Under the pieces are notes generated by a model. It had not been told where the DNA came from, searched no databases, and was given only the letters and a program-made list of their open reading frames with translations. Shown here one piece after another: positions 1-64,000 of a stretch of 64,000 nt of DNA. This DNA comes from an alpha proteobacterium BAL199. GTDB taxonomy: Bacteria; Pseudomonadota; Alphaproteobacteria; Thalassobaculales; Thalassobaculaceae. Positions within the stretch are counted from its first letter, which is position 1. Each line of letters starts with the position of its first letter. The translations under genes were made by a program, and so were the position numbers. Where the stretch lies: contig ABHC01000016.1 in NCBI GenBank assembly GCA_000171835.1, forward strand, positions 62,001 to 126,000, written 5' to 3'.

Positions 1-105
1 CTATCCGAACGCGGCTTTCGCGTCCTGCGCCGGATACGCCAAGGGGACGGCGACGGCAACCGCCGCGCCGGCAGGGCTGGCATTCCGAATTCAGTCGAGT
101 GGTGC

Positions 106-1437
106 TCAGAAACGGATCGACGCACCCAGCGAGACGATGTCGATCGACGACTCGTAGGTGCCAGCCACCGTTCCGGAGGCCGACCCAGACGTGTTCAGCG
201 ACGCATCATCGACCCAGATATGGGCGTAGCCCGCGCGTAGGGTGACCATGCCGTTGAACTTGTAGTCGGCGCCAAAGGTCGCCCAGTAGCGGTCCTGGTC
301 GGGGATTCGGGCCGTGCGGAAATTGTCGTCCACCGGGCTCTGGTCGTAGGCAAGGCCGCCGCGCAGGGTCCAGCCGTCGGCCGGCTTGTAGGTGGCGCCG
401 ACGGAGGTAAAGAACGTGTCGTTCCACTGCTCCGGAGTAACGCTGTCCGGCTGCGACGGGTTGTCGAACTCGAACCGCAACTCCTCGAACCGGCTCCAGG
501 CCGTCCAGACCACATCGGCCATGACCGCCCACTGCGGGTTGATGTCGTGGTGCACGCTGAGGCTAGCCGTCTCCGGCAAGGTGATGGTGCCCCTGACGGA
601 CGAATCGGTAAACGCACCGGATCCGGTAAGGAAGCTGGCCCTGGACGGAACCGTGAAGTCCGCCGTCCCTTCCACCCGGAGTTCGACCTGACTGCGGTAC
701 GACAGTCCGATCCGCGTTCCCTTGATCGGTTCGTACAACAGGCCGCCGGCGAAACCGAAGCCCCAGGCGTCGCCAGTCAGGTCGACATTGCCGTCGGCAC
801 CCTGCGGCGTGACGCCGGCCCCGGCGCAGGTCGAAACGCCGAGCGAGCCGGCGCAGATCGTGCCGAAATCGATGCCGTTGGTCAGCCGGGCATCGGCGTA
901 CATCAGGTAGGGGCCGCCGGCGACCGACAGCCGGTCGTTCACCCTGTACGACGCCATCGGCGTGATCATGAAGGTCTTCAGTTCGGACGTGATCGCGTGG
1001 TATCGCCCGACCCAGTTGTCGTCATACGACGTCACCAGCCCGAACGGCGCGTTCACCGACAGGCCCAGGTTGACCCGATCGTTCAACACCCAAGCCGCGT
1101 AGAGGCTGGGCACGAACGCGCCCTGCCCGGCGTCACCGCCGTCGCCGCCGGTCATCGCGGTGCCGACACCCGACGTTGCCGACGTCACCGACAGTTCGGC
1201 GTGCGGCACGATCAAGGCCGAATCGGCCTGCACCTGACTGCGGTCGAACAAGGCCAAACCGGCCGGGTTGTAGAACAGGATCGACAGATCGTCGCCCGAC
1301 GCGCCGGCACCCGCGAACGCATTGCCGAGCTTGGCAGCACTCTGTTCCTTGATCTGAAACCCGGAGGCCAGGGCGTCACCGGTTGCTGCAGCCAGCAGCA
1401 CTGTCGCGACAACCCCGACCGTGGTCGACCTGTGCAT
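106..1437 (-). CDS. FadL/OmpP1/TodX-family outer-membrane transport protein
   Basis: Predicted outer-membrane beta-barrel for uptake of long-chain fatty acids or other hydrophobic compounds. The 443-residue product starts with a Sec signal peptide (MHRSTTVGVV..., cleavage near ALA-SG, about residue 24). The mature protein begins with the family pattern GFQIKEQSAAKLGNAFAG, carries the FadL NPAGL motif near residue 60, and ends in phenylalanine, as outer-membrane barrels do. The start at 1437 is preferred over an in-frame one 15 bases upstream because a GGGAGG ribosome site lies 5 bases before it. The next gene on this strand starts more than 1 kb away, so it is probably transcribed alone. The substrate cannot be told from sequence. 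Confidence 0.9.
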   Translation of the reverse strand: MHRSTTVGVVATVLLAAATGDALASGFQIKEQSAAKLGNAFAGAGASGDDLSILFYNPAGLALFDRSQVQADSALIVPHAELSVTSATSGVGTAMTGGDGGDAGQGAFVPSLYAAWVLNDRVNLGLSVNAPFGLVTSYDDNWVGRYHAITSELKTFMITPMASYRVNDRLSVAGGPYLMYADARLTNGIDFGTICAGSLGVSTCAGAGVTPQGADGNVDLTGDAWGFGFAGGLLYEPIKGTRIGLSYRSQVELRVEGTADFTVPSRASFLTGSGAFTDSSVRGTITLPETASLSVHHDINPQWAVMADVVWTAWSRFEELRFEFDNPSQPDSVTPEQWNDTFFTSVGATYKPADGWTLRGGLAYDQSPVDDNFRTARIPDQDRYWATFGADYKFNGMVTLRAGYAHIWVDDASLNTSGSASGTVAGTYESSIDIVSLGASIRF

Positions 1438-1540
1438 TGCTCCCTCCCGCACCGTCGTGACGCTTCAGCGTCCATTCGATATTGATCGGATTGTCGGCAA
1501 TGCTGGTTAACAAAATGACAACTCGCCGGACGGAACCGGC

Positions 1541-2434
1541 CTACTTCGCCTTGGGTTGGCCGATCTGGTGGTCCGCCAGCAGTTCCAGAGCCTGCACCAG
1601 GGCCGAATGGTCCTTGGCCGATCCACCGCGGGCGGCACAGGCGTTGAACAACTCCTGGGTCGTCGCGGTGTTCGGCAGGCTGATACCGAGTTCCCGGGCA
1701 CCCGACAGCGCCAGATTGAGGTCCTTCTGGTGCAGGTTGATCCGGAAGCCCGGCTCGAAATTGCGCTCGATCATGCGCTTGCCGTGCAATTCCAGAATCC
1801 GCGACGAGGCGAAGCCGCCCATCAATGCGCCGCGAACCTTCTCCGGATCGGCGCCGGCCTTGGACGCGAACAGCAGCGCCTCCCCCACGGCCTCGATGGT
1901 CAGCCCGACGATGATCTGGTTGGCGACCTTGCAGGTCTGTCCATCGCCGTTGCCGCCGACCAGGGTGATGTTCTTGCCCATCAACTCGAAGATCGGCTTG
2001 GCCCGGTCGAACGCCGCCTGCGGCCCGCCGACCATGATGGTCAGCGTCGCCTGCTGGGCGCCCACCTCGCCGCCGGACACCGGGGCGTCCAGGTAGTCGC
2101 AGCCCAGCGCGTTGATGCGCGCGGCGAAGTCCTTGGTGGCCGTCGGCGAGATCGAGCTCATGTCGATCACCAGAGTGCCCTTGGCGAGGCCGCTGGCCAC
2201 CCCACCTTCGCCAAACAATGCCGCTTCGACATGCGGCGTGTCCGGCACCATCAGGATGACGATCTCGCTGGCTGCCGCAACGGCCTGGCCATTCGCCTCG
2301 GCCTTGGCGCCGAGCTTGATCAGGTCATCCGGAACGCCACTGGTAGCGTAACCGTGCAACTCATGCCCGGCGGCCAACAGATTGGCGGCCATCGGCCGTC
2401 CCATGATCCCGAGTCCAACAAAACCGATCTTCAT
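1541..2434 (-). CDS. glxR: 2-hydroxy-3-oxopropionate (tartronate semialdehyde) reductase family protein
   Basis: NAD(P)-dependent beta-hydroxyacid dehydrogenase of 297 residues, normal for GarR/GlxR, which reduces tartronate semialdehyde to D-glycerate in glyoxylate and glucarate breakdown. The Rossmann motif GLGIMG sits at residues 7-12. The substrate loop DAPVSGG is near residue 118. The catalytic lysine is in GQTCKVANQ near 170. A strong GGAGGAGA ribosome site lies just upstream of 2434. No glyoxylate carboligase or hydroxypyruvate isomerase gene is next to it, so the substrate could also be 3-hydroxyisobutyrate or a related acid; the family is certain, the substrate is inferred from overall similarity. 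Confidence 0.85.
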   Translation of the reverse strand: MKIGFVGLGIMGRPMAANLLAAGHELHGYATSGVPDDLIKLGAKAEANGQAVAAASEIVILMVPDTPHVEAALFGEGGVASGLAKGTLVIDMSSISPTATKDFAARINALGCDYLDAPVSGGEVGAQQATLTIMVGGPQAAFDRAKPIFELMGKNITLVGGNGDGQTCKVANQIIVGLTIEAVGEALLFASKAGADPEKVRGALMGGFASSRILELHGKRMIERNFEPGFRINLHQKDLNLALSGARELGISLPNTATTQELFNACAARGGSAKDHSALVQALELLADHQIGQPKAK

Positions 2435-2583
2435 GGCCGTCTCCTCCCAGTTGCCGGGCCTGCCACCCGTGTCGGGGAAGGACTCGATACGATGCGAAGC
2501 GCACAGGCAAGCCCTTCGCGGGGAAACAGTGCATCGCCAAACCGGTCCCCTGTGCGCACACCAGCCTTACATGGCCCACGCAC

Positions 2584-4437
2584 TTACGGCGCCGACAGCG
2601 CCAGCGCCTCGGCCGTCGGACCGCGTTCATCGGCCTCCGCGCCGGTCTCCTGCTGCCGCCGCCACATGGCGGCGTAGACACCGTCACGGGCCAGCAGATC
2701 GGCGTGGCTGCCGCGTTCCACGATCTGCCCGGCCTCGAGCACCAGGATCTGGTCGGCATCGACCACTGTGGACAAACGATGGGCGATGATCAGGGCGGTG
2801 CGGTCGCGCGAAACCTCGCGCAGGCTGCCCTGGATTGCCTTCTCCGTGTGACTGTCGAGCGCCGAGGTCGCTTCGTCGAACAGGAAGATCCGCGGGTTCT
2901 TCAGGATGGTTCGGGCAATCGCGACCCGTTGCTTCTCGCCGCCCGACAGCTTCAGCCCGCGCTCCCCGACCGAAGTCTGGTAGCCGTCGGGCAACGACAT
3001 CACGAAGTCATGGATGCGGGCCAGACGAGCCGCCCGCTCGACTTCCGATGGAGTGGCACCGGGTTGGCCATAGGCGATATTGTAGAAGATCGTATCGTTG
3101 AACAGCACGGTGTCCTGCGGAACGATGCCGAGGGCAGCGCGCACGCTGGACTGGCTGACCGTGCGCAGGTCGGCACCGTCGATCCGAATCGCCCCACCGG
3201 TGGCGTCGTAAAATCGGAACAGCAGGCGCGAGATCGTCGACTTGCCGGCACCGCTCGGCCCTACGATGGCCACGGTCTTGCCCGGTTCGACCGTGAAAGA
3301 CACCCCCTTCAGAATCGCCCGGTCCGGTCGGTAGTTGAACTGCACATCGTCGAACTCGACCCGCCCGGCCCCGGCCGGCAACTCGACCGCGTCCTCGGCA
3401 TCGGCGATCTCGCGACTTTCGCCGAGCAGGCGGAACATCGCCTCCATGTCGGCCAGCGACTGCTTGATCTCGCGGTACACGAACCCAAGGAAGTTGAGCG
3501 GCAGGTAGAGCTGCATCAGGTAGGTGTTAACCAGCACGAAGTCGCCGGTGGTCATGGTGCCGGCCTGCACCCCGAAGCCCGCCATGGTCATGATGCCGGT
3601 CAGGCCGACCGCGATGATCGCGCCTTGGCCGATGTTCAGGAGCGACAGCGAGGTGCGCGACTGCACCGCCGCCTCCTCGTAACGCTCCAGGCTGCGGTCG
3701 TAGCGGCTGGCCTCATGCTCCTCGTTGCCGAAATACTTGACGGTCTCATAGTTCAGCAGGCTGTCGATCGCCTTGGTGTTGGCCTGCTGGTCTTGAGTGT
3801 TCATCTCGCGGCGATACTTCAGCCGCCACTCGGTAACCGACATGGTGAAAGCGATGTAGCCGAAGATCGTCACGAACGTGACCAGCGCGTACCAGATGTC
3901 GAACAGGTACCAGAGGATGCCGCAGACCATGACGATTTCGAGCAGGGTGGGCAGGATGTTGAACAGCATGAAGTTCAACAGGAACTCGATGCCCTTGGTG
4001 CCGCGTTCGATCGAACGCGACAGGCCGCCGGTCTGGCGGTCCAGGTGGAAGCGCAGCGACAGCGCGTGCAGGTGTCGGAACGTGCGTAGCGCCACCTTGC
4101 GGATCGCGCGCTGGGCAACCCGGGCGAAGAAAAACTCGCGCAGTTCGGCAAAGCCCTGCTGGGCAATCCGCACCAGACCGTAGGAAACCACCAGGGCGAT
4201 CAACGCGCTCGCCGCGAATCCAGGCCCACCCGACACCAGATCGACCGCCTGCTTGAACAGGATCGGCACGTACACCGTGGCGACCTTGGCGAGCGTGAGG
4301 CAGATCATCGCGATCACCACCCGCACCCGCATCGTGGTCTCGCCCTTGGGCCAGAGGTATGGCGCGAGCGTCTTGAGTGTCTTCAGGTCGCCGCGAACCT
4401 GGGGTCTTGGCGTGGCGTCGGTGGTACGCGGCGGCAT
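2584..4437 (-). CDS. Atm1/HMT1-type ABC half-transporter (permease fused to ATPase)
   Basis: Inner-membrane homodimeric exporter of 617 residues. The N-terminal half carries about six membrane spans (roughly residues 35-310). The C-terminal half is an ABC ATPase with Walker A GPSGAGKS, signature LSGGEKQR, Walker B IFLFDEATSALD and H-loop AHRLST. Bacterial Atm1-like proteins export glutathione-linked or metal-complexed compounds and are tied to iron-sulfur and heavy-metal handling; the assignment to this subfamily rests on the whole protein pattern, including the SVTEWRLKYRREMN stretch. A GGGAG site lies 5 bases before the start. It may serve the same physiology as the suf operon further right, but the two are not linked. 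Confidence 0.88.
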   Translation of the reverse strand: MPPRTTDATPRPQVRGDLKTLKTLAPYLWPKGETTMRVRVVIAMICLTLAKVATVYVPILFKQAVDLVSGGPGFAASALIALVVSYGLVRIAQQGFAELREFFFARVAQRAIRKVALRTFRHLHALSLRFHLDRQTGGLSRSIERGTKGIEFLLNFMLFNILPTLLEIVMVCGILWYLFDIWYALVTFVTIFGYIAFTMSVTEWRLKYRREMNTQDQQANTKAIDSLLNYETVKYFGNEEHEASRYDRSLERYEEAAVQSRTSLSLLNIGQGAIIAVGLTGIMTMAGFGVQAGTMTTGDFVLVNTYLMQLYLPLNFLGFVYREIKQSLADMEAMFRLLGESREIADAEDAVELPAGAGRVEFDDVQFNYRPDRAILKGVSFTVEPGKTVAIVGPSGAGKSTISRLLFRFYDATGGAIRIDGADLRTVSQSSVRAALGIVPQDTVLFNDTIFYNIAYGQPGATPSEVERAARLARIHDFVMSLPDGYQTSVGERGLKLSGGEKQRVAIARTILKNPRIFLFDEATSALDSHTEKAIQGSLREVSRDRTALIIAHRLSTVVDADQILVLEAGQIVERGSHADLLARDGVYAAMWRRQQETGAEADERGPTAEALALSAP

Positions 4438-4638
4438 GGCGGCTCCCGGTCGATGTCAGGGCCTTGATATAGGGGGTCGCGGTGAATGCGGCTACCGTGG
4501 GGCAACTCGTTCGCCGGGCGTCCTCGCCTCGCGGCTGCCATCTCGATGCCGCGCTTGAAGCAACGCTGTGCTCTTGTTATGCCGGCACGAAGGACGACGC
4601 CTGCCCAACAGCCTGCATCTCACCCGAAGGCATCGCGC

Positions 4639-6198
4639 ATGGCTACCCGAGTTGCAAACATCGACGACGTCCGTCTGCTGCACCGGGTCGCTGAACGTTG
4701 CGGGCTGGTCGAAGCGTTGGCGCCGTTGTGGGTGCGGTTTCCCGAGCCGTTCGCGTCGCTCGGGGCCGCGCAGGTCGGGACCAAGATGGTCCGCTTCTGG
4801 ATCTGGGCGCCGTTGTCGCGGATCGCCGAGAAGGTCGACACGGATCCGGAAGCCGGTGCCGCGCTGGCAGTGCTCGACCAGTTGCTGCGCCAAGTCATTC
4901 TGGACGCGATTGCCGGAATCGCCCTGAACCAAGTACCGGGCGTCGATACCGTCGTCGAGACCCTGGCAACCGCTACCGGGGCCGGAGCCTACGTCATTCA
5001 TCTGGCGCATATCCGGGTGGCTCAGCAGCGGCCCGCCGAGGTTGATCGGCTGTTGCAGCACGGCCTCAGCCGAGGGTTGATCGAGGCATCTGCCTTTGTG
5101 AGGCCGGATAGCTTAGCCGATAGCCGGTACGTTGCGCCCGCCCCCGAACATCGGTCGGCGATCACCGTGCCGACCATCGATGCCGACGGCCATCACAGTG
5201 TCGACCGTCCCCTGGGTCATTCGCCGGGCCGACCCTATGTCGCTGCCCTCGACCGGGTGGTGCTGGAGGAGCAGTTCCTGCTGCATGTTCCGGGGGTCGG
5301 CGTGCTGTCCGAGGGCGTGTCGTACCGATGGCGCTACGGCCTGTCGCAACGTTCGTTCCTATTGCGCCCCAGCCGCAACGAGGCGCTGCACACGCCGCTG
5401 GCGGGCGACGACCAGATCACCCGGGTTCCGTCGGCAACGTTCTTCGGCAAGACCGCGGTGCACGGGCATTTCATCATCGAGGGGCTGGAAAGGCTGCACG
5501 CCTACGCGCTAGCCGGGCAAGCCCTGGATCCGCCGTTCCTGGTACAGGACCTGCCGCGGTCTGGCTACCGGCGACTGCTGGCGGCGCTGGGACTGCCAGC
5601 CAACGACGAAGGCTATGCGGTCATCCGCAGCAATCGGGTGGCAGTAGAGCATCTGGTGATCGGCGGTATCGGGACCAGCCTGCCGGCAGTCAATCCGGAC
5701 TCCATCCGGTTCCTCCATGAGCGCGGCCGGCATGCGGCCGGCAGAGTCGCCGGCATCCAACGATCCGGAACCAAGCTGTACCTGGCACGCGGGCCGTCCA
5801 TGCGGCGCCGAATCGTCAACGAGGATGCCGTGCGCGGTGCGCTGGAGGCGCGCGGCTACCGTGCCGTGCAGCTTGAGACTTTGGACCTGATCGACCAGAT
5901 CGCCGTGATCGCCGAGGCCAGTGAGATCGTCGGCGTTCACGGCAGCGCGTTGATCAACCTGATCTGGGCCACCCCAGGAACGCGGGTCGGAGTGATGGTT
6001 CCCAGCACGTGGCGCGATTGGCGGCCTGGCCATGTCGAGATGCTGTTCGGTCAGTTCCAATCCGTTGATCTGGAAGCGACCGCCATCGAGTGTGCACCGG
6101 CGCGCGACGAACGCGGCGCCTTTCACCAGTTCAACGAAGACCTTGAAGTTCCGGTCGCCGCGCTCAAGCGCTGGCTGGGCGATCCGAGAACCGACTGA
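4639..6198 (+). CDS. glycosyltransferase family 61 (DUF563) protein
   Basis: About 519 residues. The C-terminal half shows the DUF563/GT61 layout: a histidine-rich entry segment (GHFIIEGLERLHAY), then an acceptor region, and a C-terminal EIVGVHGSALINLIWATPG block with the family's conserved HGS(A/G)L. GT61 enzymes transfer pentose or hexose residues onto surface polysaccharides or glycoproteins. The N-terminal 150 residues match nothing I recognise. Start 4639 has a GAAGG site eight bases upstream; an in-frame start at 4486 is possible but would encode a low-complexity arginine-rich leader. Its last 35 bases overlap the end of the convergent methyltransferase gene. Neighbours suggest a small surface-glycan modification group. 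Confidence 0.75.
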   Translation: MATRVANIDDVRLLHRVAERCGLVEALAPLWVRFPEPFASLGAAQVGTKMVRFWIWAPLSRIAEKVDTDPEAGAALAVLDQLLRQVILDAIAGIALNQVPGVDTVVETLATATGAGAYVIHLAHIRVAQQRPAEVDRLLQHGLSRGLIEASAFVRPDSLADSRYVAPAPEHRSAITVPTIDADGHHSVDRPLGHSPGRPYVAALDRVVLEEQFLLHVPGVGVLSEGVSYRWRYGLSQRSFLLRPSRNEALHTPLAGDDQITRVPSATFFGKTAVHGHFIIEGLERLHAYALAGQALDPPFLVQDLPRSGYRRLLAALGLPANDEGYAVIRSNRVAVEHLVIGGIGTSLPAVNPDSIRFLHERGRHAAGRVAGIQRSGTKLYLARGPSMRRRIVNEDAVRGALEARGYRAVQLETLDLIDQIAVIAEASEIVGVHGSALINLIWATPGTRVGVMVPSTWRDWRPGHVEMLFGQFQSVDLEATAIECAPARDERGAFHQFNEDLEVPVAALKRWLGDPRTD

Positions 6199-6925
6199 GG
6201 TAGGCGCAAACCGCCGCCTCGGTGTTGGCGGTACGCGCAAACCCCGCCACGACCTCAGCGGTGTTTTCCGGCAATGTGCGCGGCATCCACGCTGCAACAA
6301 TCTCGGCAAAACGATCATCGAGCGATGACTGGACCGGATCCAGATTGGTCACCAACAGCATTCCGGACGGCGACGCCGGCACGTAGGTGAGCGACAGGTC
6401 CGGGCGTTCCTGCTTCAGGATTGCGGCGGTCTTCCAGACATCCCCAGTCCAGAAAATCCGATGCCGGTCGCGAGTGGCGACCTCCGGACGGAACGGGTGC
6501 ACGTCGTGCAGAACGATCAGCGAGGTCGGTGCCGCCAACCGCTCCACATTGATGAAGTCACGCAGGGTCTGCTCGAAGCTGTGCAGACCGTCGATGAACG
6601 AGAGTTCGACCGGCGCGTCGACAATGTTCCGGAGGTCCGGTCGGGCGAAGAACACATCGCTGGTCTCTTTGAAGATCCGGCCGGCGACTGGTTGCGACAG
6701 ATTCGGCACCGGGTCGACGCCGATCGCGCGAGTCTCAGGCCGCACCAGCGCGAAGGACAGGCCCAGATTGACCCCGATCTCCAGGTAGTTCCGGGGCCGC
6801 CGGTAATCGTGAATCCAGCCGAGAACGTCGCGGTACGCCGGACCGGGAAACAACCGCTCGACGTCGGCGAGATCTTGCTGATGGAGGGCCTGCAAGGCGC
6901 GGCGGTCGGCGGCGATGTCAGCCAT
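6164..6925 (-). CDS. class I SAM-dependent methyltransferase (Methyltransf_24-like)
   Basis: 253 residues. A SAM-binding glycine motif, NYLEIGVNLGLSFAL, is near residues 44-58, and the family signature ELSFIDGLHSFEQTLRDF is near 107-124; the Asp-Gly-x-His-Ser pattern is typical of Methyltransf_24 proteins that often sit in glycan and secondary-metabolite clusters. No transmembrane segment is seen. It converges on the GT61 gene with a 35-bp tail overlap and lies 44 bp downstream of the 2OG oxygenase gene on the same strand, so those two probably share a transcript. The substrate is unknown. Confidence 0.78.
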   Translation of the reverse strand: MADIAADRRALQALHQQDLADVERLFPGPAYRDVLGWIHDYRRPRNYLEIGVNLGLSFALVRPETRAIGVDPVPNLSQPVAGRIFKETSDVFFARPDLRNIVDAPVELSFIDGLHSFEQTLRDFINVERLAAPTSLIVLHDVHPFRPEVATRDRHRIFWTGDVWKTAAILKQERPDLSLTYVPASPSGMLLVTNLDPVQSSLDDRFAEIVAAWMPRTLPENTAEVVAGFARTANTEAAVCAYLSRFSDRPASA

Positions 6926-6969
6926 TCAGCACGTCCGTTCAGATCGGTTTCCGGCACCCAAGGCCGCCG

Positions 6970-7752
6970 TTACCGGATCAGATCGGCTTCGTCCAGCGCC
7001 AGCACCTGAAACTGCACCAGAAAGCGCCGGGCGTCCGGGTGCTCGACCGGCTCGACGCCGTGAAAGCTGTTCGGTACCGGCGCAAAACAGAAGGCCGAAC
7101 CGGCGCGGTGCGGAACTGTCGCGACTCGGGTGAAGTCCTCCCGATCATAGTGCCAGGGTGGCCCCATGAAACGCTCCTGCGCGCCGTCCATCGGCCGCTT
7201 CGGAACATAGACCGAGGTTCCCAGCGGCACGCCTTCGGGTTCGTCGTCCAGGTATAGGATCATAGTCACCAGCTTCGCCCGGTGGTCGGTGTGCGGGGTC
7301 AACCGGTACCCGGTGCGATCTTCCATGAGGTCCAGCGATCGCCGCAGCCGGTACTCGCCCCCGGACTTGTTCAGTCGGTGACGCAGGACGTCCCGGAACA
7401 CATCAACCAGAGTGTGAGCGACCGCCGGTGCGGCAAACATCGCGCGCAAGCGGGCGATCGGGGCCGGCAGATCGCCTGGATCACCCGGCATCAGCGTCAA
7501 CGTAAAGCGGTTCGGATCGACCCGGATCCGCCGCTGCTCAGCGATCCGCACCATCCGCTCGCCGAGGTCCATTGACGCCAGTTCCTTTGCCCACGCCGAA
7601 TCAATGACATCGCGCACCGCGAAGTGTCGGTAGGGCCAACTCTTCTGGTCGGCGTTAGCGATCGCATAGAGCAGACGGCCGACATCCTCTTCGGTGCGCG
7701 CCGTCTCATCGACGTCGGTGTTGGTCGGTTCCGAAGATGCATGTTCCTGCAT
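6970..7752 (-). CDS. 2-oxoglutarate/Fe(II)-dependent oxygenase superfamily protein
   Basis: 260 residues with the double-stranded beta-helix oxygenase pattern. The HxD iron motif is in LTPHTDHRAKLVTM (near residue 154), the distal histidine in NSFHGVEPV (near 228), and the 2-oxoglutarate-binding arginine in DARRFLVQF. The arrangement is like prolyl-4-hydroxylase-type 2OG-FeII_Oxy domains. The gene precedes the methyltransferase at 6164-6925 on the same strand. Together with the GT61 gene this suggests oxidation and methylation of a sugar or peptide, but the substrate is inferred only from context. Confidence 0.8.
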   Translation of the reverse strand: MQEHASSEPTNTDVDETARTEEDVGRLLYAIANADQKSWPYRHFAVRDVIDSAWAKELASMDLGERMVRIAEQRRIRVDPNRFTLTLMPGDPGDLPAPIARLRAMFAAPAVAHTLVDVFRDVLRHRLNKSGGEYRLRRSLDLMEDRTGYRLTPHTDHRAKLVTMILYLDDEPEGVPLGTSVYVPKRPMDGAQERFMGPPWHYDREDFTRVATVPHRAGSAFCFAPVPNSFHGVEPVEHPDARRFLVQFQVLALDEADLIR

Positions 7753-7853
7753 GGCCGCACGCTAGGCGGACAGCCGATTCAAGTCCAGACACCTGGGACG
7801 AAAACCAACGCACCCTGTGCAGAGATCGGAGCCGGACGCTCGATACGCTCTAC

Positions 7854-9335
7854 CTAAGAGACCGGGCACGGCTCTTCCGATACCTCCCTCCCGATGCGCA
7901 CGCACTCCTGCACCAGAAGTGCCAGGTCCTCGCGCCGCGTGCGGTGATTGGCAATCGCCACGCGCAGGCAGTGCTCGTCATACACAGTCGTATCGGACAG
8001 CGCCGCAGTTCCTTGTTCCTGCAACCGCAGCATGATCTCGATGTTGAGCGCTTTAAGTGCCGGCCTCGCTAAGCCATCGGCTCGGTAACGGAAGCAGACG
8101 ATGTTGATCTCGACCGGTGCGGTCAATTCGAGCGCAGGTTCGACTGCGATCAACTCGGCAAGGTATCTGGCCTGAGCAATGTTCTGGTCGATCAGCCGAC
8201 CGAACGCTTCGACCCCGTGTTGCTTCAGCGCCATCCAGATCTTCAACGCCCTGAACCCGCGCGTGGTCTGCAGACCGTAGTCGTAGAGCCACTCCGCCGC
8301 CGCCAGTCCGCGGGGCGTAGTCTCGAGGTACTCCGGGGTCACCGCGAAGGCGGCGCGATGGACAGCCTGATCACGGACCAGAACGCACCCGGCCTCGAAG
8401 GGCGCGTGGAGCCATTTGTGCGGATCGAGGGCAATCGAGTCCGCCCTTTCGAGACCGGTGACGCGGTGAGCGTTTGCCGGGGCGATCGCGATCAATGCAC
8501 CGATGCAACCGTCGATGTGCAGCCACAATTCCTCGGCCACCGCTACGTCGGCGATCGCCCTCAAATCGTCGACCGCGCCGGTGTTGACGGTGCCGGCGGT
8601 CGCGATCACCACAGCCGGCAATCGTCCGGCAGCGCGGTCCTCGGCCACCGCGCTACGCAAAGCGTCCACATCCATCCGCAGATCGGCGCCTGTCGCCACC
8701 CGGCGAAGCGCCTGGTTGCCGTGGCCGAGCGCCTCCACCGCCTTGCGGTGACAGCTGTGCGCCTGATCCGAGGCGTAGAACACCAGCGGCTGTGGCAGCG
8801 CGGCAACCCCCTGCTCGCGCACGTCAATCCCGGCCTTGACGTTGCGCGCCACCGCCAGTGCGATCAGGTTAGCCATGGACCCGCCGCTGACCAGACTGCC
8901 GCCGGCGCCGACCGGAAACCCAACCATCTGCCGGCACCAGTCCACCACCTGCCGGTCCATGCTGGCGGCGGCATGATTGCCGCCGCCGAGGTTGGATCCC
9001 TGCACAGCCGCCAAGAAATCAGCGAGCGCTCCAGTAAAGTTGCCAGCGCCCATGTACCAGGACCAGAAACGCGGGTGCACGTTGCCCATCGGATAGGCCA
9101 TGACCGTCTCCGCAACCTCGCGGTAGACATCGGCCAGCGGCAGCGGTGCGCGCGGCAGCGGAGCATCGAACGCCGCACGCACCCCCCGCCGGATCTCGCG
9201 CCACACCGGACGATCGCGAACGTCACGCAGGTGATCGATCGCGTCGTCCATGATGCGGTGGGACAGGGCCCGCACAGGTTCCCAGTCGCCGGGGTCGAGG
9301 GTTTCCTCGGCGCCAGCATTCCGCCATCCGTCCAT
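7854..9335 (-). CDS. PLP-dependent group II (aromatic-L-amino-acid type) decarboxylase
   Basis: 493-residue fold-type I PLP enzyme of the AADC/glutamate-decarboxylase family, which removes CO2 from aromatic or acidic amino acids. Recognisable elements are the N-terminal HPRFWSWYMGAGN segment, the PLP-phosphate region LVSGGSMANLIAL, the cofactor aspartate in LWLHIDGCIGA and the Schiff-base lysine in ALDPHKWLHAPFEAG. The usual HxDAA(Y/F)GG is changed to HIDGCIGA, as in several bacterial homologues. The start at 9335 follows a GGGGAGGGG site; a longer reading frame upstream is arginine-rich antisense of cysK. It begins 20 bp after the cysK-like gene ends, so the two are probably co-transcribed. 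Confidence 0.87.
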   Translation of the reverse strand: MDGWRNAGAEETLDPGDWEPVRALSHRIMDDAIDHLRDVRDRPVWREIRRGVRAAFDAPLPRAPLPLADVYREVAETVMAYPMGNVHPRFWSWYMGAGNFTGALADFLAAVQGSNLGGGNHAAASMDRQVVDWCRQMVGFPVGAGGSLVSGGSMANLIALAVARNVKAGIDVREQGVAALPQPLVFYASDQAHSCHRKAVEALGHGNQALRRVATGADLRMDVDALRSAVAEDRAAGRLPAVVIATAGTVNTGAVDDLRAIADVAVAEELWLHIDGCIGALIAIAPANAHRVTGLERADSIALDPHKWLHAPFEAGCVLVRDQAVHRAAFAVTPEYLETTPRGLAAAEWLYDYGLQTTRGFRALKIWMALKQHGVEAFGRLIDQNIAQARYLAELIAVEPALELTAPVEINIVCFRYRADGLARPALKALNIEIMLRLQEQGTAALSDTTVYDEHCLRVAIANHRTRREDLALLVQECVRIGREVSEEPCPVS

Positions 9336-9355
9336 GGCCGGCCCCTCCCCGATTG

Positions 9356-10444
9356 CTACGCTGCTGCCATCTGGAAGCCGGGAGTGGAGCGCGACAGCTC
9401 GGCCTCCTCGGCGTCCATATCGGCCTCGATACTGTCGAACAGCGGCGTGGTCATGTAGCGTTCTCCGGTGTCCGGCAACATGCAGAGGATCACGGCACCG
9501 GGTTCCGCGCGCTCGGCGACCTGGCGAGCGACAGCAAACGTCGCACCGCCGGAGATGCCGGCGAAGATCCCCTCCCGGCGCGCCAACTCCTTGGTCCACT
9601 TGATTGCCTCCGGTCCGGCAATCGGCAGGAGTTCGTCATACAAGCGGTGATCGAGCGCCTCCTGCAGCACGTGCGGTATGAAGTCCGGCGTCCAACCCTG
9701 GATCGGATGCGGTTCGAAGGCCGGGTGGCTGACCGCCGGGGCGTTGCCGATCGTCCGTTCCTGGGTTCGACCGCTGGCGATCAGTTGGGCATTCGCGGGC
9801 TCCGTCAGCACGATGCGGGTCTCCGGGCGCTCACGGCGCAGCACTCTCGCCACACCGGTCACCGTTCCGCCGGTCCCGTAACCGGTGACGAAGTAATCAA
9901 GCCGCGAGCCGGCGAAATCGGTGATGATTTCACGCCCGGTCGTGCTCTCGTGGATCGCAGCATTGGCCGCGGTCTCGAACTGCGCGGCGAGGAACCATCC
10001 ATTGGCCTCGGCCAGTTCGACCGCCTTGCGGTACATGCCGAAGCCCTTCTGTGCGCGCGGCGTCAGCACCACCTTGGCGCCCAGCATCCGCATCAGCTTG
10101 CGGCGCTCGATCGAGAAGCTGTCGGCCATCGTGACGACCAGCGGGTAGCCCTTCTGGGCACAGACCATGGCAAGGCCGATACCGGTGTTCCCGCTGGTTG
10201 CCTCAACGACGGTCTGACCAGGCTTCAGCGCGCCGCTGCGCTCGGCATCCTCGATGATGTTGAGCGCCAACCGGTCCTTGACGGAACCGGCCGGATTGAA
10301 GAACTCGGCTTTCACATAAATCGTTGCGTGGTCGATGCCGAGGCTATTGATCCGGATCACCGGGGTATCACCCACGGTGTCGAGGATGCTGTCGAAGAGC
10401 CGGCCGCGCCCGCTCGTGGTACGAATTCCTGCTGCTGTCGTCAT
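9356..10444 (-). CDS. cysK: cysteine synthase A-type PLP enzyme
   Basis: 362-residue fold-type II PLP enzyme that makes cysteine from O-acetylserine and sulfide. Lys56 in NPAGSVKDR is the cofactor lysine. VEATSGNTGIGLA is the substrate loop, TGYGTGGTVTG binds the PLP phosphate, and a C-terminal ISGGATF is present. It is somewhat longer than E. coli CysK (323 residues), with short extensions at both ends, including an acidic tail. It lies upstream of the decarboxylase on the same strand and only 45 bp from a divergent BTAD-type regulator, which may control it. A CysM or cystathionine beta-synthase-like role cannot be excluded. Confidence 0.88.
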   Translation of the reverse strand: MTTAAGIRTTSGRGRLFDSILDTVGDTPVIRINSLGIDHATIYVKAEFFNPAGSVKDRLALNIIEDAERSGALKPGQTVVEATSGNTGIGLAMVCAQKGYPLVVTMADSFSIERRKLMRMLGAKVVLTPRAQKGFGMYRKAVELAEANGWFLAAQFETAANAAIHESTTGREIITDFAGSRLDYFVTGYGTGGTVTGVARVLRRERPETRIVLTEPANAQLIASGRTQERTIGNAPAVSHPAFEPHPIQGWTPDFIPHVLQEALDHRLYDELLPIAGPEAIKWTKELARREGIFAGISGGATFAVARQVAERAEPGAVILCMLPDTGERYMTTPLFDSIEADMDAEEAELSRSTPGFQMAAA

Positions 10445-10489
10445 GATTGATCTCTCTGGTTGCCGTTTGGCTGTTGCGGCTATTAAGAG

Positions 10490-12565
10490 ATGAACAGGGA
10501 AATCACCGTGGGAGAGGGCGTGGAATCGCCCGTGGAAATCACCCTTTCGGGTCCGAAAATCCCATCTCCGCGCATCCAGATGCGCCTGCTCGGCCCCTTG
10601 ACCGTGATCCGGGACGGCGTCGAGCTGGCCCTTCCGCCGTCACGCAAGGTCCGTGCGCTGCTCGGTTATCTCGCAATGGCGCCGCGGGCGGTCGGAAGAA
10701 GCCGGCTCTGCGAACTGCTCTGGGACGTACCCAACGATCCCCGGGGCGAACTGCGATGGTGTCTCAGCAAGCTCCGCGGCATCCTCGACGACCCGGCTCG
10801 TACCCGTGTCACCACCGGCGGCGACGCGGTCTCGCTCGACCTTAGCGACTGTTTGCTCGACACCGCCGCGCTCAACAACGCGGTTGGTAGTCAACCAGTT
10901 GGTTCTGGTGAACTGGTTGCGCAGGATCTGCGCGAAGTCCTGAAGCTGTTCCGAGGAACTTTTCTGGAAGGGCTGGAGGTCGAGCGAAACCCCCAGTTCG
11001 ATGCTTGGCTCGTCGTCCAACGGCGACGTTTCCGGGACTGCCAGATCGACTTGCTTGATCGCCTTCTGTCCTGCCTTCCGGCGGAGTCGGACGAGGCGCT
11101 GTCGCTGCTCGATTCCTGGTTGGAGGTTGCACCATTCGACGTTCGTGCCCATCGCAACCTGCTCAGCACGTTGGTTGAACGCGGACAGACGATCGCCGGT
11201 GAAGAGCATTTGGCTGCGGCGGCTGGCCTGTTCGACGCGGAGGATCTGGATTTCGAACCGGTTCGGACCGCCTGGGCGCAGATCAGAGCCCGAAGGGTCA
11301 GTCCATCGCCGGCGAGACCGTTGCCCGCGACCAGCGATCCCGCCCTGCCGACGCCCGATACCGCTACCGGGACGGCCGGAACACCTGGACGGCGCGCCTC
11401 GATCGCCGTCATGCCGTTTCTGGAGCAGCCGGTCGCCCGAGGCGGCCTGGCCGATGGCCTGACCCACGACATCATCGCCCGGCTGGCCAAGCTGCGCAGT
11501 CTGTTCGTCATCGCTCGGGGCTCGGTGTTCACTCTCGCGGAACAGGGAACCCTGCCAGAGGAGGCGGCGCGTCGGTTGAATGTCGATTATGTGGCCAGCG
11601 GCCGTGTCCGGCTCGATCAGAGACAGGTCGTCGTCGACGTCGAGTTGGTCGAAGCGCGGAGCGGCCGGATCGTCTGGGCTGACACCTTCGATCAACCGCT
11701 TGAAGACGCGCTGATCCTGCTCGACGAGATCGGCAATCGCATCGTCGCCTCGATCGCCAACGAGGTCGAGACCGCCGAGCGGAACCGCGCGTTGCTCAAG
11801 GCTCCGAACTCGCTCGACGCCTGGGAAGCCTACCACCGCGGCCTGTGGCATATGTATCGGTTCACCAAGGACGAGAACGCCCAGGCCCGGCACTTCTTCC
11901 AGATGGCAGTACGCCTGGATCCCACCTTCTCCCGAGCCCATGCCGGGCTGTCGTTCACCCACTGGCAGAGCGCGTTCCAGCAGTGGGATGACCGCGATCA
12001 GCAGAGCGACCAGGCGTTCGCCGCCGCCGGCCAGGGGCTGCTGGCCGACGAGCATGACCCGGCCGCCCATTGGGCCATGGGCCGGGCGCTGTGGCTGCGG
12101 GGCCGCCAGGACGGCTCGCTGGTCGAGCTGGAGCGGGCGGTCGAGTTGAGCCCGAACTTCGCGCTTGGCCACTACGCGCTGTCCTTCGTGCAGTCACAGT
12201 CGGGCGATCCGCTCGCCGCGATCCGGGCGTCGGACCACTCGCGCCATCTCAGTCCGTTCGACCCGCTGCTGTTCGGCATGCTCGGCACCCGAGCGATGGC
12301 GCATGTCCGCCTCGGCCAGTACGAGGAGGCGGTGGAGTGGGCCCTGAAGGCCGCCGCCCGGCCGAACGCCCATCCCAGCATCCAGGCAATCGCGGCGCAT
12401 TGCCTGGCGCTCGCCGGCCGAGTGGAGGAGGGGCGAAACTTCGCTGCCTCGATCCGTCGAGCGGTTCCAGGCTACGGCATCGAGAACTTCTTGCGGACGT
12501 TCCAGTTCACGCCGGATGCGGTCGCCCAGTTTCGGCAGGGAGCCAAGTTGATCGGCCTGGGGTGA
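10490..12565 (+). CDS. BTAD-domain transcriptional regulator with TolB-like segment and TPRs
   Basis: 691 residues. Residues about 30-105 form an OmpR-like winged helix (MRLLGPLTVIRDGVELALPP...LLGYLAM...LCELLWD), followed by a BTAD helical domain to about 250, as in SARP-type regulators. After a proline/threonine linker, IAVMPFLEQP starts a TolB-like N-domain segment (about 305-430), as in CadC- and adenylate-cyclase-associated proteins. Tetratricopeptide-like helices fill 435-690. No membrane span is evident, so it should be cytoplasmic. It is divergent from cysK with only 45 bp between, hence a likely local regulator. The exact start is uncertain: a GTG at about 10520 has a better ribosome site. 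Confidence 0.78.
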   Translation: MNREITVGEGVESPVEITLSGPKIPSPRIQMRLLGPLTVIRDGVELALPPSRKVRALLGYLAMAPRAVGRSRLCELLWDVPNDPRGELRWCLSKLRGILDDPARTRVTTGGDAVSLDLSDCLLDTAALNNAVGSQPVGSGELVAQDLREVLKLFRGTFLEGLEVERNPQFDAWLVVQRRRFRDCQIDLLDRLLSCLPAESDEALSLLDSWLEVAPFDVRAHRNLLSTLVERGQTIAGEEHLAAAAGLFDAEDLDFEPVRTAWAQIRARRVSPSPARPLPATSDPALPTPDTATGTAGTPGRRASIAVMPFLEQPVARGGLADGLTHDIIARLAKLRSLFVIARGSVFTLAEQGTLPEEAARRLNVDYVASGRVRLDQRQVVVDVELVEARSGRIVWADTFDQPLEDALILLDEIGNRIVASIANEVETAERNRALLKAPNSLDAWEAYHRGLWHMYRFTKDENAQARHFFQMAVRLDPTFSRAHAGLSFTHWQSAFQQWDDRDQQSDQAFAAAGQGLLADEHDPAAHWAMGRALWLRGRQDGSLVELERAVELSPNFALGHYALSFVQSQSGDPLAAIRASDHSRHLSPFDPLLFGMLGTRAMAHVRLGQYEEAVEWALKAAARPNAHPSIQAIAAHCLALAGRVEEGRNFAASIRRAVPGYGIENFLRTFQFTPDAVAQFRQGAKLIGLG

Positions 12566-12566
12566 C

Positions 12567-13640
<1,074 letters not shown>

Positions 13641-13741
13641 CGGTCTCGCTGTCCTCTGCTGGTGCGACTGGCGTCATCGATCGGATCGGTGGATATTGCG
13701 TCGAACGAGTGTTGAACGCACCCCCGACGTTGGAGGCCTGC

Positions 13742-14371
13742 ATGCATACGCTGTACTGGAAGCCGCAGTCCGGATCCCTGGCACCCATGACGTTGCTTGA
13801 GGAAACCGGCCTGCCCTACGAAGCGGTAAAGGTGAACGCCGATGCTGGCGAGCACAAGTCCGAAGCGTATAAGCGCGACGTCCATCCGCTCGGGCTGATC
13901 CCGGCGCTGCGCCTGCCCGACGGCACGGTAATGATCGAATCGGCGGCCATGGTCATCTATCTCGCCGACCTGGCGCCGCAGAAGGGTCTGGCGCCGGCGC
14001 TGACCGATCCGAAACGAGCGCCGTATCTGCAGTGGCTGGTCTATGGGGCGGCAACGCTGTACCCGGCCTATATCCGGCTCTACCACCCCGACTACCACCG
14101 GGTCCGCGAGGGCGACGACGAAGCGGTCAAGGCACTGGCGCGCACCGCCATCGACACCGCATGGGCAGCGGTCGAGCGAGGGCTTGCCGACGGTCGGCCG
14201 TTCCTGCTCGGCGACAGCGCCAGTGCGGCCGATCTCTATATCGGCATGATGGCGCTGTGGCACCCGGACCCCGCGGCGTTCAAGGAAGCCTGTCCAAAGG
14301 TCGCCACTCTGCGCAAGGCGGTGTGGGCGCGCCCGGCGGCCAGCAAGGCGCTCGCCGCTCACGCAAAGTAG
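13742..14371 (+). CDS. glutathione S-transferase family protein
   Basis: 209 residues with a thioredoxin-fold N-terminus (MHTLYWKPQSGSLAPMTLLEE), the cis-proline in GLIPALRLPDG and the Glu-Ser glutathione-binding pair in MIESAAMVIYLAD. The helical C-domain contains the usual N-capping box (ASAADLYIGMM). Such proteins conjugate or reduce small electrophiles with glutathione. The start at 13742 has GGAGG five bases upstream and is preferred to an in-frame ATG 33 bases earlier. It is divergent from ltaE. The substrate is unknown. Confidence 0.86.
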   Translation: MHTLYWKPQSGSLAPMTLLEETGLPYEAVKVNADAGEHKSEAYKRDVHPLGLIPALRLPDGTVMIESAAMVIYLADLAPQKGLAPALTDPKRAPYLQWLVYGAATLYPAYIRLYHPDYHRVREGDDEAVKALARTAIDTAWAAVERGLADGRPFLLGDSASAADLYIGMMALWHPDPAAFKEACPKVATLRKAVWARPAASKALAAHAK

Positions 14372-14543
14372 TTACCCAAATCTGTCATATTTTCAGCACG
14401 ATTTCTCTTGATAACCTCATTATTCGAGATTAAACGAGAATTGTGCAGCGCAATATAAATGAAGCTGCAGCGACTAATCTGAACCCGGACCATCTCAGAG
14501 TCAGGGTCGGGGAGGAAGACATCCACAACCGCGGAGGTCTTCA

Positions 14544-14765
14544 ATGCCACTCGTCACCCAGAGCGATATCGAACAGCTCTACGCCCAGTCATACGATCAG
14601 CCGATCGAGCTATCGTCGACGCTGGTCGAGTATCACATGCGTCGCGGTCGCCGGCTGCGCGCGCAGGAATCTGCCCTCCTGATGAAGCAGGCAGGATCGG
14701 CCCTTTGGCGCCTGCTCGCGTTCTGGCGTCAGCCGTCCGGACGGCTCAATCCGTCCAACGTGTGA
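14544..14765 (+). CDS. small uncharacterised basic protein
   Basis: 73 codons beginning MPLVTQSDIEQLYAQSY, with an arginine-rich middle (MRRGRRLRAQE) and a C-terminal amphipathic helix ending SGRLNPSNV. A well-placed GGAGG lies six bases before the ATG, which is the main support for its being real. It resembles, in length and composition, the short basic proteins common in alphaproteobacteria (RSP_7527-like), but I cannot assign it to a family. The 170 bases upstream are strikingly AT-rich for this genome and contain a TATAAA at 14454-14459, a possible promoter element. Confidence 0.55.
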   Translation: MPLVTQSDIEQLYAQSYDQPIELSSTLVEYHMRRGRRLRAQESALLMKQAGSALWRLLAFWRQPSGRLNPSNV

Positions 14766-14909
14766 TCGCGATCGATCGGACCCGGCCGGTCGGCCGGGTC
14801 CGGCGCTCGCGTCGATAATGTTGCCTCCGGCGGCGTCGCTGATAGGATCCGCCCTCCGAGTCGGCCGGGTCATCTCGTACCCGCCGGGAAGCATCAGCGG
14901 TATGTACCC

Positions 14910-16811
14910 GTGTCCGCCGACATCCAACGACCGGCCCCGAATGCCCCAGCGCTGTCGCCGCAACAAAGCGTGCGGCTGGCCGCGATATCGACGCCGGCAG
15001 CCGCGCAATCCTGGAACTGGCTCGGAAACTGGGCCGCCAACCAGGAACAGTTCGATGTCGCCGCGTCGGCATTCCGTCGCGCCCAACTGATCGAGCCATC
15101 GGAATCCCTGGCGCTTCGCAAAGCCATCGCGATGCTCACGCGACAGCCGGATCACGCGACGATCGTCAATGTACTTCGCCGGGAGGACCAGGACCGCACC
15201 TTGCCGGCCAATCTCATGCGCGCCCTATCGAGCAGCGAGGCCAAACTTGGCCGATTTGACGATGCGCTGGCGACCCTAACGGCGGCAACGGCCCGGTATC
15301 CCGACGACGTGCGTTTGCACAGTGCCTTTGCCGATCGGCTGATCTCCATGAACCGTCCGGCCGAAGCGGAAGCCGCGCTGAAAAAAGCGGTGGAACTGCC
15401 CGGAAGTGACGACGCGACAGCCCTCGAGCTGGCAGCACTCGTCGCCGAATCCCGGCCCGAGGAAGCCATCGATCTTCTGTACAACACCGCCAGCCGGTAT
15501 CCGGCAAACGTCACGGTTCGCCGGCGCCTGGCGAGTGCCCTGCAGATCCGGGATCAATTCGATGAAGCGGAGCGCGTGTTGCGCGTGGCCGTCGATCTGC
15601 CCGAGTCGGAACCGGACGCGGCACTGCAACTCGTCGACGTCCTGGATACCGTCGGCCGCACCGACGACGCCGTCGACACCTTGATCAAGGCACGCGCCAA
15701 ACATCCCAATCACATCGGCATGCGCCACCGCCTGGCAGAGACGCTGGTGGCATCCGGCCACCTCGACGAGGCCGAACTCGAGCTTCGGTCGGCACTCGCT
15801 CTGCCGGCCGCCAACGCCCTCACCCATCTGGCGCTGGCCAAGGTCCTTTCGGACGGTAGCAAGCCGGCCGAGGCGTTGGGCATCCTGGATCTGGCTCACG
15901 GCCGATTCCCGCAGGATCCCAACGTCCGGCGCTTGCGCGCCACCACGTTGATTGCGCTTGATCGGCTGGACGACGCCGACGCCGAGCTACAGTCCGCCAG
16001 TGACCATTTCCGTCACAACTACCGGCTGGCCATGACCTTCCAGACGGGCCGTCTCAATCTCGATGTCCTGAAACGATGCCGCGCCCTCGGCAGAGCCGAT
16101 GCGGCCTTCGCAACACACACCGAACAGGCGGTGTTCTCGGCCATGTGCAGCAGCAAGGGGTTCTACCACAACTACCAACTGCATGATGGCGCCATGCTGC
16201 TCGACCGCTACGGCAAGATGACGAACTCTCCGCGCGCCGACCGGCCCTTCAATTTTGTGGAATGGGACATCATCAAACGCCACGTGATCGACTCCGGCGT
16301 CGGACACATTGCCGATGTCGGCTCGGCCGATGGCTATTTCTCAGTGCAGTGCGCGCTGCTGGGCTGTCAGGTCGACGCCTATGAGCCGTCCGAGATGTTC
16401 CACGCCCGGACCCAGCTGTTCGCGGCATACCATGGCGTCGCCGACCGGGTCACCGCCTTGAACTCCACCTTTGCTCCGCACACCTGGCGCCGGGAGCGTT
16501 ACGATCTGATCCTGGCGCTCGGGGTCATCTATCATTTCAACAGTTTGACCCGGGGCCTACGCGACCTGACCCGGGCCAGCAACCGGCTGATTATCGAGAC
16601 CACCGGCGGCGACGTGCCCGGGTTCAACGACCACGCGGCCACAAAATTTCGCGACCACCAGCAGCTTTCACTGACCTGGTTGATATCGTTCTTGGAGCGG
16701 CAGGGATTCGACGTCCACTACGTCGACGAATGGCGCGACTACATCCGCGAGACAAAGGTAACTCCGGAGCGTCACATGCTGGTCTGCCAACGGCGACCGC
16801 CAGCAGCTTAG
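14910..16811 (+). CDS. TPR protein fused to a SAM-dependent methyltransferase
   Basis: 633 residues with a GTG start. Residues about 30-390 are a run of tetratricopeptide-like helix pairs (repeated Ala/Leu patterns such as GHLDEAELELRSALALP). The C-terminal 240 residues are a class I methyltransferase: motif I is HIADVGSADGYFSVQCALLG, followed by the acidic YEPSEM and motif IV DLILALGVIYHFNSLTRGL, the latter resembling CmoB/DUF1698-type enzymes. A TPR-methyltransferase fusion suggests a large or polymeric substrate such as a surface glycan. No ribosome site is obvious. A second TPR-like/methyltransferase protein of the FkbM type lies at 50137-52095 but is not its homologue. Confidence 0.8.
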   Translation: MSADIQRPAPNAPALSPQQSVRLAAISTPAAAQSWNWLGNWAANQEQFDVAASAFRRAQLIEPSESLALRKAIAMLTRQPDHATIVNVLRREDQDRTLPANLMRALSSSEAKLGRFDDALATLTAATARYPDDVRLHSAFADRLISMNRPAEAEAALKKAVELPGSDDATALELAALVAESRPEEAIDLLYNTASRYPANVTVRRRLASALQIRDQFDEAERVLRVAVDLPESEPDAALQLVDVLDTVGRTDDAVDTLIKARAKHPNHIGMRHRLAETLVASGHLDEAELELRSALALPAANALTHLALAKVLSDGSKPAEALGILDLAHGRFPQDPNVRRLRATTLIALDRLDDADAELQSASDHFRHNYRLAMTFQTGRLNLDVLKRCRALGRADAAFATHTEQAVFSAMCSSKGFYHNYQLHDGAMLLDRYGKMTNSPRADRPFNFVEWDIIKRHVIDSGVGHIADVGSADGYFSVQCALLGCQVDAYEPSEMFHARTQLFAAYHGVADRVTALNSTFAPHTWRRERYDLILALGVIYHFNSLTRGLRDLTRASNRLIIETTGGDVPGFNDHAATKFRDHQQLSLTWLISFLERQGFDVHYVDEWRDYIRETKVTPERHMLVCQRRPPAA

Positions 16812-16817
16812 AGACGG

Positions 16818-17171
16818 CTACGCCTTCGCGGCGGCGGCCACGCTGAAGCTTTCGCCGCAACCACAGCGCCCAGTCTCGTTCGGGTTGTTGAAGACGAAGC
16901 CGGAGAACAACTTGTCCTCCTTGTAGTCCATCTCCGAGCCGAGGATGAACATCACGGCCGTCGGGTCGATCAGGATGCTGACACCCTTGTCCTCGACCAG
17001 ATCCTCAAACTTCTTCCGATCCTTGGCGTACTCGATCACATAGCTGAGGCCGGAGCAGCCGGTGTTCTTCACGCCGACGCGCAATCCGATCACGCCATCC
17101 TCCGGCGACTTCGCCATCAGGTCCCGCACGCGCGCGGCAGCGGCGTCGGTCAGGGTGATCGGTGCTTTCAT
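16818..17171 (-). CDS. sufA: SufA/IscA-type iron-sulfur cluster carrier
   Basis: 117-residue A-type carrier that accepts clusters from the SufBCD scaffold and passes them to client enzymes. The three ligand cysteines are in the family pattern: one in TGCSGLSY and two in the C-terminal GRCGCGESF. Its length is typical. It is the last gene of the suf operon, 57 bp after sufT. The start is uncertain: an in-frame ATG at 17192 would add seven residues, and neither has a clear ribosome site. Confidence 0.93.
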   Translation of the reverse strand: MKAPITLTDAAAARVRDLMAKSPEDGVIGLRVGVKNTGCSGLSYVIEYAKDRKKFEDLVEDKGVSILIDPTAVMFILGSEMDYKEDKLFSGFVFNNPNETGRCGCGESFSVAAAAKA

Positions 17172-17228
17172 CGGCTGAAACATACAGGCCATCCGTCGGT
17201 GATCGCTCCCACACAGGTGGGGAGCATT

Positions 17229-17633
17229 CTAGAACATGTCCAGGGCTAGTCGAGCGTCTTCACTCATCCGCTCCACCGTCCATTGCGGCTCCCAGACCAA
17301 TTGGACCTCGACCTCGCCGACACCGGGGACGCCCGCAACCGCTTCCGCGACCATCATCGGCATCTCACCGGCGACCGGGCAGGCCGGCGCCGTCAGGGTC
17401 ATCTCGATCTTCACGCTGCCGTCGTCGAACCGCTCGACATCGTAGATCAGACCCAGATCGTAGATGTTCACCGGGATCTCGGGATCGTGGACCGTCCGCA
17501 GCGCCTCGATAACCTCGGCCTCACCGGCGACCGCCGCACCTTCCGGCAACCGCTCTCCGGCACGGGCGAGGCCATCGGAATCGGCATTGCCGCCGACCGG
17601 CATGAAATCGCGAAGACCAGGATTCTGGTTCAT
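17229..17633 (-). CDS. sufT: SufT-type (DUF59/MIP18 family) iron-sulfur assembly protein
   Basis: 134 residues. The MIP18/DUF59 domain occupies the C-terminal 100, with the characteristic TVHDPEIPVNIYDLGLIYDV and TLTAPACPVAGEMP containing the conserved cysteine. SufT proteins assist maturation of Fe-S clusters under demand. The start at 17633 (MNQNPG) is chosen because it lies 10 bp after sufS ends with a GAGCAGGG-like site; a longer frame would run back into sufS. Its position between sufS and sufA is standard for alphaproteobacterial suf operons. Confidence 0.9.
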   Translation of the reverse strand: MNQNPGLRDFMPVGGNADSDGLARAGERLPEGAAVAGEAEVIEALRTVHDPEIPVNIYDLGLIYDVERFDDGSVKIEMTLTAPACPVAGEMPMMVAEAVAGVPGVGEVEVQLVWEPQWTVERMSEDARLALDMF

Positions 17634-17643
17634 GCCGCCCTGC

Positions 17644-18882
17644 TCATCCAAAAATTGCCCGGACCTTGTCCAGGCTGTCGGCCAAAGCGTCAATCTCGGC
17701 GCGGGTGTTGTACAATCCGACGCTGGCTCTCGCGGTCGACGACAGGTCCAGATGGTCCATCAACGGCTGGGCGCAGTGGTGTCCGGCGCGCACCGCCACG
17801 CCTTGGCGATCGACGATGGTGGCGATGTCGTGCGGATGCGCGCAGTCCATGACGAACGAGACCACCGACACCTTGCCCGCAGCCGTTCCGACCAGTCGCA
17901 GCCCATCGACCGCCGATAGGCGCTGGGTGGCGTAGGTGATCAGATCGCGCTCATGGGCGCCGATCCGCTCGACCCCGATCGCCTTGACGTAATCGATCGC
18001 AGCACCAAGACCGATCGCCTGGGCGATTGCCGGCGTTCCAGCCTCGAACTTGTGCGGCAGGTCGGCCCACTCGCTCTTCTCCAAGGTGACCGAACTGATC
18101 ATCTCGCCACCGCCCTGGTAGGGCGGCATCTTCTCCAACAGGGCTTCCTTGCCGTACAGCGCGCCGATCCCGGACGGTCCGTACAGCTTGTGGCCTGAGA
18201 ATACGTAGAAATCGCAGTCCAGATCCTGGACATCGACGGTCATGTGCTGGACTGCCTGGCAACCGTCGATCAGCGCCACCGCGCCGGCCTCGTGTGCCAG
18301 ACGGATGACTTCCTTCACCGGCACCACTGTGCCCAGCACGTTGGACACATGGGTTATGGCCACCAGCCGGGTGCGGTCGGTCAGCAGCGCCTTGAACGCG
18401 GCCAGTTCGAAGGTACCGTCCGGCCCGATCGGCACGCCCTTCAGCACCAGCCCCTTCTCGTCACGCAGCAACTGCCAGGGGACGATGTTGGAGTGGTGCT
18501 CCATGTAGGTGACGATGATCTCGTCGCCTTCACGCAGGTTCTGCCGACCCCAGGTCGCCGCCACCAGGTTGATCGCCTCGCTGGCGCCCCGGGTGTAGAT
18601 GACTTCGGCGGTCGAGCGGGCGTTGATGTAGGACCGGATGGTCTCACGCGCCGCCTCGTAGTCGGCGGTCGCCTTCTCGCTCAGGTAATGCAGGCCGCGG
18701 TGCACGTTAGCATAACCGGTCTCGTAGACCTCGCTGACTCGATCGATCACCTGCCGCGGCTTCTGGGCCGACGCGGCGTTGTCGAGATAGACCAGCGGAT
18801 GGCCGTGCACCTGGGTCGACAGGATCGGAAAGTCGGCGCGGTAGCTTTCGACGTCGTAGGCTCCGTTGGCGCCCATGCTCAT
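17644..18882 (-). CDS. sufS: SufS cysteine desulfurase
   Basis: 412-residue PLP enzyme of the class V aminotransferase fold that takes sulfur from cysteine as a persulfide for cluster assembly. The cofactor lysine is Lys232 in FSGHKLYGPSG. The catalytic persulfide Cys370 lies in RAGHHCAQP, the short-loop form typical of group II SufS rather than IscS. The start codon overlaps the sufD stop by 4 bp (ATGA), showing translational coupling. No separate sufE is in the operon, so another sulfur acceptor may be encoded elsewhere. Confidence 0.95.
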   Translation of the reverse strand: MSMGANGAYDVESYRADFPILSTQVHGHPLVYLDNAASAQKPRQVIDRVSEVYETGYANVHRGLHYLSEKATADYEAARETIRSYINARSTAEVIYTRGASEAINLVAATWGRQNLREGDEIIVTYMEHHSNIVPWQLLRDEKGLVLKGVPIGPDGTFELAAFKALLTDRTRLVAITHVSNVLGTVVPVKEVIRLAHEAGAVALIDGCQAVQHMTVDVQDLDCDFYVFSGHKLYGPSGIGALYGKEALLEKMPPYQGGGEMISSVTLEKSEWADLPHKFEAGTPAIAQAIGLGAAIDYVKAIGVERIGAHERDLITYATQRLSAVDGLRLVGTAAGKVSVVSFVMDCAHPHDIATIVDRQGVAVRAGHHCAQPLMDHLDLSSTARASVGLYNTRAEIDALADSLDKVRAIFG

Positions 18883-20168
18883 TCCTCCGCCCCGGCCACG
18901 TGCCGGCTCAACCAGTCCGCCGCAACCACCGTGAACGCTTCACGGACCGGTATGCGGGCAATCAGCGCGATCGCCTCCAGCACATAGGCCTCGACCAGCA
19001 GCGCTCGGGCACGCGCCTTCGGGATGCCGCGCGCCATCAGGTAGAACAACTGATCGTCGTCCAACTCGCCGACTGTCGCACCGTGGCTGCATTTCACGTC
19101 GTCGGCGTAGATCTCCAGCTCCGGCTTGCTGTCGACCTCGGCATCGCGCGACAGCAGCAGCGCCCGGTTCATCTGGAAGCCGTCGGTCTTCTGGGCGTTC
19201 GGCCGGACCAGGATCTTGCCCTGGAACACGCCGCGCGACCGTCCAGTCAGCACACCCTTCACCATCTCATGGCTGGCACCATGCGGTTGGGCGTGGTCGA
19301 TGAAGGTCGTCAGGTCGTGATGCTGATCGCCGGCGCCGAGATAGACGCCGTTGATCCGGTAGTCGATGTGCCGGCCAGCCAGCTCGGCACGGACTTCATG
19401 GCGGGCGAGCCGCGCCCCGGTCGCCAGCACGAAGCCGTCATAGGTCGCCTTGTCGGCCAAACGGACCGACGTCATCGCGACGTGGAACGCCTCTGCCGCT
19501 TCGGCCTGCAACACACTGTGGCTCAACCGTGCACCGGCGCCGACGATGATCTCGGTCACCGGGTTCGCCATGTAGGCACCGGTTCCCTGATGCACCGTCA
19601 CCAGATCAGCCGACGCACCCTCTTCGACCACTACCAGCACTCGTGGATGGGCAATCGCGGTCGCACCGTCACCACCACTGGTCGCCATCGACAGCAGGAT
19701 CGGTGCTTCCGGCATGACGCCGCGGGCGATCCGGATCGCCACACCACCGGTGAACTGGGCAGCGTTCAGCGCGGCGAACGGATGGGAGTCGATCGACGAG
19801 ACCGAGCCGAGACTCTCGCGAACCCAACCCGGAACCGTCGCCGGGTCGTCCAACGACACGATCTCGACACCGCCCGGCAGGCTTGAGGGCAAGGACTCAG
19901 CCCGGCCATTGGCAACGCGGATCTCGGTGCGATCCAGTTCGGCAAGCGCCGCCGGCAACACCGTGGGTGCCGGGCCTTCGGCCGCCACCGGCTGCAGCGC
20001 CTTCAGCGCGTTCAGGCCGGTGAACTTCCACGCCTCGGTGCGCGCACCCGGCAAGCCAATCTGGCGGTAGCGCGCAATAGCCGACCGGCGCTGGGCGACC
20101 AGCCAATCCGGCCCTCCGTCGTCCAGTGGATCGGTGACCAGCGGCAGGGTTGTGACGTCGGTGCTCAT
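18879..20168 (-). CDS. sufD: SufD scaffold subunit
   Basis: 429 residues of the SufBCD cluster-assembly scaffold. The C-terminal beta-helix and helical core (KCSHGATVGELDDDQLFYLMARGIP) are characteristic, and WKFTGLNALK near the N-terminus matches SufD. The start at 20168 has GAGG six bases upstream and lies 7 bp after sufC. It forms a heterodimer with SufB on the SufC ATPase dimer. The 3' end overlaps sufS by 4 bp. Confidence 0.94.
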   Translation of the reverse strand: MSTDVTTLPLVTDPLDDGGPDWLVAQRRSAIARYRQIGLPGARTEAWKFTGLNALKALQPVAAEGPAPTVLPAALAELDRTEIRVANGRAESLPSSLPGGVEIVSLDDPATVPGWVRESLGSVSSIDSHPFAALNAAQFTGGVAIRIARGVMPEAPILLSMATSGGDGATAIAHPRVLVVVEEGASADLVTVHQGTGAYMANPVTEIIVGAGARLSHSVLQAEAAEAFHVAMTSVRLADKATYDGFVLATGARLARHEVRAELAGRHIDYRINGVYLGAGDQHHDLTTFIDHAQPHGASHEMVKGVLTGRSRGVFQGKILVRPNAQKTDGFQMNRALLLSRDAEVDSKPELEIYADDVKCSHGATVGELDDDQLFYLMARGIPKARARALLVEAYVLEAIALIARIPVREAFTVVAADWLSRHVAGAEE

Positions 20169-20175
20169 CGTATCC

Positions 20176-20928
<753 letters not shown>

Positions 20929-20972
20929 CGCTCCAAAATCCCTTATCGAATGTATCCGGTTGGCCCGTCGCG

Positions 20973-22430
<1,458 letters not shown>

Positions 22431-22459
22431 CGGTTTTCTCTCCCGTATCCGTCGTTCGT

Positions 22460-22930
22460 CTACTCGGCGGCCCCGACAGTCGTCGGGTGCAGCGTGGGCG
22501 CCGGGGTTCGTACCGGAAACATGCCTTCCGGGTCGACCATGTCGGCAAGTGTCACACCATCCAAGGCCGCCCGGATCGCCCGGTTGACCCGGTTCCAGTT
22601 GCCGCGCATCGGGCACGAATGCTCGACTTCGCAACACTCCTCGGCACCGTCGACGCAGGCTGTCAGGGCAATCGGCCCCTCCAACGCCTGAATGATTTCG
22701 GTGACGGTCACTGCCGCAGCCGGCCGATCCAGCGCGTAGCCGCCCTTGGCACCGCGATGGGCGCTGATCAGCGACACCGCCGCCATCTGCTTCAAAAGCT
22801 TCGACACCGTCGGAACCGGCACGCCGGTCGCATCCGCCAAGGCCGCCGCCGTCCGCACCCGTCCGGCTTCATGAGCCATCTGCCCAAGAACCACGATGGC
22901 GTAGTCGGTCATGCGGTTGAGACGAAGCAT
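22460..22930 (-). CDS. Rrf2-family SUF-system regulator (IscR/SufR-like)
   Basis: 156-residue repressor heading the suf operon. An N-terminal winged helix ([19 protein letters not shown]...[10 protein letters not shown]...[12 protein letters not shown]) is followed by a cysteine cluster, [17 protein letters not shown], that in this family holds a [2Fe-2S] cluster, so DNA binding should depend on Fe-S status. The start at 22930 is chosen from family length and lies only 6 bp from a 31-bp palindrome overlapping the promoter. Autoregulation of the whole operon is therefore likely, though inferred. The extra cysteines match the SUF-type branch rather than classical IscR. Confidence 0.9.
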
Positions 22931-22936
22931 CAGCAC

Positions 22937-22967
22937 CCTAATCTGTACCAGTTCGGTACGCATTAGG
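22937..22967. promoter_or_regulatory. Operator palindrome of the suf regulator
   Basis: A near-perfect inverted repeat: CCTAATCTGTACC, five spacer bases, then GGTACGCATTAGG. Eleven of 13 arm positions pair. It lies 6 bp upstream of the regulator start and overlaps the -10 element of the proposed promoter, the classic place for a repressor. Binding by the adjacent Rrf2 protein is inferred from position; the sequence is not an obvious E. coli IscR type 1 site. Confidence 0.75.
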
Positions 22968-22992
22968 TAGTCCCGGCTCCGGGGGCGGTCAA
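22964..22992 (-). promoter_or_regulatory. Promoter of the suf operon
   Basis: Reading leftward, a -35 box TTGACC at 22987-22992, a 17-base spacer, and a -10 box TACCTA at 22964-22969. The -35 matches the sigma-70 consensus at five of six positions; the -10 is weaker. The operator palindrome covers its downstream edge. Confidence 0.6.
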
Positions 22993-23113
22993 GGTGAAAG
23001 TGGACCGTATTGGTCGTGTTTGTCCAGGCACCGCGAATTGCCACTTCCGGAATTGTACCGGGCGACCCGCCTCCCTATCCTCACCCTCCCTCCAACCAAA
23101 CCATCTCGCTGCG

Positions 23114-24001
23114 GTGAACCAAAGCCGACCCCTGCTCTCCGCCGCCTGGATGATGGGCGCGCTCGCATCCTTCACGACCATGGCGCTCGCTGGCCGCGAG
23201 TTGACGGCCGAGATGTCGGTGTTCCAGGCGATGGCGCTCAGAAGCATCATTTGCGTGACGGTGCTGACAGCAATCGCTTGGCGTGTCGGCTTCGCCTCCG
23301 TGGCTACTGGGCGTCTTCGCCTGCACCTGGCGCGCAGCGCGGTGCACTACACCGGCACCTACGCCTGGATCTACGGCATCAGCGTGCTGCCGCTGGCGGC
23401 GGTGTTCTCCATCGAGTTCACGACACCGATCTGGACCGCCATCTTTGCCGCGCTGTTCCTGCGCGAGCCGTTCACACGCTGGCGGGCGATCGGCATTGCG
23501 CTCGGCTTCGCCGGCATCCTGGTAATCCTGCGTCCCGGCTCGGCCATGATCGACCTCGCCGCTTTCGTCGTGCTGGGCGCGGCTTGGTGCTATGCCGCGA
23601 CCTACGCGTTCACCCGCGCCATGGCGCCGACCGAGAGCCCGCTCACCATCATCTTCTGGATGAACCTCATCCAGTTGCCGCTCGGCCTCGGTCCGGCACT
23701 GACCGTCTGGGTCACGCCCTCGCCCGAGGCGTGGCCCTGGATTGCCGCGATCGGGGTTTCCGGTCTGACCTCGCACTGGTGCGTGTCGCACGCGATGCGG
23801 CACGCCGACGCCGCCGTGGTGGCGCCGATGGATTTCGTGCGGCTGCCACTGATCGCCGTGGTCGGCTGGCTGCTCTACGCCGAACCCTTCAACCCCTATG
23901 TGCTGGCCGGCGGCGGGCTGATCTTCGCCGGCAACATGATCAGCATCTGGGGCGAGCGCCGCCGAAGGCGACGGGTCAACCCGTCCGCATCGGGTAGCTG
24001 A
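23114..24001 (+). CDS. EamA/DMT-superfamily transporter
   Basis: About 295 residues with roughly ten hydrophobic spans in two EamA repeats, the layout of drug/metabolite transporters that export amino acids or other small molecules. Internal landmarks are the ALRSII...ARSAVHYTGTYAWIYGISVLPLAAVFSIEFTTPIW segment near the first repeat end and a lysine/arginine-rich C-terminus. The GTG at 23114 is used as the start; an ATG at 23150 is an alternative and neither has a clear ribosome site. It diverges from the suf regulator and converges on the truncated P450 gene, ending 38 bp from it. Confidence 0.82.
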   Translation: MNQSRPLLSAAWMMGALASFTTMALAGRELTAEMSVFQAMALRSIICVTVLTAIAWRVGFASVATGRLRLHLARSAVHYTGTYAWIYGISVLPLAAVFSIEFTTPIWTAIFAALFLREPFTRWRAIGIALGFAGILVILRPGSAMIDLAAFVVLGAAWCYAATYAFTRAMAPTESPLTIIFWMNLIQLPLGLGPALTVWVTPSPEAWPWIAAIGVSGLTSHWCVSHAMRHADAAVVAPMDFVRLPLIAVVGWLLYAEPFNPYVLAGGGLIFAGNMISIWGERRRRRRVNPSASGS

Positions 24002-24039
24002 GAAAGCCGCGGAACCGAACGCGGCCTCCCCGAACGGGA

Positions 24040-25077
24040 TCACCGGCCCGCTCCAGCCACGAGAACCGCCGGGTCGCGGTTGGCAGCACCAATGCCGATG
24101 TGCACGTAGGTGCCGGCCTCAAGGGTGTGGCCGGCAAGCACCAGACGCTCTCCCACCCGGCGGTTGCCCAACTGGTTTGAGCTTTCGTAGCGCAGAAACT
24201 CCTCAACGGCGCCGTTGATCAAGTCTGGATCGGCTCTGAGACGGACCAGTTCGGCAGGATGATCATGGAGAGCGGCGACACCGTTGCCGATCAGATTGGT
24301 CGTTGTCTCGTGCCCTGCGTTGAGCAGGAAGACGCAATTCTGGGCCAGTTCCTCGGGAGTCAGCAACTCTCCAGTCGCGGCATCCCCGGCGATCAGCGTG
24401 GACAGCACATCGCTGCCGTCGAGCACCGGGTCCCGCCGCCGGTCCGCGATCAGTTGGTCGAGATAGGCGGTGAACTCGCTCACCGCACGGTGGCCGCGGG
24501 CTATCTGTTCGTCGCTCAGGCGCCGCTCAAGCGCACCGAGAATGGCCAGCGACCACTCGCGCAGCGGACCGCGCTCGTCCATCGGGATCGCCAGCAGGTC
24601 ACCGATCACCTGTACCGGTACCGCGGCCGCGAGGTCGGCGATCAGGTCGAACTGCCGCATCTCGGCGATCCGATCCAGCAACCGGTCGACCAGAGCTTCC
24701 AGCTTCGGCTGCAGCGCGCCCAGAGCCCGCAGCGTGAAGGCCGGCATCAGCAGGCGACGGACACGCGTGTGCAGCGGCGGATCGTTGAACACCAGGCTGG
24801 TGGTGTGGTGCCGGTACAGTAGGGTATCGACGCCGTACTTCGGACCGAACTCGCGGGTCTTGTCGGACAGGAATCGCCGGTCGCGATAGACCTCCAGGCA
24901 ATCGGCGTAGCGCGACAGGAAAACCGAACCGTCGGCCATCCGGTGTACCGGTGCGTGCTCGCGCAAGGCACGATAGGTCGGGTACGGATCGTCAAGAAAG
25001 CCGGGGTCGAGGTTGGTCAGGTCAAAGGCGGAGGCCACCGATCGAGGGTCCGTCGGACGGCCTGCCGCCACAGTCAT
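24040..25077 (-). pseudogene. Cytochrome P450 lacking its haem-binding C-terminus
   Basis: 345 residues of an otherwise normal bacterial P450 (usual length about 400). The C-helix region, the I-helix oxygen motif LNAGHETTTNL, the K-helix ExxR in EEFLRYESS and the following strand region to GAANRDPAV are all present. It then ends in VLVAGAGR and a stop, with no FGxGxHxCxG loop, so the haem-ligating cysteine is absent. No frame in the 38 bp before the EamA gene end supplies it, so a deletion rather than a frameshift is likely. Its start overlaps the oxygenase stop by 4 bp (ATGA), so the pair was once translated together. Confidence 0.82.
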
Positions 25078-26087
25078 GCCGTCGCGGCCTCGTCCTTGCG
25101 GTAGGTGAAGGTCGCGTCAAACCGCGACTGCAGATACGGCCCGGCCAGGACAGGCGCGAACTTCGGGACATCCCCAGGGACCACGGTGCCCGGCAGCGCC
25201 TCGATCAGGGCGTCCCAGTTCGGGTCGAAGAAGAACGGCATCGAGTACCGCTCCCGCCCAGAGGTGTTGATCACCCGGTGCGGCGTCGCCTGGAAGCGGC
25301 CGTTGGTCCAGCGCGCCATCTGGTCGCCGAGATTGATGACGAATGTATCGGGCACCGGTGGTGCCGCGATCCACTCACCGGCCGAATTGCGGACCTGCAG
25401 GCCGCCATTGGCATCCTGTGCCAGGATCGTCAGGCAACCGTAATCGGTGTGGGCGCCGCACCCCATGGTCTGGGCCTCGATCTGCCCTTCCTGCGGCGGA
25501 TAATGCAGCAGGCGCAGCGACGCGCAGGGCTGGTCGATTTTGTCGGCGAAGAAATCGGGCGCCAGATCAAGCGCGAGCGCGAAGCCGCGCATCAACGTCT
25601 CGGCCAGCGACCGCATCGCGGCAAAGTACGCATCCGTGGTTCCCCGGAAGCCCAGCAAATCGGCCGGCCACTGGTTCGGGCCGTGCAGCGGCAAACTGCG
25701 GCGAACCTCCGGATCGTCCGGCCCGAGTTCCCGCCCGATGTCGAGGCCTTCCTTGAGATCGGCGGTCAGATCGGGATCGGTGTTTTCCTCGAACAGCGAA
25801 AAATAGCCTCGGTGGATCTTGGAGTTCCGGATGTGCAACGCGTTCTTGGTCTCAGGCGGCTGCGCGAAGAACCGCTCCGCCTCGGTCATCATCGCGGCGC
25901 GCAGGTCGGCCGGAACGCCGTGGTTGCGGACGTAGACGAAGCCGACGGTGGCCGCGGCATGGCCGAGAGCCTTGGCGACGCTTGCAGGATCACTCCCGTC
26001 AACCAGCGGGCCGACATCAACAATCGGGATTTCCTGGAAGGCAACCGCTCGTCCGACCAGACCATCGGCCAGAGTGGTGATCGCCAT
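25074..26087 (-). CDS. Isopenicillin N synthase-family 2OG-Fe(II) oxygenase
   Basis: 337 residues. The N-terminal DIOX_N region (IPIVDVGPLVDG...GFVYVRNHGVP) is followed by the oxygenase core with iron ligands His and Asp in GCGAHTDYGCLT and a distal His in QATPHRVIN, then the co-substrate RxS in GRERYSMPFFF. The family includes ethylene-forming, gibberellin and flavonoid oxygenases as well as many bacterial enzymes of unknown substrate. A strong GGGAGGG site precedes the start. It is translationally coupled to the P450 gene, so it probably acted in the same oxidative pathway. Confidence 0.86.
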   Translation of the reverse strand: MAITTLADGLVGRAVAFQEIPIVDVGPLVDGSDPASVAKALGHAAATVGFVYVRNHGVPADLRAAMMTEAERFFAQPPETKNALHIRNSKIHRGYFSLFEENTDPDLTADLKEGLDIGRELGPDDPEVRRSLPLHGPNQWPADLLGFRGTTDAYFAAMRSLAETLMRGFALALDLAPDFFADKIDQPCASLRLLHYPPQEGQIEAQTMGCGAHTDYGCLTILAQDANGGLQVRNSAGEWIAAPPVPDTFVINLGDQMARWTNGRFQATPHRVINTSGRERYSMPFFFDPNWDALIEALPGTVVPGDVPKFAPVLAGPYLQSRFDATFTYRKDEAATA

Positions 26088-26159
26088 GTGACCCTCCCAT
26101 CATTGGATCCGCCGATTGAGCGCGACACCGCTCCAGACGTCAAGGCGCAGACCCGTCCT

Positions 26160-27170
26160 TCACCCGCCCTGCACGACCCGGTGGGCCGCCCGGATCATGT
26201 CGACCACCTCGATCAGCCGGGCGGCGTAATGGTCCCGGGGCGCAAATGCAGCAGGTCCATGGCCGCGAAAGTTGGTCTCAATGGTCCGCAGCATACGGTC
26301 AAGGCGGCGGCGATGGATGCCCAGAGCCCGTTGGGCCGGATCGGCGACCAAACCGGCGAAGGCGGAGACCACCGCGCCCACGGCGGTCAGGCCGACTGTC
26401 GTCGATATCACGGCCCACGGCCCAACGACCGCGGGAAACAGGCCGTACCAAGCGCTGCCCAGGCTGGCGCCCAACGGAAATCCGGTGATCGCCGCCTTCT
26501 GTGCGATGGCGGCAGCCAGGACCGGACCGAGCGTCCACACACTCGGCGTGAACTGCTGGGCCGCCAGGTAGCCCGCGCCGGCGTTGATCAGCGCGCCGGT
26601 CACGTCGGCGGCGGCGGCACGGGCGCCGGTGTAGGCCGCCACCGTCTCCTCGATCCGCTTGCGGATCTCCGGATCGCCGGCATGCCGGGCGATCTCGGCC
26701 AACGGCTCGGCAAGAGCGACCGTCAGCGATGCGTCGCCAAGCATGCACTCTGCAAGCGAATCCCGGGTCGATACACGCCGGTTATCGGAATACGGCAACT
26801 CGAGGAACTCGCTCCACAGCAGCCATTCGATCTCGGTGTCGACGTCGGTGCGCAGGAGCAACCGGCGCGAGGCGAGCCAGTGGCCCAGCCGCCGTGCGCC
26901 CAGCCGGGTAGCGACCACACCGCCGGCGTGCAGCCCGAGTTGCGGCGGCACCAGCGCGATGTTCGCTGGGGCACGCAGAACGTCCCAGCCGAACGCGTGG
27001 CGGTGCAGGCGCGCCGTGCCGCGGAAGCTGAAGTGACGATCGATGAACGGCCCAGCGGCCTCCCGGCGTCCGGCAACCCACCGGTCAATCGAGGCGTCGA
27101 CCACCCTCCTCGCCATCGCGAGATCCATCGGCAGAGCAGGCGGGGGCGCAAGATCCGGGAGCGAATGCAT
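26160..27170 (-). CDS. Uncharacterised membrane-associated protein
   Basis: About 336 residues from the ATG at 27170. Hydrophobic or glycine/alanine-rich stretches between residues 185 and 295 (AGAGYLAAQQF..., LAAAIAQKAAITGF, VVGPWAVISTTVGLTAVGAVVSAFAGLV) suggest two to four membrane segments. The N-terminal part has FIDRHFSFRGTARLHRHAFGWDVLRAPANIAL, a pattern I recall from alphaproteobacterial proteins of the DUF6635 type, without certainty. An ATG at 27305 would extend it, but that extension overlaps the start of the divergent gene. The function is unknown. Confidence 0.6.
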   Translation of the reverse strand: MHSLPDLAPPPALPMDLAMARRVVDASIDRWVAGRREAAGPFIDRHFSFRGTARLHRHAFGWDVLRAPANIALVPPQLGLHAGGVVATRLGARRLGHWLASRRLLLRTDVDTEIEWLLWSEFLELPYSDNRRVSTRDSLAECMLGDASLTVALAEPLAEIARHAGDPEIRKRIEETVAAYTGARAAAADVTGALINAGAGYLAAQQFTPSVWTLGPVLAAAIAQKAAITGFPLGASLGSAWYGLFPAVVGPWAVISTTVGLTAVGAVVSAFAGLVADPAQRALGIHRRRLDRMLRTIETNFRGHGPAAFAPRDHYAARLIEVVDMIRAAHRVVQGG

Positions 27171-27294
27171 TGGTGTCAGATAGCGACGCAACCCTCTGAA
27201 GAAAACCCCCAACACCCTGGGTTGCTTTGCCCGTCGGCCAAAAATGGAATAAAGTTTGCTTCGGAGATCCGCACTGACGTGCGGAGGGGACTGA

Positions 27295-29013
27295 ATGTTC
27301 GGCAAGCAGGAAAACTTCGAGGTCCACGCCTGTCGCGAGGACCGCTGGCAGATCGAGACAACGGCGTCGACTCAAGCCGACGCGGAATCGTCTGCGCGCA
27401 AGGTGCTCAACAAGCCCGGCGTTACCGGCGTGCGGGTGATCCGTGAGATCTCGCAAGGCAGCACGACGCGCGAAAATGTCCTGCTTGAGCTGACCCGCCA
27501 GGCGGGCGGCAGCGGCAAGATCTTCGTCAACGATATCGATGAAGCCCCGTACTGCGAACACGTCGACGAGTTGTACGCCGGCCACGGACGCCAAACCATC
27601 AATCGGCTGTTTCGCGCCTACCTCGACAAGAACGGCGTGACCGCCAGCGAAGTCATGCACGACTTTCGCGAACTGCGCCGCCTGATCGACGCCGACACGC
27701 TGATGTCCTCCGGCGTGGCCAAGGTCGCCACCCTTCAAGCCAAGGGTCGCGACGATGTCGACATGCCAGCCCGGCGTGACGCGTTGGACGGCTTCCTGAA
27801 CGAGATCACCGCCCGGGCGCGCGCTGCATCGGAACGGAAACTGCCGACCATCCGGGCCGATGGCTTCGAAGGAGCGGTCGCAAAAGTGGTGGCGTCGGTT
27901 GATCCGGCGCAGTGCGATTTCCTGCTTCGGGTGGTCGCCGCACGCGAACTGGTTCAGCAGCGATCCTTCTTCGGCAAGCTCGCCATGACCATGGACTGGG
28001 CCGAACCCGCCGAGGACGATCGGACCCGCGCGCTGGTCGACACCTACATCTCCGACGTCATGGCCAATGCGGAGACCCTGCAGGACCTGCTGGGAGCGCA
28101 GCCGAGCCTGGGAGCAGCCCTCGGCTCACTGATCGACCTAGCGCAGGGCCGGCTGGAAACCGAGAGCGAAGGACGCCCCGAGGACTCACCCGAAGCCTTG
28201 GCCGGACGTCTGAATGCCATGCTCGGGCTCGACGCGCTGCCGGACAGCAAGGCCATGCTGGTCGACCGGGTCCGCCGCCAACTGGAGGCGAAGAGTCCGC
28301 TGGCCAAAGGCGAACCGGCACAAGAGGCCGAGGCCTTCAGCCAGTTGATTGAAAAACTCATGCCGAGCGACGTGCTGTTCGGCGGTGGGTCGATCGCTGA
28401 GGCGCTGACCCATCGCCAGTCGCGCATCCTCAACAAGGGCGGTCTGGCCGGACTCAAGGAAGCGACCGGCTCAATGCTGCCGGCGCTCGCCGACCCCGTC
28501 CGCAAGGTGGCGTATCTGCTGGCACTGGCGGAAAGCAAGTTGGCCGGCTCCATCGGAGACGAGATCAGCCAGCACCTTGAGGGACTCTTCATCCGACCGG
28601 CGTCGGTCAAACAGATCGTCAAAGACAACCGCCCGCCGAACAAGAAGATGGAGACCATCACCACCGTCTACTACAAGGTCCAGCAATCCGGCCTGGAGGA
28701 TGGGTTCAAGGCGCGGATCGGCAATCGGCTGGACGAGTTGCTGGCCCACTATATCGTCGACGACCACATCTTGGAAAAGATCGACGACCCGAGCCGCCCG
28801 CTGCACGTCCGGGCGTTCATGCTGCTGTCGATGTGCACGCCGGAAATGCTGCCGGAGGGCAAGGCCTCGCAACTCGCCCGGAAGATCATCGTCAAACACC
28901 TGCGCAGGCCGAGCTTCGAGACCGAATTGGTGGCCGATGTTCCGGCCGCCGAGAAAGAGCGCGTCCTACGCGATTTCCACGTCCAGTTGTTCCGCTGCGG
29001 GTTCATGCAGTAG
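27295..29013 (+). CDS. Conserved-looking protein of unknown function, 572 residues
   Basis: A soluble, mostly helical protein with charged heptad-like stretches and no signal peptide or membrane span. The N-terminal 50 residues (MFGKQENFEVHACREDRWQIETTAST) look like a small separate beta-rich domain. The remainder resembles alpha-helical scaffold proteins, and a C-terminal segment has cysteines in LLSMCTPEML and FRCGFMQ. Codon usage and an excellent GGAGGGG ribosome site seven bases before the ATG show it is a real gene. I do not recognise a family. It is divergent from the gene at 26160 and convergent with the DUF1194 gene. Confidence 0.8.
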   Translation: MFGKQENFEVHACREDRWQIETTASTQADAESSARKVLNKPGVTGVRVIREISQGSTTRENVLLELTRQAGGSGKIFVNDIDEAPYCEHVDELYAGHGRQTINRLFRAYLDKNGVTASEVMHDFRELRRLIDADTLMSSGVAKVATLQAKGRDDVDMPARRDALDGFLNEITARARAASERKLPTIRADGFEGAVAKVVASVDPAQCDFLLRVVAARELVQQRSFFGKLAMTMDWAEPAEDDRTRALVDTYISDVMANAETLQDLLGAQPSLGAALGSLIDLAQGRLETESEGRPEDSPEALAGRLNAMLGLDALPDSKAMLVDRVRRQLEAKSPLAKGEPAQEAEAFSQLIEKLMPSDVLFGGGSIAEALTHRQSRILNKGGLAGLKEATGSMLPALADPVRKVAYLLALAESKLAGSIGDEISQHLEGLFIRPASVKQIVKDNRPPNKKMETITTVYYKVQQSGLEDGFKARIGNRLDELLAHYIVDDHILEKIDDPSRPLHVRAFMLLSMCTPEMLPEGKASQLARKIIVKHLRRPSFETELVADVPAAEKERVLRDFHVQLFRCGFMQ

Positions 29014-29034
29014 CGGACAACGACCCGCGCCGCC

Positions 29035-29841
29035 TCAGGGCGACGACGGGTACCTCGTCAACCAGTCGCGAAGCTGCCGTTCCCCGATCAGGCAATCGTA
29101 CCCAGTGGCTCGCCGCATTGGAGACCGCGACGGCGTAAGGTCGGCGATCTCCAGCACAAGTTTGCGCCGGATCGCCGCCCCGAAATCCTCGAACCCTTGG
29201 GCGGCCAGAACGAAGGCTCCCGGTCCGGTGACGACGCACTCCTCGTAGTACACATCCAGACCCCGAAGCACCGGAAAGCCCAGCGGGCCCGGCCGGTCGT
29301 TCAGAATGGCCAATCCGTTCAACGTTACCCCGGCGACATTCGCCGCATCCCGGCCGGCCAGCACCGGAAGCCCGTTGTTGTTCGGCCCGTCGCCGGAAAT
29401 GTCGATGACCCGGCGGGTACTGGCGAATCCATTGTCGCGGAACAGAGGCAGAGCGAACATCACCGCTCCGCTGATCGACGTGCGTTGCCCCGAGACGATG
29501 TCCACCGAGGCAAGCCGGGCGGCCATCGTCCGCGCGGCCGGCAACCCATCGATCAGATGCCAGCCCGCCACCAGCCGGACATGGCCGGTGCCAGCCCACT
29601 CCATGTAGCTCACGGCGATCTTGCCGATCGGGCCGCTTGTCGCCGCCCGAATCACCTCGGGACTGGTAAGCGCCTGGATATAGCCCTGGCGCTGCAACAG
29701 CGCCTCCGCCGGATCAATCGACCCGGAGACGTCGACCGCCAGAACCAGTTCAAGGTCGACCGCAAGATCCGCTTCGGCAACCGCCCCGCGCGCGGTCGCC
29801 AAGCCGATCAGCAACACCAACGTGCCGAGGATCCAGCGCAT
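29035..29841 (-). CDS. DUF1194 (von Willebrand A-like) secreted protein
   Basis: 268 residues beginning with a signal peptide (MRWILGTLVLLIGLATARGAVA). The metal-dependent adhesion motif DVSGS is in LVLAVDVSGSIDPAEA, and the family-specific RRVIDISGDGPNNNG follows. DUF1194 proteins are periplasmic or secreted proteins of alphaproteobacteria with unknown role. It lies 80 bp downstream of the permease gene on the same strand, separated by a short tandem repeat, and may be the last gene of that operon. Confidence 0.82.
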   Translation of the reverse strand: MRWILGTLVLLIGLATARGAVAEADLAVDLELVLAVDVSGSIDPAEALLQRQGYIQALTSPEVIRAATSGPIGKIAVSYMEWAGTGHVRLVAGWHLIDGLPAARTMAARLASVDIVSGQRTSISGAVMFALPLFRDNGFASTRRVIDISGDGPNNNGLPVLAGRDAANVAGVTLNGLAILNDRPGPLGFPVLRGLDVYYEECVVTGPGAFVLAAQGFEDFGAAIRRKLVLEIADLTPSRSPMRRATGYDCLIGERQLRDWLTRYPSSP

Positions 29842-29877
29842 GATCAGAGCATTGCACGCCTCAACCCGCGCACTGTC

Positions 29878-29919
29878 CAGGGGGATCGCCCCAGGGGGGA
29901 TCGCCTCAGGGGGATCGTC
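29878..29919. repeat. Short G-rich tandem repeat
   Basis: Three consecutive copies of a 14-15 base unit, CAGGGGGATCGCC with small variations, between the permease and the DUF1194 gene. Each unit carries a run of five or six G. It may fold into a quadruplex-like structure or be simple slippage expansion; nothing shows a function. Confidence 0.7.
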
Positions 29920-29921
29920 AG

Positions 29922-31136
29922 TCAACCGACCGCCGCGAGCCACACAATCGAGACCGCCACGGAAAGCAGCGTCATCGGTACGCCGCACCGCGCGTGCTCC
30001 ATGAACCCCAGTCGCACACCCACCGACGCGGCGCGCTCGACCACGATCAGGTTGGCAAGGCTGCCGACCAGCAGCAGGTTGCCGGCCAGGGTCGAGAGCA
30101 ACGCCAGGGCCTGCAGCGTCGCCCGCGGCAGGTCCGGCAGCAGCGCCAGCACCAGCACCACCGCCGGTACGTTTCCGATGGTGTTGCTCGCCGCCAGCGT
30201 CAGCGGGGCCAGCACCGACAGGCGGGTCGGATCGCCGCCAGCGGCCTGCAGTTCCGCGATCCCCTGGCCCACAATCGGCAAGGCTGCGACCGCATCGGTG
30301 ATCACGAACAGGCCGACGAACAGCAGCAACAACGGCCAGTCGACATGCGCCAGCATCTCCCGCGTGGTGCGTCGCCGGGTGACCAGCAACGCACCGGCCA
30401 CGACCAGCACCCCGGTCGCCTGCGGGACCGGCAGCGCGAAGCAAGCCAGCAGCGCCACCGTCGCGATCACCCCCTTGGCAATGCCAACGCGATCGACTGC
30501 CGGAGGCGCTCGATCCGGGGTCTGACCAGGGTCGGACAGCGCCCGGCGCCAGATTAACGCCACGGTGGCGTAGACGATTACCAGCGCCGCGACGGCCGGC
30601 GGCCCACAGACCGCCAGGAACGACCAGAACTCGATCCCGCCGGTCTGTCCGATCAGGATGTTCTGCGGGTTGCCGATGATCGTCGCCGCCGATCCGGCAT
30701 TGGCCGCCCCGGCAAGCGCGATCAGATACGGCCGCGGATCGAGACCGCGAGCCGCGATGCCGGCACACAGCAGCGGCGTCATCGCGAACACCACCACATC
30801 GTTCGCCAGCACCGACGAAAGCCCGCCGGCGATGATCACCGTCAACGCCAGCAACCGATGCGGCGACGCATTTCCGTGGGCGATGGCGTGGGCGCACAAA
30901 TCGTAGAAGCCGCTGACATAGAACTGCGCCGACAGCACCATCAGGCCGAACAGCACCACCAGTGTCGGCACGTTGACGGCGGACGCGACCCCAGCCTCGT
31001 CGACGGCACCGGCCGCGAACAGCACCAGCGCGCCCAGCAACGCGAAACCGGTGCGGTCGATCCCCAGGCCCGGCACCCGGCCAAGCGCCAGACCGGCGTA
31101 GACGACGACGAAAACGGCCAGGACCAACGCGGTCAT
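29922..31136 (-). CDS. SLC13/ArsB-NhaD-type permease
   Basis: 404-residue inner-membrane protein with about eleven hydrophobic spans. The ion-transporter signature LAGAANAGSAATIIGNPQN and its inverted-repeat counterpart (LAASNTIGNVPAV) identify the IT superfamily of anion and sodium/proton permeases. A GGAGCC site lies 6 bases before the start. It begins 16 bp after the FAD oxidoreductase gene, so it probably imports the substrate of that oxidase or an anion produced from it. The actual substrate is not determinable. Confidence 0.85.
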   Translation of the reverse strand: MTALVLAVFVVVYAGLALGRVPGLGIDRTGFALLGALVLFAAGAVDEAGVASAVNVPTLVVLFGLMVLSAQFYVSGFYDLCAHAIAHGNASPHRLLALTVIIAGGLSSVLANDVVVFAMTPLLCAGIAARGLDPRPYLIALAGAANAGSAATIIGNPQNILIGQTGGIEFWSFLAVCGPPAVAALVIVYATVALIWRRALSDPGQTPDRAPPAVDRVGIAKGVIATVALLACFALPVPQATGVLVVAGALLVTRRRTTREMLAHVDWPLLLLFVGLFVITDAVAALPIVGQGIAELQAAGGDPTRLSVLAPLTLAASNTIGNVPAVVLVLALLPDLPRATLQALALLSTLAGNLLLVGSLANLIVVERAASVGVRLGFMEHARCGVPMTLLSVAVSIVWLAAVG

Positions 31137-31152
31137 GGCCGGCTCCGAGAGT

Positions 31153-32571
31153 TCACGCCGCGGTCTCTTCGCTCAAGGAAGCCAATTCATCCACCGTAAC
31201 CGGCTTGATCGGCGCCCGGATACGGTAGTAGCCGGTCTGCGCTGGCGTCTTGCCTTGGACGCGGGCGATCATCTCGGTCACAGTCAACCCGCACAGCCGG
31301 CCCTGGCAGGGCCCCATGCCGCAGCGCAGATAAGCCTTGGCCTGATTCGGGCCAGCGGCATGACCGGCGACCGAACGAAGTTGCGCGGCGGTGACCTCCT
31401 CGCAGCGGCAGACGATGGCATCGTCGTCCGGTGCCGCAATCCAGTCCGGTGCCGGGTACAGCGCATCGAGCAGCCGCCGCAACGCCCGCTCGCCGAGCCG
31501 CCGCATCTGCCATCGGGTCGCCCAGAACTCCAGGGCACTCTCATTCAGCCGTTCCAGCCGGTGGGCCACCGCCAGCGCCGCCAACCGTCCCGACCCTTCG
31601 GCCGCCCGTGCACCGAGGATTCCACCGCCATCGCCGGCGACGAACACACCTGCCGCCGTGGTCTCGCCCCAGGGATCGGTCACCGGGTGGAAGCAGCGCT
31701 GTGCCTCGTGCCAACGGTGCTCCGCACCGACGAGCCGGGTCAGTTGCGGGTTCGGAACCACGCCTTCGTGCAGGGCCAGTACGTCGCATTCAACCCGCTC
31801 GTCGGCACCCGACGACGTGCGAAACCGTACCGCCGTCACCGATCCGTCGGGTCCCGCTTCCGCCCGCAACCCGCTGACGTTCTGCCATACCGGTATGCCC
31901 GAGCGGTCGCGCGCGCGCAGCAGCGTCAGGCCTTTGCGCAGCGTATCCGGAGCTCCGACCGCAGCGAGCGGCAGGTGGGCCATCGCGGCCGTCAGCCGGC
32001 CCGGCGGCGTGGTGTCGAGGATCGCCGCCACCGGGATGCGCGCCGCGCGCAGCTGCTCGGCCAGCAGCAATGGCAACGGGCCGGAACCGGCGATCACCAA
32101 CCGTCCCGTCGGATAGATCGCCGCCTGCTTGAGCGACACCTGGATGGCGCCGACGGTGGTCACGCCGGGCAGGGTCCAGCCGGGTATCGGAACCGGCCTC
32201 TCCATCGCGCCGGTCGCGATCAGCACGGCATGGGCTGACACTCGCTGCGCGCGTCCGTCCTGCGACCAGATCACTTCGCGCGTCCCGTCCTTCGCCGCCG
32301 GGCCGATCTGCCAGACCGTAGCACCCTGCCGACGGTCGATCCCGCTGGCTGCATCCACCAGCGTGGCGCCGTGGGCGTAGTCGGCGCCCAGGAAACTAAC
32401 GTCGGCCGGCCGCCGCTCCGCCACCCGGGCGACCGAGCGGTAGATCTGGCCCCCGGGCTCCGGCTGTTCGTCCAGCATCAGGACATCGAGTTCATGGTCA
32501 TGCGCCTCGGCGGCTGCGGCCAGTCCGGCCGGTCCTGCGCCGACGATCACCAAATCGCGGACCGCGCTCAT
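31153..32571 (-). CDS. FAD-dependent oxidoreductase with BFD-like [2Fe-2S] domain (opine oxidase/HcnB-like)
   Basis: 472 residues. The N-terminal dinucleotide fold has GAGPAGLAAAAEA and a second FAD/NAD motif near GSGPLPLLLAEQL. The C-terminal 90 residues hold a BFD-type cluster domain with cysteines in VCRCEEV and CGMGPCQGRLCG. This is the architecture of the alpha subunit of opine/octopine oxidases, hydrogen cyanide synthase HcnB and D-hydroxyproline dehydrogenase. Its start overlaps the ferredoxin-subunit stop (ATGA). A beta subunit of the matching type lies at 34660-35778, separated by two genes on the other strand. Confidence 0.88.
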   Translation of the reverse strand: MSAVRDLVIVGAGPAGLAAAAEAHDHELDVLMLDEQPEPGGQIYRSVARVAERRPADVSFLGADYAHGATLVDAASGIDRRQGATVWQIGPAAKDGTREVIWSQDGRAQRVSAHAVLIATGAMERPVPIPGWTLPGVTTVGAIQVSLKQAAIYPTGRLVIAGSGPLPLLLAEQLRAARIPVAAILDTTPPGRLTAAMAHLPLAAVGAPDTLRKGLTLLRARDRSGIPVWQNVSGLRAEAGPDGSVTAVRFRTSSGADERVECDVLALHEGVVPNPQLTRLVGAEHRWHEAQRCFHPVTDPWGETTAAGVFVAGDGGGILGARAAEGSGRLAALAVAHRLERLNESALEFWATRWQMRRLGERALRRLLDALYPAPDWIAAPDDDAIVCRCEEVTAAQLRSVAGHAAGPNQAKAYLRCGMGPCQGRLCGLTVTEMIARVQGKTPAQTGYYRIRAPIKPVTVDELASLSEETAA

Positions 32572-32882
32572 GGCGCATCCTCCAAGACTACCGCCGGTCC
32601 CGCTTGACGGCGCACCGACATGCCTTCGGTCACGGCGACCAGGCAGCCTTGACGGTTGGGAATGCCGTCGACCTCCACCAGGCATTCAAAGCACACGCCC
32701 ATCATGCAATAGGCGCCGCGGGCCGACCCGCTGACCGCGGTGGTGCGGGTGGCTCCGGCGCTCGCCGCCAGCAGGGCAGTGGCGACGGTGTCGCCCTCCT
32801 GGGCCTCGATCGGCTCCCCTTCGAACTGGAACACGATCCGGCGCGATCGGCCGGGGTTGGGCAGGCGGGCGAAGCGCATCAT
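32568..32882 (-). CDS. Small (2Fe-2S)-binding subunit, HcnA/OoxA-like
   Basis: 104 residues with a plant-type ferredoxin fold: cysteines in GAYCMMGVCFECLVEVDG plus a fourth in RQGCLVAV. This matches the gamma subunit of opine oxidase, hydrogen cyanide synthase and related dehydrogenases. The start at 32882 makes a 4-bp overlap with the regulator stop, and its own stop overlaps the next gene by 4 bp. The tight chain shows that these three genes are translated as one unit. Confidence 0.87.
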   Translation of the reverse strand: MMRFARLPNPGRSRRIVFQFEGEPIEAQEGDTVATALLAASAGATRTTAVSGSARGAYCMMGVCFECLVEVDGIPNRQGCLVAVTEGMSVRRQAGPAVVLEDAP

Positions 32883-33466
32883 GCGGGGGTCCAGGTGGCG
32901 GGTGGTTCGTGAACGGCCATGGTGAAGCGGACAAGGTCGGAAACCGCAAGGTAGGCGTGTCGACGGTCTCCGGCAAAGGTCATTCCGTCGCCGGCGGCAA
33001 GGTCGATCCGCTGGCCGTCGACCTCGATCGCCAACACGCCTTCGACCACATGCACGATCTCCCGCGTGCCCGCCGCGTGGGCCGCGCCATCGTAGCGCTC
33101 CCCGGCGTGCAGCACCCATTCCCACAGTTCCAGCATGTCGGGCCCACGGGTTCCGGCAAGCAGCCGCGCCGTGCCACCGTTGGGGCCGCTCCACAGAACA
33201 GGCACCTCGTCGGCGCGCACCACCCGCACGCCGGCACCGGAGTCCTCGGCCAGCAGATCGACCACCGCGACGCCAAGGGCCGAGGCCAGCCGACACAAAG
33301 TCGCGATGTTCGGGTTGGAGCGCGCCTGCTCGATCTGCACGACCACGCCTTTGCTGACCCCGGCGCGACGGGCCAACTGCTCGTAGGACAGCCGCTGCCC
33401 GTGCCGCAACAGGGCGACGTTGCGGGCAATCACGGCGGTCGTCGCGTCGGGTTCAGTGATCGCCAT
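32879..33466 (-). CDS. XRE-family regulator with C-terminal cupin
   Basis: 195 residues. The first 65 form a Cro/CI helix-turn-helix (LSYEQLARRAGVSKGVVVQIEQARSNPNIATLCRLA); the last 70 form a cupin with VVEGVLAIEVDGQRIDLAAGD. Such proteins sense a small molecule in the cupin and control neighbouring amino-acid or amine catabolism. It heads the oxidase operon and has a candidate operator at 33501-33513 in the divergent intergenic region. Confidence 0.88.
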   Translation of the reverse strand: MAITEPDATTAVIARNVALLRHGQRLSYEQLARRAGVSKGVVVQIEQARSNPNIATLCRLASALGVAVVDLLAEDSGAGVRVVRADEVPVLWSGPNGGTARLLAGTRGPDMLELWEWVLHAGERYDGAAHAAGTREIVHVVEGVLAIEVDGQRIDLAAGDGMTFAGDRRHAYLAVSDLVRFTMAVHEPPATWTPA

Positions 33467-33500
33467 CGGTCATTTCGTTGACACAGTCGGTGATTTTGAT

Positions 33501-33513
33501 ATGGATATTCCAT
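33501..33513. promoter_or_regulatory. Candidate operator of the XRE/cupin regulator
   Basis: The 13-base palindrome ATGGATATTCCAT (five-base arms, three-base centre) lies in the 72-bp gap between the divergent regulator and B3/4-domain genes. A TTGACA at 33478-33483 on the plus strand is 17 bases before it and could be the -35 box of the rightward promoter. Regulatory use is inferred from position. Confidence 0.45.
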
Positions 33514-33538
33514 CGGAACGATCGGTTAAAGAAGCATA

Positions 33539-34225
33539 ATGATGCCCGAGTTCAATCCCTCCGTCTCCCCCGCCGTGCGCACAACTCGACCGGACTTCCG
33601 CGCGGTCAGCGTGCGGGTGTTCGACGCCGTGAATCGCGTCGAGGAGCCGGAGGCGACGGCGATGCTGCGCGACGCGATCGACCGCATCGGCGACGGTCCG
33701 GCATGGGCCGACGCGCATCTGGCGTCCTGGGCCGAGGCCTATCGGGCGTTCGGCGCCAAGCCGAACCGCACGCCCTGCTCGGCCGAGGCTCTGCGCAAGC
33801 GGGTTCTGAAGCAAGGCGCACTGCCCGCCATCAATGCGGTGGTCGACGTCTACAACGCCCTCAGCCTGCGCTACGCCATCCCGGTCGGCGGCGAGGACCT
33901 GCGGGCCTACGCCGGATCGCCACGGCTGATCGTGGCCGATGGAACCGAGCCGTTCGAAACCTCGGCCAACGGCGAAGCGCTCGTGGAGAACGCCGATGCG
34001 GGCGAGGTGGTGTGGCGCGACGACGCCGGTGTCACCTGCCGGCGCTGGAACTGGCGCCAGGGTCCGCGCACCCGCCTGTCCGAGAACAGCCGCGACATGT
34101 GGTTCGTGTTCGAACGCCTCGACCCGATGCCGATGGAGGCGGCGGAGGAAGCGGCCCAGACCCTGGTGGCCTATCTGCGCCGCTTGGCGCCGGACCTGCG
34201 CGCGGATGTGACCACGCTCGATTAG
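33539..34225 (+). CDS. Stand-alone B3/B4 domain protein
   Basis: 228 residues resembling the B3/B4 (editing) domain of the phenylalanyl-tRNA synthetase beta chain: ALPAINAVVDVYNALSLRYAIPVGGEDL and CRRWNWRQGPRTRLSENSRDMWFVFE are characteristic. Free-standing B3/4 proteins may deacylate misacylated tRNA or bind amino acids; the role is not settled. It is divergent from the XRE/cupin gene and 89 bp upstream of the monooxygenase gene. Confidence 0.8.
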   Translation: MMPEFNPSVSPAVRTTRPDFRAVSVRVFDAVNRVEEPEATAMLRDAIDRIGDGPAWADAHLASWAEAYRAFGAKPNRTPCSAEALRKRVLKQGALPAINAVVDVYNALSLRYAIPVGGEDLRAYAGSPRLIVADGTEPFETSANGEALVENADAGEVVWRDDAGVTCRRWNWRQGPRTRLSENSRDMWFVFERLDPMPMEAAEEAAQTLVAYLRRLAPDLRADVTTLD

Positions 34226-34314
34226 GCGTCGTTCATTACCCACTGCGTAATTTCGCGGAACATCCGCGGTCGGCATCTTCGGATCATCACCAACGAACCT
34301 CGAGCGATGATCCG

Positions 34315-34644
34315 ATGACCGAACGTGCCTACACCGCCGACAACGTCACCTTCATCCTGACGCTGCACCTGAAACCCGGCTGCGAGGAGGAGTTCCTGGC
34401 CCTCCTTACCCCTGTGCTCGACGCCATGCGGGACGAACCGACCTTCATCAACGCCGCCCTGCACCGCGATCCCGAGGATCCGACGCGCTTCATGCTGTAC
34501 GAGACTTGGGCCGACCTGGACGATGTGGCCCAGGTGCAGATGCAGCGCTCCTACCGCTCCGCCTACTGGGAGCGGTTGCCGGAACTGCTGGCCAAGGATC
34601 GGCAGATCCAGGTGTGGAAGCCGCTGCGCGGCGACTTCGCGTGA
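34315..34644 (+). CDS. Antibiotic-biosynthesis-monooxygenase (ABM/quinol monooxygenase-like) family protein
   Basis: 109 residues of a ferredoxin-like ABM dimer fold: TFILTLHLKPGCEEEFLALL, then FMLYETWADLDDVAQVQMQRSYRSAYWERL. YgiN-like ABM proteins oxidise quinols or act on small aromatic or reactive compounds. The ATG at 34315 is the family-consistent start inside a much longer frame. It lies 15 bp before the end of the convergent oxidase gene and shares its strand with the B3/4 gene. Confidence 0.82.
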   Translation: MTERAYTADNVTFILTLHLKPGCEEEFLALLTPVLDAMRDEPTFINAALHRDPEDPTRFMLYETWADLDDVAQVQMQRSYRSAYWERLPELLAKDRQIQVWKPLRGDFA

Positions 34645-34659
34645 GCGGCAGTGGACTGC

Positions 34660-35778
34660 CTATGCCGCCGCGGTCGCCTTGAACCGCCCCGGCGAGAACG
34701 CCGCGAACGTCTCGTTGAACCCGTCACGCAGCAATGCCGGCGCCAGGTCCAGCGCATGGGCCGCCGCCAGGGTCACGCCGCTGTGGCACGTCACCACATA
34801 GGCACCCTGGCTGGTCTCAGACTCGGCGTAGATCGGGAAGCCGTCCGGCGACATGATGCGCAGGGCCGACCAACTGCGCACGATGCGCGCCCGGCCGATT
34901 GCCGGCAGAACCCGGCGCGCGCGTGCCGCCAGCCGGGCGACCGTCGCGAAATCCAGCGAGGTGTCATAGCCGACGTGGTCGGAACTGGCGCCGATCATGA
35001 CGGTGCCTTCCTCGGTCTGGCGCAGCCGGGTCAGCGGGTGCGACAGCAGCGGCCCCAGCCGCTCGGTGACCAGGATGTGCCCGCGGTCTGGCGCCGTCGG
35101 CACGTCGAGCCCCACCATCGGGCCAAGCCGGCCGTTGCCGAGCCCAGCGGCCAGCACGACCTTGCCGCCGTAAACCGTCCCGCGTTCTGTCACCACGTTG
35201 TAGCCGCTACCCGCCCGCTCGATCCGCTCGACCCGGTGGTTCAACCGGTAGTCGACCCGGTGGTGGGCCAGCCCGGCATGCAGGCCGCGCAACAGGTACA
35301 GCGGGTTCACATGGCCGTCGTGCGGGCAGTACGTCGCGCCAACCACCTCCGGTCCAAGCAGCGGTTCCAGCACGCGGGCCTCGCCGGCGTCGATGATCCG
35401 GGCGTCATTGGCGCCGACCCCCGGCTGGTTGTGCATCCGCCGGATCTCCAACTCCCCGGCGTCCATCTCTGTCTGGTCGAGGAACGGCTCCAGCCCGCCG
35501 GGCTGGCGCAGGCCGACGTCGACGCCCTCCTCCTCGGCGATGGCCGCGGCCAGTTCCGGCCATCGGGTGGCGCTGTTGCGGGTCCAGGCCGCGTATTCCG
35601 GCATGCCGTCGCCCTTGCCCTGGACCCAGACCAGTCCGAAGTTGCCGCGCGATGCCCGGATCGCGTCGTCGCCTTCGTCCAGCACCACGACCTTAGCCCC
35701 GGCACGACCCAGCCCCCAGGCGACAGCGGCGCCGACCAGCCCGCCGCCGATCACCACGACATCGGCGGGACCGGTCAC
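34660..35778 (-). CDS. D-amino-acid-oxidase-type FAD oxidoreductase (opine oxidase beta/HcnC-like)
   Basis: 372 residues. The FAD motif VVVIGGGLVGAAVAWGLGRAG is at the very N-terminus, and the DAO fold continues to RIMSPDGFPIYAE and a C-terminal THSGVTLAAA-like segment (VTCHSGVTLAAAHALDLAP). It matches the catalytic beta subunit of opine oxidase and hydrogen cyanide synthase, as well as sarcosine and glycine oxidases. The alpha and gamma-type subunits are encoded 2-3 kb to the left. Its ATG overlaps the stop of the ArsC-like gene by 4 bp, making it the third gene of an M14-ArsC-DAO operon. Confidence 0.85.
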   Translation of the reverse strand: MTGPADVVVIGGGLVGAAVAWGLGRAGAKVVVLDEGDDAIRASRGNFGLVWVQGKGDGMPEYAAWTRNSATRWPELAAAIAEEEGVDVGLRQPGGLEPFLDQTEMDAGELEIRRMHNQPGVGANDARIIDAGEARVLEPLLGPEVVGATYCPHDGHVNPLYLLRGLHAGLAHHRVDYRLNHRVERIERAGSGYNVVTERGTVYGGKVVLAAGLGNGRLGPMVGLDVPTAPDRGHILVTERLGPLLSHPLTRLRQTEEGTVMIGASSDHVGYDTSLDFATVARLAARARRVLPAIGRARIVRSWSALRIMSPDGFPIYAESETSQGAYVVTCHSGVTLAAAHALDLAPALLRDGFNETFAAFSPGRFKATAAA

Positions 35779-36131
35779 GTGAGCCCCTCCACCTTGGCCT
35801 GCTCGGCCTTGCCGAAGCCGACCACCGTGGTGCCGTCGGGCGCCACGAACACCGGCCGCTTGATCAGCGCCGGGTTGGCGGCAAGCAACTCGACCACGGT
35901 CTTCGAGTCTTCGGCCCTAGCCTTGGCGGCGTCGTCCAGCCCGCGCCAGGTGGTGCCGCGCCGGTTGATCAGCACGTCGGCGCCGACCGCGTCGAGCCAG
36001 GCCTGGATATCGCCGGGCGACAGACTGTCGGCGCGGACATCCTTGAAGCTGTGCAGGACGGACCGGTCGTCCAGCCAGGTTCGTGCCTTTTTGCAGGTGT
36101 CGCAGTTCTTCAAGCCCCAGACGGTAATCAC
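35775..36131 (-). CDS. ArsC/Spx-family (YffB-like) thioredoxin-fold protein
   Basis: 118 residues starting with GTG. The redox motif NCDTCKKAR is at residues 9-17, and RRGTTWRGLDD and LIKRPVFV match the ArsC-related YffB branch rather than true arsenate reductases. YffB proteins reduce disulfides with glutathione. The start overlaps the M14 peptidase stop by 4 bp (GTGA), and the stop overlaps the oxidase start by 4 bp. No arsenic genes are near. Confidence 0.86.
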   Translation of the reverse strand: MITVWGLKNCDTCKKARTWLDDRSVLHSFKDVRADSLSPGDIQAWLDAVGADVLINRRGTTWRGLDDAAKARAEDSKTVVELLAANPALIKRPVFVAPDGTTVVGFGKAEQAKVEGLT

Positions 36132-37258
36132 AGCCCGGCCTCCCAATCGTCGATCATCACCAGCATCGCCTCCAGGCAGTGACCGGCCAGTTTTGCGCTG
36201 CGCTGCGGCGACCAGCCAACCTCCGGCATCGGGTTGTTGGCGGTGTCCTTGAACGGCATCTCCAGAGTCATCGCCGCGCACCGGAAGGTGTTGGCGATGT
36301 GACCGGTGGAGGTCGTCAGGTTGCCCTGCCCCGGCGCCGGCTTCGGATAGCCGTGCTCGACCTGGAAGTCCGGAGTCAACCGCGACAGCTCGGTCTTGTA
36401 GCGCGCCAGCGGCGCCAGATGCGCCTCGGTGACGTCCGGCACGCCCTCGTATCCGGCAATGAAGTTGTACGGCAGCGCCTCGTCGCCGTGAGCGTCCAGG
36501 CACATGGCAACACCGGTCGCCTGCATGCGCTGCACCACGTGGAAGACCTCGGGGCTGCGCTCAAGGCTCGGCTCGCGCCATTCGCGGTTCAGGTTGGCGC
36601 CGCCGGCGTTGGTGCGCAGATGGCCGCGGAACACGCCGTCGGGGTTCATGTTCGGAACCACGTGCAGTGTCGCCTGCGCCATTAGGGCGCGGGACACCGG
36701 GTCGTAGGGATCGAGTAGCCGGTCGACCAGCCCTTCCATGAACCAGCCGCACATCGACTCGCCCGGATGCTGGCGGGCAATCACCCACAACGGCTTCGGC
36801 CCGGATCCAAAGGTCAGGAGATCGAGGTCTCGGCCGTCGAGCGTCGCCCCCAACCGCTCCGCCCTTGCCACGCCGCGCGCCTGGGCGCGCGCCATCAGAT
36901 CCTCGTGCCGCTCCAGGGAGTACGGTGCGAAGTAGGCGAACCAGACCACGTCGGCGCCGGGCGTGTGACGAATGGTCAGCGTGGTTCCGTCATACTCGGT
37001 CTCCACCCGGCCCCAGTGCTGGCGGTCGGTCGAGGCGACGGCGCGGTAATCCTCCCAGCCCTTCGGGTAGCTCGCGGCACCTGCGTTCTCGATCGCCAAG
37101 GTCAGCGGCACGCCCTTGGCACCGGACACCCGGAAATGGAACCACTGGAAGAAATCGGCGGCTCCGTCTTTGGCGATGCGCAGGCGGATGGCGTCGGCGC
37201 TGTCGGCGGCGACGATTTCGATGTTGCCGGAGTCAAACTGGCTGGAGATATGGATCAC
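36128..37258 (-). CDS. M14-family zinc carboxypeptidase (cytosolic/AGBL-like)
   Basis: 376 residues. An N-terminal beta-sandwich domain (about 1-110) precedes the M14 catalytic domain with zinc ligands His and Glu in RQHPGESMCGW, the NPDGV and GANLNREW segments, a third ligand in LDAHGDE and the catalytic Glu in MTLEMPFKD. This is the cytosolic carboxypeptidase-like layout of M14D proteins, which remove C-terminal residues from peptides or glutamylated proteins. No signal peptide is seen. It is the first gene of the three-gene operon. Confidence 0.87.
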   Translation of the reverse strand: MIHISSQFDSGNIEIVAADSADAIRLRIAKDGAADFFQWFHFRVSGAKGVPLTLAIENAGAASYPKGWEDYRAVASTDRQHWGRVETEYDGTTLTIRHTPGADVVWFAYFAPYSLERHEDLMARAQARGVARAERLGATLDGRDLDLLTFGSGPKPLWVIARQHPGESMCGWFMEGLVDRLLDPYDPVSRALMAQATLHVVPNMNPDGVFRGHLRTNAGGANLNREWREPSLERSPEVFHVVQRMQATGVAMCLDAHGDEALPYNFIAGYEGVPDVTEAHLAPLARYKTELSRLTPDFQVEHGYPKPAPGQGNLTTSTGHIANTFRCAAMTLEMPFKDTANNPMPEVGWSPQRSAKLAGHCLEAMLVMIDDWEAGL

Positions 37259-37348
37259 GACGGCTCCTCAGGCGACGGAGCGCAGACGGTAATCGCTCGG
37301 CACTCGGCTGAAAAGCCGGTGCGGCCATGCGACCGAACGCCTACCGGG

Positions 37349-37377
37349 TTGGCACGGGTCGATCGGAGTCTGATATA
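37349..37377 (+). promoter_or_regulatory. Candidate promoter of zur-cobW
   Basis: TTGGCA at 37349-37354, a 17-base spacer and GATATA at 37372-37377, placed 28 bp before the zur start. Four or five bases of each box fit the sigma-70 consensus. I see no clear Zur operator in it. Confidence 0.4.
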
Positions 37378-37404
37378 CGGGGTGATCATCCGACGGAGAA
37401 GCCC

Positions 37405-37953
37405 GTGGCCGACGCTGAACGCTTTACCGGACATGAGCACGACCACGCCCATTGCGTGGCCGATGCGCTGTCGGCGGCCGACATCGTGTGCAGCCAACGC
37501 GGCACCCGGTTGACCGAGTTGCGCCGTCAGGTTCTGACCCTGATCTGGGAGAGCCATGCTCCGATCGGCGCCTACGAACTCATCGACAAGCTGTCCCGCG
37601 CCCGCGAAGCCGATGGTGAGGGTGGCCGGGTGGCGCCGCCGACCGTCTATCGCGCGCTCGACTTCCTGATCGAACAGGGGCTGGTCCATCGCATCGAGAG
37701 CCGCAACGCCTTTGTCGGCTGCGCCCAGCCGGAGCATCCGCATCGCGGCTATTTCCTGATCTGCGAGGGCTGCGGCACCGCCCACGAACTGGAGGGCGGC
37801 GCCCTCGACGCCAACCTGAAGGCTCGCGCCCGCGACCTCGACTTCGACATCCGCCGCATCACCATCGAGGTGGCCGGCCGCTGCCCCGGCTGCCGCAAAC
37901 CGGGCGGACGCGCCGCCAGCACGACCCATTCCCACGCCGGAGACCACGCATGA
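37405..37953 (+). CDS. zur: Zur-type Fur-family zinc-responsive repressor
   Basis: 182 residues from a GTG with GGAGA seven bases upstream. The winged helix (LTELRRQVLTLIWESHAPIGAYELIDKL...PPTVYRALDFLIEQGLVHRIES) is followed by a Fur dimerisation domain. Metal ligands include the histidines in HPHRGYF and the cysteine pairs in CEGCG and CPGC. The N-terminal HEHDHAHC and the C-terminal HSHAGDH add metal-binding residues. The next gene, overlapping by 4 bp, is a His-rich COG0523 GTPase, which supports Zur rather than Fur. Confidence 0.9.
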   Translation: MADAERFTGHEHDHAHCVADALSAADIVCSQRGTRLTELRRQVLTLIWESHAPIGAYELIDKLSRAREADGEGGRVAPPTVYRALDFLIEQGLVHRIESRNAFVGCAQPEHPHRGYFLICEGCGTAHELEGGALDANLKARARDLDFDIRRITIEVAGRCPGCRKPGGRAASTTHSHAGDHA

Positions 37954-39086
37954 CCGACGCTGCCCCCTCGCCGCTCGACCGCCTGCCGGTATCGATCCTT
38001 ACCGGGTTCCTCGGCAGCGGGAAGACCACTCTGCTGAAGGCCCTGCTGGCGCACCCCAGCATGGACCGGGTGGCGGTGATCGTGAACGAGTTCGGCGAGA
38101 TCGGGTTGGATCACGCCCTGATCGAGAAGATCGACGAGGACACCGTGCTGCTGGCGTCCGGCTGCCTGTGCTGCACGGTGCGCGGCGACCTGCTGGACAC
38201 CCTGAAGTCGCTGTACAAGCGCAAGTCGAAGGGCGAGATCGCGCCGTTCGACCGGATCGTGATCGAGACCACCGGTCTCGCCGATCCGGCGCCGATCCTG
38301 CACACCATGATGTCCGACGGCTTCCTGGTGACCCGCTTCACCCTCGACGGGGTGATCGCCGTGGTCGACGCGGTGAACGCGCCCTGGCAGCTCGACCAAC
38401 AGTTCGAGAGCGTCAAGCAAGTAGCAGTCGCCGACCGGATCGTACTCAGCAAGACCGACCTCGTCGAACCCGCCGCGATCGCGGCGCTGGAAGCCCGCCT
38501 GCAGGCCATCAACCCGGCCGCCCCGGTGCTGCAGGCGATCAGCGGCGCGATCGAGCCGTCGGCGCTGTTCGATGCCGGTCTGTACAACCCGATGACCAAG
38601 TCGTCCGATGTGCAGCGCTGGCTGAAGGAAGAGGCCTACCGGGATACTGAGGGCCACGTCTACAACCGCCCCGGCGAACACGATCATGGTCACGATCATT
38701 CTCACGGGCACGATCACCGCCATGGTCATGACGAACATGGGCACGACCATCATCGCCACGACGTCAACCGGCACGACGACCACATCCGGGCGTTCTGCCT
38801 GACCTTCGACAAACCGTTCGCCTGGAACGCCATCGCCCCGGCGCTCGATATGCTGGTCCAGTCGCACGGCCTGAACCTGCTGCGCATGAAGGGCATCCTG
38901 AACGTCCAGGAGGTCGAGAAGCCGGTGGTGGTGCACGCGGTCCAGCACCTGTTCCACCCGCCCGCCAAGCTCGACGCCTGGCCGGACGACGACCGGCGCT
39001 CCAAGCTGGTGATCATCGCCCGCGACCTGGAGAAGGACGCGGTTGAGCGGATCCTGAATTCCTATCTGGCTCTGGAGTTCGCGTAA
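37950..39086 (+). CDS. COG0523 (CobW/ZigA-like) GTPase metallochaperone
   Basis: 378 residues. Walker A is GFLGSGKTT, the diagnostic metal motif GCLCCTVRGD holds the CxCC cysteines, and SKTD replaces the NKxD base-recognition motif, as is common in the family. Between residues about 230 and 270 lies a long histidine/aspartate-rich stretch that should bind zinc. Under zinc limitation such GTPases are thought to deliver metal to essential enzymes. The start overlaps the zur stop by 4 bp, so it is probably part of the Zur regulon. Confidence 0.9.
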   Translation: MTDAAPSPLDRLPVSILTGFLGSGKTTLLKALLAHPSMDRVAVIVNEFGEIGLDHALIEKIDEDTVLLASGCLCCTVRGDLLDTLKSLYKRKSKGEIAPFDRIVIETTGLADPAPILHTMMSDGFLVTRFTLDGVIAVVDAVNAPWQLDQQFESVKQVAVADRIVLSKTDLVEPAAIAALEARLQAINPAAPVLQAISGAIEPSALFDAGLYNPMTKSSDVQRWLKEEAYRDTEGHVYNRPGEHDHGHDHSHGHDHRHGHDEHGHDHHRHDVNRHDDHIRAFCLTFDKPFAWNAIAPALDMLVQSHGLNLLRMKGILNVQEVEKPVVVHAVQHLFHPPAKLDAWPDDDRRSKLVIIARDLEKDAVERILNSYLALEFA

Positions 39087-39099
39087 GCGCGCACGGACC

Positions 39100-41076
39100 T
39101 CAGTAGAACAGGAAATAGTCGCCGCTGAGCTGCGCGGTCGAGAAATTGGCGATGCGCAACAATCCGGCAAGACCGAGATCGATCGCAACGTCGCCATCGT
39201 CGGTGTCCGTCGCCCGATCCATCAGGTCATCGAACGACGCGATCCCGGTGCCGTTGATATCGATCCGCAGGGCGATGCGGTCGCCATGCTGCAGGTTCAG
39301 GTCAGCAACGGTGTCGCTGCCGCCGCCTGAGTCGATGACGAACACGTCGGCACCGTTGCCTCCGATCAGATAGTCGTCGCCAACTCCGCCGAGCAGGATG
39401 TCGTCGCCGGCACCGCCGTCGAGCCGATCATTGCCCTGGCCGCCGAACAGGACGTCGTCACCGTTTCCGCCGGACAGCGTGTCGGCGCCCTGATTGCCGT
39501 ACAGCAGGTCGCCATTACCCGTCCCGCCAATGTCGATGGACCGACCGGTCGAAACCTCCGTCTCGACACCTGAAGACAGCCTCACTCCAATGACCCGAAC
39601 ATCCACACCGAGATCAACTGCGACGGACGCGTTCCCGTCCTCGACCGATCCGCCCTCAGCCGGTGCGCCGCCGATTATCAGGTCGTCGCCGGTGCCGCCA
39701 AGCAGCGTGTCCGACCCCGCACCGCCGTCGATGACATCATCCCCGCCACCGCCAGCGACGAGATCGTCACCCGATCCCGCAACCACGGTATCGGCGCCGT
39801 CGAGTGCCACGACCAGCAGCGAGTCCGCCGTGTCGGAGTAGTCGGCGAAGTCATCGGCCGGCAGGCGCCAGCCGTTTGCGTTGTTGGTGCCGGAGACCTC
39901 GGCAATGGCGTCGTTTCTGCCGGTCAGGGCGATCACCCGGTCGAATCCGGCGAAGGGGACGCCCCCCGCCTGCAGCGCGTCGGCGACCGCGGTGACGTTC
40001 AGCTCATAGAAGCTGGCGTAATGCTGGGCTAGGAAGTTGGTCTCGAACTCGGACGACAGCGCGTACTGGTCGATCGTCGGCGCCTCGATCTCGATCCGGG
40101 ATTCCGTGAAATGCAGGTGTTCGCGCAGCGCCGATGTGGCCGCGGTCGTGAACGACACCTGTCCGGCGTCGGGATCCTTGGCCGCATGTTCCTCCGGGTC
40201 GTAGCGGTCGGGGTTGCGCACGATGTCGCCGGCGTGGTCGACCTGGGTGTAGCCGTCGGGCGCCACCAGACGGATCACGCCGTCTGGACCGATCTGCACC
40301 ATTGAAGTGTCGAATCCTGGCCGCAGTGCCAGCGTGGCCGGATCGACGCCGGCCGATGCCAGCGCGATCATCCGCAGGTCGATGCCCTGCAGGGCGGCGA
40401 AGGCCTTGCTGTCGTACAGCGCGAACAGATCGACCATGGCACCGCCCAGGCTGTGCCCGGAGACCACAACCTCGGTGATTCCGTTCGCCGGGTTGGACAC
40501 GTAATCCAGCACCTGATCGATCAGCGGTTTCAACTGCTCGTAGTACCGCACCTGGCCCGGCCCGGTTCCAGCCTCACCGTCCTTGCCGAGATCGGCGTCG
40601 GTGCCGCGGAATACCAGATGCAGGGTCTTGCCGGTCTCGGTCTCGCGAACCGCCGTCAGGGCTACCGCGGCGGCATCGGGGAACGGGACCTCGACGATGT
40701 CGTCGACATGCTGGATGTGATTGCGCCACAGATCGCCGGCGTAGCTGTAGTTGCGGTCCAAGCCATTGCCGTCGCCCGGCAGCAGGTCGTCTGACGCCGA
40801 GACGCTCTCCGGCCGGAAACCGAGTTCGGCGGAGGACAGGGTCCGCAGCCCCATCGGCTCCAGATAGGTGTCATAGCGGTCATAGGCGTTGAGGTCCCGG
40901 CGGATCCCGGCATCGCTGGGGTCAACCGCAGGCACATAGGCGTAGAGGAATCGGTCGGCAAGCTCGTCAACGCCGCCGTACACGGCCCGGTTCAGCAGCG
41001 CGACGTCGGCCAGTACACGGATCGCCGCGTCTGAAACGATGCGCGTGCCTTCGTCGGCATCATCCTGTTCCTGCAT
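39100..41076 (-). CDS. Secreted RTX lipase (class 3 lipase with haemolysin-type repeats)
   Basis: About 658 residues. The first 300 form an alpha/beta-hydrolase with the lipase motif VVSGHSLGGAM (nucleophile Ser) preceded by LHLVFRGTD. Residues about 430-600 carry repeated GGxGxDxU calcium-binding nonapeptides (GGGGDDVIDGGAGSDTLLGG and so on). The C-terminus ends in a hydrophobic segment, SGDYFLFY, as type I secretion substrates do. The start at 41076 follows GGAAGG by four bases; a longer frame starts at 41265. No type I transporter gene is in the window. Confidence 0.87.
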   Translation of the reverse strand: MQEQDDADEGTRIVSDAAIRVLADVALLNRAVYGGVDELADRFLYAYVPAVDPSDAGIRRDLNAYDRYDTYLEPMGLRTLSSAELGFRPESVSASDDLLPGDGNGLDRNYSYAGDLWRNHIQHVDDIVEVPFPDAAAVALTAVRETETGKTLHLVFRGTDADLGKDGEAGTGPGQVRYYEQLKPLIDQVLDYVSNPANGITEVVVSGHSLGGAMVDLFALYDSKAFAALQGIDLRMIALASAGVDPATLALRPGFDTSMVQIGPDGVIRLVAPDGYTQVDHAGDIVRNPDRYDPEEHAAKDPDAGQVSFTTAATSALREHLHFTESRIEIEAPTIDQYALSSEFETNFLAQHYASFYELNVTAVADALQAGGVPFAGFDRVIALTGRNDAIAEVSGTNNANGWRLPADDFADYSDTADSLLVVALDGADTVVAGSGDDLVAGGGGDDVIDGGAGSDTLLGGTGDDLIIGGAPAEGGSVEDGNASVAVDLGVDVRVIGVRLSSGVETEVSTGRSIDIGGTGNGDLLYGNQGADTLSGGNGDDVLFGGQGNDRLDGGAGDDILLGGVGDDYLIGGNGADVFVIDSGGGSDTVADLNLQHGDRIALRIDINGTGIASFDDLMDRATDTDDGDVAIDLGLAGLLRIANFSTAQLSGDYFLFY

Positions 41077-41283
41077 CCGACCTTCCCACTGTCCGCTTCT
41101 GCACAGCGATGCGCACGCATCGGGAACAAGCCGGCGGGATCGGCGGTTGCCGGAGTTGCCTGTAACCAAACGGGGTGGAAATTGTGCCCCCTCCAATCGC
41201 AATTGCACCGCAAGCGCCGGAGCGCGGAACCAGGCGGGTGGACCTACTTTCCCATCGTCCGACACCCGAACGACAGGTCCGTC

Positions 41284-42573
41284 ATGCCAACCGACGCCAA
41301 CCGACTGCCCGTATCCTTCAACCGCCTTGCCTGGTCGAACCTGGCCGCCCAGTCCGCCGAGCAGATCGCCCTGGCAGCCGCCCCGCTGGTAGCCGTGCTG
41401 GCGCTTGGTGCCGGCGAGGGCGAGACCGGCCTGCTGCAGACCGCCCTGACCCTGCCGTTCCTGCTGCTAGCAATCCCGGCCGGGGTGCTGGCCGACCGGA
41501 TGTCGCGCAAGCGTCTGATGGTGGCCGCCGAGGCGGTGCGGGCGGCGGCGCTGTTCGGGATCCTCGCCCTGGTGCAAGCTGGCCTGCTCAACTGGTCGCT
41601 GCTTGCCCTCCTCGGCTTCGTCGCCGCCTGCGGGACCGTGGCCTACAGCGTGGCGGCACCGTCCCTTGTCCCGGCCCTGGTGCCGCAGGCGCTGCTCGGT
41701 GCCGCCAACTCCCGCATCGAGTTGGCCCGCACGCTGGCCTTCATGGGTGGCCCGGCGGTCGGTGGCGCCCTGGTCGGATGGACCGGCGGCGGGGCAGCCT
41801 TCGCCGCTGCCACCGGCCTGTCGATCCTCGCGGTCATGCTGCTGGTCGGGCTGCGCGAACCGGCGCGCGCTGCCATCCAGCGCCGACGGCCGATGCAGGA
41901 CATCGCCGAGGGCGCCTCGTTCGTCGCCCGGCACGCCCTGCTGCGGCCGGTGCTGGTCACCCAGTTCATCTTCAACACCGCGTTCTTCGTCATCATGGCG
42001 GTGCTCGTACCCTACGCGGTGCGGCACCTCGGCCTTGACGCGTCAGGCATCGGACTGGTGCTGTCGCTGTACGGCGCCGGCATGGTGATCGGCGCGCTGC
42101 TAGCGCCGGCGATCCTTTGCCGCCTGCCGTTCGGCGCGGTCATCGCCATCGGGCCGGTGGTCGGGCTGAGCGCGTCGATCGTCCTGGCCGTGACGATCTG
42201 GCTGCCGACTCCGCTGCTGGCGGCTCTGAGCCTGTTCCTGCTGGGCGTCGGGCCGATCTTGTGGGTAATCAGCACCACCACGCTGCGGCAGGCGGTCACC
42301 CCGCAGGGCCTGCTTGGCCGGGTGTCGTCGTTCAGCGTGCTGGCCCAGGGCTCCCGGCCGCTCGGCGCCGCGCTCGGCGCACTGGTCGGTTCGCTGTGGG
42401 GTGCCGAGGTGTGCCTGCTGGTCGCGGTCGGCGGGTTCGGCCTGCAGGCCTGGGTGATCCTGGCATCGCCTGCGGTTCGCCTGGCCCGCCAACCGGAGAT
42501 GCCCGCCACTCAGCCGGATCAGGCCGCCCCCACCCTGGTACCGGCAGCAGCGGCCCGAAACGACCGGACCTGA
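41284..42573 (+). CDS. MFS exporter (MFS_3/EntS-like)
   Basis: 429 residues with about twelve hydrophobic spans. The loop motif GVLADRMSRKRLM between spans 2 and 3 is the MFS signature, and the overall pattern fits MFS_3 exporters of siderophores and drugs. The ATG at 41284 is preferred because the upstream extension is arginine-rich and lies over the divergent RTX start region. It is convergent with the AEC gene. No siderophore genes are nearby. Confidence 0.84.
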   Translation: MPTDANRLPVSFNRLAWSNLAAQSAEQIALAAAPLVAVLALGAGEGETGLLQTALTLPFLLLAIPAGVLADRMSRKRLMVAAEAVRAAALFGILALVQAGLLNWSLLALLGFVAACGTVAYSVAAPSLVPALVPQALLGAANSRIELARTLAFMGGPAVGGALVGWTGGGAAFAAATGLSILAVMLLVGLREPARAAIQRRRPMQDIAEGASFVARHALLRPVLVTQFIFNTAFFVIMAVLVPYAVRHLGLDASGIGLVLSLYGAGMVIGALLAPAILCRLPFGAVIAIGPVVGLSASIVLAVTIWLPTPLLAALSLFLLGVGPILWVISTTTLRQAVTPQGLLGRVSSFSVLAQGSRPLGAALGALVGSLWGAEVCLLVAVGGFGLQAWVILASPAVRLARQPEMPATQPDQAAPTLVPAAAARNDRT

Positions 42574-42582
42574 TCCCTTCGA

Positions 42583-43478
42583 TCAGAACGGCAGGCCGGC
42601 GAAGCGGACCAGATAGATCACGATCGGCAGGCTGATGAAGCCGAGGATGGTCGACTGCAGCACCGCTCCGGCCACCGCCTCGGGCCGGCGACCGTAGCGG
42701 AGCGCGAACAGGTAGCTGAACACCGCGATCGGCATCGACGACTGGAGGATCAGCACGCCGGCCGCCACCGGCGGCAGATCGAACGCCCAGGCCACCGCGG
42801 TGCCGATCCCGAAACCGATCAGCAGCCGGGCGAGTGCAACCGCAAGGCCGTCGCCGAGCGACCGGATCTCCAGCTTGGCCAGCGACACGCCGAGCGCGAT
42901 CAGCATCACCGGGATGGTGAACCCGGCCAGCAGGTGCAGGGTCTTTCCCGCCACTTCCGGGATCGTCAGATCGAAGGCCATGACCGGGATCGCGGCCGCC
43001 ACCGCGTACAGCACCGGCGCGGTCACGATCGTTCGCAGCGACACCCGCCCCGAGGCGATCCCGATCCCGACGGTGAACTGCAGCATGATCATCATAGCGA
43101 AGAACGACACGGCGAGCGCCAGGCCGCGGTCACCAAACGCGAACAGACAGGTCGGCAGCCCGATGTTGCCGGAGTTCGGGAACATCAACGCCGGCAGGAA
43201 CGTCCGCCGGTCCATGCCGCTCAGATGGAGCCACCCCAGTGCCAGCGCGCCGAAGCCGCCGACGGCGACGGCGGTGGCCAGCGCCATGGTTCCGAAATCC
43301 TGCAGGCTGAGGTCGAGCCGGGTCAGCGTGTCGAACACCAGGCACGGCGTGCCGATCTGCACGGTCAGGCCGGTGATGGTCTCGCTGTCGAAGGCCTTGC
43401 CCAGCTTCGCCCAGACGAAGCCGATGATGGCGCAGACGAACACCGGATGACGATGCCCAGCAGATCCAGAGCGATCAC
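42583..43478 (-). pseudogene. AEC-family (auxin efflux carrier-like) transporter with frameshift
   Basis: About 298 residues of an AEC transporter if repaired, with ten hydrophobic spans and the MFPNSGNIGLPT motif. The family-like N-terminus VIALDLLGIVI begins at a GTG at 43478 (GGGGA six bases upstream) but is in a different frame from the remainder, HPVFVCAIIGFVWAKLGK. The missing base is at 43445-43446, where two Cs on the coding strand should be three; restoring it gives GIVIPVFVCAIIG, the normal sequence. It is either a recent mutation or a sequencing error. Confidence 0.75.
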
Positions 43479-43594
43479 GCGATTTCCCCGCCAGCCATAA
43501 CCCGGCACCGCACCGTTTCCATCCGCCGCCGTTGCGCCGACGGCCCGAGTGCGGCACATCTGCACCCGTCTTAGCGCGAGCGGGAGTGATTCGC

Positions 43595-44212
43595 ATGATC
43601 TTCTACCAGCCGGGCCGCCACAAGGAGCAGGGCTTCAGCCACGACCCGTTCAAGGCGGTGGTGTCGCCCCGGCCGATCGGTTGGATCTCGACCGTAGACG
43701 CCGAAGGCCGCAGCAACCTCGCGCCCTACAGCTTCTTCAATGCGATGGCGTTCCTGCCGCCGGTGGTGGTGTTCGGTACCGGCACCCATCCCGATGGCAC
43801 GCCGAAGGACAGTCAGCGCAACGTCGAGGCGACCGGCGAGTTCGTCTGCAACATCGTCTCCGAAGCGCTGAAGGAGCAGATGAACAAGACCTCGGCCCAC
43901 CTGCCGCACGGCGAGGACGAGATGAGCTTTGCCGAACTGGAAGGCGCGCCGTCCAAGCTGGTCAAGCCGCTGCGCGTGGCCGCCGCCCCGGTGGCGCTGG
44001 AGTGCCGCTACCTGCAGACGGTCAAGCTGCCGGCCTGGAACGAACCGGCCGGCAACTACGCGATCTTCGGCGAGGTGATCGGCGTCCACGTCAACCCGGA
44101 GATCGTCGAGAACGGGCTGATCGACGTCACCCGCTACCGTCCGGTCTCCCGTCTCGGCTACTTTGACTATTCGACGGTGACCGAGGTGTTCCAGATGTTC
44201 CGGCCAGACTGA
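43595..44212 (+). CDS. Flavin-reductase-like FMN-binding protein
   Basis: 205 residues of the flavin reductase-like split-barrel family. AVVSPRPIGWISTVDAEGR is the FMN-binding start; NLAPYSFFNAMAFLPPVVVFGT and CNIVSEAL follow. Such proteins supply reduced flavin or act as flavin-dependent oxidoreductases. The ATG at 43595 has GGGAG eight bases upstream. It is divergent from the AEC gene, and the next gene is the truncated RTX fragment. Confidence 0.87.
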   Translation: MIFYQPGRHKEQGFSHDPFKAVVSPRPIGWISTVDAEGRSNLAPYSFFNAMAFLPPVVVFGTGTHPDGTPKDSQRNVEATGEFVCNIVSEALKEQMNKTSAHLPHGEDEMSFAELEGAPSKLVKPLRVAAAPVALECRYLQTVKLPAWNEPAGNYAIFGEVIGVHVNPEIVENGLIDVTRYRPVSRLGYFDYSTVTEVFQMFRPD

Positions 44213-44263
44213 ACCGAGATCGGCGTCCAGCCTGTCTCGATACGGCCCCGTCGACCTCCACCG

Positions 44264-45077
44264 CTAAATGAAAAAGCCGTCGTTCACGTCGGACGGGGGA
44301 ATACCGACAAGCCGAATCGAGTGGTCGACGGACAACCTCAGGAGCGCATCTCCTTCGCTTGAGATTTCCACTGTGACATCGGCGGTCGTGAAGCCATCGG
44401 CAAGAATGAAGCGGTCCGCACCCACTTCGAAGTCGGCAACGATGTCATGGCCGCCGTTGGCCTCGATGACGATGTAGTCGAAACCATCATCCGTCACCAT
44501 GAAGTCGTCACCGCTACCACCGAACACTGTGTCATTGCCGGTACCGCCGAACAGCGTGTCGTCGCCGGCATTTCCGAAAACGTGGTCATTGCCCTTGTTC
44601 CCAAGCACAAGGTCGTTCCCGTCGCCACCGGAAACCGTGTCGTTCCCCTGACCGCCGAACAGGGTGTCGTTCCCGCCCTCTGCCGCCATGAGGTCGTTGC
44701 TCGCATTGCCGTAGAGGATGTCGTCACCACCGCCGCCGAGGATTGTATCGCCGCCAGCACCGCCGCTCAGCGTGTCGCTCCCGTCGGACCCGCCGATCAT
44801 TTCCGCGCCGGTCAGGTCGACAACCGTGACGGTGTTCGCCGCGACCCCCTCCAGTCGGATGACAGAATTGCCGATCAGCACCAGCGCCGTCCCGTCCAGG
44901 TCAGCCGAGACAGACAACTCGCTGTCGTCCGCCTGCCCGATGACGTCGTTCCCGACCTGGAAGCCTGTTATGGTGTCGACCCCGTCGTCGCCGTCAAACC
45001 AGTACGTGTCCGGACCGTTGCCGCCGCTCAGCGCGTCGTGTCCATCGCCACCCACGATCTCGTCGGCACCGTTGCCA
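44264..45077 (-). pseudogene. RTX protein fragment cut by IS6 element
   Basis: About 270 residues containing many GGxGxDxU calcium-binding repeats (GGAGGDTILGGGGDDILYG, GGQGNDTVSGG, GGTGNDTVFGG) and a normal C-terminus ending DVNDGFFI. The reading frame is open right up to 45077, where IS6 copy 1 begins; the apparent GTG start lies in the IS repeat. The N-terminal catalytic or adhesive part has been lost, so this is a 5'-truncated gene. It is not a duplicate of the RTX lipase C-terminus. Confidence 0.82.
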
Positions 45078-45893
45078 GGTGTTGTCACGTTAACGTGCCT
45101 GAGGTTGCGGGTTCAATGATCCGGGCGTAGGCGGTGTCGATGCAAACAGAGAAAATCAGCTACAAGCGCCACCGCTTTCCGCCTCAGATCATTTCTCATG
45201 TTGTCTGGCTCTACGCCCGGTTCAACTTGAGCCTGCGCGAGGTCGAGGAGCTTATGCTGGAACGTGGTGTGGACGTTTCGTATGAGACGATCCGGCGCTG
45301 GACCGTCAAGTTCGGTCCCCGGATCGCCCACGTTCTGCGGCGACGGCAGCCTCGCCCTGGTGATGTTTGGCATCTGGACGAAGTCGTCGTGAAGATCGCG
45401 GGCCGGTCATACTGGCTGTGGCGCGCCGTCGACCAACACGGTGTCGTTCTTGAGGAAATCTTACAATCGAAGCGAGACAAGCGCGCTGCAAAGCGGCTTT
45501 TGATCAAGCTGATGAAACGTTGGGGCTTCGTGCCCAAAAGGATCATTACGGACAAACTGCGCTCATATGGGGCCGCCAAGCGCGAGGTCGCGCCTGGCCT
45601 TGATCATTGGTCACACAAGGGGCTCAATAACCGCGCCGAGAACAGCCACTTGCCCTTCCGAAAACGAGAGCGGGTGATGCAAGGCTTCCGATCACCGGGT
45701 GGATTACAACGCTTCGTGTCTATGCAATCCGCAACCCGCAATCGTTACTCTGTCCCAGCCCGCCGTCGTTCCGCCCTCACCATTCGCTACCATCGGCTCG
45801 AAGCGTTCGAAGCTTGGAAATCCGCGGCACATGCCGCTTGATCAACGACCGGCATGCCAACTTGCTAACTCGACGAGTTAACGTGACAACACC
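45078..45893 (+). mobile_element. IS6-family insertion sequence, copy 1
   Basis: 816 bp, ending in perfect 17-bp inverted repeats (GGTGTTGTCACGTTAAC at each end, inward). Sequence and length are identical to copy 2 at 57823-58638, and the orientation is the same. No 8-bp target duplication is present: the left flank is CGTTGCCA and the right is CCCAGGTG. The left neighbour (RTX gene) and the right neighbour (IS91 transposase) are both truncated at its ends, so it has mediated deletions or joined replicons. Confidence 0.95.
45134..45841 (+). CDS. IS6-family transposase
   Basis: 235-residue DDE transposase of IS6/IS26 type. GDVWHLDEVVVKI holds the first aspartate, RIITDKLRSYGAAKRE the second, and NRAENSHLPFRKRERVMQGF the glutamate and the downstream basic motif. 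A short Zn-free N-terminal region (YKRHRFPPQIISHVVWLYARFNLS) is a helix-turn-helix. Start GTG at 45134, ATG at 45140 possible. Confidence 0.95.
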   Translation: MSMQTEKISYKRHRFPPQIISHVVWLYARFNLSLREVEELMLERGVDVSYETIRRWTVKFGPRIAHVLRRRQPRPGDVWHLDEVVVKIAGRSYWLWRAVDQHGVVLEEILQSKRDKRAAKRLLIKLMKRWGFVPKRIITDKLRSYGAAKREVAPGLDHWSHKGLNNRAENSHLPFRKRERVMQGFRSPGGLQRFVSMQSATRNRYSVPARRRSALTIRYHRLEAFEAWKSAAHAA

Positions 45894-46347
45894 CCCAGGT
45901 GTGCAGCACCGCGACGACGCCGAGCTCGGCGCCGAGGTGGCGGGGATCGGCAGCGACCACGCGCAACGTCTCGGCCGCCGCCCGGAACAGGATGGCGTAG
46001 ACAGCCGCCTTGTTCTGGAAGGCGATCTCCGCGGCTGCCGGCGGCATGGTGAAGACGACGTGGAAATATCCCACCGGCAGCAGCTCGGCCTGACGGGCGG
46101 CGAGCCACTCGGCACGCGCCTGGCCCTGGCACTTCGGGCAGTGCCGGTTGCGGCAGGAGTTGTAGGCGTGACGGACGGTGCCGCAGTCCCGACACTGCTC
46201 GACATGGCCGCCGAGTGCCGCGGTGCGGCACAGCTCGACGGCGCTCATCACCCGCCGCTCGACCCGGCCCAGGTGACCGTCATGCGCGCGGCGATAGGCA
46301 TCGCCGTGCCGGCGGAACACGTCCGCCAACTCCAGACCCGGAGGCAT
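45894..46347 (-). pseudogene. IS91-family transposase, N-terminal fragment
   Basis: The first 151 codons of the same transposase found complete at 47861-49045, with its zinc-binding cysteines (GHVEQCRDCGTVRHAY, CRNRHCPKCQGQAR). It ends at the IS6 boundary after AVLHTWG; the following codons come from the IS6 repeat. The HUH and tyrosine motifs are missing, so it is inactive. Confidence 0.92.
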
Positions 46348-46356
46348 GACGCCCGG

Positions 46357-47217
46357 TCAGGCGGGAGGCACCACCTCCAGCGCCAGCCGGTCGAGCGGGC
46401 TCTCGGTCCGCCGGATCAGCCCGTTCGAGACCTGCGTGTAGCGTGCCGTGGTCGACAGGTTGGCGTGCCCGAGCAGGACCTGGATGATGCGGATGTCGGT
46501 GCCGCTCTCCAGCAGGTGGGTGGCGAAGCTGTGCCGCAGGGTGTGCACCGTCACCCGCTTGTCCAACCCCGCAGCAGCACGAGCCGATCGGCAGGCGGCG
46601 TGCAGCACCTGGACGTCGATCGGCTTGCTCGCCTCGCGACCGGGGAACAGCCAGTGCTCGGGACGCGCCAGCCGCCAATAGGTTCGCAGAATGCCGAGCA
46701 ACTGCGCCGACAACATGACGTAGCGGTCCTTGCCACCCTTGCCGTGCTCGACCCGGATCACCATCCGCCCGCTGTCGACGTCGCCGACCCGCAGAGCGAC
46801 CACTTCCGACACCCGCAACCCAGCCGCGTAGGCCGTCGTCAGCGCCGCCCGGCTCTTCAGGCTCGCAACCGCCTCCAGGAACCGCACCACCTCGTCGGCG
46901 CTCAGCACCACCGGCAGCTTGCGCGGCTCGCGCGCGTAAGGGATGCGCTCCGGGATCTCCCCGTGCCCAAGCGTGACGCCGTAGAAGAACCGCAGCGCGC
47001 AGACCGTCTGGTTCAGCGACGGCCACGAGATCCCGGTAGACACCAGGTGGACCTGGAAGGCCCGCACATCCTCCAGACCGAGCCGGTCCGGCGAGCGTCC
47101 GAAGAAGCGACTGAACTTCGCCACTGCGTGCAGGTAGGATCGCTGCGTCGCCGGCGACAGATTACGGACCGTCATGTCCTCGATCATGCGACGGCGTAGA
47201 GGGCTCAACTCGGCCAT
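46357..47217 (-). CDS. Tyrosine recombinase of IS91 module A
   Basis: 286-residue phage-integrase-type enzyme from the ATG at 47217 (AGGAG upstream). The N-terminal SAM-like domain (MIEDMTVRNLSPATQRSYLHAV) binds DNA; the catalytic domain has AYAAGLRVSEVVALR (Arg), HTLRHSFATHLLESG (HxxR) and LGHANLSTTARYTQV with the active tyrosine. It is the usual partner of this IS91 subgroup and ends 9 bp before the transposase starts. It differs from its module B twin only in a patch around residues 25-110. Confidence 0.93.
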   Translation of the reverse strand: MAELSPLRRRMIEDMTVRNLSPATQRSYLHAVAKFSRFFGRSPDRLGLEDVRAFQVHLVSTGISWPSLNQTVCALRFFYGVTLGHGEIPERIPYAREPRKLPVVLSADEVVRFLEAVASLKSRAALTTAYAAGLRVSEVVALRVGDVDSGRMVIRVEHGKGGKDRYVMLSAQLLGILRTYWRLARPEHWLFPGREASKPIDVQVLHAACRSARAAAGLDKRVTVHTLRHSFATHLLESGTDIRIIQVLLGHANLSTTARYTQVSNGLIRRTESPLDRLALEVVPPA

Positions 47218-47347
47218 CGGGGTGCTCCTGTCTGGTGATGAGGCTGCTCGCAACCGCCATCATCCCAGACAGGCGACCTCAACGGTCACCGCCCCTACTT
47301 CCCGCGACAGCGGGTTCGTTCAATCCTATGAATGCCTCAAAACACTA

Positions 47348-47441
47348 GTGGTGGGAATCAGACAGATGAAACCCGTGCATCAGCAAACGCATGGCGGAAA
47401 TCTGCCGATCCAGACGGACTCACCCGTTTGATTTTCACCAC
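47348..47441. mobile_element. 94-bp MITE with IS630-type ends
   Basis: Inverted repeats GTGGTGGGAATCAGAC and, inward from the right, GTGGTGAAAATCAAAC (13 of 16 match) bound a 94-bp stretch without coding capacity. Each end is flanked by TA within a CTAG, as expected for an IS630/Tc1 target duplication. The ends resemble those of the IS630 element at 54216 (GTGGATAAAATCC), although they are not identical. It lies between the two IS91 modules. Confidence 0.62.
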
Positions 47442-47525
47442 TAGCGTCTCCACAGTCCCCTTACTGAGCCTACATGTCGTGGTGAATCGCGAATGGATTG
47501 CCGAGCCTGAATCTGGAGGGTTCTG

Positions 47526-47574
47526 TGAGGTCGCGCGACCGGGAGGCAGCCGTCGGGCTCGGTGCGCGACCTCA
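47526..47574. repeat. Perfect 11-bp inverted repeat
   Basis: TGAGGTCGCGC at 47526-47536 pairs perfectly with GCGCGACCTCA at 47564-47574 across a 27-base loop that adds another ACCG/CGGT pair. It lies in the 140 bp between the MITE and the left end of IS91 module B. It could be a remnant terminus or a terminator; the rest of the 47327-47582 gap shows nothing else. Confidence 0.5.
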
Positions 47575-47860
47575 TTGAAGCCGGATTGAGCGAACCCGCG
47601 GGATGGCGGAACGGGCTATGGGGATTGTGTTGCCAGCGCCTGGCCCGGGAGGCCGAGGCGCGCGATGGGATTGCGGGTTGGACGGTCGCGCCGGACGATG
47701 ACGGCGGTGATTTGCGGTGGGACGTCGTGGTCGTGGACGCTGCGCCGCCGATGACGACCTTGCCCGGACCGCTCGCCGTTGCAGCAGGACGCAGCGTCCA
47801 TGCAGGCGCATGGAGCGCCCGGAGCAGCATCGGGTCGTATGAGGTGGCGTGACGGGCCGG

Positions 47861-49045
47861 TCATGATGTGTCGTTCCAGAAGGACGGCCGCGCAGGCGGT
47901 GATCGCCACGACCCCGGCAGGATGGTGCGGCTTATCGCGGTGCTGCCGCAGCACGGGCAGCAGTGGTTGCGATCTGTGACAGCCGCGTCTTCGGTCGGCG
48001 ATGGATCCGGTTTGGGCGCCGGTGCGGCGAGCAGCGTGCGGCAGAGCGCTAGCTTGTCGGCGCGATGACCGTTGGCGAGGAAGCCGTAGTGGCGGATGCG
48101 GTGGAAGCCGTCGGGCAGGTGTGCAGCAGAAGCGGCGGATGACTCGTCGGCGTCGAGGGTCATGACCTTTGCCTTGCCGTGATGGCGGTAGTCGCGCCAA
48201 CGGAAGGCGACCTGGCGGTCGGTGACGTCGAGCAGCCGCGAGTTGGCGATCGCGACCCGGTGGGTGTAGCGACCGAGATAGGCCAGGACCTGGGCGGGGC
48301 CGCCGAACGGCGGCTTGGCGTAGACCACCCACTCTACGCCCCGCAGCTCACGCAGCCGGCGGGTGAAGGCGGCGGGCTCGGCGAGCCCGGCGAGGTCGCC
48401 GAAGAAGCCCAGTCCGCCGGCCTCGAAGGCGGCCTGCAACTCGGCCAGGAACAGCCGCCGGAACACCCGGGACAGCACCCGCACCGGCAGGAAGAACCCG
48501 GGCCGGCACGCCACCCAACGCGTGCCGTCGAGCGACGGGCCGCCGCCCGGCACGACGCAATGGACGTGCGGGTGATGGTGGAGGGTCTGGCCCCAGGTGT
48601 GCAGCACCGCGACGACGCCGAGCTCGGCGCCGAGGTGGCGGGGATCGGCAGCGACCACGCGCAACGTCTCGGCCGCCGCCCGGAACAGGATGGCGTAGAC
48701 AGCCGCCTTGTTCTGGAAGGCGATCTCCGCGGCTGCCGGCGGCATGGTGAAGACGACGTGGAAATATCCCACCGGCAGCAGCTCGGCCTGACGGGCGGCG
48801 AGCCACTCGGCACGCGCCTGGCCCTGGCACTTCGGGCAGTGCCGGTTGCGGCAGGAGTTGTAGGCGTGACGGACGGTGCCGCAGTCCCGACACTGCTCGA
48901 CATGGCCGCCGAGTGCCGCGGTGCGGCACAGCTCGACGGCGCTCATCACCCGCCGCTCGACCCGGCCCAGGTGACCGTCATGCGCGCGGCGATAGGCATC
49001 GCCGTGCCGGCGGAACACGTCCGCCAACTCCAGACCCGGAGGCAT
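47861..49045 (-). CDS. IS91-family Y2 rolling-circle transposase
   Basis: 394 residues. An N-terminal zinc-ribbon region (CRDCGTVRHAY, CPKCQGQAR) precedes the HUH motif in TLHHHPHVHCVVPGGG and the tyrosine region LAYLGRYTHRVAIANSRL. The C-terminal CCPCCGSTAI gives further zinc ligands. Such enzymes transpose by rolling circle from oriIS to terIS. It starts 9 bp after the recombinase gene ends, so the two are co-transcribed. Confidence 0.95.
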   Translation of the reverse strand: MPPGLELADVFRRHGDAYRRAHDGHLGRVERRVMSAVELCRTAALGGHVEQCRDCGTVRHAYNSCRNRHCPKCQGQARAEWLAARQAELLPVGYFHVVFTMPPAAAEIAFQNKAAVYAILFRAAAETLRVVAADPRHLGAELGVVAVLHTWGQTLHHHPHVHCVVPGGGPSLDGTRWVACRPGFFLPVRVLSRVFRRLFLAELQAAFEAGGLGFFGDLAGLAEPAAFTRRLRELRGVEWVVYAKPPFGGPAQVLAYLGRYTHRVAIANSRLLDVTDRQVAFRWRDYRHHGKAKVMTLDADESSAASAAHLPDGFHRIRHYGFLANGHRADKLALCRTLLAAPAPKPDPSPTEDAAVTDRNHCCPCCGSTAISRTILPGSWRSPPARPSFWNDTS

Positions 49046-49054
49046 GACGCCCGG

Positions 49055-49915
49055 TCAGGCGGGAGGCACCACCTCCAGCGCCAGCCGGTCGAGCGGGCTC
49101 TCGGTCCGCCGGATCAGCCCGTTCGAGACCTGCGTGTAGCGTGCCGTGGTCGACAGGTTGGCGTGCCCGAGCAGGACCTGGATGATGCGGATGTCGGTGC
49201 CGCTCTCCAGCAGGTGGGTGGCGAAGCTGTGCCGCAGGGTGTGCACCGTCACCCGCTTGTCCAACCCCGCAGCAGCACGAGCCGATCGGCAGGCGGCGTG
49301 CAGCACCTGGACGTCGATCGGCTTGCTCGCCTCGCGACCGGGGAACAGCCAGTGCTCGGGACGCGCCAGCCGCCAATAGGTTCGCAGAATGCCGAGCAAC
49401 TGCGCCGACAACATGACGTAGCGGTCCTTGCCACCCTTGCCGTGCTCGACCCGGATCACCATCCGCCCGCTGTCGACGTCGCCGACCCGCAGAGCGACCA
49501 CTTCCGACACCCGCAACCCAGCCGCGTAGGCCGTCGTCAGCGCCGCCCGGCTCTTCAGGCTCGCAACCGCCTCCAGGAACCGCACCACCTCGTCGGCGCT
49601 CAGCACCACCGGCAGATTGCGCGGTTCGCGTGCGTAGGGAATGCGCTCCGGGATCTCCCCGTGCCCGAGCGTCACGCCGTAGAAGAACCGCAACGCACAG
49701 ACCGTCTGGTTCAGCGCTGCCCACGAGATCCCGGTCGACACCAGGTGGACCTGGAAGGCACGCACATCCTCCAGACCCAGACGGTCCGGCGATCGGTCGA
49801 AATACCGGCTGAACTTCGATACTGCAAGGACATAGGATCGTTGCGTCGCCGGCGACAGATTACGGACCGTCATGTCCTCGATCATGCGACGGCGTAGAGG
49901 GCTCAACTCGGCCAT
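49055..49915 (-). CDS. Tyrosine recombinase of IS91 module B
   Basis: 286 residues, intact, with the same arginine, HxxR and tyrosine motifs as the module A copy. The DNA is identical to the module A gene over its last two-thirds but differs at some 25 positions in about 230 bp (49617-49845), giving SYVLAVSKFSRYFDRSPD here where module A has SYLHAVAKFSRFFGRSPD. That patch suggests recombination between related elements. Confidence 0.93.
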   Translation of the reverse strand: MAELSPLRRRMIEDMTVRNLSPATQRSYVLAVSKFSRYFDRSPDRLGLEDVRAFQVHLVSTGISWAALNQTVCALRFFYGVTLGHGEIPERIPYAREPRNLPVVLSADEVVRFLEAVASLKSRAALTTAYAAGLRVSEVVALRVGDVDSGRMVIRVEHGKGGKDRYVMLSAQLLGILRTYWRLARPEHWLFPGREASKPIDVQVLHAACRSARAAAGLDKRVTVHTLRHSFATHLLESGTDIRIIQVLLGHANLSTTARYTQVSNGLIRRTESPLDRLALEVVPPA

Positions 49916-50079
49916 CGGGGTGCTCCTGTCTGGTGATGAGGCTGCTTGCAACCGCCATCATTCCAGACAGGGGACCTCCACGGGTCACCGCCCCCTACTT
50001 CCCGCGACAGCGGGTTCGTTCAATCCGAGCCTTGAGGGCGCGCACCGACAATTCGTTGCTGCTATGATGTGGCAACTTT

Positions 50080-50096
50080 ATGCTGCAGAGCAGCAT
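50080..50096. repeat. Short hairpin before the FkbM gene
   Basis: ATGCTGC and GCAGCAT pair perfectly around AGA, 40 bp upstream of the FkbM gene and 54 bp outside the end of IS91 module B. No T run follows, so it is a doubtful terminator. Confidence 0.35.
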
Positions 50097-50136
50097 TCCC
50101 TGATCTATCGCTCAACGACATTGGTAAGCCAGCATC

Positions 50137-52095
50137 ATGGATCATGTGACAGCGCGTCCTAAGAAATCAGATCTCATGCGGGCCCTCGTGTCGGTGTTCC
50201 TGGATCCGGCGCATTCGAGACGGCTTCTTGAGTTCGCCGTGATTCTGCGGCAGGCGGACCGACAACGGTCGATGACCAAAGTGGTCGGATGGTTCGCCGT
50301 CGCGTTTTCCCCCAGTTTGGAACCACAAGACGAGCTAACATCGCTGTATCTCATAAATTTGTTCGGCATTCTGAAAATGGACGAATCGGGCATGGCGCAC
50401 GATCGTGCGCTCCAGAGAGTCTGCGCGCGCTTGCCACTCAACGCTAATGCCTGGACGGTTCGAGCCTTGCTGATGTCGCGTTCGAAGCGGCACGGGCTTG
50501 TCGAACCGTCTTTCAAGAGGGCGGCGATTATTCTAGCCGGAGATGCCGATTCTTACGCCAATTTAGCTCAATATTTACTGGATGATGACCGCACCGATTG
50601 TGTTCTCGCATTAATCAATCGATGTTTAGTCATGGATCCGGTCAACGTAAATTATCTTAGGTATTTGATATACATTATAATCCATAATATAGATATTGAT
50701 GAAAATCCCAATTGTTACACAATGAACTTGATAAAAAAAGTACTTGTTCTGAATCCAAGAACGGATTCGAAGCAATTTGACTTTGTTTGGCATTATCGGC
50801 GTGTCGGCGATTTTTACAATATGGCAAAGGCATCGGACCGACGCGCGGTTATTGAAGGTGCTACCACGGACGTTCGCTTTAAGACGGCATCGCTACCGTT
50901 CTACGAAAAGTTCCGAGCGATCGTGCAAGATCTCGAACCGTTCGTTGTGCAGCGTGAATTCCCGGCGAGAGTGGTGAATTCACGTGTGCTGATTCACCCT
51001 CGCCTGCCTCACGATGGTCCGTGGGTCGTAATGGGGCCTGAAGAGCATCGCCGTCGGGCGATACGCATTCTCGCATATGTGAATCCGTCAGCGAGATTGT
51101 TGTCGGCGTCTGATCCGAAAGCCGCGTCTTCCCATGTGTTGTCGCTGGTTCCATCCGATGAACCGGACTGCTGGTTCATGCCGTGTCTGTTCGGCCACTA
51201 CCATGTGTACTGGACCGTGCTACCGGCGATCCTCGATGAGAACGGTGTCCCGAGTATCGAACTGGTTATGTCGTACGCAACGCGAACCCGACAGTTTGTC
51301 CAGTTTTGGTATGCAAAAGGTCATGAACGTAAGTACCTGAGAGATAATCGAACGTTGGGTTATTCTATTGCTGAGCGAATGGCCGATGAGTTCAGTAGGG
51401 CGAGTTATCTTGAAACACTGGATGCAAACCATTCGGTTTATATTAGAAATTTCTTTGAAAGAATATGTCACAAGGTGCAATATTTTGACTATGTAGTGTA
51501 TTCGCCAGGCGATGTCGTGATCAACTTGGGTGTTTCTGAGGGTTTTGAAATTCCAGCCTATCTTTCGATGATTTCGCCGGGCGGCGTTCTTCACAATGTT
51601 GACCCAGAAGGTTACGACGCTCTAGGGGAGCCGGCTCGAGCGTGGATACAAGGGAGCAACTCGGACGTAATTTTGCATCGGATCGCCCTTAGCGACATCA
51701 ATGGTGAAATTGAGATGGAGACGGGTGGATGCTGGGAGGATTCCCGCATCTCGAAGCGAACTATGGGTAATATCAAAACAATTCCGTCGCGTCGGATGGA
51801 TGATTTCATCAGAGAAAACAAGATCGATCGGATAAACCATATTAAGTTAGATATCGAGGGTGGTGAGATTTTCTTGTTGGATCAAATAATTCAGTTAATG
51901 AAAACACATAGGCCGCAAATTGAAATATCGATATACCATACAGTCGAACAATTTCTGGAAATACCTGATAAAATGATGCGGGAGTCAATTGATTATAATT
52001 TCTATTTCTATCATTACTGTGGACATTTTGGGGAAGGAACACTTTATGCGATTCCAAACGAAATTACGGCAGTGCCGCCGATTTTGGTGAATTAA
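50137..52095 (+). CDS. FkbM-family methyltransferase with helical N-terminal region
   Basis: 652 residues. About 240 N-terminal residues are helical and TPR-like (LPLNANAWTVRALLMSRSK). The C-terminal 220 form the FkbM methyltransferase: DVVINLGVSEGFEIPAYL is motif I, VLHNVDPEGYDALG follows, and INHIKLDIEGGEIFLL is the family-defining FkbM motif. Such enzymes methylate sugars or polyketides. Codon usage is clearly AT-rich compared with everything outside the island, including stretches of AAT/ATA/TTA codons, pointing to recent transfer. It sits alone between IS91 module B and the SDR gene. The ribosome site is weak, so the start is uncertain. Confidence 0.82.
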   Translation: MDHVTARPKKSDLMRALVSVFLDPAHSRRLLEFAVILRQADRQRSMTKVVGWFAVAFSPSLEPQDELTSLYLINLFGILKMDESGMAHDRALQRVCARLPLNANAWTVRALLMSRSKRHGLVEPSFKRAAIILAGDADSYANLAQYLLDDDRTDCVLALINRCLVMDPVNVNYLRYLIYIIIHNIDIDENPNCYTMNLIKKVLVLNPRTDSKQFDFVWHYRRVGDFYNMAKASDRRAVIEGATTDVRFKTASLPFYEKFRAIVQDLEPFVVQREFPARVVNSRVLIHPRLPHDGPWVVMGPEEHRRRAIRILAYVNPSARLLSASDPKAASSHVLSLVPSDEPDCWFMPCLFGHYHVYWTVLPAILDENGVPSIELVMSYATRTRQFVQFWYAKGHERKYLRDNRTLGYSIAERMADEFSRASYLETLDANHSVYIRNFFERICHKVQYFDYVVYSPGDVVINLGVSEGFEIPAYLSMISPGGVLHNVDPEGYDALGEPARAWIQGSNSDVILHRIALSDINGEIEMETGGCWEDSRISKRTMGNIKTIPSRRMDDFIRENKIDRINHIKLDIEGGEIFLLDQIIQLMKTHRPQIEISIYHTVEQFLEIPDKMMRESIDYNFYFYHYCGHFGEGTLYAIPNEITAVPPILVN

Positions 52096-52263
52096 CCCCC
52101 AGTTGAAATATATGAAGTGACGTTACGACGGGTACTGCTATTTGATTTTGTGTGCTGGTTTGTCGTTGATAGCGCTCAACGCACAAGCTGACGCAACACC
52201 TGCTGACGGTGCGTTCTGACAGCGATTCCAGACGCACTGGTCGGCACACGGCAGGAGCCATGA

Positions 52264-53016
52264 ATGCCCGATTCCTTAAGCGGTAAGGTCGCTCTGGTGA
52301 CCGGAGCGGGTAAAAACATCGGACGGGCGATTGCGCTGCGTCTGGCTGGTGACGGCGCCACCGTGGTGGTCAATGGGCGCAGCGATCGTGCCGCCGTCGA
52401 GGCGGTCGTCGCTGAGATCGTCGCCAATGATGGCCGGGCAATCGGACAGATCGCCGATGTGTCGGATCCGGCGGCGGTCGCGCGCATGATGGCGGCCGTC
52501 ACGTCCGAATTGGGTGGCGTCGACATCCTGGTCAGCAACGCCGGGCTGCGCCGCCAGACCTCGTTCCTGGAGATGGAGTTCGCCGAGTGGCGTGAGATCC
52601 TGTCGGTGGCGCTGGACGGCGCCTTCCTGCTGTCGCGGGCGGTTGTTCCGGGCATGGTGGCCCGCGGCGGTGGTGCGATCGTCGCGCTGTCCGGCATTTC
52701 GACCCATGTCGGTACGCCGAACCGCTGTCATGTCTCGGCGTCGAAGGCGGGCCTCGAGGGACTGATGCGGGCGCTGGCAGTCGAATTGGCGCCGCACAAG
52801 ATCCGATGCAACAGCGTGGCGCCGGGCGCGGTCGACACCCAGCGCGGTGCGGCCGCCGGCCCGATGCCGAAATCCCTCGGCGACCAGGGTATCCCGCTCG
52901 GCCGCAAGGCCACCGTCGACGAGATTGCCGCTGCCGTGAGCTATCTGGTCGGTCCGGAGGCGGCCAGTGTCACCGGCCAGACTCTGCACGTGAACGGTGG
53001 GGTGTTCCTGACGTAG
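52264..53016 (+). CDS. SDR-family NAD(P)-dependent oxidoreductase, atypical active site
   Basis: 250 residues with the classical SDR cofactor motif TGAGKNIG and NAG in LVSNAGLRRQ. The catalytic Ser is in IVALSGIST, but the usual YxxxK reads VSASK (in CHVSASKAGLEG), so valine replaces the catalytic tyrosine while the lysine stays. Proteins with His-Val at this position form a known SDR subgroup, so this may be a real variant and not a dead enzyme. GC content is normal for the genome. The start has AGGAG six bases upstream. The substrate is unknown. Confidence 0.85.
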   Translation: MPDSLSGKVALVTGAGKNIGRAIALRLAGDGATVVVNGRSDRAAVEAVVAEIVANDGRAIGQIADVSDPAAVARMMAAVTSELGGVDILVSNAGLRRQTSFLEMEFAEWREILSVALDGAFLLSRAVVPGMVARGGGAIVALSGISTHVGTPNRCHVSASKAGLEGLMRALAVELAPHKIRCNSVAPGAVDTQRGAAAGPMPKSLGDQGIPLGRKATVDEIAAAVSYLVGPEAASVTGQTLHVNGGVFLT

Positions 53017-53186
53017 CGCTGATCGGAGCCTCTCTAGCAGGCTGCGGAAGAACTGGTCGAGATTGTCGGTGGGGCTCCGCCTGAACTTGGTTTCAGGATC
53101 TTTTCGCCAGATTTGCCGGTCTGGAACCGGGGGTTCGACATTCCGAGGCGCGTTTCCTGGGACGCAGGTCGGATTCCGGGCGTCGG

Positions 53187-53765
53187 CTACGTGGCGGCGA
53201 GCAGCTTGGGCAGTCGGATCAGGTTGTAGGCGGCGGCGGTCAGGGTGAACATCCAGCCGACGCGGCGGACGCCGCGATGGCGGGTCTTGCGCAGGCCGGC
53301 GGAACTCTTGATCCAGCCGAACACCTCCTCGATCCGCTTGCGGATCCGTTGGCTGACCAGGTAGCCGGGATGGCGGGTGGTGCGACCGTCGATGGCCGAG
53401 CGCCGGTTGGCGGTGTTCTGCGCCACGTGCGGGGTCGCCTCGAACTCACGCAGCGTGGCCACGAAGTCGCGGGTGTCGTAGGCCTTGTCGGCGCCGACCG
53501 TGATGCGGTGCCGGCCGGGGATCGCCTCGACCATGGCAACCGCTGCCTCGCGCTCGGCAGTGCCGGTGGCCGCCGTCAGCCGCACATCGACCACCAGGGC
53601 GCTGCGGTTCTCCATCAGGGCGTGGCCCATGAACGCCAGCTTCGCCGCCTGGCCCCGGCCCTTGCGGAACAGCCGGGCGTCGGGATCGGTGGTCGAGCCA
53701 TGGGTCTCGTTCGAGCGCTTCTCGCCGTGGAAGTCGCGCTCGCCTGGAATTCCCACCCGCTTCCC
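53187..53765 (-). pseudogene. IS5-family transposase, C-terminal fragment
   Basis: About 190 residues from RDFHGEKRSNETHGSTTDPD to the end, including the second catalytic region (TVGADKAYDTRDFV) and the glutamate in KRIEEVFGWIKSSAGLRK. The N-terminal part with the first aspartate is missing: the frame upstream of 53765 encodes nothing transposase-like. An IS5-like terminal sequence (AGGCTGCGGAAGAACT) lies near 53039. It is a remnant sitting 115 bp from the tRNA gene. Confidence 0.85.
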
Positions 53766-53880
53766 TGACCGTCTGAGCGGGACAGACGGACAACGCGATC
53801 CTGCCTCTTGAACCGAACCGATGAAGTTCATATAACCCCGATCACATGACGGGCGGCCTCGGCCGACCCGCCCAGTCGGT

Positions 53881-53956
<76 letters not shown>

Positions 53957-54215
53957 AAACTCTCCAGGTTTCCCGGCACTGACAGCGGAATCGTAACCTG
54001 CCTTGCGGGCTGATGCGAGGCATTATGCTGTGACCACTGTGACAGGAGTGTGCCAGGTGCAGCCGACTAGGATCCCTCCATCCGTCTTCGGTCAGCTAGG
54101 TGATGGAGTTGCGTGAGCTCAGGTGGACCACTGCGGGCAGGTGTTTCGGTCATGTCCGGCAACGTGCATCCAGTTGACCGGGGGGTGCATCCCCGAGTTG
54201 GGGGACAATCCCCTA
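53957..54215. other. Gap between tRNA-Ala and IS630, no gene seen
   Basis: No reading frame, RNA gene or recognisable terminus. The last 40 bases contain two small inverted repeats (GGTGCATCCCC, GGGGACAATCCCC) just outside the IS630 end. Confidence 0.5.
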
Positions 54216-55369
54216 CTAGTGGATAAAATCCGACATTAGAATCCCGCTCAGGATTCCCGCGGGTTCGGTGGCGTGCGAGTCTGGGGCATGCGCACCGGGA
54301 TCAGCTTCACCGTCAGTACCGCCGATCGCGCCCGCCTGGAGGCGATCGTGGCGGACCGCAACAGCCCGCAAAAGCACGTCTGGCGCTGCCGGATCGTGCT
54401 GCTCACCGCCGCGGGCCTGGGCACCAACGCGATCATGCGCGAGGCCGGGGTCGCCAAGACGGCGGTCTGGCGCTGGCAGGAGCGCTTCGCCGCCGAAGGC
54501 GTGGACGGGCTGCTGCGGGACAAGACGCGCCCGTCGCGGATCCCGCCGCTGGACCCCTCGGTGGCCGAGCGCGTCGTCGCCCTGACCCTGACCGATCCGC
54601 CCGGCGAGACGACCCACTGGACCGCCGCAACGATGGCGGCACAGACCGGCATCTCGGTTAGTTCGGTGCAGCGGATCTGGCGTGCTCACGGTTTGGCCCC
54701 GCATCGGATCCGGCAGTTCAAGCTCTCGAACGACCCGGAGTTCGTGACCAAGCTGCGCGACGTGGTCGGGCTCTATGTCGACCCGCCGGCCCACGCCATC
54801 GTGCTCAGCGTCGACGAGAAGAGCCAGATCCAGGCGCTCGACCGCACCCAGCCCGGCCTGCCGCTGAAGAAGGGCCGCGCCGGCACCATGACCCACGACT
54901 ACAAGCGCCATGGCACCACCACCTTGTTCGCTGCCCTCAACGTGCTCGACGGCACCGTCATCGGCCGCAACATGCAGCGTCACCGCCACCAGGAGTTCAT
55001 CCGCTTCCTCAACCACATCGAGGCCCAGGTTCCGGCCGGCAAGGTGATCCACGCCGTCCTCGACAACTACGCCGCCCACAAGCACCCCAAGGTCCGCGCC
55101 TGGCTGCACCGCCATCCCCGCTGGACCTTCCACTTCGTGCCGACCTCATGTTCCTGGCTCAACGCCGTCGAAGGCTTCTTCGCCAGGCTCGCCAAGCGCC
55201 GCCTCAAGCGCGGCGTCTTCCGCTCTGTCGCCGACCTCCAGGCCGCCATCAACCGCTTCCTCGACGAGCACAACGCCTCAGATCCGAAGCCCTTCAACTG
55301 GACAGCCGATCCCGACAAAATCATCGCCGCCGTCAGGCGTGGGCACCAAGTGTTGGATTCTATCCACTA
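54216..55369 (+). mobile_element. IS630-family insertion sequence, complete copy
   Basis: Ends are GTGGATAAAATCCGACA on the left and, inward from the right, GTGGATAGAATCCAACA. TA dinucleotides flank both ends (54216-54217 and 55368-55369), the IS630 signature. The right TA forms part of the transposase stop codon TAG. Confidence 0.9.
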
Positions 55370-55370
55370 G
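54288..55370 (+). CDS. IS630-family transposase
   Basis: About 360 residues. The N-terminal helix-turn-helix (GLGTNAIMREAGVAKTAVWRWQERF) binds DNA; the DDE triad lies in IVLSVDEKSQIQAL, VLDNYAAHKHPKV and SWLNAVEGFFARLAKRRL. The start at 54288 is preferred to a GTG five codons earlier. It appears intact. Confidence 0.94.
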   Translation: MRTGISFTVSTADRARLEAIVADRNSPQKHVWRCRIVLLTAAGLGTNAIMREAGVAKTAVWRWQERFAAEGVDGLLRDKTRPSRIPPLDPSVAERVVALTLTDPPGETTHWTAATMAAQTGISVSSVQRIWRAHGLAPHRIRQFKLSNDPEFVTKLRDVVGLYVDPPAHAIVLSVDEKSQIQALDRTQPGLPLKKGRAGTMTHDYKRHGTTTLFAALNVLDGTVIGRNMQRHRHQEFIRFLNHIEAQVPAGKVIHAVLDNYAAHKHPKVRAWLHRHPRWTFHFVPTSCSWLNAVEGFFARLAKRRLKRGVFRSVADLQAAINRFLDEHNASDPKPFNWTADPDKIIAAVRRGHQVLDSIH

Positions 55371-55556
55371 TATATAGAGCCATATGTCTTCGAACTCGTC
55401 TGGGTTGTGGCAACCTGTATCGTCTCTGGGTGCCATCTCACATGCGTATGGCTACCTGATTCACAGAACTGGATCCCCTTGTAAGCCCAGGTGATCAAGA
55501 AGCCTGGATGACTGCAGCAGGCTCCTGGTGTGTTCCTGGATCATGCATGCCCCTGC

Positions 55557-55831
55557 TAGTGGATAAAATCCGACATTAGAATCCCGCTCAGGATTCCCGC
55601 GGGTTCGGTGGCGTGCGAGTCTGGGGCATGCGCACCGGGATCAGCTTCACCGTCAGTACCGCCGATCGCGCCCGCCTGGAGGCGATCGTGGCGGACCGCA
55701 ACAGCCCGCAAAAGCACGTCTGGCGCTGCCGGATCGTGCTGCTCACCGCCGCGGGCCTGGGCACCAACGCGATCATGCGCGAGGCCGGGGTCGCCAAGAC
55801 GGCGGTCTGGCGCTGGCAGGAGCGCTTCGGG
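55557..55831 (+). mobile_element. IS630 copy 2, left fragment
   Basis: Identical to the first 272 bases or so of the complete IS630 element, including its left inverted repeat and the transposase N-terminus up to WRWQERF. It is broken at 55831 where IS256-family sequence begins; the remainder of the element is absent, so the break includes a deletion. Confidence 0.92.
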
Positions 55832-57178
55832 GTGTCGAATCCGCGAAGGAGAGCAACGCCATGAAGAAAGCTACCAGATCTGCCGGCGTGGTGCCGGCGG
55901 CAATCGTCGATGAGGCTTGGCAGGAAGTCGGAGCCAGCTTCGATCGTTTCTGCCTGACGGCGGGCCTGGCGACTTTGGCGACGATGATGGATGAGGGGGC
56001 GGCCGAGCTGTGCGGCCCGCGCTACGGCCGGGCTGCTGGGCGAGACGGGTATCGCTGGGGCAAGACCAAGGGGAAGGTCGGCTTCCACGGCGGCAAGGTC
56101 GAGATCGATCGTCCTCGCGTTCGTGCTCGCGACGGCGGCGAGCTGGCGCTGCCGAGCTGGGAGGCGGCGCAGTCGGAAGACCTGCTCGGCAAGTGGGCGC
56201 TGAACCTGATGCTGATCAACGTCTCGACCCGCAAGTTCGGCCGCGCCGTCCGCCTGCCGGGCGGCGACATCCCGGCGGCCCCCGGGTCGGGAGTGTCGAA
56301 GTCGGCGGTGTCGCGGCGGTTCGTGGCGCTGTCGGCGGAACGCATGAAGGAATGGATGGCCGCCGACTTGTCCGCCCTGGACCTGCTGGCGATCCAGATC
56401 GACGGCATCCACATCGAGGAAGACCTGATGCTGCTGGCCGCCGTCGGCATCGACGGCATCGGCGACAAGCATCCGCTCGGCGTGATCGAGGGGGCCAGCG
56501 AGAACGCCGCCGTGGCCCAGGCGCTGCTCGACAACCTGGTCGGCCGCGGCCTCGATCCCGCGGTCTGCCGACTGTTCATCATCGACGGCGCCAAGGCGCT
56601 GTCGAAGGCGATTCGCAACACCTTCGGCCGCGACACCCCGATCCAGCGCTGCCAGGTCCACAAGGCCCGCAACATCGCAGAGCGCCTGCCCAAGTCCTTG
56701 CAGGCCGGCGTCCGCAAGGCGCTGCGTCAGGCCTGGGAACTGGACGACGCCGACAAGGCCGAGAAGCTGATCCGCAACCTCGCCCGTCGCCTGGAGCGCG
56801 ACGCCCCGGGCGTGTCGGCCAGCATCCTGGAGGGCCTCGACGAGATCCTCACCGTCACCCGCCTCGGTCTGCCAGTCGAACTACGCCGGTCGCTCGCCTG
56901 CACCAACATCATCGAGAACATGAACGGAACCGTCCGCCGGGTCTGCCGCAACGTCAAACGCTGGCAGGACGCGGCCATGGCGCTGCGCTGGACCGCCGCT
57001 GCCATGCTCGAGGCCGCCAAGGGCTTCCGCCGCCTCAAGGCCCACAAGCAACTCCCGAGCCTGCGCCGAGCCCTGGCGGCCCACCAGGACAGGAACGCGA
57101 TCAACCACGACCTTGAACAGCAGGCGGTCGCCGCATAGCCTAGTCAACCAACAGCGCCTGCCGAGCAAATTTCAACAC
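55832..57178 (+). mobile_element. IS256-family insertion sequence
   Basis: About 1347 bp. Ends GTGTCGAATCCGC on the left and, inward from the right, GTGTTGAAATTTGC are related but imperfect inverted repeats. No target duplication is visible (left flank GCTTCGGG, right flank GGCGAGGG), fitting a deletion on one side after it entered IS630 copy 2. Confidence 0.75.
55861..57138 (+). CDS. IS256-family (MULE) transposase
   Basis: 425 residues, the normal length. LLAIQIDGIHIEEDLMLLAAVGID contains the first aspartate, CRLFIIDGAKALSKAI the second, and CTNIIENMNGTVRRVCRNVKRW the glutamate region; RCQVHKARNIAERLP is the C/D(2)H-like zinc motif. An AAGGAG site lies ten bases upstream. It appears intact. 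Confidence 0.95.
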   Translation: MKKATRSAGVVPAAIVDEAWQEVGASFDRFCLTAGLATLATMMDEGAAELCGPRYGRAAGRDGYRWGKTKGKVGFHGGKVEIDRPRVRARDGGELALPSWEAAQSEDLLGKWALNLMLINVSTRKFGRAVRLPGGDIPAAPGSGVSKSAVSRRFVALSAERMKEWMAADLSALDLLAIQIDGIHIEEDLMLLAAVGIDGIGDKHPLGVIEGASENAAVAQALLDNLVGRGLDPAVCRLFIIDGAKALSKAIRNTFGRDTPIQRCQVHKARNIAERLPKSLQAGVRKALRQAWELDDADKAEKLIRNLARRLERDAPGVSASILEGLDEILTVTRLGLPVELRRSLACTNIIENMNGTVRRVCRNVKRWQDAAMALRWTAAAMLEAAKGFRRLKAHKQLPSLRRALAAHQDRNAINHDLEQQAVAA

Positions 57179-57230
57179 GGCGAGGGACATCCCCCGTCCG
57201 GGCGCACGAAGCCCAGGTTCTGATCTGGGA

Positions 57231-57822
57231 TCACGCCGCCTCGGCAGCGGCTTGCCATTGAGCGAATGCTTCGCCGCGCAGGGTCCGAAGGGTGCTGCGA
57301 GAGATCAGATGGCGCTGGACATTGAAGGTGTTGTAGACGGCGGCGTGAGCAGAGAGGAAGCGCTGAGTTGATCCCGGTCTCTTGAAGCCGATCCACGATC
57401 GTTCCCGTCGGCGGGTAGGCTGGTGTGAATTCTCAGCGCGATTGTTCAGCCGGCCGCCGGTAGCGTGCCGATCGGCCATGCCAATCTCTCGAAGCGCGGC
57501 TCCATAGGACCGGAGCTTGTCAGTCACGATCGAGGTCGGCGCGAAGCCCTGTTTCCGCAGGAGGCTGCGCATCAGCTTCAGGGCGGCCCGCTTGTCACGT
57601 CTCGGCTGCACCAGGACATCGAGGACCTCGCCCTCGGCATCGACAGCGCGCCATAGGTACATCGTTCGGCCGCCGATCGAGACGAACATCTCGTCCAAGT
57701 GCCAGGAGTTGCAGGGTCGCGGTCGCATCGCGCGGAGCCGCCGGGCGTAGGCCGGCCCGAAGCGCGCGACCCAGCGCCGGACCGTTTCGTAGCTGATATC
57801 GAGGCCTCGCTCCGCCAGCAGG
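57231..57822 (-). pseudogene. Second-type IS6-family transposase, N-terminally cut
   Basis: About 197 residues of an IS6 transposase clearly different from the flanking copies. It runs from LLAERGLDISYETVRRWV through CNSWHLDEMFVSIGG, IVTDKLRSYGAALRE and NNRAENSHQPTRRRER to a normal C-terminus. The first 35 or so residues are gone because IS6 copy 2 is inserted there. A possible left terminus, GGTTCTGATCTGGG, starts at 57216. The 5' part is not found on the far side of copy 2. Confidence 0.9.
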
Positions 57823-58638
57823 GGTGTTGTCACGTTAACGTGCCTGAGGTTGCGGGTTCAATGATCCGGGCGTAGGCGGTGTCGATGCAAACAGAGAAAA
57901 TCAGCTACAAGCGCCACCGCTTTCCGCCTCAGATCATTTCTCATGTTGTCTGGCTCTACGCCCGGTTCAACTTGAGCCTGCGCGAGGTCGAGGAGCTTAT
58001 GCTGGAACGTGGTGTGGACGTTTCGTATGAGACGATCCGGCGCTGGACCGTCAAGTTCGGTCCCCGGATCGCCCACGTTCTGCGGCGACGGCAGCCTCGC
58101 CCTGGTGATGTTTGGCATCTGGACGAAGTCGTCGTGAAGATCGCGGGCCGGTCATACTGGCTGTGGCGCGCCGTCGACCAACACGGTGTCGTTCTTGAGG
58201 AAATCTTACAATCGAAGCGAGACAAGCGCGCTGCAAAGCGGCTTTTGATCAAGCTGATGAAACGTTGGGGCTTCGTGCCCAAAAGGATCATTACGGACAA
58301 ACTGCGCTCATATGGGGCCGCCAAGCGCGAGGTCGCGCCTGGCCTTGATCATTGGTCACACAAGGGGCTCAATAACCGCGCCGAGAACAGCCACTTGCCC
58401 TTCCGAAAACGAGAGCGGGTGATGCAAGGCTTCCGATCACCGGGTGGATTACAACGCTTCGTGTCTATGCAATCCGCAACCCGCAATCGTTACTCTGTCC
58501 CAGCCCGCCGTCGTTCCGCCCTCACCATTCGCTACCATCGGCTCGAAGCGTTCGAAGCTTGGAAATCCGCGGCACATGCCGCTTGATCAACGACCGGCAT
58601 GCCAACTTGCTAACTCGACGAGTTAACGTGACAACACC
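57823..58638 (+). mobile_element. IS6-family insertion sequence, copy 2
   Basis: 816 bp, identical to copy 1 at 45078-45893 and in the same orientation. The flanks are CCAGCAGG and CGACGATC, with no 8-bp duplication and no match to the flanks of copy 1. It truncates the second-type IS6 transposase on its left and bufC on its right. Confidence 0.95.
57879..58586 (+). CDS. IS6-family transposase
   Basis: 235 residues, identical to the product of copy 1, with the same DDE residues and GTG start. It appears intact, so this element should still be mobile. Confidence 0.95.
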   Translation: MSMQTEKISYKRHRFPPQIISHVVWLYARFNLSLREVEELMLERGVDVSYETIRRWTVKFGPRIAHVLRRRQPRPGDVWHLDEVVVKIAGRSYWLWRAVDQHGVVLEEILQSKRDKRAAKRLLIKLMKRWGFVPKRIITDKLRSYGAAKREVAPGLDHWSHKGLNNRAENSHLPFRKRERVMQGFRSPGGLQRFVSMQSATRNRYSVPARRRSALTIRYHRLEAFEAWKSAAHAA

Positions 58639-58828
58639 CGACGATCCGCTCGGTCACCGGGAAGCCGGCCCGCAGCGCCTCGACCAGTCCGGTCGCCAGG
58701 TTGTTGCGATAGACCGCGAGACGCCCGGCCGGATCGGCGCCGGCGCGCGCGACCAGCCCCGGTGGCACCGGACGACCCGGGTCGCGGATCGCCTCGGCGA
58801 GGGTGTGCAGGGCCGCGACGTCAGCCAT
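58639..58828 (-). pseudogene. bufC: bufC (DUF2063) 5' fragment cut by IS6
   Basis: 63 codons beginning MADVAALHTLAEAI and continuing LAVYRNNLATGLVEALRAGFPVTERIV, the conserved N-terminus of DUF2063 proteins, which normally run to about 250 residues. The start overlaps the bufB stop by 8 bp (ATGGCTGA), so it was translationally coupled. The gene ends at the IS6 boundary; the remaining three-quarters is absent from the window. In characterised MNIO systems the DUF2063/BufC partner binds the precursor and presents it to the enzyme. Confidence 0.88.
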
Positions 58829-59720
58829 GTCCGGCCCCGGCCCGGCGCGGCCCGATGGCCAGCGCCGCCAGGATCGCATCCGCGGCCACGGCCTCGGCGT
58901 GCAGCACCGCCCAGTCCGGCACGTCGTTGTCCCACTCGACCAGCACCGGCAGCGGACCGGTCAGCGCGAGGGCGTGGCTCAGCAGCGGCCAGACATCCGG
59001 GCGCACCGCACTGCCGTGGGCATCGATCAGCAGCCGGCCGCCATCGGCTTCGGGTTCCTCGTCATAGCCGGCGACATGGATCTGTCCGGCATGCCCGGCC
59101 GGGAATCCATCGAGGTAGCCATGCGGGTCATAGCCGAGGTTGGTCGCCGAGACCGCAACGTTGTTGACGTCGAGCAGCAGCCCGCAACCGGTGCGGTCGG
59201 CCAGACGGCCGAGGAACTCGGTCTCCGGGATCGTGCTCGCGGCGAAGCTCAGGTAGCTCGCCGGATTCTCGATCAGAATCGGGCGACCGAGAGCGTCCTG
59301 GACCTGGCCGACATGATCCGCTACGCGCTCCAGGGTCGCCTCGGTCAGCGGTACCGGCAGCAGGTCGTTCAGGAACTCGCCCTTGTGGGTCGACCACGCC
59401 AGATGCTCCGAAACCAGGCCCGGCCGGTAGCGCTCGACCACATCGCGCAGCCGGGCGAGATGACCGCGGTCCAGCGGGTCCGGCCCGCCGATCGACATCC
59501 CGACTCCGTGCACCGACAGCGGGTACCGCTCGCGCACCGCCTCCAGCAGCCGGTGCGGCGGGCCACCGGCGCCCATGTAGTTTTCGGCATGGACCTCGAA
59601 GAAGCCGATATCCGGCCAGGAACCGACGATCGCCGCCCCATGCCGCGGCTTCAGGCCGACGCCCGCCCGCGCCGGAACCGCATTAGGCACCGGCCGGCGC
59701 CGGTCGCCGCCCATCGTCAT
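58821..59720 (-). CDS. bufB: DUF692-family multinuclear iron oxidase (MNIO) of a bufferin operon
   Basis: 299-residue TIM-barrel enzyme of the UPF0276/DUF692 family (relatives: MbnB of methanobactin synthesis). Metal-ligand and conserved regions are visible: FFEVHAENYMGAGG (43-52), GMSIGG (74-79), LVSEHLAWSTHKGEFLNDLLP (103-122), IENPASYL (150-157), LDVNNVAVSATNLGYDP (184-199), IHVAGYDEE (214-222), IDAHGSAV (232-239) and EWDNDVP (262-268). Enzymes of this kind oxidise cysteines of their precursor to thiooxazole-type groups that bind copper. It starts 5 bp after bufA, and its start at 59720 is family-consistent. Confidence 0.93.
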   Translation of the reverse strand: MTMGGDRRRPVPNAVPARAGVGLKPRHGAAIVGSWPDIGFFEVHAENYMGAGGPPHRLLEAVRERYPLSVHGVGMSIGGPDPLDRGHLARLRDVVERYRPGLVSEHLAWSTHKGEFLNDLLPVPLTEATLERVADHVGQVQDALGRPILIENPASYLSFAASTIPETEFLGRLADRTGCGLLLDVNNVAVSATNLGYDPHGYLDGFPAGHAGQIHVAGYDEEPEADGGRLLIDAHGSAVRPDVWPLLSHALALTGPLPVLVEWDNDVPDWAVLHAEAVAADAILAALAIGPRRAGAGHG

Positions 59721-59725
59721 GGCGA

Positions 59726-60022
59726 TCAGGCCTTCGGGACGTCGCGCTCCAGGGCGGTCAGCGATCCCTTGCGGTCGCCCGGCAACGCAATGTCCTCGCA
59801 GGTGCCCTTCGGGACCAGTTTCCAGGCATTGCCCTGGTAGTCGACCGTCGAGGTGCCGGCACAGGTCGTGCCCGGCCCGGCCGCACAGTCGTTCTGCCCG
59901 GCCATCGAGATGCCGTAGCACTTCTCCTTGCCGGCGGCGGCGGCAGGCACATGAGCAACGGCGGTGGCGAGCGCCGCCGCCAGCGAGCCGAGCAGCACGG
60001 CGTTCACGTCACGACGCTTCAT
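59726..60022 (-). CDS. bufA: Bufferin-type (DUF2282) RiPP precursor with signal peptide
   Basis: 98 residues. A signal peptide with twin arginines ([20 protein letters not shown]) ends near residue 30 (PAAAA). The mature part has exactly four cysteines, at positions 35, 46, 54 and 75, in [20 protein letters not shown] and PKGTCED, the DUF2282/BufA1 pattern. Bufferins are exported and bind copper after modification by BufB. A GGGAG site precedes the ATG. The C-terminal 20 residues, rich in charge, extend beyond the usual family end. Confidence 0.92.
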
Positions 60023-60052
60023 TGGAGGCTCCCAGTCGATTCACCCGACATT

Positions 60053-60130
60053 CCCCAAGCGGCGTGCCGACTGACGTGAAGATCGCCTGAATCCGACCTC
60101 TGGACAATCGTTTTTTGCCCCAAGCGGCGT
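60053..60130. repeat. 13-bp direct repeat upstream of bufA
   Basis: CCCCAAGCGGCGT occurs at 60053-60065 and again at 60118-60130, 65 bp apart, in the region where the bufA promoter should lie. Between them on the bufA strand is a TTGTCC that could be a -35 box. It may be a regulator site or the scar of an excision. Confidence 0.5.
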
Positions 60131-60303
60131 CAGGGGTCGCGCAGGCTGCTGTAACAGGGCGGATCAGACCGGGAAGCCGCTGTGTCCTGGCCCAGGGGCG
60201 GTGTTTTTCAGCGCAGTGGATAGACCTGTCCTGCCGCTTTCGTTCAGTTTGGGTCCGGATCGCGGTCATGCGCATAGCGGTGGCGCTCGCAATCGGCGGA
60301 TAG

Positions 60304-60489
60304 CGGTACATACATCATCTCCGCCGCAAGCTGTATCCGGAGCTGATACGCACGATTCGCGGCGCCGGTTACGTGATACCCACGGGCATCGCCCGCGCGC
60401 CCCGCCGCCGTCGCGGGGGCTTCGCGCGCGCGGGCGCGGCGCCGGTCCGGGACCGGCGTGCCGCCCCGAGCGGCGATCGCGGCCGCTAG
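60304..60489 (+). pseudogene. OmpR-family response regulator, C-terminal remnant
   Basis: In frame from 60304 the translation begins RYIHHLRRKLYPELIRTIRG and continues with AGYVIPTG, the recognition helix and wing of an OmpR/PhoB winged-helix domain at its conserved end. It is preceded directly by a stop codon (60301-60303) and no start, so the receiver and most of the DNA-binding domain are lost. The tail after AGYVIPTG is arginine- and alanine-rich and probably not native. Regions on either side (60131-60303, 60490-60654) show no gene. Confidence 0.72.
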
Positions 60490-60654
60490 CCTAAGACCCT
60501 GGACAGGCGTGCGTTCCCGGGCCGCGATCCCCGCCGGGGAACTGGTCCGGCCGCGCGGTCGCCCTATGTTGATCGGGTGAGCGCCGCCGTGAGCGGGTCG
60601 GGGCTCGCGAGGCCGGGACATACCGTGTCATACTGCAGCCTTGAAAATGCCTTG

Positions 60655-60960
60655 TTATCGAGACCCCGGAAACACCCAGATGAAGAAGATGACGAGCGTC
60701 AGGCAGATCAGCAGTGCCGATGTCAGCGCCCATCGCGCCGCCGGCCTGTCCGCCGCGCGGAGCCTCCAGGACAGGTAGCCGTTCGCGGTGATCGAGGCAA
60801 GGATGGCGACAGCAAACAGCCCCCATCCAGCATAGATCGACTGGACTGTGAAATAATCCGCTTCGGTCATCCTGATCTTCGCGGGGAATTCGAAAAGGTG
60901 AGCGCCTGCAGGGATGACGATCAGGGTGGTCAATGCCAGGGTCAGGAGTTTCAGGATCAC
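60655..60960 (-). pseudogene. Small membrane protein, probably C-terminally truncated
   Basis: About 101 residues from a GTG at 60960 with GAGGAGGG six bases upstream. Three hydrophobic spans are visible (VILKLLTLALTTLIVIPAGA, a middle span around AGWGLFAVAILASITANGY, and ALTSALLICLTLVIFFIWVF). The pattern GAHLFEFPAKIRMTEADYFTVQSIYAGW belongs to a DUF1772-like family of about 140 residues. The frame stops after FPGSR, where relatives continue with a fourth hydrophilic-hydrophobic segment, so the 3' end is likely lost. Confidence 0.6.
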
Positions 60961-61002
60961 GCCGCCCTCCTCTCGGCTCGCATCCAACTGCCGTGCCAAT
61001 GT

Positions 61003-61212
61003 TCAGCGCGCACGAGGGTTCCGGGAGAGTTCCGGCGCACAAGCTGGTGAGGATCCCAGAAACGTCAGTTGCGGAGGACGCCGTTGCGAACCGGACACGC
61101 CATCGGACGCGATCCGCACCGCCCCATTGTCCCGCGGGTTCACCGCGTGGGTATGGAGGTGAGGCTCGGTCGCGCTGCCAGAGATGCCGATCAAACCGAC
61201 CGCGTGTTCGGA
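61003..61212 (-). pseudogene. Possible M23 peptidase C-terminal fragment
   Basis: In the frame read leftward from about 61212, EHAVGLIGISGSATEPHLHTHAV matches the pattern IGxSGxxTxPHLHxHx at the end of M23 (LytM-type) zinc endopeptidases, including the HxH zinc/catalytic pair. No start and no upstream catalytic domain are found on either side of the ISAs1 element, so this is only a remnant. The similarity is short; the call is tentative. Confidence 0.4.
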
Positions 61213-61224
61213 GCCCTCACTCCC

Positions 61225-62498
61225 CAGGGCTGTTCAGTTCTGGTCATGAGCGCTGATAAGCCAAGGCGTGGTATGGGTTTAGGGCGTTGATGTAGAGTTC
61301 CCTGCTGACGTTTTCAGTGCCGTTGGCGCGCATGATGTTGAGAGCGAAGGTTCGGAACCGTGCGAAGTGTCCTGGCTTGTTTCGGATGCGGCTGTTGTCC
61401 TCGAAGAAGCTGACGTCGCGGACGTAGTGGCTGCGGTTTTCGATCCCCCAATGTTGACGGATGGCTGCACCGACAGTGGCGGCGGGCAGATTGATCTGAC
61501 AGGCGTAGAGCGATATCTCGTGGGTATCGTGCCAAAAGCCGGATTTGGTGTCCTTGTGCCAGGTGAGGCGGGTGACCCGGGCGACGGCGACGATCAGGCC
61601 GTCCCACTCGGGGCCGAGGCGGCCGGCGACGTCGAAGGTCTCGACCCGGCGATGCTCCTGTCGGCCATGACGGTTGCGCTCGATGGTTTCGGCACGGTCG
61701 ACGGGGGCCTTGGCGGCACAGAGCGCCATCAGCTTGTCATGGAGCGTCGGCTGGTTGGTCTTGACCTGGACGACGAGGAAGTTTCCGGTGTCCCTGGCCG
61801 CCTCGAATGTTTTTTTTGACAGTGCATGGCATCGGCGGTGAAGACAACACCGGTCAATCCCAGGTCCCGGATCATCTGCTGCGCGGCCGGGATCTCGTTG
61901 GACTTGTCGTCGATCTCGGTATGCGCCAGGACGATGGCCGAGGCCGACCCGAAGGCCGTCAACGTTTGGGCTGCCTTGCGGTCGTTGATGTGATCGAAGC
62001 TGCCTCGCAGCGTCTTGCCGTCGAGCGCGACAACCGCCTTTTCGCCCACCTCACCCTCCGGCAGCAGGGTTTTCGCATGGCGTCGGAACGCGTCTTCAAG
62101 GGTCTCGGTGTCCAGCGACTGGAGCACGGTGCGCAGGGTGTTCACCACCGGCGCCCGCTTCAAGTCGACCCCGAAGTGGTGAGTGAGGTGCTCCCGACGG
62201 TGCTCCAGGAAGGTGATGATGCCGCGGTACGACCGGGCCCCGCTCAGCAAGGCCAGCACCGTGAACATCAACAGATACGGCAGCGGATACCGCTTGCCTT
62301 GCGCCCGCCGAGGGTCGGGAACATCCTGCAAAGCTGCCAGAAGATTGGAAAACGGAACCATGGCACCCTCCATCAAGGTGCCCGTCATTGATTCAGGCTT
62401 TTCCGATCACCGGTAGACTCGTTTTCAGGCCGAAGACCGCCCCCTCGACTCGCATGGCGATAGCGCAGCCCTCACACGAAGAGAACTGAACAGCCCTG
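61225..62498 (-). mobile_element. ISAs1-family insertion sequence with perfect target duplication
   Basis: 1274 bp. The inverted repeats CAGGGCTGTTCAGTTCT are perfect over 17 bases at each end, and the 10-bp target CCTCACTCCC is repeated exactly at 61215-61224 and 62499-62508. This clean structure shows a recent simple insertion, in contrast to the scarred elements of the island. Confidence 0.95.
61244..62361 (-). CDS. ISAs1-family transposase in two frames, joined at an A8 tract
   Basis: The first frame (start 62361, GGAGG upstream) encodes MVPFSNLLAALQDVPDPRRAQG to DAMHCQKK, including VVALDGKTLRGS with the first aspartate. At 61810-61817 a run of eight A on the coding strand ends that frame's homology; reading minus one there continues as TFEAARDTGNFLVVQVKTNQ through MALCAAK and on to HWGIENRSHYVRDVSF, which holds the glutamate. 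The complete protein therefore requires a -1 shift at the A8 run, by programmed slippage or because one A has been lost from a normal A9. Confidence 0.85.
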
Positions 62499-62570
62499 CC
62501 TCACTCCCACTCCATAGTTACCCAAGTCACGAACCCAGTGTTTATGCGGGTTTCAAGCAATCCAAAACCA

Positions 62571-63169
62571 AGTGTGTAACTTTTGTGTAAGTCGCGACAG
62601 AATTTGTTAGCAAATTTCATTTCCTAATTCTCTTCTTAATCAACGACTTAAGCAAATTGAAGTTACACACTTTGCGGCTCCATTAAAAATTTAAGAATAG
62701 GTTGATAAAAAAACTTTATAAAGAAGCCTGTCAGGGTAAAAAGTAAAGGCACCTGCGATTATCAAACCGCCAATGTATGTGTAAGTCATACATTTTTTAT
62801 GTCCTATGATGTTACCAACTCTAGCCAAATAAACGCCTAAAGTAATTTGGAAAAGCACAAAAATGCTCAACAAATGGATAGGCGAGTAACCCCAAAAAAC
62901 ACCACCTGGCATTAACTCTTTTATCCAAAAAGAAGTTACGCAAATGATTAACATCATCGCAACCCCCAATCTACCCAATACTTTATGTGGAGTTGTTCCT
63001 TTTCTTCCTAGTAGCTGTAAAGCACCAATTAAAAAGGCACTTATTGCGAAAAAAAAGTGTATTTGTATAAAAGCAGATGTATCAAACAACAAACTGAAAT
63101 TCATCTATTTCCTCTATTGCGTAACTATGATTTCGAGTAGTGTCACCAGTGTGTAAGTTTATGTGTAAC
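62571..63169. repeat. Three AGTGTGTAA-type repeats around an AT-rich block
   Basis: AGTGTGTAACTTTTGTGTAAG starts at 62571; a related copy, AGTGTGTAAGTTTATGTGTAA, starts at 63148 in the same direction; and AGTTACACACTTT at 62661-62673 is an inverted copy of the core. They surround the DUF2306 gene. The block from about 62560 to 63260 is visibly AT-rich, unlike everything near it. Confidence 0.55.
62691..63104 (-). CDS. DUF2306-like small membrane protein in AT-rich DNA
   Basis: 137 residues with four hydrophobic spans (IQIHFFFAISAFLIGALQLL, VAMMLIICVTSFWI, LLSIFVLFQITLGVYLA, YTYIGGLIIAGAFTF) and the family-like motifs GTTPHKVLGRLG and SPIHLLSIFVLFQ. DUF2306 proteins are predicted membrane proteins of unknown function. 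GAGGAAA lies six bases before the ATG. Codon usage (AAA, TTA, ATT rich) is unlike the host, so it was acquired from a low-GC donor. Confidence 0.75.
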   Translation of the reverse strand: MNFSLLFDTSAFIQIHFFFAISAFLIGALQLLGRKGTTPHKVLGRLGVAMMLIICVTSFWIKELMPGGVFWGYSPIHLLSIFVLFQITLGVYLARVGNIIGHKKCMTYTYIGGLIIAGAFTFYPDRLLYKVFLSTYS

Positions 63170-63277
63170 TAAAATTTCAGAACTCAATAAAATCAATGAC
63201 TTAGGTATTTCTTAGATTGACACTCAAAAATCAAAAATCTTTACCAATCAATCACTTAAAAATTCCCGTCATTCCCA

Positions 63278-63511
63278 ATGCTTATCTTTCTGGTCCAATG
63301 GTCCGACCGCTGGATCAAGAAGGAAGGCGGACCTCGGTTGAATATCGCGTCTAGCGAAACAGGAGAACCGGTAGAGCCGGTTCAGGTCAAGACCGCATCG
63401 GGTGTGGTCGTCACCGCCAAGTTAGCAGAGGTAAGCGAAGGCCGAGGTCGAAATCCAGTGTATCGGGAAATAAAGACACTCGTCGACAAGCGACGACTGA
63501 AGTGCACCTGA
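63278..63511 (+). CDS. Short open frame of unknown status
   Basis: 77 codons, MLIFLVQWSDRWIKKEGGPR to KRRLKCT. The middle segment, EPVQVKTASGVVVTAKLAEVS, looks protein-like, and GC content returns to host level here, but I recognise no family and see no good ribosome site. It may be a fragment of a larger gene interrupted upstream at the AT-rich block. Confidence 0.3.
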   Translation: MLIFLVQWSDRWIKKEGGPRLNIASSETGEPVEPVQVKTASGVVVTAKLAEVSEGRGRNPVYREIKTLVDKRRLKCT

Positions 63512-63567
63512 TCGACCGTCAGTTTTCTTTCCAATATCACCGGTGTCGACCGATAGAAGGAATGCCA

Positions 63568-63930
63568 TCAGTGGAGCTTCACGGTTGGATTTGCTTGTTT
63601 TGTGATCGCACGGGCCACGGTATGCATGATTGTTTTGATGACGCCGTGTATGGCAAGCTCGTGCAGCTTGTAAAGCGACAGGTACATCATTTTTGCAAAA
63701 TACCCTTCAAGCATCAGATTTTTCCCAACGACGCCACCCATCAGATTCCCGACGGTCGAGTATTTACCGAGCGATACCAATGATCCGAAATCTCGGTATC
63801 TATAGGGCTTCAACGGCGCGCCAGATAATCGTCGGCTGATTTGACTCAACATGTGTGAAGCCTGTTGGTGGGCCGCTTGCGCCCGGGGTGGCACGACACC
63901 ACCACGCCCCCCCAAAGTGCAGACTTCCAA
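63568..63930 (-). pseudogene. ndh: Type II NADH dehydrogenase (NDH-2), C-terminal fragment
   Basis: From about 63900 leftward the frame gives VPPRAQAAHQQASHMLSQ, then LKPYRYRDFGSLVSLGKYST, then KNLMLEGYFAKMMYLSLYKLH and a normal C-terminus KQANPTVKLH, all typical of the end of NDH-2, which oxidises NADH with quinone at the inner membrane. The FAD and NADH-binding domains should lie to the right, but the 70 bases between 63930 and the window end do not encode NDH-2-like residues, so the gene appears truncated near 63905. The window edge limits certainty. Confidence 0.72.
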
Positions 63931-64000
63931 ACGGCGGTTCGCCGACCCATAACGGCCACGCCAACAGACACACCTAAAAGTATTTGTGTGACTGAATCCA

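Follow-up and report, generated by a model that had tools for sequence, protein, structure and literature searches.

The region studied lies in a window of 64,000 nucleotides from the 6.1-Mb genome of an alphaproteobacterium close to Thalassobaculum, and it centres on the promoter of a minus-strand gene cluster; family models read the cluster in the order regulator-sufB-sufC-sufD-sufS-sufT-sufA, bearing out the sufBCDSTA operon that a preliminary description of this DNA had placed behind an Rrf2 regulator. The first gene encodes a 156 aa Rrf2-family SUF regulator (TIGR02944; 22460-22930); it is followed by sufB (20973-22430), sufC (20176-20928), sufD (18879-20174, start approximate), the cysteine desulfurase gene sufS (17644-18882), a sufT-like gene for a DUF59 protein (TIGR02945; 17229-17693, start approximate), and a gene for a SufA/IscA-like A-type carrier (16818-17192). 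The far border of the intergenic region is formed by a divergent EamA-family transporter gene on the plus strand (23114-24001), which is kept as a divergent neighbour of the SUF regulator order-wide (some 35 loci, ~50-88% identity); in T. fulvum ~1.1 kb of extra DNA lies between the EamA gene and the suf promoter when compared to relatives.

The regulator scores 134.2 bits against the TIGR02944 equivalog (NCBIfam, SUF system Fe-S cluster assembly regulator; suf_reg_Xantho), which passes the cut-off of 110.65, and its gene adjoins sufB. It falls below the equivalog cut-offs for IscR (63 vs 207.55 and 43.5 vs 275 bits) and for RirA/NsrR (54.6 vs 193 and 56.9 vs 182 bits). The cysteine cluster previously ascribed to the protein is present as C92, C99, C100, and C106; C92, C100, and C106, with the spacing C-X7-C-X5-C, are invariant in 108 aligned relatives, while C99 is variable. 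The fourth ligand of IscR is His107, and roles have been described for residues of its recognition helix (PMC6599224, PMC9973013). Identity between the regulator and E. coli IscR is 23%, and the (Cys)3(His)1 ligand set of IscR is not displayed by the regulator, as the three cysteines align and His107 is replaced by Arg109; residues 43-44 of the recognition helix are Ser-Lys in the regulator compared to Glu-Gln in IscR.

The minus-strand promoter is found as claimed, with the -35 element TTGACC (22987-22992), a 17-nt spacer, and the -10 element TACCTA (22964-22969), which reads TATNTA in several relatives; TTGACC is invariant in 11 of the 13 family genomes, where 17 nt separate it from a TA-rich hexamer. 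The transcription start is predicted seven bases past the -10 element, near 22957, and the operator centres given below as ~+6 and ~-52 are counted from it. Also confirmed in position is the 31-bp palindrome CCTAATCTGTACC-AGTTC-GGTACGCATTAGG, read on the plus strand at 22937-22967, which is present as a single copy in the 6.1-Mb genome. By itself this palindrome is no evidence for an operator, since palindromes with 13-bp arms, a gap of 5 nt, and no more than 2 mismatches number 2 in the window when 2.0 are expected by chance from dinucleotide shuffles; the operator claim was thus not carried by the evidence offered for it, the symmetry being at chance level.

The comparison with relatives is of a different weight. 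Upstream regions were gathered from 109 loci with an orthologous regulator, sufB being the next gene after the regulator in 108 of these; because some of the 109 loci are one genome reached twice, statistics were restricted to the 64 upstreams left after near-identical ones were taken out. De novo palindromic EM from random seeds on these 64 upstreams recovers GGACCAAnTTGGTCC within a 25-bp frame, with an LLR of 430.8 compared to 33-48 in shuffles. The AC-N7-GT pairs of the motif are near-invariant, G or T is found on the left at position 6 from the dyad, and with an A/T block at pairs 10-12 the 25-bp site is complete; the consensus is approximately WWW-N2-GKAC-Y-N5-R-GTMC-N2-WWW. A score of at least 10 bits is reached by 54/64 upstreams and by 0/64 coding controls. 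In a myxobacterial order picked by protein profile only, a few of whose genomes overlap with the training loci, the motif is present in 25/29 scored upstreams; a few myxobacterial relatives (L102, L105, L217, L218, L240, L250) gave no match when it was looked for. The strict motif pattern has one match per genome, always at the suf promoter, in 5/6 family genomes.

Conservation upstream of orthologous rrf2-suf operons, on which the preliminary description had let its operator stand or fall, is therefore found for the core of the palindrome. Two other statements of that description need to be revised: the motif was thought to be possibly lineage-specific, and the core precedes the same regulator in Alpha- and Gammaproteobacteria, Myxococcota, Acidobacteriota, and others; it was also considered not to be an obvious E. 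coli IscR site, and its frame W3-N3-KAC-N7-GTM-N3-W3 is the type-1 frame. When the motif profile is run on the E. coli iscR locus, the top two matches are two sites of the iscR promoter, 25 bp apart. A search of the available literature library found no published motif for the TIGR02944 regulator in Rhodospirillales-type bacteria.

The proximal operator is the 25-bp palindrome AATGCGTACCGAACTGGTACAGATT (minus strand, 22940-22964), with its dyad centre at 22952, predicted at ~+6. Its conserved core GTACCGAACTGGTAC (22945-22959) is of the TAC-N7-GTA type, not GAC-N7-GTC; under a profile derived solely from other families, no position in the 64 kb scores higher than this site, which reaches 16.7 bits with P ~2e-6 per position. 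Since the core recurs ahead of orthologous regulator-sufB operons, the proximal palindrome is very probably a real operator, and the comparative evidence likewise bears out the proposed placement of this putative site, adjoining the regulator start (22930) and overlapping the promoter. The extent of 31 bp is not upheld; the conserved site spans ~25 bp (22940-22964), and the outermost three pairs CCT/AGG, which are letters of the -10 and Shine-Dalgarno elements, are not kept. Only the window has all three of these pairs, 13-15 from the dyad; relatives show them at background level. A further window match at 4776-4794 (13.8 bits) falls inside a coding ORF and is attributed to chance.

A distal operator, overlooked in the preliminary description, lies immediately upstream of the -35 element on the minus strand: AAACACGACCAATACGGTCCACTTT (22997-23021), of the GAC-N7-GTC type, with its dyad centre at 23009, predicted at ~-52. 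It contains GACCAATACGGTC, an exact GAC-N7-GTC core, and its match at 23000-23018 is third in the 64 kb with 13.1 bits under the profile trained on other families. The centre-to-centre distance between the proximal and distal sites is 57 bp in 10 of the 13 family genomes, 56 bp in 2, and 58 bp in 1. Other arrangements are seen further afield; SAR116-type and related genomes (L020, L022, L026-L029, L031) have a site at the distal position only, at ~-69 to -76, and are without a proximal match, and in some Kiloniellaceae (L048, L049, L052, L054) two sites with a spacing of 33 bp lie ~160-199 nt ahead of the presumed start codon, positions which suggest a longer leader or a misplaced start.

The closest case that has been studied is RisR of M. 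xanthus, an Rrf2 regulator of subfamily IS6 that represses suf and isc in its holo form, the suf repressor being the [4Fe-4S] protein; its footprinted palindrome Tt/gGAC-N7-GTCCt/a has AT-rich flanks and lies over the promoter (PMC9973013). By its published description, RisR is similar to the regulator of this locus in being encoded first in the suf operon and in having three cysteines, and its operator core GAC-N7-GTC is matched exactly by the distal site, the proximal site being a TAC/GTA variant. The cysteines of RisR are however at 92/102/108 (C-X9-C-X5-C) rather than 92/100/106, RisR also governs an isc operon, and its protected region is ~30 bp per promoter compared to two sites 57 bp apart.

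The type-1 sites of IscR from E. coli and P. aeruginosa (PMC6599224) share with the sites of this locus the 25-bp frame, the AT flanks, the GAC-N7-GTC core, and the presence of two sites per biogenesis promoter; their tandem sites are 25 bp apart, whereas the spacing here is 57 bp. Against the 25-bp type-1 consensus ATASYYGACTRWWWYAGTCRRSTAT the distal site matches at 19/25 positions (random P ~5e-6) and the proximal site at 14/25 (random P ~0.012). In many myxobacterial suf promoters (L226-L253) the centres of two sites are exactly 25 bp apart, an arrangement like that of the tandem IscR sites of P. aeruginosa. A type-1 site is reported for IscR of X. campestris, a SUF-only organism (Fuangthong 2015, as cited in PMC6599224). 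IscR of Caulobacter crescentus is also an alphaproteobacterial Fe-S regulator with a single biogenesis operon (PMC11475020), however its reported motifs are unlike the motif described here and it is of another regulator family; the TIGR02944 cut-off is not reached in the Caulobacter control genome.

It is considered highly probable that the TIGR02944 Rrf2 regulator represses its own regulator-sufBCDSTA operon as a holo-protein, in a RisR-like manner and through two sites; the palindrome is most likely one of the two sites at which this sensor shuts off the Fe-S assembly genes when clusters are sufficient. The homodimeric regulator would carry an Fe-S cluster on C92, C100, and C106 and would bind the 25-bp palindromes, the proximal one over the end of the -10 element, the start site, and the leader, and the distal one just upstream of the -35 element. 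With plentiful clusters, the holo-regulator would occupy both sites and block RNA polymerase; when the cluster is lost through iron limitation or oxidative damage, binding would weaken and the regulator-sufBCDSTA operon would be induced. The comparative evidence is in favour of the negative-feedback model put forward earlier; binding, cluster dependence, and the direction of the effect are predictions, and repression by the holo-protein from two sites with release upon cluster loss is expected by analogy with M. xanthus RisR. The role of the distal site is most likely co-repression; the 57-bp spacing corresponds to ~5.4 helical turns, a distance at which simple side-by-side cooperation is not favoured.

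It is unlikely, but worth weighing, that the promoter is under dual control, with the proximal site repressing suf and the distal site, at ~-52 in the alpha-CTD region, activating it, perhaps through the apo-regulator. Such a role would fit a distal centre that lies upstream of the -35 element at a fixed spacing in every family genome, as well as the retention of the distal site alone in SAR116-type relatives, and E. coli suf is activated by apo-IscR; that activation, however, proceeds via a type 2 site, whereas both sites here are type-1-like and thus of the class bound by the holo-protein. RisR moreover represses only, and site A of P. aeruginosa, which is likewise upstream of the -35 element, is a repressing site. 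The distal site could instead serve the divergent EamA gene, the region being a regulatory patch common to both genes, and the conservation of this gene as a divergent neighbour across the order would agree with it; the spacing is fixed to the suf promoter and not to the EamA gene, which makes this still less probable. In T. fulvum the EamA gene is >1.3 kb off and the distal site remains 57 bp from the proximal suf site, which argues that the distal site belongs to suf. Binding of the palindrome by another Rrf2 protein (NsrR/RirA-like, contig C45) or by another factor is very improbable; the genome does encode at least two further Rrf2-type proteins, but the motif tracks the TIGR02944 gene across phyla and the paralogue loci are without it, with best scores of 1.6 and 2.6. 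That promoter and Shine-Dalgarno elements are symmetrical by chance has a negligible likelihood, as the expectation of two such palindromes per window and the promoter/SD letters of the outermost pairs speak for it only at the outer three pairs, and it is ruled out for the 25-bp core, which is conserved before orthologues and recovered by the held-out profile.

Further targets were sought by genome-wide scans with patterns and with a profile that uses sequence only; of the 455 candidates from the own genome this profile scored 150, so weak additional targets may be missed. The relaxed pattern matches 4 places in this genome and 4 for the reversed control, and single extra matches are therefore not credited; one of them, C61:90680, sits in a long ORF. 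The relaxed pattern also finds the palindrome AAATCAGACC-ACGGC-GGTCCTATTT between rluD and rpoH (L162:1501-1525; G000:C63:92576-92600), which is present with an altered spacer in G001, G002, G006, and G015. It is thus seen in five genomes of two genera (three Thalassobaculum-type, two of another genus) and is absent from the other genera of the order examined. Its design, AAA-N3-GACC-N5-RGTC-YTATTT, is like that of the suf operator; across the five genomes AAA, GACC, GTC, and TATTT are invariant and the five spacer bases vary. The elements around it presumably form a sigma-32-like promoter. The SUF repressor may, tentatively, have rpoH as a second target; recurrence at one gene is what supports this, since the overall match numbers of the pattern are near the control level. 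The idea is plausible because in Caulobacter crescentus IscR binds to the regulatory region of rpoH, and rpoH is increased there in iron deficiency (PMC11475020).

The site at this locus is a well-supported Fe-S feedback operator of an already known control type, and in this respect is ordinary; the two-site arrangement and the cross-phylum motif go beyond what the preliminary description had noticed. Two sites at a fixed spacing of 57 bp give the promoter a distinct arrangement, and the TIGR02944 family as a whole gains a concrete candidate operator; its best documented relative in the literature found is one myxobacterial regulator. If rpoH is indeed a target, the heat-shock sigma factor would increase as a direct result of Fe-S cluster loss, and Fe-S status would be tied to heat shock. 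The presence of the same site before the same operon in several phyla suggests an old and widely used feedback loop for Fe-S supply.
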